DNA of 64,000 bases from Cylindrobasidium torrendii FP15055 ss-10 (taxonomy: Eukaryota; Basidiomycota; Agaricomycetes; Agaricales; Physalacriaceae): the NCBI GenBank assembly GCA_000934385.1, contig KN880481.1, positions 1 through 64,000 on the forward strand, given 5' to 3'. The translations under genes were made by a program, and so were the position numbers. Below the pieces are notes generated by a model. That model was not told the origin of the DNA, did not search any database, and was given only the letters and a program-made list of their open reading frames with translations. Below, piece after piece: positions 1-64,000 of the stretch; the stretch's first letter is position 1; every line of letters begins with the position of its first letter.

Positions 1-2103
1 GTGCGCGGTGAACCTCTGTTAGAAGGACCAGCCCCATGGTAGGCATTATCATCCTTTGGCGTTGTTCTCCGCTTGGACTTGGGTCGCGCCTTCTTCGCAG
101 CTGGCTTTGGCGTCTTCTTGTCGTCGCTGCTATCAGATGAGGCGCGGGAACGTTTCTTGGCCTTGACAGACCGAGAGTCAGACTGCTGGCGCCCCCTGTC
201 GTTGTCTCCAGCATTGTCGCCGTCTCCCTCATTGTCGCCGTCTCCCTCATTGAGGCCATCTCCATCGTCCTCTCCTTCTCCATCATTCTCGCCGTCTTCC
301 TCAGAGTTGTGACCATCTCCATCGTCCTCTTCTTCTCCATGATTGTCGCCGTCTCCATCGTCCTCTCCTTCTCCATCTGAGCCACTGCCCTCGTCTCTGT
401 CTCCCTTGGTATCTCTGCCCTTGCCTTTTCCTCCGCCACTCGTGTTGCGTCCTCCGCTGTCCTCGTCCCCATCCCCATCGGAATCGCTATCCTCCGAGTT
501 ACCTCTCTCTGTGCCGCTGTTGTCGTCTTCTCCTGCGCTGCGGCCCGCACCGTCCTCGCCATCACTGTCATCTCCTTCGAGGACACTGTCGTCGGGAATA
601 TTGACGTTGCCGTTTCGATCCTCGCTGCCGTCCCATTCTGATTCAACCTCCTCCGTTGAGCGGGAACTATGGATTGGAGGCGGCGACGAGCCAAGTGTGC
701 CGCGGTCGCTTGAAGACTCGTTATCCGAGCTATAATCAGTGTCTTGAGGTAACAAGTCCAAAACCTCGTCGTAGTCGCTGCCTGGCAATTGCAAAGAATT
801 GGCACCCGTCCTGCCTCGTATATCGCTACGAGAGTTGCGAGGCCGTATTGGAGAAGAAAAAGCTGGGCCTTGGATACCGTCTTCATCGTCGTCGTCAGAT
901 TTGGCATCATTGTTGTTGTGTTTGGCATCGTCAATATCGGCCTCGAGAAGATCCGCAATACTGTTATCATCCGTATACATGTCAATGCTTGCCGGGGTGG
1001 GGTTTTTAGACGTATCGGTAGCTGAAATGTCCATCTCCAGATACATTGCCCTGTCTTTAGCTGATAACTGACGGTGTTTGGGCTCGTCCTTGAATAGATC
1101 TCGCGTCATGTTGGCAATTTCTGCGATGATCTTCAACCAGTCTGGACGTTTTGCGGCCAACCTTTTTGCAAAAGGGATTTCTTTTACCCCGAGAACATCT
1201 TCCCAGTAGTGTACGTGCCAGCCTGCATTCCAGGCAAAGAACATTGGGTTATCATGAGACTTGAATGTCACCAAGGTTTCTGGGTCATACAAATCGACAA
1301 ATTTAGAGGTGAGCTTGCCAGTGTCAGGGTCGATGAAGTAGATTTCGATGCAGTCGAGAGCACCGGTAGGGAGCACAGCATACTCATAGTGGATGGGGTT
1401 ACCTTGGTTGTCAAACTGAGGCAGGCCCTACGCAGGTGTAAGGAAAATGTGTATTGCAGGACTTTTGGGACGCACATTCTCTGAGTCATATCGGATAGGA
1501 TCATTACGTGGGTCTTTGTTGTTGTTCCACACATCGACTAATTTTGGCAGGAGTTCTATCTCGCCATTCTCTTTTCGCCTAATCGGGACAATGCAGAGCT
1601 TGTGTGACTTGTCGACGATGTCATGTAGCTCTACGCTAACTGTAAAACTTGGTCAGAATCAATCGCTCCGCAGTATATGCCGAGGAACATACGGTACATT
1701 TGGTTGAAGGCCGTATTCACGTTAAATTTCTCCGTTTTGGGCAATCCCATAACAGGCGTAAACTCCCCCAACTAGAGATCTATTAAATTCCATCAACCAA
1801 ATTTAAGGGAAGACTCACTCGTTTTGACTCAGAGACACCCAGTACGTGTATACGCTGATTTGGTCTGTCTCTGGGAGCCTTCTTTGAAATCGCACATTTG
1901 GTACCCTCCGGAGAATATTTGATTATCTGTTTTATCATATTTACCGCTTTTGTACGACCCCCTTTGGCATCTACGTTTGGTGTCTCGACATGGGAGGGTG
2001 CTAGTACGCGCTCGGTCCTCTCCGGCGTTATATCTGGATCGTTGCTCGGTGTGTACTCAGAGACGTCGGACGGCAGATCCGAGATGGAAGGGAGGTCACT
2101 CAT
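1..2103 (-). CDS. Hypothetical protein with acidic low-complexity tail (3' end off window)
   Basis: Exons (complement): 1819..2103, 1693..1771, 1476..1639, 1..1427; introns of 47, 53 and 48 bp (donors GTGAGT, GTATGT, GTGCGT) keep one frame. The first ~240 residues look folded, including a stretch reading FFAWNAGWHVHYWEDVLG. After that the protein becomes Asp/Glu/Ser rich, with a run of DGDNEG-type repeats around positions 200-360, then Lys/Arg-rich segments (KAKKRSRA, AKKARPKSKRR) that look like nuclear localisation signals. The reading frame is still open at position 1, so the C-terminus is missing. I do not recognise the family; a nuclear or chromatin-associated role is only suggested by composition. 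The start is the first ATG after the TATA-like box at 2229..2236. Confidence 0.72.
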
Positions 2104-2228
2104 AATGAGACGACAGAAAGAGGCAGGCGGTGGGAGGAGCTTGTGGTGGCAACGGCAATGGCAGTGGCGATGCTTGTGGTGAACGTTGGTGATGGTCCAA
2201 AGGAAAGGCTGATTGCAAAAACGAGCCC

Positions 2229-2236
2229 CTTATATA
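2229..2236 (-). promoter_or_regulatory. TATA-like box
   Basis: On the minus strand this reads TATATAAG, about 125 bp upstream of the ATG at 2103. It is the only good TATA match upstream of the acidic-protein gene. Confidence 0.45.
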
Positions 2237-2240
2237 CACC

Positions 2241-2712
2241 AAAATGCTGAGTCATTGTTGCAGGCCGTACGGATTAGGAAGTAAAGGGTGTTCGTTCGAT
2301 CTCTGCCGCACGGCGCAGGGTTGCTGAGTCCGGCCCGATAGCCGGAACTGACTGCACAGTGATCGGGCTCGGCATTTCCCTTGTCCTTCCGCCATCACCA
2401 CGACATAATGTCTCTGCTATATCCTCAACACTGTGTCTCTTTGTCCCCGGAATTCGTTGAACCATCCATGACTGATGTGTACTCAAACGCTCACTATACG
2501 CTGGTACGTCCAACTGTCCGCTCGTCCATCTCGATAACTCAGCAATGTGCAGAAATCTGATTTCGAATTTTATGCGGGGACACTCCCCGGTGAATTTGTT
2601 CGCATTTCAGAGAAACCAATCAATAAGATGTTATGTGAGTCGTGCTGCGGCATCCCGCTCGTAACATCGCTCATTACAATCAGTACAACCAAGCATCGCC
2701 CGCCTATTGATG
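2241..2712. other. Intergenic, no gene recognised
   Basis: Divergent spacer between the acidic-protein gene (minus) and the basic hypothetical gene (plus). Open frames here are short, lack splice partners and show no recognisable motif. Confidence 0.5.
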
Positions 2713-3401
2713 ATGTCAAACGGTACTTTCCAACCTCCAGATCCAGTGCTACAGACCTCGCTGGACCTATACACCGCCAATAGTCAATGCAAACTCAAAC
2801 TTAGAAAGCGCTTTGACTCGGTATGTGCATAATCTTACCTGCTGCGCAAAGCTGACATCCAGGACAGTTCCAGTGGCCAGCCGCCTCAGGGTGCTCCCTA
2901 CTTGTCGATGACCGTATCAAGACAATCTACACCAAACATCCTCTTACAGGGGAAGTCGCGGTTCACAAGCATCCTTACCCCCAGCTACCCTTGTTCAACA
3001 TTGTCGGCAAAGCCCATCCAGCCCTTCTTGCTCATCAATCACTCCGATTTCGAACGCACCACCACTCTAGCATGCCTGGCGATATCCTCACCATGATTGT
3101 TCTTATGTGTGTCATGAACGGAATGCATAGCGGGTTCTGCAGGGATTGGTCTTGGTATTGGGCTAAGGATGGGAAGGCTAGCGCATCTGTGGGTGTCAAA
3201 CGCAAGGCTCTCGGGGATGCAAATGTCGACCACAAGCGACGTCGCAAGTCTTCGTCCAAAGACAAGCTTGTACACACTCGCGAGGAGGCTGCACCTCTAC
3301 CTGCGTCGCCACAGCGCAAACGTGTACGACGACCTGTGTGTGATATCCGCCCAACCAAGAAACTGCCTACTCGCTCGACATGTCCGGCCCTTTCCGGATA
3401 A
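2713..3401 (+). CDS. Hypothetical basic protein
   Basis: Two-exon model: 2713..2820 and 2874..3401, with a 53-bp GTATGT..CAG intron, giving 211 residues. Residues ~37-110 read as a conserved-looking domain rich in aromatic and His residues (HKHPYPQLPLF, FRTHHHSSMPGD, GFCRDWSWYWAK). The last ~90 residues are Lys/Arg rich (KRRRKSSSKDK, RKRVRRP), typical of a nuclear tail. An alternative acceptor at 2862 gives a different, less protein-like frame. An overlapping frame at 3380..3547 (starting MSGPFRITVRR) is also protein-like and could be a mis-spliced C-terminal exon. Family unknown; the gene may be real or an old, slightly decayed copy. Confidence 0.45.
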
Positions 3402-4047
3402 CCGTCAGGCGTTCGCACTGCGACCTTCCCATTGTCAGCACCAAGCTTGCATACCAGATGTTTGGAGGACATCGGCTTGCCGTGCCACATAAAGACGGCC
3501 GCCTTCGGGCGCGCAGGCAAGCACTGATGCCCCTGCTGTACTCATAGGAGCCCTGCCGTCCTCCATGACAGCAGCACTCGAGCGGCCGATGATTCCGTTG
3601 GCAGCCAGGCTGGAATTGCACCACCATTGTCGATACAGTATGTTGAACTGGCTACCACGTAAGACCTAGATACCACCTATACCTTATCCTTAGGTCTAAT
3701 CTGTATCGCAGTGCCCATAATGGCCTACAGCGCTATGACCCAAGTGGGTCGAAGGGTGCAGACAACTGGACATGTTCTTACTATTCGATGTCTCTTTCGG
3801 CCTCCCCAACAACTACTTACACGTACATACATATGTGGACATCACACCCGCGTGCATTGTTTCGATGATTTACACGGTGACGCGGTAAAGGAGGAGATTG
3901 GCAACGATGCCCGCGCATCGAAAGCAAGGCTTCTTTATTGTATAAGTACTCGCTTCTTTCCTGTCGGGGACCGTGCTTCCAGCGGGTTCAGTGGGTCAAA
4001 TGCAACTCTCGCAAACACCCCTCACGCCTTTGCAACGAACCACCATC
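3402..4047. other. Intergenic, possible promoter at its end
   Basis: No convincing gene. A TATAAGT element at 3941..3947 lies about 100 bp before the ATG of the next candidate gene. Confidence 0.4.
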
Positions 4048-4339
4048 ATGACCAACTCTACGACCTCGAAATGCACGCCTCTTCCTCCTTACGCAGATAC
4101 TCGCACCCAAGCTGAAAAGGACGCGTTCCAAAGTGCGGTGCGTTTGGTTCACTAGGCGTGTCCAATCTACACTCCACTAATGGTCCACCTCGAAGATCGC
4201 CAGAATATCAAGGATTATCGACTCTGAAGATGCCGAGAGACAAAGGGCGCGCGACGCTGGAATCGACTTGAGCATGGGTATGGCTCAGGCAGAACTCGCC
4301 ACAAAGCCATCTTCGAAACCCACCTCGAAGAACGCCTAG
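4048..4339 (+). CDS. Candidate small hypothetical protein
   Basis: Model 4048..4137 + 4196..4339 gives 77 residues. The 58-bp intron has a GTGCGT donor, an ACTAAT branch-like site and an AAG acceptor. The spliced frame is charged and helix-prone in its middle (SEDAERQRARDAGIDLSMG) and ends after a Ser/Lys stretch. A TATAAGT box sits ~100 bp upstream. There is no recognisable domain, and the weaker acceptor and short length make this tentative. It could equally be a fragment of a decayed gene. Confidence 0.3.
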
Positions 4340-4744
4340 AGGGACATAGAGAAGACAGTACGTCCCGCTGCGCACACCGGTCATGCTGGTGGTACTGAGT
4401 AGCGACGGTAGTATGGTCATAATGGCGTGCACTGTACGTAAAGGCATCAAGGCGAGAGAGATCATAGAACAGTTATCGAATCCCGTGAACCCGTGCAGTA
4501 CATCAAAAACCATCCTGTCGTTTCGTATTCGTTCACCGCAAGTTGTTACTTTCCATTCTGGTTCACCCTCTTGCATTGAGCCTATTTATTCACTGAGTTG
4601 ACCATGTCGACTAATTGATATCGCTAGACATTGTACACCCGTTAGATCTCAATGGCGACAAGTGACTCAAGAACGCACCTCTTCGGCCTCATATTCTCGC
4701 GAGACAGCTTTCATTTGTCTCGTGTGACCATCTCGTTCCATGAA

Positions 4745-4756
4745 CCATATTGCGGA
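4745..4756 (+). repeat. Left target-site duplication of LINE
   Basis: CCATATTGCGGA, identical to 5516..5527. Confidence 0.85.
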
Positions 4757-5312
4757 GGGTGCGACCAAGGCCTTCATGACAAGGAGAGCCAAAGCGTCGG
4801 TTCAGGAGAAATGGAGGAGAGAGTGGAAGGCAGCGGAGAAGACGGGGCACTTTGCTGTCTCCAATCGCTTCCCACCGGCCCTCAAGCCAAACAAACAGTT
4901 CAAGGAACTGCACCGAGAACTGTTCGGACGCCTGACTCAGACGAGGACGGGACACGGCGCCTTCGGGGAATATTACAGGCGATTCCACATAGAGGAAACA
5001 CACGAGTGCCCGTGCGGCGAGACGCTGCAGACACGCGAACACATCATCACTGAATGCAGCAGATATGCCAACGAACGCGAAATCCTGACGAAGGTATCCG
5101 AGGGTGCAGCCCTACGAGATATTCTGGGCACGAAGGAGGGCGTGGAGGCGCTAGCGAAGTTCTTGGAGAAGAGCGGAGCTTTCACCAAGACGGGGCGGCC
5201 ACGCAAAGAAAGAATGACACCGATATTTACGACGGAGGGAGAAGGAGACGAAGGCGAGATAGACGGAGAGGGAGGAGGAGTAGGCCCTGCGAGGCCGGGT
5301 CACATAACATAA
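4757..5312 (+). pseudogene. C-terminal fragment of LINE reverse transcriptase/RNase H polyprotein
   Basis: The frame opens at the insertion boundary and carries about 180 residues of the polyprotein tail: a basic helical stretch (KWRREWKAAEK), a conserved-looking RLTQTRTGHGAFGEYY motif, and a CCHC zinc knuckle (CPCGETLQTREHIITEC, Cys-x-Cys-x8-His-x4-Cys). These occur downstream of RNase H in fungal Tad/I-type LINEs. The polymerase and endonuclease parts are absent, so the copy cannot move by itself. The upstream ATG at 4740 belongs to the target sequence, not the element. Confidence 0.85.
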
Positions 5313-5515
5313 CATGGAACGAAACCCGCACGACATGACCACTAGGTGGCTCCAACGAAAACAAAACTACAAACATCCATTATGTTCCCCCAGCAGACGG
5401 TATGCGAAGGCCTGACCCAGCCAACCCGCTGCATTACTATACAAGTATGTACGCGTAGTCCCGTTAGCTAGATAGCTTGTAACGACGAAAAACTTGAGAT
5501 TCAAAAAAAAAAAAA

Positions 5516-5527
5516 CCATATTGCGGA
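5516..5527 (+). repeat. Right target-site duplication of LINE
   Basis: CCATATTGCGGA immediately after the A run at 5503..5515. Confidence 0.85.
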
Positions 5528-6620
5528 CTCAGGCTGGTGTCCCGTGAACTTGAGTTCGAGGACAAGACAGTCTGCTTCGGTATCCAATCACTAAGGCTAG
5601 CGCGTTGGTTGCTGCTCCGAACGGTTTCGCACCTACGTGTGCCACTGGTATCAAGTCTGCAAAGGAATGGGACACGGAGGATAGCCAACAGGCTGGCTGT
5701 AGAGTACGATGTGCGTATTGCTTGTGCGGCGGCGATGCGAACCCATGCATGCACGGAGAAGAGTTGTTGTGCATGCGTGAAGCTGGTATGCATAGTAGGA
5801 TGATAGTTGGCTGAGGCAGGATGTTGTTACATATGTCCGTAGAAGCGTGTAATTGGCGATAGCGCTCTGATCCCAAGACACAGGACATATTATGTGCAAC
5901 CTTGAGGGGCAGCAGGCGACATTCATGGAGGAATTTCTTGTGGACTAACGGCTCGTAGCTGAGGGAACGGCATCCAAGGGTGCACTCTCGGGTGGTTGAA
6001 TCGGACGGTCGTATGCAAGGCTCTAGGTGAACGAAGATGATCCATGGCGTGAATTTGAGCTGGGCGCATTGGAAGAAGGGGTGTTGACTAGGGCTACGTT
6101 GCCGCGACGAACGAAAATCGTTTGCTTGAAGCTATGGGGGATCAGGCATCTGGAGCGCTAAGCAGGCGTACCTCACGGACACTTGTGACTTGTGTTGGTG
6201 AGCACACCATTGCTACATGGAGCCAGCTGCACCTTGAAGCTTGAAGGGGGGGTCTAGAAGCTGGGCGTTTTCCCTGAGGTGGGCCATTGTCGCTATGGAC
6301 ACTCGTCCTTTTGCACTTGTCGAGAGCGGTGTGAGAGCAGTATTCATCCAAGCCTATCCAGCAGCGCCAGAGGGACACTTTGCTGCGTTATGCGTGTTCT
6401 TGATTCGTATCGTCGAAAGACGAGCGGAGAATGGGTGTGAGGGACTGGTTCATACCGTATCCATCCACATGCTCAACCAACCCACGAACGACGCCCGGAC
6501 AGTACACCACCTTGGAAATGACGCGCGCGAGGATGAATAGCCATGTTGTATGCTACAGAGACTAGATAATGACCCTTCTAATTAACTTTGGGTACAGCGA
6601 CATCCCATGGACCTCGTATC
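5528..6620. other. Intergenic, no convincing gene
   Basis: Short open frames on both strands (for example a minus-strand frame ending near 5529 and a plus-strand frame near 6295..6540), none with splice-consistent extension or recognisable motif. May contain decayed coding sequence. Confidence 0.4.
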
Positions 6621-7713
6621 TCACTGAGGACCATTCATGAGTATCACCTTCCTATGCACCGGGAAAGCCACGTACTTCTTGAATTTCTGAGCCCATATCA
6701 GCGCACCAGGTGCAACGAAAGTAATAGCAGCGAACGTCATGAAGAACAAGAGGGAGATGCTGCGTGGAAAGGAGAATGCAGAGAGGAACAACGCAGCGCT
6801 GGTCAGCACCATTGTTGAGGTTATACGGAATCGCAGATGTGAGGTGTGCTGTAGCGCATACATGAGCAAAACGGAGAAGGAAATATAGGTTGAAGCTGAC
6901 CTGAAAACGGCGTCGCAGCATCGGAGACAGCGCAAAAACCTGCACGGAAAACAGTATCAATGCGAAGACTGCGACGTCTTGCTGTAGACGCGAGGCCAAG
7001 ACCACCGAGGATGCTATAGCTGCGTTCATGGATAGCACAGATATCAGGCTGTTACTCTGGTAAGCCTCTTCCTTGCGCTCCTCAGTCAAGCAACGGCACC
7101 TTTCCTGAAGCTGCGGCGCGACCTTCCCCAGTCTATAATCGCCCAACAACGCGTTGAGGAAGAACAGCCCGGCGGAAAGCGCGTAAATCGAATCAGACGA
7201 CGTCGCAGCGCTCAGCGTCTTCAAGACAGGCGAAAGAACAAGGAGGGAGAGGAAAATGAGGATAGACGACCGGAGATGCTTCCCACCTATACCCCATGAG
7301 TTGACAGACACACAGAAAGTAATTACACATACAATGCGCAAGTGTTAGCGTGGCATATCCACCTCCAAGCCAAGTCTGCGCAACCCAGATACTGTATCCC
7401 AGAACTGACGCGACGCTGGTCGCGCCGACCAAAAACAGAGGGTCAAGCGTGCCTTCATTGAGTTGGCGAAAGACGGCTAGGAATATGAAGATGGTGGCTA
7501 GCTGCTGAGTTGCGGGTAATGATAGGGCGACAACATGCCAATAGGTATAGGGACGAAAGTTTGCTATACTTCGGACTCAGTATGGCATCGCTCATTAGCA
7601 AGGATCGTATAGCACGCACGATTCTTTCGTAGGGAAGAGAGAAATGAATTTGGAGGAATATACGAGTCAGGATGGGCAGGACGTTTCCACAGAATCTTCT
7701 GAGAGTCACCCAT
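6621..7713 (-). CDS. GPI2: GPI-GlcNAc transferase subunit GPI2 (PIG-C)
   Basis: Exons (complement): 7620..7713, 7333..7563, 6901..7286, 6621..6848; introns of 56, 46 and 52 bp; 312 residues, in the range of the family. GPI2/PIG-C is a multi-pass ER membrane subunit of the complex that moves GlcNAc onto phosphatidylinositol, the first step of GPI-anchor synthesis. Family signatures visible: the N-terminal ILWKRPAHPDSYIPP and NPNFRPYTYW, and the central SPVLKTLSAATSSDSIYA followed by FLLN-like FFLNALLGDY. Several hydrophobic helices cover most of the rest, and the last exon encodes two more. Two of the splices rebuild conserved motifs exactly (KNP|NFRPY and RRFQ|HTSH). It is transcribed in the same direction as transketolase, 275 bp downstream of it. 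Confidence 0.92.
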
Positions 7714-7987
7714 TCATACGAAAGAGCGAGTCAGCTACGTTTGCCTAGAGTTTGATCGCGGGACCATGGATGGGAAAGGCAGAAAGACGAATGAATGATG
7801 CCGGCCGTTTCCAGAGTGCACGATATCACGTGGCTTTTGGCACGCCTGCTCGTCGTTCAAACGTTCAAACTTCACTGACCCTCGCAAAACGGAACCCATA
7901 ATGTGCAGGTCAATTACACCGCGGATAGCGTGCCAATACAGTCTATATAAGTACGTGATACATGTTCTATATTTTCAATTACAACAT

Positions 7988-10530
7988 TCAGAACGCCTTG
8001 AGAATGGGCGAGACAACATCACCGCCCTTCTTCTTGTAGAAGTCCACAACCTTCTTTCCAACCGAGGCAATGTCTGCAAATTCATCAGTATCTTATACAC
8101 ACCCAGAAAACAGACAACGCACTGGTTCCAGTGATGCCGAACTTCTCGTACACCTGGAGGTAGGGACCAGACGCGCCGAAGGTGTCGATACCATATTGCT
8201 CGTGGCTGTACTTTTGCCAGCCTGTGGTGGAAAGAGCCTCGAGCGACAGGATAGGTGCACCGCTGCGCAGAACGCTCAAACGGTATTCCTGCGGCTGTTG
8301 GTCGAATACGAGCCAGCACGGGATGGAGACCACACGGGTCTTGATGCCCTCCGCCTGGAGCTTCGATGCTGCCTCCAAAGCAATCGATACTTCGCTTCCA
8401 GAGGATACAATGGTCAGGGCCTCGCCCTCCACCTCGTGGACAACATATCCACCCTTGACGGCGTTGTCGATGGTGGAACCCTCAAGGTTGGGAAGGTTCT
8501 GGCGGGAGAGCGACAGGATGGACGGGGTCGACTTGGTGGTCAATGCCCACTTGTATGCTGCCGATGTCTCGTTGCCATCTGCCGGACGCCAGAAGGCGCA
8601 GTTAGGGAGCGCACGGAAGTGAGCGCCAGTCTCGATAGGCTGGTGAGTGGGACCATCCTCGCCAAGACCGATAGAGTCGTGGGTCGCAACCCAGATTACG
8701 GGGTGTCCGGAAAGAGCAGACAGCCGAACGGCACCTGCCGCATACGAGACAAAGTTGAGGAAGGTCGAGACGTAGGGGACGATACCACCATACGCAGAGA
8801 GACCGTTGGCGATGGCACCCATGGCGTGTTCACGGACACCATAACGAATATATGTTCCAGCGTAGGTGCCGAGCTCAGTGCTGGGGTGCTGGAAGTCGAC
8901 CATACCTTTGACACGGGTCAGGTTAGAGCCTGTCAGGTCGGCAGATCCACCAATGAGATCGGGGATGGCTGGCACAAGCTTGCTAAGGACAATCTCAGAA
9001 AGTTTGCGAGATGCCTGGGCGGCGTCGGCAGGTGTGTAAACGGGCAGGTTTTTCTCCCAGTTTTCAGGGAGCTTGCCAGAGATACGACGGGTGAGTTCAG
9101 CATGCTCAGTGGGGTACTGCGACTTGTAAGACTCGAGGAGGGCATTCCACTTGGACTCGAGCTCGGCACCACGGACGCCGACTTCTTTGTAGGCGGCATA
9201 GGTATCCTCGGGAACGTAGAAGGTCTTGTCAGCAGGAAGACCGAACTTGGTCTTGAGCTGCTGGATGTCGTCGGCCTTGAGAGGAGCACCGTGGACACCG
9301 TGGGTACCCTGCTGCTTGGAGCCGTAACCGATGGTTGTCCTCAGGCGGATGAGGGTGGGAGTGGGAGTGGTGCGTGCCTTGGCAATCGCCTCATAGATAG
9401 ACTTCAGGTCACTGCGAGGCTTCAGTACAGTGGAACGTAGAGCTGCTTTCGACTTACGTGTCACCGTCATCAACGTGGAGAACGTCCCAACCATACGCCT
9501 CAAAGCGCTTGGGGACATCTTCGGTGAACGCGACATTGGTGTCACCGTCAATGGAGATGTCTGGGATGAAAAATCAGCTCGTGTCCCCGAGGGCTGCAGG
9601 GTACCCTTACGGTTATCGTCGTAGACCTATGGATGGTGAGAGAATGTCCGAATGGGTAGGGAGGAAAACTTACCACAATCAGATTGCCGAGCTGGAGATG
9701 ACCTGCTAAGGACGCCGCCTCGCTCGCAACACCCTCCATAAGGCAGCCATCGCCAGCGAAGACTAATGGGGATAAGTGACGCGTCGCCTATAAGCGGTTA
9801 ACGACGCGTACCATATGTGAAGTTGTTGATGAGGTCGAAGCCATCCTTGTTATAGGTCGCGCCGAGGTGAGCTTGTGCGATGGCAAGACCAACGGCGGCC
9901 GAGATACCCTGTCCGAGAGGACCGGTGGTAACCTCAATCCCTAGTTACAGGTGAGTAACATGTTTCTGTGTTAGCATTTCGGTGAACGCACCATCAGTGT
10001 GGTGGAATTCGGGGTGACCAGGAGTCTTGGAGTCGATTTGACGGAAGGCCTTGAGATCATCCAGGGACAGTTTGTAGCCCAAAAGGTGGAGCAGGACGTA
10101 TTGGAGGGCGCATCTGGAAGGGGAGGTTGGCTGAGGCGAAGCAGCATCGAGCAGGAGACATACCCATGTCTGTGAGGGTGGTCAGCGAATAAGATCAGCA
10201 ATCGCAGATTAGACGAACCCGTTGGACAACACAAAGCGGTCCCGGTTGAACCACTGCGAGTTCTTGGGGTTGGCGTTTATGAAGCTGCTGATTATGAGAT
10301 CTGGGATTTCTTGGGGCCTGCAAGGAGCACGTACCGCGAGAAGAGGACGTGGGCGACGGCAGCCATGCCCATCGGCGCACCTGGCAGAAAAATCAGCTTC
10401 GCGTTTGCCAGCAGCAAAGATAGCGAGACCCACCTGGGTGGCCAGAGTTCGCCTTTGCCACAACATCGGCCGCAAGCGTGCGGATGGTGGCGATGGAAAC
10501 GTCGTCGAATTGGTTCGGCACGAAGGACAT
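7988..10530 (-). CDS. TKL1: Transketolase
   Basis: Thiamine-diphosphate enzyme of the non-oxidative pentose phosphate pathway, cytosolic; 682 residues, normal length. Exons (complement): 10434..10530, 10335..10380, 10219..10284, 10164..10169, 9992..10113, 9812..9940, 9674..9762, 9611..9626, 9458..9560, 8123..9411, 7988..8073. Motifs in order: [31 protein letters not shown], the cofactor-binding AGDGCLMEG followed by YDDNHISIDGDT, then [17 protein letters not shown] and, near the end, FGITGTNIASVGKK. Two exons are tiny: six bases (10164..10169) needed to complete SNGHG, and sixteen bases (9611..9626) encoding VYDDN. Both are required by conservation and phase. The intron before the six-base exon uses a GTTCGT donor. 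Start is the ATG of [13 protein letters not shown]. Confidence 0.96.
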
Positions 10531-13500
10531 GGTGGTTGGGGAGAAAGATGTATGGATCGCGTCAGATATATGCACCGATTGGCAGTAACCCGGGTCGCTT
10601 GATTGCTTGTGTGGCGCGGTTTGTCATTGTCTTTCTGGCTTGAAGAGTGATCTTTCGAGTCTCCTCCTCTTGTCTTTTACCTCTTTGAACACATAATCAT
10701 GGAATACCTGAATATAAAGAGATCAACTGAGTGCTCAGGTTGCATTTTCGCGCTCTTCCAGAAAGGTGGCCTTGTAGGATGACATCAACGCGGAATGTTT
10801 TTGCGATCTCCAAAATAAACAGTAGACGCGGCTTGCAGTGAATTTCCTCAATTGACTTTCAAGGACTCTACCTTAACTGTACGGTTAGCCGCAACGGCCC
10901 TGGGAAAACAGAGTCAAAAGGCATCCTCTCCGGTAAGTTGATCTGCAACTAGTCCTACGAAATGGTGGCATCTTGCAGCGGTATAATGGAACTGCGAATA
11001 GTCTGCGTAGACCTTGCAGACCAATCAGCCATCGGTAACGATTTTTCGAGCGATCCCAGCATAAAACGACCAAGGTCCAAGATACTCACCGGCGACCGCG
11101 AACTTCGTCATCAAATTGTGTGTCCTTCGTGCTCGCAACGATGTCACTGACGCGGCAGAATACATTTAAAATTAGTTTGACACGATCCACGTGCTAGCGT
11201 TGTGCCTTGTCTCCTACCATCGCGGGCTGAGCGCGGGCCGCCTCCGGTCCCGCCCCCTTGTCCGGGATAGCGCGGGCCTCATAACGTTCCGGACTCTCAA
11301 TACTGTTGAACAATATGCCTCCGGACGGCTGCTCTCTCACAGACTTCTTGTACACTCATTTTCTGAAACTTTAATCTTCTGCATGTTCTCTAAAGTTCAA
11401 GCTTCAATGAGTGGAGGTAAGCTGTTGCCGCAGGCCAAGTGTTCTGCTGTTCAAACAGGGCAAATTCGTCCCTTCAATCCCTTCAATGGACAAGGAAAAG
11501 TGTTCGAACTCGCACACCATGCCAACACAGACATGAAGCATACCCAATATGAAGTGAGAGTTCTTGGTATTCCTCACCCTACTTTTAATCCTGATGAGAA
11601 TATATCAGCGTCGCGTGCGTCTTCCTGGCATCAACCAACTTGCGGACACCATCGACAGGCAGAGACTTCTCGACACGATATCAGATGCGGGTAATGGGAG
11701 GGAGGAGGGATGCCACACCGCCCGGTCACGCAATGTCACCCATTGCTAGTGCTCGGGAAGATCCCAGCCTATAGCTGGTAGAAAACTATTCGAGTCTTTA
11801 CTGAATAGGATCGTCCGTGGGATCTTGAGATCGCTGAAGCCTAAGGCGTCGAATAATGTCCTTCGAGGAGGCAAAAGCAACACCGGCGTCCTTGTCAGCG
11901 AATACAATGGTCCGACCCAGTCGAATGCCGTGGCCGACGACATTGTGCTGCAATATTCTCCGATATCTAATGCGCTGGAATCGCTCTCAGTCGTGGAAGC
12001 CACCCGAGCAGCTCGCGTAGCCGTCCTTCGCCGGTCTTGGCAGTACACCTGCGCGTAAGTATGCTGCACACGGTACCTTCATGTAAATGTCTATTTTGAT
12101 GGTTTTATCATTGCTCAGTGGCTTAGAGTACTACGTCTGAATACTTGAATACCTTCCAGTCGCGACTCTGACCGAGAGTCGAGACTGAGAGCAAACGCTG
12201 GACTGCCCTCCGTGCCGTTTGTCGCTTGGGCCTCTGGAGCGGCATTTTTGAGGAGGCGGGTTGGCATTGGACATGGTGATGGCGGGAGTAAGAGGCAGTA
12301 TTCGGAAATTGCCTTGGTCATACGACTGGGAAGAATTTTCCTGGGTATCAAGAAGAGAAGCGATCCAAGGGCTTCTCCTCGCCCTAACAAAAGTATCGAC
12401 AAATTTGTGCTCAGGGTGCTCTCAAGATAGTAGAATAATGCCTCAGAATTTGAGTAGCTAAAGGGAAAGTTGTATCGTACATCCGGCCATGCAAGTACAA
12501 GTCGTCGCTTCGAGACCGGACACGACCGATCGGATTACCATAGCGTCATTGTTGGTCGCCCGATCGGGAACAAGAAACGTGTGCTATACAACAACCTTTC
12601 CATCACGAACACTCATAGGGCACACGGCCTTCTGGCGATGTTATGTCAATTTAATGAAACTTTTCTGTGAGTCATGTTGCCCCTGTACTATCCTTGTTTA
12701 CAGCGAGCGGGTCGAGACCCAGTGTACAGCAGGCGTTTTCGATGGTGGTACGCGAGCAGCTTTGAATCGGGCTGTGAACTTTCCGTAATTTGGACATGAG
12801 TTTTGTGCCAGTAAGTGGATAAGCTTCTGTTAGAATGAACCGTCGAAGAAATAGCGCTATTAGTAACGGTTCTCCGAGTGCCCCCAGTGAGATTGTGGCG
12901 CCTCAGCCCGTGTATGGCGCCAGGTATACCTTTTGTATTACACAATAACCAGGCTTCACACCGTCAGCCCCGACGACATGGAACGGCTCAGAGACCGAGG
13001 CTGATCAACGCTTCAAATAGCCTAGCATCGCTTTGAAGTTGGGATGCTGTGCTCCGGTTCAACTAGCCCAGGTCACTTGACAGAAAGCTCTGTGCGGTCA
13101 CGCATACAGACGAGTTGCTTGATCTCGTCGGTTTCCGTACATCGTTGCGCCTGAGCGGCCTTTCGGTGAAAGCAGTCCCGACTAACAACGCAACGTTCTA
13201 CCAGCCGTAGAAGCGGGCCGCGCCAATAGATATCTCTAGACTAGCAAATCGTATAAAAAATTCGGATACGCGACGCAGCACACTATTATGTAGAGCGGCG
13301 CCCCAAAGAGCATAGGCCGGGCACTCTCCATTATCTATGAGTCGACTGAAAGGTTAGATCGATGAGGGGACGATTGCGGCGCGGTACCATCCAAGAAGCT
13401 CATCGGTTTTTGAAGCTGAATCAAAACGCACCCCACTGCAACTAGAAACGGTTTGCGTAGTATTGCTTACTGGTCATCGTTAGTACGAAAAATGGCCTGA

Positions 13501-15036
13501 ATTACACCGTCGCGTTTGGTCTTTGCCGAGGCTTTTCGCCCTTGGCCTAACTACATATAGGGCAAGGCCACATAAGCGCAAGACTCTGAGGATAACAGGC
13601 GCTTAATATCGGGGACTCCACTAAGCAGTCAGGTTTAGCTATACCCTCTGCCTGAGTATACATCCTTTCCCCGGGGTATGCAGTCAATTGCTTACAGAAG
13701 GCTAGCACATGAAGCCGCCGGCGCCACTCGCACCATGTACGTTGGACCAAGAGGAATATGGCACGTTCGCAAGGTGCCCTCTCGGTGCCTATGGACACAC
13801 TGCACCATTGTATTGATAATGACTGATACCGGCCGCATTATCTGCGTTATTACATCGGAAATGCCCTAAAAGGCGAAGCTGTCGCTTCAATAAGCGCAAT
13901 CTTCAAGTCGGGCTGACACTGGCTTCGTTACGTGGGCATACTTGGCTGACTAGCCATCCTTCCGAATAGCGTGTCTAGTGTTCCGAAACTGACCAACCAA
14001 ATTAAGAAAGCCCTATCGCAACCACGCTGCTATGATCCACCTCGCTTCCCTGCCACAGGAAATGTGGGGATACGTCCGGCTACCATCTTGGGCATGCAAA
14101 TTCAGCAGCCGGAATAATGTGTGTTGAAGCTTAAGAACATACTATTGCTCCAACTCATCCCTGATACAGACGACTTGACATCGGAGCGATAAATGGCCGT
14201 TTGTCAAGAACAATGGGGGTGTTCATCGGAAAACATCCGCTCTCGTTCCACTATATACAAATTGGTAGCCTGTCGTTTCACCTCAGACCTCCTGCATCGA
14301 TTGGCAGAGTTTAAAGCACTCCATTTACTGCGTCAGGCCACCTAATGATTACGTCCTCGGAACCCATGTGGATGGTCATTGTAGCTCATTGTGATCTTTC
14401 TCGATAACCAAGATGGGAGCGGAGAGCAAATGGAATAAGTACATGAGAAAGAGGCGCATGCCGGGAGGAGCGTCGACCACGGGATTAATTGGAACGCGTT
14501 GCACACTAGAACCACAGGGTAGCCAGTTCAGTCCCGGAGACGAATAGGTTCTCCAGCGCTTATGTGTGAGCAGCTCCGTATGTTTGGCGCGGCCTCCGAG
14601 TCCATTGCGATCGAGCGAAGCCCGCGTGCGTCCTGCGTGCGTCGAAAGCTTCTTTGGACTAGCTACATCGCGTTTGGGCGCGAAAATGGCTGAATGAGGA
14701 ATTACGCTTTAGGTACAAGACTCCGGATAACAGGCGCCGTGCATGCTCACCATGATTGGTCGAGTGGAGAACGCGACAGACGCTATGTCCTGCTATCACA
14801 AATGTACCCCAAGAATACCTGCCGCGACGAGACGGATACAGACGACAACGGTGTGTTGTGTAAGGTATAGCAACGCCAATGTATTGAAGGCACTGAGATA
14901 TCTATGCGAGTCCTCGATGGAAAGTGGGATGAACGTCATTTGTCGGTGCGGGCGAAGGGAGGCGATCACGAATAAATCCCCGCCATTGTCGCCCTAAACC
15001 TCGCAGAATATACTTTTAGTAGATTGTATGCTCGCC
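10531..15036. other. Long gene-poor region
   Basis: About 4.5 kb with no gene I can support. Short frames near 11382..11694 (plus), 11564..11749 (plus, one hydrophobic segment) and 11825..12058 (plus) could be remnants. From about 12950 to 15000 open frames are at most ~84 codons and nothing resembles a protein domain. A ~22-24 bp motif recurs at 13579..13602 and 14716..14737. The last ~80 bp hold the promoter of the zinc-finger gene. Confidence 0.5.
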
Positions 15037-15044
15037 TATAAAGG
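15037..15044 (+). promoter_or_regulatory. TATA box of zinc-finger gene
   Basis: TATAAAGG, 75 bp upstream of the ATG at 15119. Confidence 0.6.
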
Positions 15045-15118
15045 CCTCTCACCCAAAGAGGACCTTTTACAAACTTCTCCCCCGGCCAGCCACCACCCGT
15101 TATTCGTACAACAGTAAC

Positions 15119-16402
15119 ATGTATCGCTCGACAAGTGGCCAGTCACAGTCGGACGGTGACGCCTATGCCTCGGACGGCGTCGGCCAGTGGACCTCGGGCA
15201 GACCACACTTGACAGGGAGCCTGGCATCGCAGCACAGCGGACAGCGACCTCCACCGGGGTATCCAACCAGCATGCAGTATCCAAACTCGATTGCGTCGTC
15301 GTATCCCGCAGCCTCCAGTAACCATGCCCAGGCCCGCTCCTCATCCTTTTCGTCGAACCGTGCGTATGCCGACTCAGATGGTGCATACGCGTATCAGGCG
15401 CCCTATCCCTCACGGTCGGACGGGATCCAGGCGCACTCTTCGTCTGCTACGTATGCCACCGATGGGCATGCGAACGTCCCTACGCCTTGCCAGGCATATC
15501 TTCATCAGTCGTCGTTCCAGGACGAGTCTGCCCACCCACCCATCCCTGCCTATGCTCCGACCATGCACGCGTCTTCTCAGCAATACTCCCGGCTCCCCTC
15601 ATCACCCCCGGCATCCAGATACGGCGAGCATGCCCATATGTCGCAGGGACAGTCACCATCGCCACCAGTGCCCATCACAGCCAGACACGCCCACAATCAC
15701 GCTCGTTCCTCCACCCTGGACCAACGTTCCCCGTCGTCGTCTCCTCAAGACACCCATCTTCGGCTCCAGGGACAAGATTTTGCATATGGCCTGCACACGA
15801 CCTCGACCTCTGCCATCCACCCTCGCCCTGGTCATGCTCTGAGCCCTTCGTCGAGCTCGATCGACGAGTACAGCGTCCAAGCTAGACTCGGTCGTCCTCA
15901 GCCCGGGCCGTCCAACTTCACGGACAATCGCGAGCGCGACTCGCAGCGGCTCTACACAGTGCAGCCCATACCCCCGTCCTCTGGGGGATCAAGCAACAAC
16001 ATCCCAGGTTGGCACAGTGTGAATAGAGCATCAGACTGGCATGCCTCATCATTGTCTTCAGCGGCTTCCTCGTCGTCCGTAGTGGCAGCCTCCTCTTCTC
16101 GTCGTAGTGAGGGCCGTCCGACCGAGCGTGTCAAGAACCATGGTTGCTCCTTTCCAAACTGCAACAGCGTATTCACATCGGCTAATGCACGCAAGCGTAC
16201 GTCTCCGCTACTTTCTCTTTTGGATTCCATATGGATGATTAACCATTTGTTCGTAGGCCACGAGCAAGACCGTCATTTCGGCAAGGTCCACCGGTGCCAA
16301 CATTGCGAGGAGACTTTCGCGGACAGTACGTCTGTCCCGCGCCATGGTAAAGTGTGCAAGAAGCGACCCGGGGCTGGCGGAGGGCCGTATTCGGATTCCT
16401 GA
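15119..16402 (+). CDS. C2H2 zinc-finger protein with long disordered N-terminus
   Basis: Exons 15119..16196 and 16257..16402. The 60-bp intron (GTACGT..TAG) is a multiple of three and has no stop, so it can be read through, but removing it rebuilds a standard finger. 407 residues. Residues 1-~340 are Ser/Pro/Gln/Tyr rich and probably disordered. Two fingers close the protein: finger 1 is Cys-x4-Cys-x12-His-x4-His (CSFPNC ... RKRHEQDRH) and finger 2 is Cys-x2-Cys-x12-His-x3-Cys (CQHC ... PRHGKVC). A sequence-specific DNA-binding regulator is the likely role; target unknown. Retaining the intron would insert 20 residues inside finger 1 and destroy it. Confidence 0.85.
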   Translation: MYRSTSGQSQSDGDAYASDGVGQWTSGRPHLTGSLASQHSGQRPPPGYPTSMQYPNSIASSYPAASSNHAQARSSSFSSNRAYADSDGAYAYQAPYPSRSDGIQAHSSSATYATDGHANVPTPCQAYLHQSSFQDESAHPPIPAYAPTMHASSQQYSRLPSSPPASRYGEHAHMSQGQSPSPPVPITARHAHNHARSSTLDQRSPSSSPQDTHLRLQGQDFAYGLHTTSTSAIHPRPGHALSPSSSSIDEYSVQARLGRPQPGPSNFTDNRERDSQRLYTVQPIPPSSGGSSNNIPGWHSVNRASDWHASSLSSAASSSSVVAASSSRRSEGRPTERVKNHGCSFPNCNSVFTSANARKRTSPLLSLLDSIWMINHLFVGHEQDRHFGKVHRCQHCEETFADSTSVPRHGKVCKKRPGAGGGPYSDS

Positions 16403-16825
16403 GCGGGGAAGCTTGGAATCCTGTAGAAAGAAAGGAAAGAAAGGATCGAATTCACTGTTCGAATACTGTGCGAATATCTATGACTCACCGTGTATCTTAC
16501 TAGCCCAAGCAGGCGGCTCTCAATGCAATAAATAACCTCTGCCTTGATACCTGCACGGTGGAGGGGACGAAGAGGTGGTGGTAGTGAAAGGTCGAATGAT
16601 TAAGACGGCGAATTCGAAGTTACTTGCAATTACTGCCATAAGGAGACGCCGGCATGTGCAGCAAGGAAAAACACAGGATTCTCAGAGCCCTATTCGCCTT
16701 GTCATAGTCCCTGAGCCACAATGAGAGTGATACATGAACGCCGTTTCGAGGAATCTCCCAGAAGTGCAAAGGACCCAAATGAGTGGAGCGACGTTCATCT
16801 GAAGCACGCTTTATTCATCGGACCA
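16403..16825. other. Convergent 3' spacer
   Basis: Space between the 3' ends of the zinc-finger gene and REX4; no gene seen. Confidence 0.6.
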
Positions 16826-18049
16826 CTATAATGAAATCTTTCCTTTGCTGCCACCAGCAAGCTCTTTCCACCATGCCTTCTTTGCAGCAGGTACACTTTT
16901 CCTTGGGCCGGTCACAACGGTGGAGAGGCCAGAGCTGACGCCCTTCCTCCCACCGCCGGGAAACTCTTCTGTCTCGTCGTCGGGCTTCTTCCGTTTCTTG
17001 CTTGACAAGGGCATTGGTTTTGAACCTTTCTCCCATTCCTTGCGATGCAACCGGTAGACGGCCATGGTCGCGCGTGCATCGGTCAACTGGTTGACGCTTA
17101 GCATGAAATGGAAGTATTGCATGTCACTCACACTCGAATGTTCGCCGTCCTGAATAGCAATTCCCAATTCCTGCTGCACAAGATTTCGAAGAGCGACATA
17201 ACGACTTTTACAGACTTTGAATTTGCCGGCGTAGTATTGTGTGTCCCGTGTTTGTGGTCGAGGATGGGAGAGTAGAAGGACCTGGGAGAGGCTCAGAACA
17301 TACTTCCGGCATAGATCCTAGAAACGCGCCTTCAGATCGTTGTGAACGGCATGCCCAACCAATATTCGGTTCTTCAATAAGTCCGCGACCTGCTTTTGGA
17401 TATCCTCGAAGGGCTTTGCTGCGTTTCGAGTGAGTGCCGCTCGGTGAGTCTGTCCGGTGTGACGCACCTTTGAACATGTCCGCCTCTCTGATTCCACTGT
17501 ATCGCGTCCTGTAGTCGACAACGCGTTCTCTCTGGCGCACAAACTCGTCCAACATGACAGCTCCATGGAAATTGACCATGGTCACACGCCCCAAGGAGGA
17601 CTCAGTGCCGTCAATACCAACTCCCACCATCTCGCAATCAATACACAGGAATTTACCCGGCCTAGAAATATCGTCAGAAGGTATCATTTGTGAAAGTAGG
17701 AACGCACTCTTGCTGAGCCTCTGTGAACGTTACTTCCCCCTTTATCATCGCCCGCAGCGCGCTCAGCGATTCTCCGTTCTTCAGATCCGAGGTGGATGCC
17801 ACTGGCTCGGCGACCGGAGGTGTAGCAGGCGTAGCATATGTAGCCGTCCTGGTAGACGGCTCTGCCTCGATCTTGCGTCGTTTTCTCGCATGTTCTTCCT
17901 TTTTCTTGCCTTGTGAGGACTTGGAAGGCTTCGGAATAGTCTGTACGGTATTCAAACTTCAATTGAACAACAAATTCAGCAGGAAATTGTACTTTTTGAA
18001 GAGCAAGCCAATTGCTCGAAGGCCGTTTTTTGGAAGCTGAAGCAGACAT
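16826..18049 (-). CDS. REX4: RNA exonuclease 4 (DEDDh family)
   Basis: Exons (complement): 17993..18049, 17708..17940, 17468..17661, 17330..17418, 17132..17281, 16826..17086; 327 residues. REX4 is a nucleolar 3'-5' exonuclease acting in pre-rRNA processing. Visible: NWLALQK at the N-terminus, a basic linker ([12 protein letters not shown]), the catalytic Asp/Glu of [10 protein letters not shown], the LLDEFV-like [10 protein letters not shown], the second Asp in [12 protein letters not shown], and the final His/Asp motif region [18 protein letters not shown]; a Lys-rich tail follows. The fourth intron (17282..17329) has no GT donor in frame: AAG|GCGCGT..CAG restores the frame exactly, so it is best explained as a GC-AG intron. 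The fifth intron (17087..17131, 45 bp) is a multiple of three. Confidence 0.92.
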
Positions 18050-18076
18050 TTGTGATTGACGTAATCTCGATCGTGC

Positions 18077-18358
18077 TCAACCCGGCAGTTGCGGGGTTTG
18101 CCGCAATGCCCTTGGCCAGATGCATCCACAACTCTCGACACCCGACAAGCGCCTAGGTTCGCCAGCATTCAAAATCCCGGCCAAAAACGTCCTAGTTTTC
18201 TCATCGTCTGGATAGTGTGCAAGGACTTCATCAAGGCCCTGGAAGACTGCCATACTTCGCACTGGTCAGCCAAGTTTCTCGGCAAGTGCAACCAGCAGAA
18301 AAATACGCTGAACGAGTGCTTGCATGGAGAGGTCTGCCCACTCCAGAATAGTCTTCAT
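18077..18358 (-). CDS. Small hypothetical protein just upstream of REX4
   Basis: Model (complement) 18307..18358 + 18077..18261, 45-bp intron (GTATTT..CAG), 78 residues. It contains a coherent helical stretch (FQGLDEVLAHYPDDEKTR, then FLAGILNAGEPRRLSG). The stop lies only 27 bp before the REX4 start on the same strand, so it could be an independent short gene, an upstream coding exon set of a longer gene reaching past 18358, or part of the REX4 leader. No family recognised. Confidence 0.4.
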
Positions 18359-18823
18359 GGTCTGCTAAAGCCTTCGTAGAGCGTGAAGCGCCGCAAGCTC
18401 AATAACACGAGTGCGAAGGAGAGCCAGGCAAAGCAAGAGGCCCACAAGAAGTCGTTCTATGCTGACATATAATCTTCGCGCGCACATCAACGGTTTATAA
18501 TACAGTATGGCTCTAATCACAATTCTCATCTCTACACAAACGCCTACGACCAGCCTCCCATTGACCCTGCCACATTTGCTCTTCCCTCCTTAGTATCATC
18601 CCCGCTATCCTGCAGATACCATTTAAACGGCCAAGGCGACCCGACTTCGTTTATCCCCGTCTCGATTCAAATATGTTGATCAAACCATGAGGGGATAACT
18701 CGACCTCACTCTCCTCTCCCATGCAGACCACCGTTGAGACCCCCACCGTTGAGACCTCCTGTGCATTACTGCGTACTGATACATTTCAGATTCCATTTAT
18801 TCTAATACATGCTCTACATCTAC
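18359..18823. other. Intergenic
   Basis: Spacer downstream of the GH31 gene; no gene seen. Confidence 0.5.
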
Positions 18824-21499
18824 TCATGCCTGTACAGTGTATTGGCAGCTACCTTCGGACACGGTCACGCTGACTTTACCTCCCTCCGTCTTGACCTTCA
18901 ACAGCGCTGCTGGCTCCAACTTTTTATCCGCTGGGACCTTCACGATGACCTCTTTTCCCTCTTCAATACCATACGCCTTCACCGTCACATCTTTCCCGTA
19001 GTCATAATCCGGACGCCCAATCCCACTGGGCCCAGTCACAAGAACACTCCCACCCTTGATCCAGAGAGGAATTTCCTCGAGCGGGACATGTTCCTTTATC
19101 CACGCTGGACCAGTGACTTTGCGCCCTTCATCCCAATAATACGTCCAGGTGCCTGCCGGAAGATAGTATTCGGTCTCTTCGCCCAGTGGGACGAACACTG
19201 GGGCGACCAGCAACGATGGCCCAAGCATGAACTGCTGATCCAGGTGGTGCGCTGTACGGTCCTCAGGAAACTCGATGAACATGGCCCGCTGGACAGGCGC
19301 TCCAGTCAGGTTGGACTCGATGGCCTGTATTCCAGCGCATTGAGCAAATGGAAGGCTTAGCAAATGGACAACTGACGAGTTGATACAGATATGGCATCAG
19401 CATATGCTTTGCATTGAGGAACTTGGACATGTTCTTTGCAGCGTCCTCGCCATAGTTCCAGGGAACGCGGTAGGAGGACGAGCCATGCAAGCGCGAATGG
19501 GATGAAAACAGGCCAAAGGCAACCCAACGTTGATAGATCTCCGGAGGTGGGTGTCCCTTACTCAGGCATCAGTCATCGTGTAACTGAGGAGCAGTAGGTT
19601 GGAATCACCTCAAAGCCACCAATGTCATGCGATGCGAAACCGAAGCCCGACGCTGTGAGCGAAAGACATCCCCGGGTGGCTTCCGCCATAGCCTCGAATG
19701 TGCTCTCGCAGTCACCGCCCCAGTGAACGGGGAATCTCTGGCCACCAGCGAAAGCCGTGCGCGCGAACAGCACAGCTTCACCCTCCCCGAGACGCTCTTT
19801 GAGCAGATCAAAGACATATTTGTTGTAGATGACCGCGAACATGTTGTGTATGTTCATTGCATTGGTCCCATTGTGGAAGACGACATTGGCGTGGGGGATG
19901 CGTTCGCCTATTTCAAGTCAGATTCCAGGCATAAACACAAGCGAAAAGGCACACCGAAGTCGGTTTTGAACGAGTCGACGCCGAGGTCGATGAGTGCGGA
20001 AAGCTTCTCGTTGTACCACTTCGCCGCAGCAGGGTTGGTGAAGTCGACAATCGCGAGACCAGGCTGCCATAAATCCCACTGCCACACAGACCCATCCGTG
20101 CGCTTGATGAAGTAGCCAGCATCCGCTGCTTCCTGGAAGATGGGTGAAAGCTGGGAGATGTACGGGTTGACTGTGGGCAAGTTTTAGCAGACTCGGATTG
20201 CCGAATATTATGACAACATACTCCAGACGCAAATCTTGACGCCAAACTTCTGTTTGATTTCAGAGAGGTATTTCTTGGGATCGGGGAAGTTGTCGGGGTC
20301 AAATGTGAAGGAGCACCATTCGTACTGCTTCATCCAGAAGCAGTCCAAGTGGAACACGCGTACATCACATTTGCGGTCCTGCATACCCTGGAGGAAACCG
20401 GCCACCGTGTCGCTGTCGTAGGACGTGAGGAAGGACGTCGAGAGCCATAGACCAAAAGTCCATTGTGGGAGGACAGCGGGGCGCCCAGTCATTCGCGTAT
20501 AGCGTTCGAGGATTTCCAAAGGGGTCTTGCCGTAGATGATGAAGTACTCGAGTTGGCTGCTTGCAATGGACATGCCCACGCGCGAAATTTTCTCGCTGCC
20601 CACCTCAACCTCGACTTCGCCAGGGTGGTTGATGAAGACGCCATACCCGCGGTTCGTGATAAAGAACGGGACATTCTTGTACGCCTGGTCAGACGACGTG
20701 CCACCATCTATGGGGTGGAAGCTTTAGCCCTAGCGCTTTCCCCGAAGTTCATACCTACCTTGGTTCCATATCTTAATCGTCTGGCCTGTCCGTTTGTCAA
20801 TGCAAGCAGCGGTCAAAGTAATCGGCTGAAATACCGTTCTTCACAAAGGCGCCGAACTGCTCTCCAAAGCCGTATACAAGCTGGCCGGGAGGGATGTCGA
20901 GCTCTGCGTTAAGGAACCGCACCTGCTCGGGGGGCGTTCCGGGGTTCGGGTTCGAGCCCAAATCAGTCGCAAGCATCGAGGTTGTGGACGCGCGAGTGAG
21001 CGTCCATTTGTACGGAACATCGTACAAAGCGATATATTTGGAGCCCGACGTGGTGAGTGTTCTTTCAGGCGATTTGAACGTGATAGTAAATGGATTTGCA
21101 GTCACGACAGCTGTGAGGCCGCCAGAGGAGATAGAATGCGAACTGCCGTCCTCTGCCTTGACGATATCGAATTTCGGTGTAGCGGGTACATCAGGAAAGA
21201 GAGGGATAGCCGGAGTTGAGGCGTCCCGCTTTCCAGAGAAATGCTCAATGCTCACACCAACGACACCCTCTGTGGGCGAAGTGACATTGAGGCTAAACAC
21301 CGGACCTAATGAGTGGTCAGCGTCCCGTCGTCAAATCATCTCATAACATACCTTTGAGGGTATCGCCTCGAGACCTCAGTGGGCATGTCGACACCTGCAA
21401 TGCAAGACCCGCATCCGTCTGCTCAGCTTTGGCAACCTGCAAGCCAAAGTAGGGCTTCACGCCCGCTTTCAGTGCCCAGAATCCGTCGTTGAACTTCAT
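18824..21499 (-). CDS. Glycoside hydrolase family 31, alpha-xylosidase type
   Basis: Exons (complement): 21352..21499, 20835..21305, 20759..20785, 20222..20707, 19955..20170, 19609..19907, 19377..19556, 18824..19324; 775 residues, close to bacterial YicI alpha-xylosidase. The (beta/alpha)8 catalytic domain shows [33 protein letters not shown], the nucleophile Asp in SFKTDFGE, the acid/base Asp in HWGGDCEST, then [14 protein letters not shown] and [19 protein letters not shown] beta-sandwich C-terminal part follows. It probably removes alpha-linked xylose from xyloglucan fragments. There is no signal peptide at the N-terminus ([17 protein letters not shown]), so it is probably intracellular and acts on imported oligosaccharides. 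Exon 3 is only 27 bp. Confidence 0.93.
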
Positions 21500-22555
21500 G
21501 GGAAGGCAAGTGAGGAGTACACCGTATCTGGGACATCATGGCTTAAGTACACGGTGGTAATTGCTGTCTCCGGGAATTGTCCGGGTGTACTGTAACGGCC
21601 CGGCGCGATCACCTGTTCTGCAAACAAGAGTACTTAGACCTGCACACCCTCTTCAGATCTTCTGGCCTTGTGTCAGAGCCTGAGAGGTTTTGCCGCCATG
21701 GCATAATGATTCATTTAATGGGGTGCAAAAGATCCATAATGGAGCCAGGACTTGAAGCGCGCGTGCCGGCGGCATCGCAAACCTCTTTAGGAAGAAAGGC
21801 AGCTGCAAGGCAAAAACATCGAGCTCACTACATCGCTCATAGATGCATAAAGAACAGCCGCTCCCCGTGCATGGTCTATTCTCTGGTCTACATCAAACCA
21901 TGCCGAGGACATATTATGAATCTAGAGGACTGCAGGCTGCAGAGAGCGGTCCACCTCACGCAAGCGCGAAGAGGACGACCGCACTTAGCTAATGGAGACA
22001 AGGACTGAGAAAAATGAGGCATTCCAAACTAGCTAAGAGATCAAAATAGCGAACTACCGCGAGATCATACATTCTAATGACTTCTACAATATGTAAATGC
22101 CATCCTCCGGGAAGAATGGCATTGCGCACGATGTGTACAGTCAAGGATTCCTCGAGGCAAGGTAGCATCGGCGTGAGGAGACCTTAGTTGCCGTCCGCCC
22201 GACATTGCGGGACGCGACGGCACCTTGAGTAGGTGCTCCGGTCGATACATGCGCTGACGACGCGTTCTAGGCTGGTCGTATTGCCAGAACGCCAGCGCGC
22301 TTGCTAGGGAGAATGGTCTTAGTAACATGCATGGCCGACAGAGACCCAAACGCACCTCGGCCCGACTGGAATCGAGCAGCCATCCTCTTGCTGGATGCCG
22401 TGTCGAAACGGCACGCAGAGAGGGTCGCGGTGTCGCGCAATAATATAACCAAGAAGAAAGGGAAGAAAAGGAAGAGGAGAGCATATAGTACGCAAGGAAT
22501 CCCAGAGTCCATTATTCGTCCTGTTGTCCGTGACTTGTCCGCGGTGATGAGAAGA
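21500..22555. other. Intergenic, promoter side of GH31
   Basis: About 1 kb without a supportable gene: upstream region of GH31 and the 3' side of the next minus-strand gene. Short open frames lack introns and motifs. Confidence 0.45.
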
Positions 22556-23936
22556 CTACACTCCAGCATCGCCAATGGCACTCATGGCCTTCATCTTCAT
22601 GCAGAGTGCCGCCATAGAGAGCGGTTCGCTCTCCCCAACAGATGGAGATGGCTCAACCTCCGGGTTGGCGAGGTGGTCGGTGAATTCAACATTTGTGCCA
22701 AAGTCCAGGATATCGTCTTCAGCATCTGAAGTGCGCTGGAGTTCGAATGAGCATTGGTATCAGTTAAGATAGACCTAGGCGGACTCACATATTGTTTGGA
22801 TAGAACGTTACCCCATGGTGAAGGACCGTAAGGAGTGTACCTCACTGACCGGGACTTCGTTGTGCCGTCTCTTGTTCGTAGAGCACTGTTAGCAATTGAT
22901 GGTTGGTGTTTGAAGGTAGAAGGCCGAGACGGGGCGGGAGGAGCGCTGAAGACAAGTGCCTTCTTGGCTCTATCAAGCTTCTTCGGCTTCGTCTTTGGGG
23001 ATGACACGGTTGGCGGCGGGCACCAGAGAGCGTTCTTCACATCAGCCGGGGTTGCAGCGACCTTGGAACTAAACAGCTCAATGCGCTCCATTAGAGGAAG
23101 TTCTTCCGCGTCGAAGGTATGGATGCTGGAGATAAGCACACTACAAGCGTCGCGTTGCGCCTTGCTAGCGTTGAGGTTTGCAAGAACTTTCTGTACACCA
23201 GGGTGTACTCCTCGATAAGTCTGTTGCAACATCTTTCCGGCAGTCCTCCAACCGACGGCGCCGGCAATCTGGATGTCCTTGATGGTTCTATCTTTTTGAA
23301 GAAGCTTCTCGTTCGCCTTCTCAAGATCCTTCAGAGCCTTGTCGCGTTGCTGAATAGCAGAATCCAGAGTTTTGTCCGTTTCCTTCTGGGCTGTCTCGGC
23401 CTGCTTGAGCAGCAAGAGGGTCTCCATATAGGCCTTTCGCGTGGCCTTAAGCTCGACCTCAACCGCGATCAAGCGCCGGTCATGCTGTTCGCAGCGGAGG
23501 CAGTTTGTGGCGATGTCCACAGTCGCCACTATTCACATAAATCAGGCCCTGGGGCGAGAATAGTGGGGAAGAACGCACCTTGCCTCTCAGCAAACGTATT
23601 GGTACCGGTCAAGCCATCCATATTGACATCCTTGTCAAGATAATCGAGGTGGGTATGATTTTGCGGCGCTGCGAGGACCTCCTCGATGAAGTTGAGAGCG
23701 CTATAGAACTCGACAGTATCGTCGGTGGTGCTTGCGCGCCCCTGCTTGTTGTACGGTTCCATTCTATGGCGCCTGTGTCTGTCGAGGGCACTGGCGCCGC
23801 GGCACTGGCGCGAGGGCTCAACAGCATCGCGCGGGGGGCGGTTCTCAACCTGGGCAGAGGCTTGTCGGGAACGAGCAGCGAATCGCGCCTTAGACGGTGG
23901 CCTGTTTGCAGGTCGGGATGTGGGTGGTAGGGACAT
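22556..23936 (-). CDS. Hypothetical coiled-coil protein
   Basis: Exons (complement): 23579..23936, 22789..23528, 22556..22735; introns of 50 and 53 bp (GTGCGT, GTGAGT); 425 residues. The N-terminus is basic and disordered (Ser/Arg/Pro). A central coiled coil spans about residues 120-215, with heptad-like Leu/Ala/Lys/Glu spacing (TLLLLKQAETAQKETDK, LEKANEKLLQKDRTIKD), preceded by a CLRCEQHDRR motif. A disordered Ser/Pro/Lys-rich part and an acidic tail follow. There is no catalytic motif; a scaffold or cytoskeletal role is plausible but not shown. An in-frame upstream TTG exists, but the first ATG is at 23936. Confidence 0.78.
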
Positions 23937-24689
23937 GTCGGCAGTGATGGGGGGAAGAAACAACGAGACTGTTCGCCACCTTTATTGTGCCTCTATTATA
24001 CCCGTGATCCCGGCAATGCAAACCTAACCGGCGATCTGGCCTTGCGTAGCATGACATTGAAAGCCAAAAAGAACGGTCCAACAAAGTGGAGAAATGTACA
24101 TATCTCAGAGGTAGGCAATGCAAAAAACGACAAGGTGCCTCAGTGGTGAGAGTTCTTGAATCGAAGTGAGATAGGTGCGACAGCCTATCATGAGCGTGGG
24201 AAAGAGAAAGAGCTAACCTGCGGGATATCGGCCCGAACATTTGACTTTTCATTGTTCTGATCGATTCACACTACTTATGGGTAGCCCTTCCAGACAGTTG
24301 AGATGGGGGATTTGAATGGTTCTTGGGGTTTGATAATTATTCAACGTTAAGATCCACTAAGCGCCACCGCTCAGGTTGCTATGCCGCTAGCAACGCCAGG
24401 GTGTGCCCGGATTGCGAAGGTATGGATGAGAAACAATTCCGCGCGCGCCCAACCTGCGCTGATGCTATGTATATATGTACAAGTCAGTGTTGGTCTGCAA
24501 ATCTCTCTGCTGCACAATAATTGACACCAATAGAGCCTGATGGCAATTCTTTGCACGCCAGAAGCACGCATTCGTCTCGCATCTGATACTATGTAACATG
24601 GCGTATGGATGCATTGCGATAGTAGACAACTAATGGAGAAGAAGGGATTAAGTAAACAGATGGGTAGGGATGTCGTAAGGCGCGTCAAA
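23937..24689. other. Intergenic
   Basis: About 750 bp between the coiled-coil gene promoter and the 3' end of the E2 gene; no gene seen. Confidence 0.5.
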
Positions 24690-25575
24690 CTAATCAAAAG
24701 CCTCCTCTGCACTGCGGCGAGCAAGCCTTCGGACCTTCTTCTTGTACCCTGCTCACAAGTCAGCCTTTTAATCCGGATTTTAGATGCATGCGCACCACTA
24801 GGGTCGTCGCGAACTTCCTTCGCCGCATCGACATTTGCCGGGCTGTCAATGTTTGGGACATCGGCTGAGAGCATGGAGATTACACTTATGAGCTGGAGTG
24901 TACGGTCAGCGGCGATCGTAAGCTGGTACGGAAAACGCACGATAGATTCGACGGTGTGTACAGGCATCCAGCGCTCCCCTGCGTCCTCGTATCCATACTG
25001 ATCTTCTCCAGGGGCATGCTGCATACAGGTCAGTCTGCAACAGGCGCAATCACCATAGAATGGCGCACAAGAATCGATATGCAGACGTTCCCGTCAGCGT
25101 AGACTAGCGAATAGATCGGTTAGTGCATGTTGTTAGCTTTGTCTCGACCACGTACTGTTTGGGTGCCACATTTGTGTAATGAAGCGCAGCTTGGGAGGCA
25201 TGATGGGGTACTCCGGCGGGAAGGTGAGGCGAGCCTTGAAGAAGCCACCTTCGCTGTGGCGAGTAAATAAGCACGGATCGGTACACGGCGAGTGGGAACA
25301 GTTACTAGAGTGTATCCGGCGGGCTGGACGGCGGGTCAGCAATGCGGTGACAACATTCCAGACAGCGACATGACATACCCGATGATCATAATCTCCCATT
25401 CGTACAAATTGTCATCGTCGACGAGCCCTTCAAGTTCCATGAGAAACTAGCAAGGCCGGTATATGCGCTGAGACGCACCAGCGGAGAAGCCTTCGACGGG
25501 CCGCTTGGTGAGCTCCGTCAGCTGGCGCCTGAGAAGGAGAGTATTGGAGGGAGTAGGTGTTCCCGGCTTCGACAT
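24690..25575 (-). CDS. UBC7: Ubiquitin-conjugating enzyme E2, UBC7/UBE2G type
   Basis: Eight exons (complement): 25479..25575, 25379..25427, 25306..25323, 25156..25253, 25069..25103, 24941..25018, 24796..24892, 24690..24748; 176 residues. E2 enzymes carry activated ubiquitin as a thioester; this class serves ER-associated degradation. Landmarks: [46 protein letters not shown], the active-site Cys in GNVCISIL, and directly after it the acidic loop [17 protein letters not shown], which is the mark of the UBC7/UBE2G/CDC34 subgroup. [14 protein letters not shown] follows. Exon 3 is only 18 bp and encodes PPDTLY. The short basic tail has no membrane anchor, so like yeast Ubc7 it would need a partner for ER recruitment. 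Confidence 0.93.
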
Positions 25576-26025
25576 CGTGAACGGCGTTGGCGATGGCGGC
25601 GATAGCGACAATGGCGGTCCGAGTTCAAGTTATTGCCCGCTTCCAGAGCTTTCTTCATTTATCCACCGGCAGTTGCGCCGCGCGCGTGGCAATTTTGATG
25701 TGACATTGGCGATCGCATAGAATTGCGAGGAGGATTTCTTGCATCTTCGCAAGCGATAGCGAGTGCCCACCTTACAAATAGACACCCTGATGGATTCACC
25801 ATAGGGTATTGCATCGAAGCCCAGCCTGAACCAACAATGCTCCTTGTCGCGGGCAAAGGTATCATGCCATTCATTTCGGTAAGCCCTACTAGATGCACTG
25901 CGTCAGATAGCATAAACCAAGGGTGCTCGAACCTTGCATCTTAATACGCTGGTGAAGTATTGAGGCCCAAAGGGAGTATGTGTGAACTTTGAATAACGCT
26001 CATAGAAGCCTGCAAATCAGTGCAT

Positions 26026-26379
26026 TTAAGGGTACCTATTGCTAGCCCAATTTCTATAGTGATTGAGGCGCCCCATTGCCGGGACAAAAGTGGCTTTCAC
26101 TCTTAAACCCGACCGAAGAAACATTAGCGATATATCCTTAGGCAGAGACAGCACAACGTACTGTTGGCTTACATAAACAATGGCTCTACCAGTCAGGCAG
26201 GGGATCGGCCCGTGCTTGTTGCCACTCGAGAGTCGAATGGCGAAGAAAGAACTGCCACAATTTATAATTAGGTCTTTGGAGGCTTCATCGGTGATTGAGA
26301 CTTGTTTGAATTCTGGAGTATCAATCAGGACGGGTATGGAGTGAAGAGTCAGCTTTCCGAGGAATCTGCTCACTGACAT
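26026..26379 (-). CDS. Hypothetical protein, single-exon candidate
   Basis: ATG at 26379, 117 residues without an intron. The sequence has a balanced, beta-rich-looking composition (HSIPVLIDTPEFKQVSITD, FFAIRLSSGN, QQYVVLSLPKDISLMFL) rather than shadow-frame bias. No domain recognised. It sits alone between UBC7 and PRP16, and the flanks (25576..26025 and 26380..26807) contain nothing I can support. Could be a small orphan gene or a chance frame. Confidence 0.35.
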   Translation of the reverse strand: MSVSRFLGKLTLHSIPVLIDTPEFKQVSITDEASKDLIINCGSSFFAIRLSSGNKHGPIPCLTGRAIVYVSQQYVVLSLPKDISLMFLRSGLRVKATFVPAMGRLNHYRNWASNRYP

Positions 26380-26807
26380 GGCATGTAACCATTTTCTATG
26401 CCAAAGATATTGCTGGTCAACCCCGAGCTGGCAGAGTCTTTGTGCCAGGGGGCTAAGATGCCATGGGAATCATAGGAGACGAATTAATTTAATGGTAGTT
26501 ATAACAAGAGAATAACTTTGAGCCCTGTACAATCAAACGGTAGTAATTTGGCACAAGTGAGGTGTGGAGGCCAAGAATGAGAATAAGTACTTATGTACGA
26601 CTGGAGTGTCAAATTACTTCATGCGTACTTACCGGCAAGACTTAGACCTTATAGAAGGACTTATACGGTGATGAGTCAATGAAATCCACATTACAATCCT
26701 CGCAGTGTTTCTCTGAGTTGGTTGGACTGGAGAACACCGATCGCGTTTACTGAAATGACGCTGATCGCTCCGTACGTAAGCATCATCACTCGTCTCTGCG
26801 AGCCACC

Positions 26808-31132
<4,325 letters not shown>

Positions 31133-31554
31133 ATGTTTGTTTATGTACTAGTAGCCTACGTTAATGCCTATTGTGCGACCTTCCCTGTAATTTCATGACC
31201 CCGAAGCTGTTTGAACACCTTCACACGCAACGTTTGGCAACCAAGAGCTTATCTCACATGATCGTCACCCAGAGCCAAATGGCGACGATATCCTATTCAT
31301 CAAGGGCGTACTAAACGGGAGAGTGCGCCAACAGTAGTGTCGGAAAGGCAAGAAGTAATGTATATGTACAGACAGACGAACAAGCAACGAACGAGTAGAT
31401 GAAAGCGAAATAGATTTCGGCGACCGCGACGCATATGTACGTAGTCCATAAGGTGCGAATGGTAGACAGTCGGCAGAAACGACTCGTGTGTAGGGAGAGA
31501 CGCGCAGGGAGTATGTTGCGCTCGAGTACTTATCGACAATGTTGGGATTGACCA
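31133..31554. other. Convergent 3' spacer
   Basis: Space between the 3' ends of PRP16 and the Pro-rich gene; no gene seen. Confidence 0.6.
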
Positions 31555-33071
31555 TTAGTTGGTCACTGTTTGCGCACGACGGGCGTCGCTCGTGGGCTTG
31601 TTGTCAACGTCACCTGGGCGGCGGAAAACGGGGCCACCTGGGGTGAAGGTTTGAACGCGCTTTGGAAGTGGGACGCGCGGCTTGATGGGGTCAGTCTCGC
31701 CCTTGCTTGCAAGGCGCTGCGCGAAGAGCTGGGCAGTCGCACGAACGGACTGGAGACTGCCTTCGTTGTGGGTGCCGCGAACACCGTTAGGTGTTGGCTG
31801 AAAATATGGTTAGCATTGACGTGAGTAAGTGCAGAAAGTAAGCTTACTGGCTGTGAGAGGTTGCGGATGATTGGCCTAGAAGGACTGGAGGGGCTGACAG
31901 GCGTAATCGGCGACATTGGCGAAGATGGGAGGCTGGGGAGCTCATCGTTGTGAATTTGAACCTCTAGGCTGGGCTTCCTTTTAACAAAGACTGGTTGCTC
32001 GAGGGGGTTGACATCGAGGACATCTTCGGGCGACTCGACCACTTCCGGTGCGACCTTCTCAACTGCCTGCACCTCAGGTTCGACTTCCTCAATTTCCGCC
32101 TGCGTCTCGACGACATCTGAAACGGTGGGCTTGACCTCTTCGATTTCCTCAGCAGTTTTCGAGTCCTCAACGAGGTCCTCAATTGGCTTGACCTCGGGTT
32201 CAACAGCCTTGACCTCTTCAAGTTGAACGGGGATTTCGACTGGGATGGCCACAACTTCCGGCTCGTCCTCGACAGTCTTCTTATCTACGACCTCCGCCGC
32301 AATGATGGGTTCCGCGGGTGTCAGCTTTGGTGATGGCGCAGCTTCTTTCTCTGCTGCCTTTGGCTCCATCGGCACCACCTTGACCGACAGCTGTGGGCTG
32401 GGCGGCTTGGCCATGACCGTGGTGCCCGAGCGAGCACGTGTGCGAATGGGAGTGGGGGCCGTCAAAGTCGCGACAGGTGCTGGGGCCGGCAATTCCTGTG
32501 GCTTGGGGGCGGGCACGGCGGCCTGGGTCTCCGGGGCCGGCTCGTCAAAGGAGCTCAGCGCCTGGAGATACAGATCTGCAGTGACACCGGCATGCTCATC
32601 AGAGTGCCTTGGATTTTGAGCCGGGGGTTCGGCGGCCTGTAAGGCGCGGACGGCGGCTGGCTTGACGAACAGAGATGGCGCAGGCGACGGCGTCGGTGTC
32701 AATCCGAAATCTGGCAAGGAAAGTGCGGCAGACGAAGACTCTTGTTTGAGTGCGTGGACCTTCGCGTGGGGCGCAGAGGTCCGGTTGAAGGTCGTGTCGG
32801 TCGACGATGGAGTGCTTGCCGGCAAATCCGAATTTGACGTGTCAGCAGTGGATTTTGTCGCAGCCATTGATGGCTTTGGTGGCGACGGTGCGGGCGCATT
32901 GGGGTCGACGGGTGGGCGAGAGATAGCGAGCGTCGAATTGGTCACGACGGCGAGACCTTGAACGAGCGCGGGCTGGCTCTTGAGGACACCCTTGCCCTTG
33001 CCCTTCTTGTTCTTCTTCCTGAAGAGGCCCTTCTTGACCTTGACTGGTGGGAGTACGATTATGGCTTGCAT
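31555..33071 (-). CDS. Hypothetical Pro/Val/Glu-rich protein
   Basis: Exons (complement) 31848..33071 and 31555..31797 with a 50-bp intron (GTAAGC..CAG, branch-like GCTAAC); 488 residues. The open frame also runs through the intron, but splicing gives a far more protein-like C-terminus (FTPGGPVFRRPGDVDNKPT). The N-terminus has a basic patch (KKGLFRKKNKKGKGKG). A long Pro/Ala/Ser part follows, then an acidic stretch with repeated EVxxxE and VEPEV motifs (about residues 260-360), then Ser-Pro sites (SSPMSPITPVSPSSPS). Probably disordered and phosphorylated; function unknown. A splice-acceptor-like TTTGCAG sits just before the ATG, so the 5' leader may also be spliced. Confidence 0.75.
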
Positions 33072-33445
33072 TGTCTGCAAAGATAAGTCAGCATAAAATG
33101 TTCCGACACCATTCTACTAAGAGAACGCACGCAAGGCTATAGGAAATGACAGTAAATTGAAGGAGTGGACGCTCGCAAGCTACTTATGCTTGACGAGGCT
33201 GAGTTATATATGTAAGAAAAGTGGATGTTGATAGGATGGGGAAGAAGGGAGTAAGCCATGTGGGCGCCCAGCGTCGGCATATACACCCGCCGATCAACCT
33301 AAATTAATTCCCGCGTCCGCCACCATAACAGAGGCCCTCAATATTTTGATGCTCTTTATTTCACAGGGAACGAAGTGCACCATAAATCTTGCAAGCCACT
33401 TCCGTTTATGACATCCTCACTACATGCCTCTGTTGACCTTCAGAT
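33072..33445. other. Intergenic
   Basis: Upstream region of the Pro-rich gene and 3' side of the DUF6593 gene; no gene seen. Confidence 0.5.
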
Positions 33446-34139
33446 TCACCCTCCTCCTCCGGAACTCCTTGACGCCCTTTCTCTATCCTTTCGCACCTTC
33501 TCGATGTAAATAAACGTGACCACAATCAAATCCAGCATATCTTCTCCTTCAGGCATGACCTCCAAATATGGTGGACCCTTGTTTCGTGTAAGGAGACCAA
33601 GGCGCCGTCGATGAAAGAGCGCAACTGTCTCTTGCTTGTCGTCAAATGTCACAAGCTTCAAGCTCTTTAGCTCGTTGGCGAAATCAATATAGGTAGAAAT
33701 CCTACCCTCGGACGATACATCCCCATAATCCATTGGTACTGCTTACCATCTGCCGCAGTGAATATGCGATGCCTGAAGTCCTTGTCGATGGTGCGATCCG
33801 ACGACTCTGGCTGATATGTACGCACCTTCCCCTCCATGACCAGCCTTCCTTCTTCAAGAAAACCTTCGCGTCGTGCTCCTGCCCACCGTAGCGAATCGTA
33901 TTTGGTGCGCTCAGTCCCTTCCACTCGATATGCGCCAGCGCGGCGTATCTGCCTGGCCCACCTGCAGCTGTGCCATCTGTCGAATTATTCGGGATGTCCG
34001 AAGGCAAGAGACTGAGAATGCTCGTCGTCCGACTCCCAATCCGATATGGTGTCTCCGCCTTGTACAGTACTGTGCCGTCGCTAGTCGCGTACGTGCTCCG
34101 AATGACACATCCTCCAGAGGATAAGTAGAGATTCACCAT
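33446..34139 (-). CDS. DUF6593-family protein
   Basis: Exons (complement): 33826..34139, 33706..33772, 33446..33664; 199 residues. The family is common in basidiomycetes and structurally LURP/tubby-like, with no known activity. Visible family features: N-terminal LYLSSG, VLYKAETPYRIGSRTT, a WKGL-type segment, FLKKEGWSWRGRHRIFTAADGKQYQW, and the C-terminal FHRRRLGLLT ... YLEVMPEGEDMLDLIVVTF. The second intron is very short: 41 bp with an AAG acceptor, or 35 bp if the acceptor is CGAG. Both keep the frame and differ by two residues, so this junction is uncertain. Confidence 0.85.
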
Positions 34140-34470
34140 GCTGGTATGTAGTCGTGGTAGTGCGAGTGTGAAAGAGAGTCTGGGAGGATAGAGCGCCCAA
34201 GTGCTCTCAATTTATAGGAGCTGGCGCACAGTTCTTGGCACGAGACAAAGCCAACACAGATGAATGGATGCACGCAGCCAAACTCTGTGTCAGTGTCTAC
34301 TTCAAACGATGTGTGTACAGACAGTGCGCAGCAGGAAGCCCCAATGAACGCGCGCCAGACTCATAGTACCACCACTACGTACCCGTTTGAAGTTTGAGGA
34401 CGTGTTCACCCATGAAAACAAAAACCGATAAAACAGAGCAAAGACAGACGCTCTGGGACGTGGGATTGTA
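34140..34470. other. Intergenic
   Basis: Promoter of the DUF6593 gene and 3' flank of the cyclin gene; no gene seen. Confidence 0.5.
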
Positions 34471-35750
34471 CTATACAGGTTGTGCTAGGCCTGGCGGTGC
34501 GAACAGATATCTCACGCTACTCTCGTTCTTCCCAATACCGGTTATATCGTCCAGTGTCTCCAGATGGTTTGTTCTCTCCCTTGACTCATGCTCGAGCTCT
34601 CGTAACGCAATCTTCAGTTGCGTGAGCTGGTCAGCATTGTACGGCAGTGCTTCCGCGATCCCGCCTCGAGGAGAAGAATGGTGGTTAGAATGTGGCGAGG
34701 AAGGTGTACTCGGTGATGTATTCGTCGAGGGCAATTGTGTTGCTGTAATCAGTAAATCCAGCACGGTGTGGGCGATGAGGTCGAGGTCCTCGACATGAGC
34801 CTGGAATTTTCGTTCCCAATCTCCATGTTGTCCAAGCAGCGTGCGAACTTTTGTGGCATTTTCCAGTACGTCCGTGGGGTGGTTCGGGGAGAGCGTGACT
34901 AGACAAGCGGCGGTGTAGAGGCTTGATAATGCAATGGTGACGGGGGTGTATTGTAAGGGGACAAGCGTGCGATGGGTGTCGACAGCCACGCGCCAGGCAA
35001 GTTTCGTGAGCTTCTTGTCCGCTGGGTCAGCGTCAGTATGATGCGCAACACCGAAGGCAGGGGAGCGCACCACCAACTGCCCGTCCTATCTTTATCACGT
35101 ATGGAAATGCCATCTTGGAGGTGAAGTTGAAGCATATGGTCTCGAGGATGAGCCGTTCAATAACTAGGATGCGTTGTCGGTCAGACTCCACGGTCTGCGA
35201 ATAGGTCAGAGCTGCAATACGACAGTAGAGTTGCACACACACCTTCTTGTCCACCGTATCGAGGTCAACGTCGCCTACAGGCCCTCTTGACTTGGGTACC
35301 ATCTCAGGGTAGCGCAGGGCGTACGACACGGACAAGAGCTCTTGTGGCTTCTTCAGTGTATCATGCATCTTTGTAGAGACATATGCCGAAGCAAGGGCAA
35401 CGTCCTGGGATCGTCTCAGCATAGGGCCACATACCAAATCCCACACGAACATAAAAGTGGAACTCTTTGCGGGGAAAGAAGAGATGAAAACGGTGGTACA
35501 GGCTCTGTGCTGTTGCTATGGTCTTCCTTGGACTATGCTTAACTTAAGAGAGAGTAGTACTTCGGTCACAGAAAACCACGTACAAGCCTACTCGTCCGCC
35601 TAACGCTTCGAGGAAACTGCACGCCTGATGTCGCGTCTTGTCCTCTTGTGCTCCACGTAATGACTTCTTGTCAATCAGATAATCCAAATCGCGCGGTGTG
35701 AAGTATGGTCTGTGGTGTCGTGTTGCAGTGCTTGAATTTGAAGCATCCAT
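34471..35750 (-). CDS. CTD-kinase-type cyclin (CTK2/Lsc1-like)
   Basis: Exons (complement): 35584..35750, 35451..35532, 35243..35404, 35074..35194, 34471..35021; 360 residues. Cyclin partner of the kinase that phosphorylates the RNA polymerase II C-terminal domain. The first cyclin fold shows RHQACSFLEALG, RKTIATAQSLYHRFHLFFP, DVALASAYVSTKMHDTLKKP and QRILVIERLILETICFNF; the second begins at KKLTKLAWRVAVDTHRTL with LSSLYTAACLV. The tail is Ser/Pro rich. The second intron (35405..35450) uses a GTTCGT donor, needed to join FHFY to DVALA. The third (48 bp) is a multiple of three. CTK2, Pch1 and cyclin K are close relatives; CTK2 type fits best. The gene shares a 117-bp divergent promoter with VPS2. 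Confidence 0.88.
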
Positions 35751-35867
35751 GGTGGTAATACAGCAAGTGGGAAGTGCGCACGATCAATGCCCGCCACACC
35801 AATCTTCCAACTTTCGATCGCGCAGAAGCTACATGACATCATCCCACTATATGCTTGACCTCGGACC
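35751..35867. promoter_or_regulatory. 117-bp divergent promoter between cyclin and VPS2 genes
   Basis: The two start codons face away from each other across only 117 bp, so both 5' leaders and core promoters must lie here. No clear TATA box is present. Confidence 0.6.
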
Positions 35868-36749
35868 ATGAACATCATTGTGCGCAGTCCAGCTGGAGGA
35901 CGACCTCTCATTCTAATCGATATCAGGATACACTCTTTGGACGGTCGGTGACGCCGGCGGAACGGTTACGACAGCACCAGCGGGCGCTGGCCAAGGCACA
36001 GCGCGAGCTGGACCGCGAGCGCACCAAGCTTGAGCAGAGCGAGAAGAAGCTCATTGCTGATATCAAGAAGAGTGCAAAGGCTGGCCAAATAGTGCGTTGT
36101 GTCCTTCACACACACCAAACTCTTTGCTAATAGTCCGTAGAATGCGTGCAAGATTATGGCCAGGGACCTTGTCCGCACACGCCGCTACGTTCAGAAGTTC
36201 ACGCAAATGCGGACGCAGTTGCAAGCTGTTGGGCTGCGGATACAGACCATGAGAAGCAACCAGGCTATGGCGGACGCCATGCGCGGAGCCACCCGCGCCA
36301 TGAAGTCTATGAACCGCGGGCTGAACCTGCCCCAGATCCAGCGCATCATGATGGAATTCGAGAAGGAGTCGTCTACGATGGATATGAAGGAAGAAATGAT
36401 GAGCGACGCCGTGGACGACGTGATGGATGACGACCTAGAGGATGAAGAGGCAGAAGGGGACCAAATCCTGCAGTCTGTGCTAGATGAGATTGGTGTGGAT
36501 CTGAGCCAACAGGTGCGTCTGCTATGCTTGTTCGGTTCCATTGATGTTCATGTCTCCCAGTTGACGGATGCGCCGTCTGGAATCGCGTCTGCTTCAAAGG
36601 CGCCCGCAGCACGACAGGCTGTTGCCCTGGGTGAATCTGCGGCAGCCCCAGCACCCGGGCCACCCAAGGCATCTGACGACTCATCAGGCGGTGGAATGAC
36701 AGACGAGGACGCATTGCAAGCACGTCTTGATGCACTGCGCAGGGGATGA
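35868..36749 (+). CDS. VPS2: ESCRT-III subunit VPS2 (CHMP2)
   Basis: Exons 35868..35879, 35927..36091, 36141..36512, 36561..36749; 245 residues. ESCRT-III subunit that polymerises on endosomal membranes during multivesicular-body sorting. The first coding exon is only 12 bp (MNII); the next gives DTLFGRSVTPAERLRQHQRA. The helical hairpin continues with ELDRERTKLEQSEKKLI, MARDLVRTRRYVQKF and LNLPQIQRIMMEFEKES, then the acidic helix DMKEEMMSDAVDDVMDDD. It ends with the MIM1-type VPS4-binding helix DEDALQARLDALRRG. Intron 3 (48 bp) is a multiple of three without a stop. Length and all motifs match yeast and human orthologues. Confidence 0.95.
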
Positions 36750-37230
36750 ACAATACCGATAGGATTGCTCTATATTTCGCCTTGGACTTATATTAACTTC
36801 GTGAACCTACTCCTCCTGCTTGTTCGGAGCTTGGATGGGTATCTAACTCGAATTTGCAGCACGCCGTCTAGAACATTAGCCACATATACATTGAACATTC
36901 GAAACCTTCATAGACTCTGGCCTAGGGATCAATAAGATTGCAGTCTGAAAAAGAGATCACTAAGGTAACATAACTGGAGACGTGTGGCAATACGATGTTA
37001 CAGCGGAAGCGCGATAGGATGGTTGCTGAAATCGAGAGGGCGTACGGTGCACACGGATGTCAGGGAAGAGAGCGACTAAAACGAGTAGGTGTAATAATCA
37101 AAACTAACGAGCACTGCGCGGTAAGGGTTCGTATCGTCCATCCGATGTTTAAATATGGGTGCGAGGGATGAAGGGAATAAAAACAAACACGGCGGCTGTG
37201 ACTAACAAGAAGATCCAAGAGGCCCATGGT
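36750..37230. other. Convergent 3' spacer
   Basis: Space between the 3' ends of VPS2 and the membrane-protein gene; no gene seen. Confidence 0.6.
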
Positions 37231-38576
37231 CTATTTTCGCACTGAGGTATATGCTGGAGGAAGCTCGACAGTCTCCGGTTCCTCCTCGTGGTGAGGTGCT
37301 TCACTTGGGCCTGCGTCGTCGTGCTGGATGATGTTGACCGGCCGCAATTCTCTGCGAGGACCTTTCCTGCTTGCGCTCGTCATGGGTGCACTGCCATCCG
37401 ATAGGACCTGACTTGGTGGGCGACCACCCTCAAAGCTGCCTCTGCCAGAATCGGAGGCGACTGTAGGGTCCGGAACGATGAAGGGCTCTGGTTCGTAGTA
37501 CTGCGGAAGCTCTGACCGCCCAGGACCCTCGTCGCCCTCGTCGCCGACTAGCAAATCGACCGGTTTCTCGCCAGCGTGCTTGTTCCCACGCTTGCGGCGG
37601 TGGAAGAAAAGGACGAGAAGCCCAAGGGCGAGCGCGCCCACAACACCACCCACTACACCTCCGACGATAGCCCCGACATTGGTGCCCCCGCTATTATCGT
37701 CGCTACTTCCAGAACCGCTGCCGCCACCGCTGGTGCTCGTTGCATACGCGCCGCCGGCCGGAGAACCAGCCGTTGAGCTCGGGGAGTCGCTGTTGATGCA
37801 AGAGTCGTCGTTTTGCGTACCACCGCTGATAGTATAAAGAGTGCTTCCCGCCGTTCCGTTGCCCCTGTCATCGCCACCAACGAGTAAGAAGGTGGAACCT
37901 GTGCGAACGTTGACGGTCCAATCGAAACCTGTACCAAGACCTGATTCATCTGTCACAGTGCCCGCCGGGATGGCGAACGAGTCTCCTCCAGGAATCACAC
38001 CTTGGTATTGCGGTGTACTGAAAAGGGACATGTGAGATAACAAGGATGGGCAGTGTAGGGAACATACCCTTGGACGGTCGACTTGTCCCAATAGATGCGC
38101 GTCGTCTGGCACTGAACCAGCGAATTTGTAGGGTCTATAGAGTAGTAGAAGTCTGGCTTGACGTTTTGCGAATCATCGTAACAAGAGTTGTCGTCCGAGT
38201 CTTGCACAATACCCGCGATACTGGTTCCTCCAGTGCCAAATCCGGAAGCGTCGCTAACCTGGAGTACAATCAGTGGCAGGCGCACATCGAGCGGCGAATT
38301 ACGCACCACCGCTACGAACTGAGAACTCTTCGGCCAATCCATTTTGAACGACAGCGAGTTCGCATTGCCGTCAAATGGGATATCCTTGATTACGCGAACT
38401 TCGTGCGTGACAGTCGTAGAGCCGTATGGAATGACAAGAATGCGATATGGCGGTTTCCCGCCGTCGCCGGAGATGTTGACCGTAACATTCTGACATTGGG
38501 TCGGACTGTCCGCAAAGTGCCAGTCGTAAGCCCTGGCCGTGTTGACCAGTAAAAGAGGGACGAGCAAAGACAGCAT
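37231..38576 (-). CDS. Single-pass membrane protein with signal peptide
   Basis: Exons (complement) 38068..38576 and 37231..38017, 50-bp intron; 431 residues. An N-terminal signal peptide (MLSLLVPLLLVNTARA) is followed by a ~240-residue extracellular part with regularly spaced Cys (QCQNVTVNISG, NSCYDD, VQCQTTRIYW, DDSCINS) and N-glycosylation sites. A Gly/Ser linker leads to one membrane helix (about residues 275-300, AIVGGVVGGVVGALALGLLV) and then HRRKR as stop-transfer. The ~125-residue cytosolic tail is Pro/Glu/Ser rich and ends in PPAY. This architecture is common in Agaricomycetes, often annotated only as hypothetical; a surface sensor or adhesion role is an inference. The PPAY motif could recruit a WW-domain ubiquitin ligase. 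Confidence 0.8.
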
Positions 38577-40034
38577 GGACGCCGACAGAATGAACTGCTT
38601 GCTCGATGATTATGAGGTTGTGATGCTGGTGGTGGAAAGAAAGAATCAAGGCTCCACGCGTGACCCCGTGCCGCCTACGGTGCCAGATGATCGACAACCA
38701 TGGATGGTTTCACCGCTCACGGCAACGCCGCCACAGATTGGTACCCTCATCGCGGTATCGCAACACCAGAAAACAAACGGATATTGGCATGATTTGCCCA
38801 GATTTTGTGCACCATTTCGCATCCACAGTCGGATTGCCTCATTGCTTACGAATCTGCATTACCAAAATGGGGCGGGATTTAATCGTCCCCGCAGTAACAC
38901 TCAATTGAGTATCCGCGCTTGTTGCCCGCGCTAACAACCGACAGACATCTCAATAACATTATCCCCAGCGCAGCCATCATCCTGAAGAGCGTACCCTCGA
39001 ATAACTTAGCTCTGCGCCGTTTGCTCGCTCCTTCGACTTCAGTGCCACTCGGGCTTTCTACGGACCATTTTCCGCGGCCATCGAACTCCATCCTCTTCGA
39101 CCTGCATAATTCGGCGCAGAGCATCTGGCCAGCTCGTCCACAAGGATTGTCGGGCATGGGCAACACACCCCGCAACATTTTCGCTAGCTCTATCTCCGTT
39201 CTGCCTCGAGGGACGCGTTCTGTCCACCTCGGACAGTGGCACTGACCACTTGTTCTGATGTTCTGGCATACAGTCCCCATACGTGCTCCATATTGCAAAA
39301 TGTCATCGGTGATGACCTTCGACACCAACTTTCAAGTTACTGTACGTTTTTGCCGATGGCCCAGTCGATACGGATCCAGTATTGAAAGTACTGATCCCCT
39401 GAAGGACCACCGCTGTCATGTGATCACTGACGCGTTAAAGCGGCCCGCGCGGCGGCATCTGATCCAAACAAACCTTCCAAACTTTAGCTCCCATTCTGAG
39501 TTCGAGGTGAAGTGCATCTATCCACCAAAAACAAAGAGGAGAAGCCTCCCATAAACCAAGGGGCTCTCCAGAGTGTCCCGTGTGTGCGCAGCCGGATGTA
39601 CTCCTGCGTAGTTACGAGTGAGTCGTCGCTACACGGCCGACACCAACTGAGACTTCCCCCAGAATCGAGATGCAAATGTAGCCGGTCCATTACCCTGTCC
39701 ACTAGTATCACAGAGCTGAGAAAGTAGCGACGGCCAAATATTGACAAGGACTATGTTCTCCACATCATGGAATTGCTCCAAGTTGATATCACTATGAACA
39801 TGTCCCAGAGCTCCTCTCAAATGCTCAGACTCCTCTGGAGCCTAGACTCCTCTGCGTGAATTGCAGGAAGGATGCTAATGTTTGAGTTATCCACCAGCGG
39901 TTTGAGTGATCGCGACACCTGCCCAATTGAGTGACCGAGAGCGCCCCTTTGCTCGTTGATGAGGGCGTATAAGGGTTTATGGGGAGTCAGGGTACACGGT
40001 CTCACTTTTTCTCTTTCTCCCTCCCACCAACGCC
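38577..40034. other. Intergenic, possible decayed coding sequence
   Basis: About 1.45 kb. A minus-strand open frame at 38879..39290 is Cys-containing and ends YSIECYCGDD, but has no splice-consistent extension or recognisable domain. Otherwise nothing supportable; the right end is the promoter of the seven-helix protein gene. Confidence 0.4.
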
Positions 40035-41680
40035 ATGGTCTCTGCGCTGTGGACGTCGCAGAACGGCACATTCGACGTTGGTTTCAAGACAGAGCATCCG
40101 TACGTCGGCGGCACCTGACACTCGTATGCGCGCTGACTTCGTCGATAGGTTTGTCGTCCTGAACACAAGCAAAGCCGATCTCGAGTTGGGGTCCATCGTC
40201 TTTGGCTTTACGGTACGCCTTTCTTCGCTAGGTTCGTGAACTACCACGAACCTCGTCTTTCTCTACCAGCTTGGATTCGGACTGTTCGTTGCCTACAACG
40301 GGTATCGGGAAGTGAGACGTTCGCGTCGGGTATGTCCATCCCATCGTATAGATGTCTCTTCTAATCACCAGCATGTAGTTCTCTTTCTATGTCGGGCTTG
40401 TATGGGCTGAAATCCTTGCGTGCGTATTTCCTCTTGTTGTCCCGTTGAGCCCATGTCTCATCTGCCTCATAGCGACCTGGGATTCGCGGTACGTTCGATA
40501 CCGAATGAGGATTACCCTCGTCTTATTAAGCCTGCTGTAGATTACTGCCTGGGGATATCTGGCTGGTCGTTTTCCACCAGGATTGCCTGTATTCCTTGTC
40601 ATCATTCTATGCTGGATCTGTCAGGTGGGTCTGAAGCCATTTCGAAGGCCAGCACGACCAGACTAATGCAATCAGGTTTGGTGCTTAATGTTCATCATTG
40701 TCAATCGCTTGTGCATCCTGCTTAGTCCTAAACATCGGGTGAGTACTCTTGCGCGTCTAATCAACAGCAAGTTGAATTATCTCCGCTAGAAATGGCTTAA
40801 AGCCGGTGTATTCATGATCTGCTTCTTCAACTCTATCCCCACGGCATGTATATGTAAGTATATCAAAGTTGTGGCTTCCATTGTGCTGATTCAGCACAGG
40901 GATACCCGCACAACTTCAAATCTCACATCATATCATCGAGGTCGACCGCTGGTGGGATAAGACCGAAAAGGGGATATATCTATGTACGTCGCCGCGCTGC
41001 AGCATTGGTGCCCATTCCTAATCCCTTGCCTTGCAGTGTTGGATTTCTTCTTGAACGCACTGTTCGTCTATGTCGTCAAGAAGCGCCTTGTGGACTTTGG
41101 ATTGCAGAAGTACCACAGAGTCATGCAGTATGTCCCCACAATTACGTTCCCGCCATTAGCTGGGACGCTTACTGGACAATGCAGATTCAATCTACGAATC
41201 ATCTTCGTGTCGTTAGCAATGGACGTGATGCTCATGGGCATGACCTTCTTACCAAACGCCTTCATCTACACCCAATTCCATCCGGTAACGTATATCGTGA
41301 AGCTTCAGATTGAGATTGCCATGTCACGTACGTCTTGCTCTGCCCACCGTCTACATCCGAGTCGTTGTGCTGACCTTGATATAGGACTGATCATCAAGGT
41401 CGCGCGCTCGACCGGCGTCCACGTCGACGAGACGGACAATACGACGTCCGGCATGCCTTCGACTACTTTGGGACACATGCATAAGCCTTCTCAATCTGTG
41501 TACGTCCTCTTTGCTGCACCGCTGTTCAGCGAACGCTCATTGTATTGCAGAGCCGTGCATATCCAGACACAGGTCATGACACACAGCGAGATTCCACTCG
41601 AGGATTTGCGCGGGGAAGACTTTCGATCTTCGAGTGAGGACGTGGTCAAAAATAGGGATGTAAAATTCGAACCCGTTTGA
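40035..41680 (+). CDS. Seven-helix membrane protein, function unknown
   Basis: Thirteen exons: 40035..40099, 40149..40212, 40270..40329, 40379..40419, 40473..40488, 40541..40624, 40676..40738, 40790..40853, 40900..40983, 41037..41127, 41185..41327, 41385..41499, 41551..41680; 339 residues. Introns are 46-57 bp, all phases agree, and exon 5 is only 16 bp (ADLGFA). Seven hydrophobic segments can be read: LGSIVFGFTLGFGLFVAY, FSFYVGLVWAEILA plus LGFAITAWGYLA, FLVIILCWICQVWCLMFIIV, FMICFFNSIPTACIW, LLLDFFLNALFVYVV, LRIIFVSLAMDVMLMGM, and a weaker FIYTQFHPVTYIVKL. A hydrophilic ~75-residue tail ends in an acidic Ser-rich region. No GPCR family motif that I know is present, so a receptor role is a guess from topology. 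Confidence 0.8.
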
Positions 41681-41960
41681 GTACAATGTCTTTGCATCTT
41701 TCACGCGTTCTTTGTCTATAGTCAATACTCTGCCAATAACAACCCAGCCTTGAGTATGAGTGGTCCTGTTGTTCGGCGACCTTCGACCTGTACTATACAT
41801 CGAGCCAATCGTGGCTATTGGACTGCGCGAATTTCGTCGACGACTCGTCATGGCTAAAGATACGTGAATCAGGTGGCGCCCTGCACGTGGGCGCGTCACC
41901 TCTGCCTATGTCGAGGCCTGTTGGTGACATCGCCATCCTAACTATAGACCTTCTGACAGC

Positions 41961-41967
41961 TATAAGT
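41961..41967 (+). promoter_or_regulatory. TATA box of glutamate decarboxylase gene
   Basis: TATAAGT, 52 bp upstream of the ATG at 42013, within the 332-bp spacer after the seven-helix protein gene. Confidence 0.55.
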
Positions 41968-42012
41968 GCGTAACGCATTTCTTCCACTAACCGCCACCAT
42001 CGCCCCATCGAT

Positions 42013-44129
42013 ATGCTTTCAAAAGTACGTGCTGATCCCGCTCGCGTTGTCGTTACTCATGGCGAAACATAGCACGTCAACCCTGACCGCCTCGTCGCAG
42101 ATGCAAAGGACCACGACCGTACTCCCCACGCGCTGACGGGCAGTGACCCGAATGAGATACATCACACCTACGGCGCGCGCTACGGTACTTCGACCATCCC
42201 CAAGTACCACATCTCGTCCAAAGGTCTTGACGCCGATGCCGCATACCAACTGATCCACGACGAGCTTGCCCTTGGTGTGTGAGCTTTTGTCCAATTGAAT
42301 CCCCCCTGACGCCCCAAAACCAGATGGACAACCCGTTCTCAACTTGGCTTCATTTGTGCACACCTGGATGCCCCCGCAAGCCGACAAACTCATGGTTGAA
42401 AATCAAAACAAGAACCTCATTGGTGAGCCCAATTTACTGCGGTAAAGCAGTAGTGGCTTATCGGATATTCAAGATTCGGACGAGTACCCTGCAACGCGTA
42501 TGTTTATCCTCATACTAGAGGGGAAACTACAAGGCTAACCTCATCATGTAGAACTCCTGCACACTCGATGCGAGTCCTCTAAATGTCTGCTATGTCCTCA
42601 TTCTCATCGCGCTTCTAGGTGTATCTATTATCGCAGATATGTGGCATGCCCCATCCGCGAAACAGGCCATCGGCACGGCCACTACTGGTTCTTCTGAGGC
42701 TATTCAGCTCGGCGGTCTTGCAATGAAGCGTATCTGGCAAGAAAAACGCAAGGCAGCGGGGAAGAGTATCCATGAGCCAGGGTTCGTCCGGCCCCTTGAA
42801 TAACAGATTCAGCACCCTGACTCGCGTTTACAGTCCTAACATTGTCATGGGCGCTAATGCTCAGGTCGCTCTCGAGAAATTTGCCCGCTACTTTGACGTC
42901 GAGTGTCGCCTTGTTCCCATCTCGGTGGAGAGCCACTACAGGCTGGATGCCGACAAGATAATGCAGTACGTTGACGAGAATACCATTGGTATCTTTGTCA
43001 TCTTGGGTAGTAAGTCCAGCAAGAACCTGCAAAACAATCAGATGCTCATTCTCCTAGGCACATACACGGGCCACTATGAGCCTGTGAAAGAAATATCTGA
43101 CCTTCTGGACGTGTACGAGGCGGAGACAGGCAACTTTGTACCCATTCACGTCGACGCCGCCTCGGGTGGTTTCATTGCACCTTTCGCCCATGTATGCTTC
43201 ATTGTTCTGTGATATCTTCGACCTGCTCACGCTATTTAGCCAAAACTCCTTTGGGATTTCAAGCTGCCTCGCGTCGTGTCAATCAACACCTCTGGCCACA
43301 AATTCGGAATGTCGTACGTCGGTGTCGGTTGGGTCGTCTGGCGCGACAAGGCGCACCTTCCCAAGGATTTGATCTTCGAGCTGCACTATCTGGGCTCTGT
43401 CGAGTACTCCTTCTCTCTCAACTTCTCGAGGCCCGCGGCTCCCATTATTGCGCAATACTTCAACCTTATTCACCTTGGCTTCGAGGGATACAGGACTGTT
43501 GCGCTGAACGACTTGAAAAATGCACGCATGTTGAGTCGGGCGCTGGAAAAGTCTGGATATTACACCGTCCTCAGCGATATTCATCGTCCCGCCGAAGGCC
43601 TAGTAGCGAACCTCAAAGGCAAGATTGGGATAGAGAGCGATATTGAGGTGTGTACTGACCCAACAGTGTGTGTGCTGTATTACTCACCGGGAACGAACAG
43701 AACTACGTCCCCGGACTGCCTGTTGTCGCCTTCCGGTTCTCCGACAGTTTCCAGGAGCAGTACCCAGAGATCCAGCAAGTGTGGATTCAGACGCTTCTGC
43801 GCGCAAAGAGTTGGATCGTGCCGAACTACGAACTCGCGCCTGGTCTTGAGAAGATACAGATCCTGCGCGTCGTTGTGCGCGAGAGTATGACCGCTGTGGT
43901 GAGTACCACCAGCAGACGTCGGTTCATGTGGCTGACGGAAACTGTGTAGCTCGTCGAGCGCCTGGTTGCGGACATCATAGAGGTTACGGAGAGCCTGACG
44001 CAGAAAGATTCGGCGGCGCATGCGTTGAACAATCTAGGGAGAGCGTTTGGAAAGACAGAGCACAAGCATGGACGTCTGGATGAGGACCATGGGAGCGAGT
44101 CGTCGGGCACGTATGCGAAGCCTTGCTAG
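42013..44129 (+). CDS. GAD1: Glutamate decarboxylase
   Basis: Eleven exons: 42013..42024, 42073..42274, 42324..42422, 42474..42497, 42552..42569, 42619..42781, 42834..43009, 43058..43191, 43240..43647, 43701..43898, 43950..44129; 537 residues. PLP-dependent enzyme converting glutamate to GABA, a cytosolic entry to the GABA shunt and to acid/oxidative stress tolerance. Motifs: [67 protein letters not shown], and the PLP lysine in [26 protein letters not shown] follows. Three oddities: a 12-bp first coding exon; an 18-bp exon 5; and an intron at 42570..42618 that must start with GC (T|GCGAGT..TAG) to rebuild [12 protein letters not shown]. The intron at 42782..42833 has a GTTCGT donor. No calmodulin-binding tail is evident. 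Confidence 0.94.
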
Positions 44130-44521
44130 AGAGTTAAGACTTTTGGGAACATATTGGAATGTACAAATATTAGGACGTTACGTTGTATGATAAGGTTTTT
44201 TGGACAAGAATTGTCATCAGTTTTTTACTTCCTGGTTGAAGGTTGGCTACACAAAGAGAGCTCAAGGAGAATGAGCGGGGCCATCAAAATCAAACCCGGC
44301 CCTCGACACTGTCGCTCGGCGTGACGCGATTCCAGCGACGAGATACTCAGACAGGCTGCAGCTCGCAGAGAGGCCTCACTTTCTAAGCAGCCAGTTACCA
44401 GTTATGACTATTGTTGCCAACATGTTTAAGGCATTGTGAATGGCGGCAATAATCGTCAATATCCATAATAACTAGAAAAGAAACACGGGGGTATGATACA
44501 CTAAAAACTATAACGATCTGT
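44130..44521. other. Convergent 3' spacer
   Basis: Between the 3' ends of the glutamate decarboxylase and PAP2 genes; no gene seen. Confidence 0.6.
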
Positions 44522-45767
44522 TCAGATTCGCCTGTCATGATGGCCATGTCCATTCTTTAACCCAGCATTGCCCGCCTCAGCCAGACCAAGCGCACCACCT
44601 CCGTGCCCACCATTGAATGCGCCTCCGCTACCAGCACCAAGACCGGTTGCATCACTTGGTGCGCCGCCGGTGTAACGAGATCCCAATGCCCACGCCCCCT
44701 CACGAGTGAACGGCATGTCTAATCTTGATATCTCGGCTGGGAGGGCGTATCCAAATGACAATGCCAAGCCACTGGTTGAATGGCGCAAAAAGACAGAAGA
44801 GGCCCGAGGCAGGAGGATGTGGTTGAAGCGGAAGTCCAGGACGGCGGCGAAGGTCTGGCGGAAAGCGACAGTAGCGCAGCAAATGCCGATGATAGCTCCA
44901 GCGACAACATCATACCAGTTGTGAACTAAGGAAAGGTGAGCAAGGATACATGTATGGCAGAGGTCACTTACACTCGTCGATGGTCAATGCACCAGAAATG
45001 AGCGTGGCACCGAGCAACGGGGCAAACGTTGCAATCATTTTCCAGTATGCAGGATTGTGTTCGCTCATGACCTTGAGCTGCGCGTTGATGTAGAGCGCCA
45101 TGAAGAAGAGGCCTGCCCATCCCGCGGTCGAGTGTCCAGAAGGGAACGACTCGAGGGAGTCATTGATTTCGTCACGGTCGCCTGTGCAAACCGTGCGGTC
45201 GTACATGATGCTCTCGAAGCCAACGCCGGAGACGGTTCCAGGGTCGATGTTTGGCTTACAGACAGCGTAGAAGTGCGGGCGAAGACCACCAATCAGCCAT
45301 TTGAGAAAGACCTGTTGCGCATTAACATTTGAGACGCAACGTAGACAGTGCTGAAACTCACTTGGAAGACTGCGGCTGTGATGAGGCCCTTGAGAATGCC
45401 CATGGTGGTGGTCAGGAGGTCGTCAATGGAACGGCGGCGTATTTGAACAATGCACACAACAAGAAAGGGGGCGAAAAAGGCAATGAGAGCGGCAGCGTAG
45501 ATGGGTATAATTTCCTTGCGTAGAGGGTATGCAAATTCGGGATATACGACTTCGCCATCGCGGAAATAGAGGGGGAAGGACCTTGATGGTGCGGGGTCTA
45601 AGATGCGGGATGAGAGACTACAAGGAATGGAGGAATGGGCACATACCAGCTTGATAAACACCGAGACCAATGGCACCCATAGCAGCCATTGTGATGAGAT
45701 CAAGGCCATGAAGCCTGAGCCAGGACACAAAACGGAAGGGCGGGTGGACTGCGTATTGGACAGGCAT
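44522..45767 (-). CDS. PAP2-family lipid phosphatase
   Basis: Exons (complement): 45647..45767, 45362..45597, 44972..45311, 44522..44925; 366 residues. Integral membrane phosphatase of the phosphatidic acid / diacylglycerol pyrophosphate type. Hydrophobic helices include DLITMAAMGAIGLGVY and IIPIYAAALIAFFAPFLVV. Catalytic motif 1 is KWLIGGLRP, motif 2 is FPSGHSTAGW, and motif 3 appears as DEFHNWYDVVAG, keeping the nucleophilic His and the Asp. At the place where motif 3 usually has Ser-Arg, the sequence reads Ala-Leu (SGALTIDEFH), so the canonical arginine is not there. The tail is Gly/His rich. A TATAAAG box lies 60 bp upstream. Confidence 0.9.
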
Positions 45768-45825
45768 GGCGTTCTCGAGGGAGGTGTTGTGCGTCGTACG
45801 TTGAACGTGACTATGGGCGTAGGGA

Positions 45826-45832
45826 CTTTATA
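45826..45832 (-). promoter_or_regulatory. TATA box of PAP2 gene
   Basis: Minus-strand TATAAAG, about 60 bp before the ATG at 45767. Confidence 0.55.
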
Positions 45833-45926
45833 CAGGATCGAGGAGAGTATAAATAGTGATGACGCGTAGTTGTAAGTCGCTGCGTCATGTTGTGAACCAT
45901 CACGACGCTCGCGACGCGACCCAGGA

Positions 45927-46398
45927 TCATGGTCGTTTGCCCTTAGGCTTGACAGTGCCCTTGATAGGCGTGGGAGGCGTGAGACGCACAGCGACGCCGC
46001 CGAACACTTTGGGTTTGGATGGCGAAATGATTAGATTTGATACCGTCGACACGGGGCGGTAATTGTCAGGGTCATTTGAACGCGTAATGGCATGGCGGGC
46101 GAAGCAAACAATGCCTGTACAGAGCAGAAGAATAGACGCGCCGAGCGCGATTGCAAAAATGATAGCTGTCACGGGAGCGTGTGAGTGCTAGCAGCGACAA
46201 AGACAACAGACTGAATGCACCTGGATGCAAATGGGACATGACGGCCAGACGTAGAAGCCGTACGCGTCGGCATTGAAGTCGGGCGTCTGCCGGGTGCCCC
46301 AGCCCTCGATCGGCCACCTTCGGCAGTGGCGCAGAAACATAAACAAAGCGCGTACTCGACGCGTACCAGGGTGTGTTGGGCTGGCCGCAAGATTCCAT
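45927..46398 (-). CDS. Small single-pass membrane protein
   Basis: Approximate model (complement): 46367..46398, 46221..46317, then a last exon ending at 45927 whose acceptor I could not fix (about 46164..46187). Exon 1 and 2 join well (49-bp intron, GTACGC..AAG), giving MESCGQPNTPWWPIEGWG then TPDFNADAYGFYVWPSCPIC. The last exon holds one membrane helix (AIIFAIALGASILLLCTGIV) and a basic cytosolic tail ending KPKGKRP. The candidate second intron is either only 33 bp or needs a weak GTTGTC donor, so the gene may have an unusual intron or the model is wrong there. Function unknown. Confidence 0.45.
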
Positions 46399-46612
46399 TA
46401 CTTTTGTCCATGCCCCAATTTATGAAATCCCCGCTCATGCATGCCAGCCGTGCGCGTTATCACATTCAGGTCACAGAAGCCACGTGTGTTTGTTTGGCTG
46501 CGCTTGCCATGTGACCATTGGTGCGGCCCTAGGTCTTTCTGCGACACCCATCTTTCCCATTGTTTGTTTCTCACTATCTACCCACCATTTGCTCTTCATC
46601 TCTCCCGCCATC
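46399..46612. promoter_or_regulatory. Divergent promoter
   Basis: 214-bp spacer between two start codons on opposite strands. It contains an ATTGG (CCAAT-box type) element at 46517..46521. Confidence 0.45.
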
Positions 46613-47981
46613 ATGCTCGATAATTCAGTGGCACAGCGCTCGACGTTGAAAAGAGAGGCTCCTCGACCACTGAAGCGGACATCATCAACCGCGTCGCTCC
46701 CGACGCCGCCTCGGACTCAGAAAAGGCGCATAATCAAGGCTCGCTCGCTAGCTACCACCGACGAAATCAGTGACGAAGATAGCGATGGAGGCCTTATCTC
46801 TCACAAACGCCGCCGTCTCACGGAGACAATCCCTGAAGAAGACTTTGACGACGAGGACGCGTTCTGGTCGGGACCGAGCGCGAAGGACACAGCCAGGAAA
46901 GCAGCAACCCAAGAGAAAATCAGCGCTGCCGCGCCACGTCTTTCGCTATCGCCACCTGGCTCCCCGGTGGTACCGGTTCTTGAGCGCGCTAGACTACGTG
47001 CCACATCGACGACCTCTTCCCTCGCATCTCCTCCCCCATCGTTTCGTGGACCAAAGCCGACTGCTGCCAAGAAACCAGTCGTTGCCAGTCCTCCACCGCA
47101 GCCTGCCACGATCCTTGAAGAGGATGAGGTCGAGGAGGTAGTTTTACCGAGTACGCCGAAGAAGAAGAGCGTCTTCACTCTGCCGGTCCGCGACTCCCCC
47201 GATAACCCCTTCCTCGACTCCCCTGTCAACTCGGACGCCGAGGAGGCGGACGTCGCCACCCCACCGCCCGTGAACAGATCTGAGAAGCCGACAACAACGT
47301 TCGTATTGTGAGTGCCTGCGCCAGTCTGCTTGACGTACACATCCTAATATCATCTCTAGCCGCGGTGTCCGCAAGGAGTTCCCGAACCCTTACTACGACC
47401 ATGCCAAGGGCCGTCCACGGTCTCCGACGCCTAACTCTCTCCTGCCTCTCGAACATCCCGACTTTTCGCCCGACCCTCGTTGTGTCCCGACGCTCCTCTT
47501 CCCTGAGGCGCATGCTAAGAGGCGCGAGATCAAACGCGAAGCCATTGCCAGCAAAGGCAAGGCAAAGCTTCTCGTGCCCTTGCCCAAGTCGTCCAAGGCC
47601 CTGTCGGATAGCGAGGAGGAGGATTCTGAGTCGGATCTCGAGGACATCAAGCCTGTCAGGCTTTTCACAGAGAAGCTCGGCAAGGGGAAAGGCAAGAGCA
47701 CAGAGAAGCTTCTGCCCAAGGGCAAGGCCGTCAAGGTTGCCTCCCCGGGCAGGTCTACGAAGAGTGCGTCCCCAGGCGGGAGCACCAGCAAGCTCGAGGT
47801 CTTTGAGGCCAAACGCACAGAGAAAACCACTGCCAAGGTCGCTATCAAAGGCAACAACAAGCTGACCTTCAAGACTTCCAAACGCACCGTCAAGTCTGAC
47901 GGCAAGGTCTCCAGACACTCTAGCACTGAACAACTTGAGGTCGAGGCCGACAAGGTCGTTGCCACAAGCGAAGAAGACTAA
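46613..47981 (+). CDS. Hypothetical Ser/Lys-rich nuclear-type protein
   Basis: Exons 46613..47307 and 47360..47981, 52-bp intron (GTGAGT..TAG), 438 residues. Mostly disordered: a basic N-terminus with NLS-like TQKRRIIKARS and SHKRRRL, acidic clusters (EEDFDDEDAFW, EDEVEEVV), many Ser/Thr-Pro sites (SPPGSPVVP, SPVNSDAEE), and a Lys/Ser-rich tail. The most structured-looking part spans the splice site: TTTFVFRGVRKEFPNPYYDH. A chromatin or cell-cycle role is possible on composition only. No family recognised. Confidence 0.75.
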
Positions 47982-49868
47982 ATTCTACACCACATCCTGC
48001 GATACCTATCCCCATGCTTCATCATAGTTTCCCCTGTCCTTCCGTCTTGCTTTGTGCATGTCGTCGATTTGTTGCTCATGCCCATTCTTACTCCTACACA
48101 ACCCCTCCTTATTCCCACCTGCGATACCTTGTTTTGTACTCTCCCTTTCTTGAGCTTGCACCAGGCAAGCACTAGTCGATGCGCGACACAGGTCGCTTGA
48201 CTTTCCGACTCCAATCACCCTTCTACCGCTGTGTCCACGTCGTCGGCGTGGGCTCTCTACGTACAAGCTCTTCCGCAACTTATGACAACTCATACGTTTT
48301 CGAGGTTCGAATGTATATGCACTCTTGAAATCCCATGTCAAGTGAACTTTCCGAGTATGTTCATAATAATACGATGCGTGGCCGCGAAACTATTCAGGTA
48401 GGCGCCGCTGAAAGTAGACCCTTGTTTGGGCAGTGTATTGTCTTGTCGGTGTTGAAACAAACACGCGTAGAGCAAGCTGCACATCGCTGGTCATTTAGGC
48501 TGCAGGGTGCGTCCTGCAGGTGTTCCATGTATCGGGCACAAGCTGTGCTCCTCGTCGCACCAGAAAGTTTAGGCTCCCAGCGGGGCCGCGAAGGTGCGTT
48601 GTTTGTTACTCTTGGGCCAGCCCCCTTTGGTCGGGCAGGAGTTTTTGATCCTCCGGGCGTGCGCGGTAAGTGAGTGATATCCAGTTAACGTGCGCATCTG
48701 ATCTCGATAAATGCATCGATATTACCTGCCTCGCGTTGACTGTGACTCGTATGGCCCTTCGACGAATGGGACCCAGGGCACTCGCGGTGTTCTAGGACAC
48801 ATTTGGGCTCCTCGAGGCGGTTTGGGTTACGAGAGACTGAGCACGGATGGACATGTTGGATGGTACTACGGTGTGTAAGTCTTGTCATTCGGGTGAACGT
48901 CTTTTCGGTCGCGCAATCTACTACACATTCATGGAGGTATGCTAGTCACGGTGTACGGTCCGCCCGGTTCCAGAGGGCCTCGGTTTAGCTTCAGGGCTTG
49001 TGCGCGCGCCGACGGGTTGCGCTGGTCATTAGTAACTAGGAAAGTCGATTTTATCTGAATTGGTGTATTTTAATTGCATTGCTCTTACGCTTTTATGTGA
49101 CTTCATGTACCTGCAGTATGAACGCGACCAACTTAGGTGGCAGCCTTTCCGGATAGTGAGATAACGACTGTAAAAGGATGTTGGTATATCCTAGCTAGTG
49201 CTGAGAGTTGATGACTGAGCCCGACTGCTTCAACCATGGAAGAAGTCTTCCTTGCCGCCTCAATCTACCACTATGGACACCATCAAAGAGCAATGACCCC
49301 ATGGTCAAGGTCATGCATGGGAATCTGAACCGGCGAACACAGCGGGGAGGGGGGCAGACGAACCGTGGGAAAAGTGACGTCGGACCGGCCCGAAGTCGGG
49401 TTAAGAGTCCCAGACTCCCAGCCAAGTCCCAGCTCTGACCTAGCGATACAGTAGTGATATACAAACGAGCCTGCCGCTTTCATCTGGGACTGAACAGGGC
49501 ATAGCATGCAGAGGGCATTGCATATTGTACTGACTCTGTGGATGTAGACTTGGAGCTTCGGTCTTTGGATGATGGAGGCCAGACTCGACATTAGGGAAAC
49601 AAAGGCAACACAGGGAAGCTCAAAAATACCCTTCGAGTGAGTGGTGAGAGTATGAAACGTGCGCTGAGAAATGAGAACAAGAGCAGGCGGCTCGTTGACA
49701 CGGTGAAAAAAATGACAACAACAGACAGATGTTATTTTGTGGCAAGATAATTTGCAAATCACACTGATGTACAACCTCCGAATCCACTACGAATCCCAGC
49801 CAGATACAAGAAGAAGGCGTAAAGGTCATAAAGAGTCGTAAAAGTAGGGCGATGCGGGCAAGTGTAAC
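47982..49868. other. Intergenic, 3' flank of repeat-protein copy A at right end
   Basis: Nearly 1.9 kb without a supportable gene. From about 49690 to 49868 the sequence matches 50985..51166 (downstream of copy B), so it belongs to the duplicated unit. Confidence 0.5.
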
Positions 49869-50954
49869 TTAGGTGCATCCAAAGGTGGCAACATCGATGT
49901 CGAAGTTTGCGTTCAGACGGTTCTGATAAAGAAAATCAGCTCATTTCCAGTCAAGCAAATAATGAAGTCCACATACCCTCTGGTTGTTGTTCAACTGTGT
50001 CGTAAGACCACAAAGCGTGGCCTTGTTCGCCGCAGACGGGTCCGCCTCAAACGCAACATACGCATCGCCAAACCCAGTCCCAAAGTTGCCGTTGTTCAAG
50101 CGGTTCTGCAGGAGGACGGTGTTGCACTGAACATTCGCGGCACCGCTAAGGTTGAGTGCCTGCAGTTGAGCGGTCTGCTGCGCGTTGAGGCGGTTGGTGA
50201 TCTGGCAGTATGCGAGCTGGTTCGCAAAGACAGTGGGTGCAGCAGCCAAGGCGTCGTACGCAGCAGCAAGGCCAGACTGAATGGCGTTCAGTTGCTGGTC
50301 GAGGTTCCCAGCACACTGGACGTTGCTGAGGTTAATGCCGAGTGCAGTGACGCTGGTCTGCTGGGCCGTCGTGAGCTGGCTGGTGATAGCGCAAAGAGCG
50401 GCGGTGTTCCGCTGGCTTGGGTTGCGAGTATAAGCCTGGTAGGCTGCGCCGAGGCCGGCTTGAATGCCATTGAGCTGGTCGGTGATGGATGGGCACTGGA
50501 CGTTGAGGTTGATGCCGAGTGCGACGATCCTGCTACGTTGGGATGCTGAGAGTTGCGAGGTGATAGCACAAAGTGCGGCAGTGGTCTGAGCGTTCTGGTT
50601 TTGCGTGTAAGCCTGGTAGGCCGCGCCGAGGCCGGATTGGATGGCGTTCAGCTGGGTGAGGATGCTTGGGCATTGGACACGGCTGAAGTCGAAGCCAAGG
50701 TTCTGGAGTCTCGTCTGGAAATGATGTTAGACGTCGAAGAATGGCAAAGCGAGCGGAAGAATGCACCTTTTGAGCCTGGCTGAGCCCATTGAGGATCCTG
50801 CACAGGTTCTGGCGGTTGTTGGTCGACGGGTTCGAGCGGAAGGACGTGATGACGNNNNNNNNNNNNNNNNNNNNNNNNNNNNNNNNNNNNNNNNNNNNNN
50901 NNNNNNNNNNNNNNNNNNNNNNNNNNNNNNNNNNNNNNNNNNNNNNNNNNNNNN
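49869..50954 (-). CDS. Secreted modular repeat protein, copy A (5' end in assembly gap)
   Basis: Exons (complement): partial 50767..50854 (continuing into the N run), 49977..50714, 49869..49922; introns of 52 and 54 bp. Same architecture as copy C: degenerate ~60-residue modules, each with a LNAIQxGLxAAYQAY helix, an ALCAIT cysteine and a closing NVQC cysteine, ending DIDVATFGCT. The visible frame is intact. Exon 2 is 738 bp, three shorter than copy C. The signal peptide is not visible because the sequence from 50855 is N. Tandem with copy B in the same orientation. Confidence 0.8.
50855..50954. other. Assembly gap (100 N)
   Basis: Exactly 100 N, a conventional size for a gap of unknown length. 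It separates copy A from the 3' flank of copy B and hides the start and promoter of copy A. Confidence 0.95.
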
Positions 50955-51166
50955 GCTAGCTAGAAATGTGTCTCTGAGGGGCTCGAGGCGTGTTGACACA
51001 GTGAAAGAATGACAACAACAGACAGATGATATTTTGTGGCAAGATAATTACAAAGCACGCCCATGTACAACTTTCTCCGAATCCACCACAAATCTCAGCC
51101 AGATAAATAGGACATCGTAAAGGTCATAAAGAGTCGTAAAAGTAAGCAAGCGTAGCTCAAGTGCAT

Positions 51167-52266
51167 CCAAAAGTAGCAACATCGATATCAAAGTTTGCGT
51201 TCAGACGGTTCTGATAAAGAAAGTCAAGTCAGCTCATATCATCAAACAAAAAGCAAAGTCGACATACCCTCTGGTTGTTGTTCAACTGTGTCGTAAGACC
51301 ACAAAGTGTAGCCCTGTTCGCCGCAGACGGGTCCGCCTCAAACGCAACATACGCATCACCAAACCCAGTCCCAAAGTTTCCATTGTTCAAGCGGTTCTGC
51401 AGAAGGACGGTGTTGCACTGGACATTCGCGGCACCGCTAAGGTTGAGCGCCTGCAGTTGGGCGGTCTGCTGCGCGTTGAGGCGGTTGGTGATCTGGCAGT
51501 ATGCGAGCTGGTTTGCAAAGACCGTGGGTGCAGCGGCTAGAACATCGTACGCAGCAGCAAGGCCAGACTGAATGGCGTTGAGTTGCTGTGGTTCCCAGCA
51601 CACTGGACGTTACTGAGGTTAATGCCGATCGCAGTGACGCTGGTCTGCTGCGCTGTCGTGAGCTGGCTGGTGATAGCGCAAAGAGCAGCGGTGTTCCGCT
51701 GGCTTGGGTTGCGAGTATAAGCCTGGTAGGCCGCGCCGAGGCCAGCTTGAATGCCGTTGAGCTGGTCGGTGATGGATGGGCACTGGACGTTGAGGTTGAT
51801 GCCGAGTGCGACGATCCTGCTCCTCTGGGATGCCGAGAGTTGCGAAGTGATGGCACAAAGCGCGGCGGTGGTCTGAGCATTCTGGTTTTGCGTGTAAGCC
51901 TGGTAGGCCGCGCCGAGGCCGGATTGGATGGCGTTCAGCTGGGTGAGGATGCTCGGGCATTGGACACGGCTGAAGTTGAAGCCAAGGTTCTGGAGTCTCG
52001 TCTGGAAATGGTGTTAGAAGTCGAAGGATGGCAATGCAAAGGGATGAATGCACCTTTTGAGCTTGGCTGAGCCCATTGAGGATCCTGCACAGGTTCTGGC
52101 GGTTGTTGGTCGACGGGTTCGAGCGGTAGGACGTGATGACGACGCTCAAACCAATGCGGATACTCTCGAAAGAGACAGCGCGGTCCTCGAGCTCAACGGG
52201 GCTGGGAGCGGGAGCCGCAAGGGACACGGCAGCCAGAGCCAGAGTGAAGAAAGGTGTGAAGAGCAT
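51167..52266 (-). pseudogene. Secreted modular repeat protein, copy B (frameshifted)
   Basis: Exons (complement): 52054..52266, 51268..52001, 51167..51220; introns of 52 and 47 bp. It begins with a signal peptide (MLFTPFFTLALAAVSLA) and matches copies A, C and D. Near 51588 it is four bases shorter than the other three copies, in the codons that read NLDQQ in copy A. The frame shifts and stops at 51537..51539, inside module 4, leaving about 225 residues. The rest of the gene after the shift is still well conserved in the correct frame. The promoter also lacks the TATA element present in C and D. A young pseudogene is the simplest reading; a sequencing or assembly error next to a gap cannot be excluded. 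Confidence 0.75.
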
Positions 52267-53150
52267 TGTAGAAGAGGAGGAACCGGTGGCGGGGGATGTG
52301 GATGTGGATGGGAGCTGAGAGTTGCTGATTTTCCGGCTTTGACTGATACTTTTTCACAACGAGACATGGCGCGCATTCTTGGGAGCTAAGTCACGATGAT
52401 TGCATAGAGAGCTCAATGCGATGCGCCTGAGGAAGGCGCATCAGTCTGATTCTGCAGTTCATGGTGAGCGGGAGAGGCCAGGTCTAATAGTGCCCTGGCT
52501 TACCTAGCAATATTTCTATTCTTCGAAGACGGAAGCCTAAAATAGGTTGAAGACATATCGCTGTCGCTCCAAATATGTTTTAGAGTATCTCGAGGCTGTC
52601 CAGGAGTGCGTAACTTTGCTTGCTTGAGCGTGGGGAGGCCAATACGTGAATCGATTGAAGCAAGGGGGTAATTGCAATCACGCGGAGCGTCAAGAAGCGC
52701 CGAGAAATGAAGCTGTGTAGCGCAAAAGAGCCAGATCAATCGATTGAGAGCTTAACCAGAGAGTTCAAGTTGAACGTGAACGTTGAAGACGAAGGAAAGC
52801 TGCGCTTGTTGTATTGATTCCGTGACGTGTGACGTCATCTTCCCACGCTTGCATTGACCGTCTCTTCAATGTCACTGTTCGTTTCTTCTAGAGTTTTTCG
52901 CATACTGGCTCATCAAAGTACTTGGTACTTCGTAAAATATTGGCGCGTCCCAGGCAACAACTGCTGATTGACTCCCACAGGCATCAGCGCGCAACTATGG
53001 TGATCTCCTGGAATGCGAGCCTGATCAGGGCCGCCAGGCTTGGTTGAGTGTGAACTTCCATCATGACCATTCACTCGATTGACTTCGCTAGTTCGTGGGG
53101 ACTACACAGCTCCATGATTCGCGCTTGTAGGAATCTTGTGTGGCCATGAT
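52267..53150 (-). repeat. Duplicated promoter block of copy B
   Basis: Upstream of copy B, alignable by eye with 61535..62390 upstream of copy D (shared GGCGCGTCCCAGGCAACA, CACTCGATTGACTT, ACTACACAGCT). Its proximal ~400 bp also match, inverted, the promoter of copy C. No gene is seen inside. Confidence 0.75.
52420..52442. promoter_or_regulatory. 23-bp palindrome in promoter of copy B
   Basis: Perfect 9-bp arms GATGCGCCT / AGGCGCATC around a 5-bp spacer, ~155 bp upstream of the ATG. Conserved in copies C and D. Confidence 0.6.
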
Positions 53151-53388
53151 TGCCCCTTACTCCAACCGATTCACATCCTCGATTTCGCGCGGACCAGCAG
53201 CCCGCCCCGCGCCCAAGCAAGCAAAATTGTGCACTCCTGGATGGCCTCGGATGCTTTGAAACATATATGGAGCGACAGCGACATGTCTACAACTTATTTA
53301 GGCTCCCTTCTTCGAAGAACAGAGAAATCCGGCGCGCGCAATTAGACTTAACCCCTCCCGCTCACGACAGACCGCAGCGCAACAGTCT

Positions 53389-53411
53389 GATGCGCCTTCC
53401 TCAGGCGCATC
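53389..53411. promoter_or_regulatory. 23-bp palindrome in promoter of copy C
   Basis: Same element as at 52420..52442 in reverse orientation, ~160 bp upstream of the ATG at 53572. Confidence 0.6.
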
Positions 53412-53483
53412 GCATTGAGCTTTTCTATGCAATTATGGTGACTTGGCCCCCAAGAACGCGTACCGTGTCTTATAGCAAAAAAG

Positions 53484-53490
53484 TATAAAA
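53484..53490 (+). promoter_or_regulatory. TATA box of copy C
   Basis: TATAAAA, about 82 bp before the ATG at 53572. Confidence 0.65.
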
Positions 53491-53571
53491 CGGTCGACAA
53501 TCAAGGCTGGAAAGTCAGCAACTCTCAGCTCCCCATCTCCATCTCCAGCCACCGGTTCCTCCTTTTTCAAG

Positions 53572-54695
53572 ATGCTCTTCACGCCTTTCTTCACTCTGGC
53601 TCTTGCTGCCGTGTCCCTTGCGGCTCCCGCTCCCAGCCCCGTCGAGCTTGAGGACCGTGCTGTCACCTTTGAGAGCATTTCCATCGGTCTGACTGTCGTC
53701 ATCAACACCTACCGCTCCAGCCCGTCGACAAACAACCGCCTCAACCTCTGCAGGATTGTCAATGGGCTTTCTCAAGCACAGAAGGTGCGTCCCCTCTTTC
53801 CTTCCTCCTTTGCCATTCTTCGATTTCTGACTTTATTGCCATCTCCAGACGAGACTTCAAAGCCTCGGCTTCGACTTCAGCCGTCTTCAATGCACGACTA
53901 TCTGTTCTCAACTCAACGCTATCCAGCCCGGTCTCAGCCAGGCGTACCAGGCATACCTGGCAAACCCCAACACGCAGAACACCGCCGCACTCTGCGCCAT
54001 CACTACGCGGCTCACGGCATCCCAGCGAAGCAGGATCGCCGCACTCGGCATCACCCTCAACGTCCAATGCACAGCGACATCCATCACCGACCGGCTGAAC
54101 GCCATCCAAGCCGGCTTAGGCGCTGCGTATCAGGCTTATGTTCGCAACCCGACTCAACGCAACACTGCGGCGCTTTGTGCTATCACCACGCAGCTCACGG
54201 CGGCCCAGCAATCCGGTGTTGCTGCGCTCAACGTCAACCTCGGAAATGTTCAGTGTACTGCGAACGTTGACCAGCAGCTCAACGCTATCGCTCCCGGACT
54301 TGCAACGGCGTACGACGCCTTGGCCGCTGCACCCACGGTCTTTGCGAACCAGTTGGCGTTCTGCCAGATCACCAACGGCCTCAACGCACAGCAAACTGCT
54401 CAACTGCAAGCGCTTAACCTGAACGGTGCGGCGAATGTCCAGTGCGCCAACGTCCTTGCGCAAAATCGCTTGAACAACAACTTTGTTGCCGGGTTTGGCG
54501 ATGCGTACTTCGCATACCAGGCGAACCCGTCTGCGGCGAACCAGGCTACGCTTTGCACACTGACCGCTCAGCTCAACCGTAACCAAAGGGTCAGTTTCCT
54601 TCTCTTGATTCTCATGACCTTGCGCTGACGTTCATCTTCAGACTCGTCTACTCAACAACTTCAACATTGATGTCACTACCTTTGGATGCAACTAA
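53572..54695 (+). CDS. Secreted modular repeat protein, copy C (complete)
   Basis: Exons 53572..53784, 53849..54589, 54642..54695; introns of 64 and 52 bp; 335 residues. A cleavable signal peptide (about residues 1-18, MLFTPFFTLALAAVSLA) is followed by a short Pro/Glu propeptide-like part, then five degenerate modules of ~55-62 residues to the end. Each module has a helix of the form LNAIxxGLxxAYxAY, an LC or FC cysteine (LCAITTRL), a Gln-rich helix with a hydrophobic end (QxxxIAALGI), and a closing cysteine (NVQC). Module 1 is the most diverged (NLCRIVNGLSQ ... RLQC) and module 5 ends TFGCN. Both introns fall at the same point of the module: after AQK in module 1 and after NQR in module 5, each before Thr-Arg-Leu. 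No enzyme motif is present and I recognise no named family; a cell-wall or secreted structural or effector-like role is speculation. This is the best copy: no gap, TATA present, frame intact. Confidence 0.88.
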
Positions 54696-55700
54696 GTCCA
54701 TCTCAAGGGACTTTTTTACTCTTACGAACTTTTACGACTTTTTTTATCGGGAATTCGGTGAATACTGAGAACCTCACACATTACAGTATCGTGCTTTGTA
54801 AATTATTATCCTGTCACCAATCGAACGATGCGATGTTTCTATACCTCGTCTTGAGTGTCAACGCATTTCGCCAACTAGCTTCTATCATTGCTATGTATTC
54901 CTCTTTTGTGCCTCCAATCATTTGGATAGCCTTGTTCGCAGTTTGCGTCCCTAATCTTCACTCCAAATGCAGATAACATGCCTCCTGCGTTCTCTTTTCA
55001 GGTGTCCTATACCTTTCTCATTTAGCCCCAACCCTCAAAGACGGCGAGGCCCTCTGAGTAGTTGTGCCGCGGCGAAAGCGTGTCAACGCAATGGGCAGTT
55101 GAATTTACATGCTATCAGGTCGCGTTCAGCTCCGGATAAAAGCATGGTAATGTACAGCATTCTCACTCACTATTGATGATACTTGGATAAGTACAAAGTC
55201 TATTTCAAGGAGAGTAAGTATATGGCACTGGCAGTCCGCGCTCATCCAGCGCGTTTGAGAATTCGCCGAGTGCCAGTGTATGAATGGGCTTCGGGACTCT
55301 TCAGCGCAACGGTGATGCGAGGCAGGCGATGAGAAAAAGTAAGCACGCCGTATGCACACTGCATGGGTGTGAAGTTATCCCAACCAGACTCGGTCGTCCA
55401 ACATTGCTTGTCGCGCAGACATGTATACGAACAATTCGTGCCTACTAGGTAGCAATATAAGTTCCTCCGTGGTATCTAATTTTTTCCCCGTATCCTTTAA
55501 CCTCGAACACCGTAAACCGAAAGCTCGACCCCAAAAAACTGGAACATGTGAAGCCAGCGCGCAACCAACTCGGCTCGGACTTCAATCCGTCCGATTCAAT
55601 AACCATCTGATGAACAAAATACCTCAGCACCGAATAACAGCCTGAATGAAAACAACGAAAGAAATACAGATAACGCAATACACATAAGTACACACACGCT
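54696..55700. other. Intergenic, 3' flank of copy C
   Basis: The first ~80 bp resemble the 3' flanks of the other copies (CTTTTACGACTTT-type sequence, seen in reverse there). The rest holds no gene I can support. Confidence 0.5.
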
Positions 55701-55760
55701 TTCAATCCTACACACATGCTTTCAATCCTACACATATGCCTTCAATCCTACACACTCTGC
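55701..55760 (+). repeat. Three tandem 20-bp repeats
   Basis: Three consecutive 20-bp units beginning TTCAATCCTACACA, just beyond the 3' end of RPC2 and probably in its 3' UTR or terminator region. Confidence 0.75.
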
Positions 55761-55785
55761 CACTGTAAGCTTGCCACGCCCCTTT

Positions 55786-58700
55786 TTACTCCCCGGCATC
55801 AGCCAACACCAACCTGGGCACGACATTCATCGCCATCAACTCCTGGAACAGCAGCTTCGCCGCATACGGAATCGTCAACGTCGCCATCCGCTTCGCACTC
55901 TTGCAATACGTGCACCACCCTCCGCTTCCTCCTCCCGCGCTGGCGTTGGCACCTGGACTCCGCCCCATCAACCCACACCCCTCACACGCCGCAACCTCAA
56001 ACGCATCACTCGAAATCATCAACCTTTCCAAAAGCAACTGCGTCGCCCCATACCCAATCAAACAGTCCCTCTCCATCTCCCCCAGCCGGAGCCCTCCCTC
56101 GCGCGAGCGCCCCTCCGTGGGCTGCCGCGTGAGCGTGGCGCGCGGACCTCGAGCACGCGCGTGCATTTTGTCCATCACCATGTGTTCTGGAAGACGGGGA
56201 AGGAAGGTGAGTTAACGAGATACAGGGATGAAAAGAGGAAACAAGAGAAGCAAAAAATAAGGAAGAAAAAAAAAGCCCAAAGAAAAACAAGGGAGAGAGG
56301 GGAGGAAGAAACAAGGAATGAAACAAAAGAAAACCCCACGCACTCAATTTCTGATAATAAATCGGCCCAAAATACACATACGCCTCCATCGGCTCCCCGG
56401 TGATGCCACTCGTCAGCATATCCTTCCCCGCATAGCTGAACCCATGCTCCACCAGTATCCTCGACATATCCTCCACCTTCGAACCCCCAAACGCCGTCCC
56501 GTATTGTAGTGAGCCGGAGAGCGTCCCGGCTTTGCCTGCGAGGAGCTCTATCATCTTGCCCACGGTCATGCGCGAGGGGAACCCATGCGGGTTCATGATC
56601 GTATCTACAGCGTGAGGTTAGCAAACAACGAAAGCAAGAAGAAAAAACAAGAAAGAGCAACAAGCGAAAGAAAGACTACGCGACGGGAGAAAGTGAGGAA
56701 GAAAAAAGGCAAAAAAAACACATACCAGGACACACCCCCCCATCCCCAAACGGCATATCCTCCTGCCCCACAATCAACCCACACACCCCCTTCTGCCCAT
56801 GCCTCGACGAAAACTTATCCCCCAACTCCGGCCTCCTCGTCTGCCTCACCAACACCTTAATCAACGTCTGCTCATTCTCCGTATCACTAATCATCACTTT
56901 ATCAATATTCCCCGCAACAGGCGCCTTATAGCTCATCGGCGTGTTCTTGTAGGGCACCGCCGCCGCATGCCCGGTGAAGGAGTTATCCGTAGCGTTCGTG
57001 GGCGTTTGTTTGTTGATGAAGATATCGCCTGGGTCGACGCGTTCGCCTACGCCCGCGAGACCGTCGCCTTGGATGATGTCGTATTTCTTGAGCGGGACGC
57101 CGGAGTCGTCGAGGACTGCGTCTGCGAGACGGTCGAATGTGCCATTGGGATACTTCCGGATAAGTGTCGCGTTCTTCCGGAACACCTGGCATCGGCCGTA
57201 CCCTCTATCCAAGCTTGCCTGTGCATTGTCGTCGTCAGCATCACACCACAAATCGAACAAAAGACAAGAAAGGCGGAGAAGGAGACGAGAGGAAGAGGAA
57301 ACACACACACCTTATTCAAAATAAGCGCATCCTCAATATCATACCCCGAATACGCCATAACCGCCACAACCGCATTCTGCCCCGCCGGAAGCCGATCATA
57401 CCCCACCATCTCAATCGTCCTCGTCTTCACCATCGGCTGTTGCGGATACACACTCAAATACAACAACGTATCAATCCTCCTCAATTGGTTGTACCCTATA
57501 GCGCCGATGGCTTGTTTACCCATAGCGCACTGGTATGTATTGCGCGGAGACTGGTTGTGGTGGGGGTATGGGATGAGTCCGGCGACGGCACCCAGCAAAG
57601 TGAAGGGTTCGATCTCGAGGTGGGTCGTGGAGGGTGTGATGTCGGATTCGTATAACGCGATGTACGCGTCGTTTTCCTCGTTCACGTCGAGGTATTCGAC
57701 GAGACCGAGCTTGAGGAAGTCGTCGAACGAGGCTTTGTTTGCTTTCAGGAGCTGCCCAAAGGGAAAAGATTATTAGATGTTGGGGGGAGAGGAACCGAGG
57801 GAAACGTACATCAACATGCTCCCTCCTCACCCTCGAAACCCCGCCCTCCACAATAACCGCGGGCCGACATATCCTCCCTCCATCGCTCGCAATATGCACC
57901 GCCGCCTGATGATGATTGATATACACGCTCACAAACTCGCTCAGCCGCCTTGCACGCCTCAACTTGCGGAACGCAGCCACAAAACGCGCGGGGTATCGCG
58001 TGAGACCGATGATGGTGCCGTTGACATAGACGACAAAGACGTGCGGGGCGTATATCTCTGCGCCGGTCGCCAGGTTGATGTCTACCCAGAAAAAAATAGA
58101 AACAATGAGCTCTGGTGTTACACGGAAAAAAAGAAACGCTCACCCTCAACACCCAACATAAACGCAACCCTCACAATCGGCTCCTCATCCACATCCGTCG
58201 TAATATGCGTCATCAACGCCAAATTCTTCACAAGCCCACACGCCTCGCCCTCAGGCGTATCACTCGGACACAGCATCCCCCACTGACTCGGCTGCAACGC
58301 CCTCGGCCCACTCACCTTCCTCGTCTTCTCAAACTGCGACGCTATCCTTGTCATCATCCCCAGCGCAGCGATAAACGAGAGCCGTGAGAGAACGTGGGTA
58401 ACACCGGCGCGCTCCATGCGGAACCGCTTGAGAGACCAGTTCCCCGTCGAAATGGCGCGCACGAACCCGGCGGAGATGTGGTCCCCCATGAACTGCATCG
58501 TCTTGAACGCGTCGTACTCTGTCGTGCGCGACGCTTTCTTGAGGACTTTGTCTATTGCGGATTTCAGGTTCGACTGGTACGTCTTGAACAGGTCCTCGAA
58601 GAGGAGTGCAAGGAGCTGGCCGGCTCTGAGTGAGGGGAAAAAAACGACCATAAGCTCATGTTAAACGCACGGCATAACACTCCAAAAAAAAAGAAAGAAA

Positions 58701-60152
58701 GAAAAACTCACAATTCCAACCGCTTATTCCCCACATAATCCCTATCATCCACCATCTTCTCGTCGTGCACCGCAGCAATCACCCTCCTCGTCATCGTCGC
58801 AACAAAGATCGCCTTCGCACGGAAATCCAAGCCGCGCACAGGAACGTGCGAGAGCACAAGAGTCGCAAGCGCTTCCAACGCCTCTTCCCATGCCGGCCTC
58901 TTCCCCGCTGCTCCTCCTCCACCACCTCCTCCCCATCCTCCTCCTCCCCGATTCACCTTAACACGACTCCCAACATACTCCAACGCCTGCCTCCTCGTAA
59001 ACACCCCCAACTTGGCCGCATCCTCTAAATTCGCAGCAAATATCGCACGGTACGCTTCATCGCTCCCTGCCGTAAGCAGTAAAACCTCTTTGTCAGATTG
59101 GATCCCGAGCGCTTTGAGGGCGATGGCGATGGGCACGTCTTCGGAGATGGAGTTGTGCCGGAGGTAGATGCGGTCTTTTTTGGTTACGACGTAGGTTTTG
59201 GATTTTATTCCGCCGTGGGTTGAGCTGTTGTGGGTAGGTGGTTTAGGACGCTGGAGGATAAAGCAAGAGAAGAGAAGATAGGAGGAAAGAGAGAGGTCCT
59301 TGGGGTATTGGGCATGGGAATGGAAAGAGGACGAGTAGGAGGAACGACGAGTGGAAAGAGAAAGAAACGAAAAGATTTAGAGAAACTGGCACGCACGAAG
59401 TACACGAAGCCTGCACAACCCCCTTCACCGGATCCCTCTCCACAATAATCCGATTCTTACTCAACTGCTCCTGCACCAATATAACCTTCTCCGTCCCCTT
59501 CACAATAAAATACCCTCCAGGATCCAACGGGCATTCACTCATCCTCGCCAGCTCCTCCTCGCTCCTCCCACTCAAAAAGCACTTCCCACTCCTCAACATA
59601 ATCGGGATCCTACCAATTTGCGCGTTGCGCTTGACGATGTTCTTCCCGCGGGTGTACATGATGGTGACGATGATCGGCGCACTATAGGTGATATCCCGGA
59701 GCCTGCACTCGTGCGGCGTCACCTGCTGCGTCGCCACGCCGCTCTCGTTGCGGTCGGGAAACCCAATGTGGATGTCGGTGAACTTGAGCCAGAACCGCGG
59801 GTCGACGTCGGAGGTGATCTTGGCGTTCGCTTTGACGACATTCTTGATGTCGGCGTTGACGAAGTAGTCGAAGGAGTCGATGTGTTGTTTGACGAGCCCT
59901 TTGACTTTGAGGAAGGCGGGGAGGAGGAGCCATTTGTCCTGGGAGAGAGAGGGGGGTGTTAGTTCAGGATGCAATAGTACATGCTGAGGTTCAGCAGCAA
60001 CATTGACTACTACATGCTCCTCCCGCGGACAGAAGAACAAGAACAAGGACAGACAGACAACGCACCTCAACACTCTTAATCGGATCACTTATCCCAAGGC
60101 CTTTCCAGTTAGGCTGCGCCCAGTCCGGCGACGCGTCCGTGTCGTCCTCCAT
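55786..60152 (-). CDS. RET1: RNA polymerase III second-largest subunit RPC2
   Basis: Exons (complement): 60066..60152, 59397..59938, 58712..59224, 58144..58625, 57810..58081, 57311..57751, 56726..57218, 56344..56604, 55786..56186; 1163 residues. Catalytic-core subunit making tRNA, 5S and U6 RNA. Identified as Pol III rather than Pol II by [117 protein letters not shown], and a C-terminus with ERDCLIGYG and a CxxC...CxxC zinc site (CEGC, CTYC). The spacer between the two CxxC pairs is enlarged by a Gly/Ser/Ala insert, and another Gly-rich insert ([10 protein letters not shown]) interrupts residues ~310-325. Introns are long for this genome (127, 172, 86, 62, 58, 92, 121, 157 bp) and rich in pyrimidine runs. 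Copies C and D of the repeat family flank the gene. Confidence 0.95.
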
Positions 60153-60560
60153 CGCTCGAGTCGTCGCGGCACCACTTCAAAAATTCGATCGCTCGGATGC
60201 AGTTCATCATGACTGATGCAATCCACGTGGGAGGTGATGTGCCGCCGGCACAGCACAGATGTGTATACCTTCGTTACATGCAGGCCTTGAGTTTGTAGAA
60301 ACGGTCCTCACAGGAATAGGAAGTGCGACTACGAGAGAAGTTAAAACAAAAACATCGCATGAGGCGAAGCAATGGACACTAGAGCTCGATAGATGAGGCG
60401 GCTTGAGATAATGTCGCGAAAGTGTGGGCGCAAAAGGCGAAATGCAAACAACAACCATCTTTATTTGTGATAATTTACAAAGCAGGTGCCATGAATCCCA
60501 TCCCGGTAAACAAGAAAGTCGTAAAGGTCATAAGAATGAAATGCCCCCAAGAGTATGGAC
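60153..60560. promoter_or_regulatory. RPC2 promoter / 3' flank of copy D
   Basis: 408 bp shared by the start of RPC2 and the 3' side of copy D, both minus strand. The right part contains the AGTCGTAAAGGTCATAA sequence also found downstream of copies A and B, so family 3' DNA abuts the RPC2 promoter. Confidence 0.5.
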
Positions 60561-61534
60561 TTAGTTGCATCCAAAGGTGGTCACATCGATGTTGAGGTTG
60601 TTGCGCAGACGGTTCTGAAAGAAGGAAGATATCAGCTCGAGGACATGAAAACGAGTCCAAGGAAACACACCCTCTGGCCGTTGTTCAGCTGCGCCGTAAG
60701 CCCACAAAGCGTAGCCTGGTTCGCCGCAGTTGGGTTGGCCTGGTATGCAAAGTACGCATCCCCAAACCCAGCACCAAAGTTGTTGTTCAGGCGGTTCTGC
60801 AGGAGGACGTTGGTGCACTGCAGATTAGCGGCAGCGCTAAGGTTGAGTGCCTGGAGTTGAGTCGTCTGTTGAGCGCTGAGGCCGTTGGTAGCCTGGCAGA
60901 ATGCGAGCTGGTTCGCAAAGACAGTCGGGGCAGCAGCTAGGGCGTTGTACACGGTAGCAAGGCCGGGGGCGATAGCGTTGAGCTGCTGGTCGACGTTTGC
61001 AGCACACTGGACGTTGTTGAGGTTGACATTGAGCGCAGCAACACTGGATTGCTGGGCCGCCGTGAGCTGGGTGGTGATAGCACAAAGCGCCGCAGTGTTG
61101 CGTTGGGTCGGGTTGCGAACATAAGCCTGATATGCAGCGCCTAAGCCGGCTTGGATGGCGTTGAGCCGGTCGGTGATGGATGTCGCTGGGCATTGGACGT
61201 TGAGGGTGATGCCGAGTGCGGCGATCCTGCTTCGCTGGGATGCCGTGAGCCGCGTAGTGATGGCGCAGAGTTCGGCGGTGTTCTGCGTGTTGGGGTTTGC
61301 CAGGTATGCCTGGTACGCCTGGCTGAGACCGGGCTGGATAGCGTTGAGTTGAGAACAGATAGTCGTGNNNNNNNNNNNNNNNNNNNNNNNNNNNNNNNNN
61401 NNNNNNNNNNNNNNNNNNNNNNNNNNNNNNNNNNNNNNNNNNNNNNNNNNNNNNNNNNNNNNNNNNNNNNNNNNNNNNNNNNNNNNNNNNNNNNNNNNNN
61501 NNNNNNNNNNNNNNNNNNNNNNNNNNNAGAGCAT
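60561..61534 (-). CDS. Secreted modular repeat protein, copy D (internal assembly gap)
   Basis: Last exon 60561..60614, intron of 56 bp, then exon 2 from 60671 to the gap at 61368, and the first seven bases of exon 1 (61528..61534, ATGCTCT). Modules 2-5 are visible and closely match copy C (TTICSQLNAIQPGLSQAY, ITDRLNAIQAGLGAAYQAY, NVDQQLNAIAPGLATVY, ending DVTTFGCN). The visible frame is intact. Signal peptide and module 1 are inside the N run. A TATA box and the 23-bp palindrome are present upstream. Confidence 0.82.
61368..61527. other. Assembly gap (160 N)
   Basis: 160 N covering intron 1, module 1 and nearly all of exon 1 of copy D. By comparison with copy C about 300 bp would be expected here, so the stated size may be wrong. 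Confidence 0.9.
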
Positions 61535-61620
61535 TGTGGAAGAGGAGGAACCGGTGGCGGGGGATGTGGATGTGGATGGGAGCTGAGAGTTGCTGATTTT
61601 CCGGCTTTGACTGGCGACCC

Positions 61621-61627
61621 TTTTATA
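61621..61627 (-). promoter_or_regulatory. TATA box of copy D
   Basis: Minus-strand TATAAAA, 87 bp before the ATG at 61534. The aligned site in copy B lacks this element. Confidence 0.6.
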
Positions 61628-61698
61628 CTTTTTCGCAACGAGACATGGCGCGCGTTCTTGGGAGATAAGTCACGATGATTGCATAGAGAGCTCAATGC

Positions 61699-61721
61699 GA
61701 TGCGCCTGAGGAAGGCGCATC
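61699..61721. promoter_or_regulatory. 23-bp palindrome in promoter of copy D
   Basis: Identical arms and spacer to the element at 52420..52442, ~165 bp upstream of the ATG. Confidence 0.6.
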
Positions 61722-62541
61722 AGTCTGTGGTTCTGCAGTTCATGGTGAGCGGGAGGGGCCAAGTCTAATAGTGCCCTGGCTTACCTAGCAATAACTCTAT
61801 TCTTCGAAGACGGAAGCCTAAAATTATTTGAAGACATGTCGCTGTTGCTCCAAAGATGTTTTGGAATATCTCGAGGCTGTCCAGGAGGCGCAACTTTGCT
61901 TGAGCGCGGGGGCCAATACGTGACGGTGATTTGATTGAGGCAAGGGGGTTATTGCAATCACGCGGAGCGTCGAGAAGTGCAAAAAAAATGAAACTGTGCG
62001 GTGCGCAAGAAGCTAAATCAATCGAGACCAGAAAGTTCAAGTTGAAGTCCAAGGGAAAGAAGGAAAGCTGCGCTCGTGGTATAGGTTCCGCGACGCGTGA
62101 CGTCATTTTCCCACGCATGCATTGATCGCGTCTTCAATGCCACCGTTCGTTTCCTCTCCGCATAAGTACTTACTGGCGCATCAGAGTACTTAGTGCTTGG
62201 TAATATATCGGCGCGTCCCAGGCAACAGCTGTCCGTGCATTCCCACAGGCATCAGCTGGGTGCGAGCGTGTGTGATCGGGGCTGCCCTTGGTTGCACTTC
62301 CATGACCGGCACTCACTCGATTGACTTGGCTGATTCATGGGCACTACACAGCTTCATTGTGCGCGCTTGCTGGAATCTCGTGTGGCTATTGCCACAACGG
62401 CTGCATTCACTGTCAGGCTTCAAGCTTCAGCTCGCTTCGTGATACGACTGCAAATAGTTTATGGGTTACGGAATGCCGCCTCTCCACAAAACGTATGAAT
62501 CGGCATTTATCGAACGCTGAAGTGAGTACGCAGCGCGTAGT

Positions 62542-63553
62542 CTATAGCGTCCTGATTCGAAGCACATCGCCTTCCTCAACTTGCGATGCCAGTGTCGAGC
62601 CATTGTCCAATTTGTTTGAATCGACACCTCCCTGATCGACAAATAGCCCTGTTGGCTGGGTGTGCTGTGTAAGCTTGCGATTCAAAAATAAACAGAATAA
62701 AGTACACACCGAAGTCATCTTCACTTTCATTGCGGCGGCCAACAAATCTAGGGCCTTTCCCGCCACTGTCGTCTGTGTCCCGCAGCATCAATCATCCATC
62801 GCTTTGAAGACAAGACTGTGTCTACCTTCTTGAGCCAAAAGATTCTCTCGTCTTCCCCATCCTCCACTCTTACGCGTACGTGCAAACGAGTAGCTGCAGG
62901 GACTGAGGCCGGCTTGTCTTTTGGGTCCGCGGGGACTGCCTTATGTCGCATCTTCATCATTTCGACTTTTTTGACTTGTACAGACTTTGGCGACGTGGAC
63001 GATGATGCTGAAGGAGTCGAGGAGCTCGTGGCTGTCTTAGCGGTCCCAACGCCAAAGTGTTTTGTAAGCAGCGCTCTTGCCTTGGAGTTCTCCCTGGTGT
63101 GTTCGCTGCCGCTGCTGGGCGTACATGCGTGTACATCAGGATAACGATGCCTGTGGTGGCGCTCAATCGTATGATTCGTTTGAGGAAATTATGAGATGTG
63201 GATGCGAGGACCGAAAGACGAAACGGAGAAGAGACAAGTGAATAAAGTACGCACTCTGCACAGAATGCCAACCTGCATCGCGTACACAACGCGTCTTTTT
63301 TGGCTTCTTCAGCCGCAAATGCACCCAAACTTGGCTTTTCACAATGTTCGAGAGAGCATCGATCCAAAGGTTGCGCGCCAGAGGGGGAACTTGTGTTGGA
63401 CGAGACGTGAGTGGGGCACTCATGGGCATCGGGCGTGATGTGATCCCTGCAGAAGTATGCTGTACAAGAGCATCGGATAGGTAGAAAGTCAACTTGGTGG
63501 CAATTGGATTGATTGCACTGCCGTCCGACGTCGAGCATGGCAGAGGTAGCCAT
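62542..63553 (-). CDS. AN1-type zinc-finger protein (CUZ1/ZFAND1-like)
   Basis: Exons (complement): 63255..63553, 62826..63150, 62710..62772, 62542..62631; introns of 104, 53 and 78 bp; 258 residues. Two AN1 fingers: CNQSNCHQVDFLPIRC with CRDHITPDAHEC, and CSLEHCEKPSL..., CTRCRLAFCAE joined by the first splice to HRYPDVHAC. A Ser/Lys-rich linker follows, then a C-terminal ubiquitin-like part (RIFWLKK, TVAGKALDLLAAAMKV, EEGDVLRIRTL). Proteins of this layout bind the proteasome and Cdc48/p97, helping clear stress granules and protecting against arsenite. The assignment rests on domain order; a paralogous AN1 protein is possible. Its 5' region faces the spacer 63554..63894. Confidence 0.88.
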
Positions 63554-63894
63554 GATGATAATGTGAGAGTAAGTGGTAGAATGCCGCCGCCGGCATCCAT
63601 TGCGTTGATGCCAGCAATTAATGCAGCGTCTTGGAATTTAGATTTCATTCGCCTCGAAGGCTGCCTGTAGGATACATACTAACTTACATACTCACTTTGC
63701 ATAGCAGCCCATTGACCCAGCATAGCGAAGCGAATCTCAACGTCCTGCATCACCACATTTTTCAGCCAGCACCATCGAGGCGATTGCAATGCAACAAGAA
63801 AAGAGACCTTTGAAGAACAGAGAAATACAGACATTAAATACTGGACGTAGATACAAGGAAAAGGAAAAGAAAGTAAACGTTATAAAGGCTGAAG
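63554..63894. other. Intergenic
   Basis: Promoter of the AN1 gene and 3' flank of the next minus-strand gene; no gene seen. Confidence 0.5.
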
Positions 63895-64000
63895 CTATGA
63901 GCTCTTCTCCTTCTTTTTCTTCTCCTTTTTTTCCTTCTTTTCTTTCTTTTCCTTCTTCTCCTTGGGCGCCTCGGCCTCAGCGTCCTAGACATTGTGAGCA
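63895..64000 (-). CDS. C-terminal exon of an off-window gene, Lys/Glu-rich tail
   Basis: Terminal coding exon 63895..63984, preceded by a TGTCTAG acceptor; the intron runs off the window edge. It encodes 29 residues that are almost entirely Lys and Glu after AEAEAPK, ending KEKSS. Such tails occur on nucleolar proteins (for example the NOP56/NOP58 type) and others, so the gene cannot be named from this exon. Confidence 0.55.

What the first reader, a model, noticed from the sequence alone, without database searches (positions are those of the whole stretch)
49869..61534. Lineage-specific family of secreted proteins built from five two-cysteine modules
Four copies (A-D) encode a signal peptide followed by five degenerate ~55-62-residue modules with the pattern LNAIxxGLxxAYxAY ... 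(L/F)C ... QxxxIxALxI ... (V)QC. The modules differ enough to be old, while the copies differ little, so an ancient internal duplication was followed by recent gene duplication. I recognise no named domain. Regular two-cysteine helical modules in a secreted fungal protein suggest a rigid solenoid with one disulfide per module, perhaps in the cell wall, in surface coating, or in interaction with a host or substrate.
Basis: partly seen in the sequence, partly recalled or inferred. Interest (0 to 1): 0.78.

Follow-up and report, generated by a model that had tools for sequence, protein, structure and literature searches.

The report
Secreted modular proteins of one mushroom
A wood-inhabiting mushroom carries about twenty related genes for secreted proteins built like a string of 4 to 7 small helical beads, each with two cysteines, and no relative was found outside this fungus except one unnamed sequence.

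Summary
Copy C encodes a signal peptide plus five related two-cysteine modules; all ten module pairs score 6-26 SD above shuffles. B is frame-broken; A and D contain N gaps. The genome, inferred to be Cylindrobasidium torrendii, holds about 22 such places on 14 contigs. Module number is not fixed: 4 to 7, as first + 1-4 internal + penultimate + last. First, penultimate and last modules each group by position, and first and last share an intron site: internal duplication preceded gene duplication. Copies are mosaics under purifying selection, dN/dS 0.03-0.39. Pfam, NCBIfam and PDB gave nothing significant; the only homologue without this fungus's name is one unnamed protein. Models give four short helices per module (modules 2-5), but low pTM leaves 'rigid solenoid' unshown. 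New: a promoter box found almost only before family genes in 217 kb, and no His or Met in 3632 mature residues. Best reading: an abundant secreted multivalent surface or matrix protein. Function is inferred, not shown.

The parts
49869..50854 (-). Copy A: exons 50854(partial)-50767, 50714-49977, 49922-49869; modules 2-4 complete, module 5 across intron 2, module 1 in part; 5' end in N run 50855-50954
   Evidence: gene model; modules
51157..52266 (-). Copy B: exons 52266-52054, 52001-51268, 51210-51157; reading frame broken near 51590, five modules recognisable in pieces
53572..54695 (+). Copy C: exons 53572-53784, 53849-54589, 54642-54695; intact, 335 aa, signal peptide + short pro-segment ending LEDR + five modules
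   Evidence: modules
60561..61534 (-). Copy D: start codon 61534, N run 61368-61527, modules 2-5, last exon 60614-60561
52461..52488 (-). Promoter box 1 of copy B (ATTAGACTTGACCCCTYCCGYTCACCAT-like, starts at -222, 3 mismatches)
53341..53368 (+). Promoter box 1 of copy C (starts at -231, 3 mismatches)
61742..61769 (-). Promoter box 1 of copy D (starts at -235, 1 mismatch)
52420..52444 (-). Promoter box 2 (imperfect palindrome CTGATGCGCCTTCCTCAGGCGCATC) of copy B
53387..53411 (+). Promoter box 2 of copy C
61699..61723 (-). Promoter box 2 of copy D
53478..53490 (+). TATA-type element AAAAAGTATAAAA of copy C (-94); copy B has only a 3-mismatch version
61621..61633 (-). TATA-type element of copy D (-99)

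Best explanation
A lineage-restricted family of abundant, secreted, multivalent extracellular proteins. A signal peptide and a short pro-segment ending in an LxxR-like (Kex2-type) site are removed; the mature basic protein is a chain of compact four-helix modules of about 60 residues, each stapled by one disulfide (Cys in helix 3 to Cys after helix 4). Fixed first, penultimate and last modules act as ends, and 1-4 interchangeable internal modules set the length. The likely action is multivalent, low-specificity binding on the hyphal surface, in the secreted matrix or on the substrate, where module number tunes reach and avidity. Shown: architecture, module homology, variable module number, purifying selection, shared promoter box, composition, gene mosaicism. 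Inferred: secretion, cleavage, disulfide pairing, bead-like shape, location, binding role, high expression.
For: Signal peptide in 15 of 15 starts retrieved (by eye), followed by an acidic-Arg site (LEDR 8, LDDR 2, LEER 1, VEDR/VEER/FEER 4); LxxR is the expanded Kex2 pro-domain motif, with other aliphatic residues allowed for Leu (PMC8528282, passages). Two cysteines in 64 of 66 modules. Four helices in modules 2-5 of one model and in both modules of the other. Position-wise grouping of end modules. Net +9 charge for mature C. Low-cost composition (20.0-22.0 in 9 proteins against 23.9 for RNA polymerase pieces; cost values recalled), as expected for extracellular proteins that cannot be recycled (PMC7005277, passages; shown there for bacteria). 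dN/dS 0.03-0.39 in all 42 comparisons. Box 1 core with up to 3 mismatches at -203 to -254 in 16 of 17 promoters whose start codon was found; elsewhere in 217 kb only one such site, a relic promoter.
Against: No expression, proteomic or localisation data. No GPI signal or known wall-binding motif was seen (by eye). pTM of both models is low, so shape and inter-module contacts are not established. Composition bias might come from descent from one biased module. Ligand-carrying, effector or toxic roles fit nearly as well.
Confidence: 0.4

Rival explanations
1. Ligand carrier: each four-helix module is a small lipid-, sterol- or aromatic-binding bundle, and the array sequesters hydrophobic compounds such as wood extractives, as some helical secreted binding proteins do.
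For: Helical module with two conserved cysteines; conserved hydrophobic and Tyr positions within helices.
Confidence: 0.2
2. Plant- or microbe-directed effector array whose modules are shuffled, working like the (L)WY effectors of oomycetes or Rsp3 of Ustilago.
For: Signal peptide, modular build, variable module number, recombining copies; LxxR-like pro-segment, as in about 30% of 120 effectors (PMC8528282, passages); Rsp3 also varies in repeat number (PMC5923269 section 6).
Against: Purifying selection over whole exon-2 regions (single sites not tested); the fungus is a saprotroph or weak decayer (recalled).
Confidence: 0.18
3. Secreted antimicrobial or defence protein: basic, disulfide-stapled, in many copies.
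For: pI 8.75-9.93 in 10 proteins, with Arg as nearly the only base; many copies.
Against: Low charge density and high Ala, Asn, Gln, Thr rather than strongly cationic composition; no toxin family match.
Confidence: 0.12
4. Structural coat whose point is chemical inertness: His and Met are excluded and Lys, Trp and Glu nearly so, so that the protein survives quinones and radicals made during wood decay.
For: 0 His and 0 Met, 20 Lys, 7 Trp, 15 Glu in 3632 mature residues of 11 proteins.
Against: Tyr is kept at 2.9%; the diverged C16 member has 4.1% Trp in exon 2; low synthesis cost explains the loss of His, Met and Trp equally well; only one cytosolic comparison gene was used.
Confidence: 0.1

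Closest known systems
(L)WY tandem-module effectors of Phytophthora (PMC11799481, passages read)
   Same: Secreted chains of small helical modules; variable module number; modules duplicated and shuffled; conservation limited to buried residues there, centred on hydrophobic and Cys positions here.
   Different: LWY modules have a five-helix fold and act in the host; here about 60 residues, four helices, two cysteines each, purifying selection; no significant Pfam match.
Rsp3 of Ustilago maydis (PMC5923269, abstract, section 6 and passages read)
   Same: Secreted repeat protein without GPI anchor, with cysteines, whose repeat number varies; it coats hyphae.
   Different: Rsp3 has a Gln/Pro-rich region, a separate Cys-rich region and a repeat domain; here the whole mature protein is a regular series of two-cysteine modules.
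HsbA / cell-wall mannoprotein family (PF12296, recalled)
   Same: Helical, secreted fungal surface-binding proteins (recalled).
   Different: Not among Pfam hits at E up to 10; HsbA lacks the repeated two-cysteine module (recalled).
Hydrophobins (recalled)
   Same: Abundant secreted Cys-containing fungal proteins in multigene families (recalled).
   Different: No eight-cysteine pattern with CC pairs; in the regular members cysteines are spaced 25-28 and 34-38, with one extra at 4 in C and P0002; helical in the models.

Membership tests
HsbA (PF12296, accession recalled) | match to the Pfam profile | tested here: not met
   hmmscan of copy C against Pfam-A with E up to 10 lists only two weak DUF hits (E 0.056 and 0.14, below cut-off); of 13 two-module rows, 9 families at best E 0.042-0.82, none of them this one. 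HMMER's filters drop most matches above E 0.1
Hydrophobin | eight cysteines with two adjacent CC pairs | tested here: not met
   cysteine spacing list of 14 proteins shows no adjacent cysteines in any
(L)WY effector | match to a described Pfam sequence profile | tested here: not met
   no such family named among the hits
(L)WY effector | WY/LWY module fold (LWY five helices) | tested here: inconclusive
   fold searches without significant match; a family that is not listed is not excluded
(L)WY effector | RXLR translocation motif | not tested
   no call scanned for it
Rsp3 | Gln/Pro-rich region followed by one Cys-rich region and a separate repeat domain | tested here: not met
   modules start directly after the pro-segment and fill the protein; Pro is 1.6-4.2% of the mature protein
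Rsp3-like function | decorates hyphal surface | not testable with these tools
   needs localisation
Kex2-processed secreted protein | signal peptide, short pro-segment, LxxR or KR site, cleavage there | tested here: inconclusive
   LxxR in 11 of 15 starts, VxxR or FxxR in 4; cleavage not tested
Alpha-solenoid repeat protein | continuous stacking of repeats in one superhelix | tested here: inconclusive
   pTM 0.42 and 0.49

The most novel reading that the evidence does not exclude
A self-contained protein architecture born within one mushroom lineage: an extendable chain of disulfide-stapled four-helix beads with dedicated end modules, length set by 1-4 interchangeable inner modules, kept uniform by recombination between about twenty genes under one family-specific promoter code, and built without His or Met and almost without Lys, Trp and Glu so as to be chemically inert in decaying wood.
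Probability: 0.2. Interest if true: 0.68.

Novelty: new variant of a known kind. Interest (0 to 1): 0.5.

Why it matters
It is a clean case of a protein module being arrayed, capped and amplified within one lineage: positional classes, a shared intron site, change of module number and recombination between copies are all visible in one genome. If the beads prove stable, it gives a natural, extendable, lysine-poor scaffold. It also shows that domain libraries can miss a whole expanded secreted family. The promoter box makes the condition of use directly testable by expression.

Tried and rejected

Limits: protein searches scored only the 7996 and 7999 candidates sharing most words, so distant relatives may be missed; one search had 5074 candidates. 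The first-module intron test found the site in 12 of 17 genes; four of the five misses (two on C318, two on C71) probably follow from a strict text pattern, C16 is unexplained. The last-module test (18 of 19, C16 again missing) asked for Gln-Arg/Lys before the donor, so the site is partly built in, and some genes gave further candidate acceptors. The promoter boxes were read from the same promoters on which they were counted. No secretome was at hand as a composition control; P0008, P0012, P0013, P0014 and P0015 were left out of the 11-protein count (P0014 has 2 His, both in the stretch before its signal peptide).

Full report
The thing itself. The window is G000:C51:1-64000 of a 29.3-Mb genome. 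Twelve of the 13 proteins found with copy C are named Cylindrobasidium torrendii FP15055 ss-10, and for 11 of these 12 the longest-contig length equals that of a G000 contig seen here (all but P0005, 2950 bases), so I take that fungus (Agaricales, Physalacriaceae) as the source. Copy C (53572-54695) has three exons and encodes 335 residues. After a signal peptide (by eye) and a short segment ending LEDR come five modules of 56-64 residues: helix 1 with LNAI, helix 2 with GLxxAYxAY, helix 3 with the first cysteine, helix 4 with QxxxIxAL, then VQC. All 10 pairs of C's modules exceed 1000 shuffles, z 6.1 (m4-m5) to 25.8 (m2-m3). Copies A, B and D are related genes with the defects listed under the observation check.

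How large the family is. A protein search of the own genome gave 44 matches, which I group into about 22 places on 14 contigs, some cut by contig ends or decayed. With a profile of the modules, annotated proteins have 4 (P0009), 5, 6 (P0002, P0007) or 7 (P0001, P0003) modules; the loci agree. The module tree (66 modules of 13 proteins, 61 columns, few for so many rows) gives one branch each for first (11 modules, 100/100), penultimate (13, 98/99) and last (13, 100/100), while the 29 internal ones need two changes. So three positional classes were fixed before the genes multiplied, and only the inner part changes in number. An intron in phase 0 at the same column was found in 12 of 17 first modules and 18 of 19 last modules tested (limits under Tried and rejected), which suits descent of both ends from one ancestral module with an intron.

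How it evolves. dN/dS is 0.03-0.39 in all 42 comparisons of exon-2 regions. A and B differ little in protein (dN 0.007-0.008) but have dS 0.22-0.26; C and D dS 0.37; most other pairs 0.4 to over 1 (lowest 0.14, C318a-C318b). The copies are mosaics. In the 400 bases before the start B matches D at 91-98% per 100-base window, while B from the first exon on matches A at 90-99% up to 1000 bases and D at only 68-87%; C and D agree at 97-100% in the first three windows of exon 2 compared and 76-88% in the next four. The best break between C and D lies near the end of module 3 (97.7% against 79.6% identity), with 0 of 2000 codon permutations as strong. Copies therefore seem to exchange sequence, and 'recent duplication' alone does not describe them. 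B's later modules still show dN 0.008 against dS 0.26 to A, so its broken frame is either very young or an assembly error; an intact near-copy, P0005, exists (71 of 71, 117 of 119 and 106 of 107 residues identical to B's pieces; 242 of 246 to A's second exon).

Who else has it. Two whole-protein searches and one two-module search of a 5.8-billion-protein set returned only proteins named for this fungus and one without a name, P0012 (source 'lgn'; 58% identity over 51% of copy C). Pfam, NCBIfam and PDB gave nothing significant.

Composition. In 3632 mature residues of 11 proteins there is no His and no Met, 20 Lys, 7 Trp and 15 Glu; Arg is 5.0%, and Ala, Asn, Gln, Thr and Leu make 59%. RNA polymerase pieces from the same window have 63 of K, H, M and W in 518 residues, the family 27 in 3632. 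That control is one cytosolic gene; a secretome control was not available. The diverged C16 member has no Lys, His or Met in its 169-residue exon-2 piece but 4.1% Trp; P0012 has 2 Lys and 2 Trp, and one Met, its first residue. Cheap synthesis of extracellular protein is a sufficient known cause for losing His, Met and Trp (principle from PMC7005277 passages).

Regulation. Start codons were located for 17 genes (15, D, C16). Sixteen carry the 19-base core GACCCCTYCCGYTCACCAT with up to 3 mismatches, 203-254 bases before the start; C16 has it with 4, about 190 bases before. Four (C97b, C18, C246, C472) carry a second copy at 347-380. In 217 kb (window plus 18 loci, both strands) 21 sites have up to 3 mismatches: 20 in these promoters and one in a relic promoter without a family gene (L029:5929); with 4 mismatches there are four more, C16's and three elsewhere. 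Copy A's promoter was not seen. The palindromic box 2 is less general: up to 3 mismatches in 9 of 16 promoters examined. The core survives between genes whose silent sites are nearly saturated (C against C18, dS 1.78), so it is probably functional. CCCCT resembles a stress element of yeast (recalled). Whether other genes of the genome carry the box is unknown.

Verdict. The mechanism remains inference: I put 0.4 on an abundant, secreted, multivalent surface or matrix protein and list four rivals.

Noticed in passing
window 56006-60088 (-): A gene for a second-largest RNA polymerase subunit in several pieces (Rpb2 domains 1, 3, 5, 6) lies between copies C and D, so the family cluster is interrupted by a housekeeping gene.
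   Followed up: partly
window 62957-63637 (-): ORF with an AN1-type zinc finger (Pfam).
   Followed up: no
window 50855-50954 and 61368-61527: N runs of exactly 100 and 160 bases inside copies A and D; perhaps assembly gaps in near-identical repeats, or withheld stretches; not looked into.
   Followed up: no
L029:5850-5960: Solo relic of the family promoter, box 1 included, with no family gene behind it.
   Followed up: partly
L032 (C246:33613-34457): Decayed family copy; an annotated protein from a contig of that length, P0013, looks by eye largely read in a wrong frame.
   Followed up: partly
L029, from about 7397 (+): Start of a gene with a signal peptide near family gene C71a, by eye like a thaumatin-type secreted protein (recalled).
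   Followed up: no
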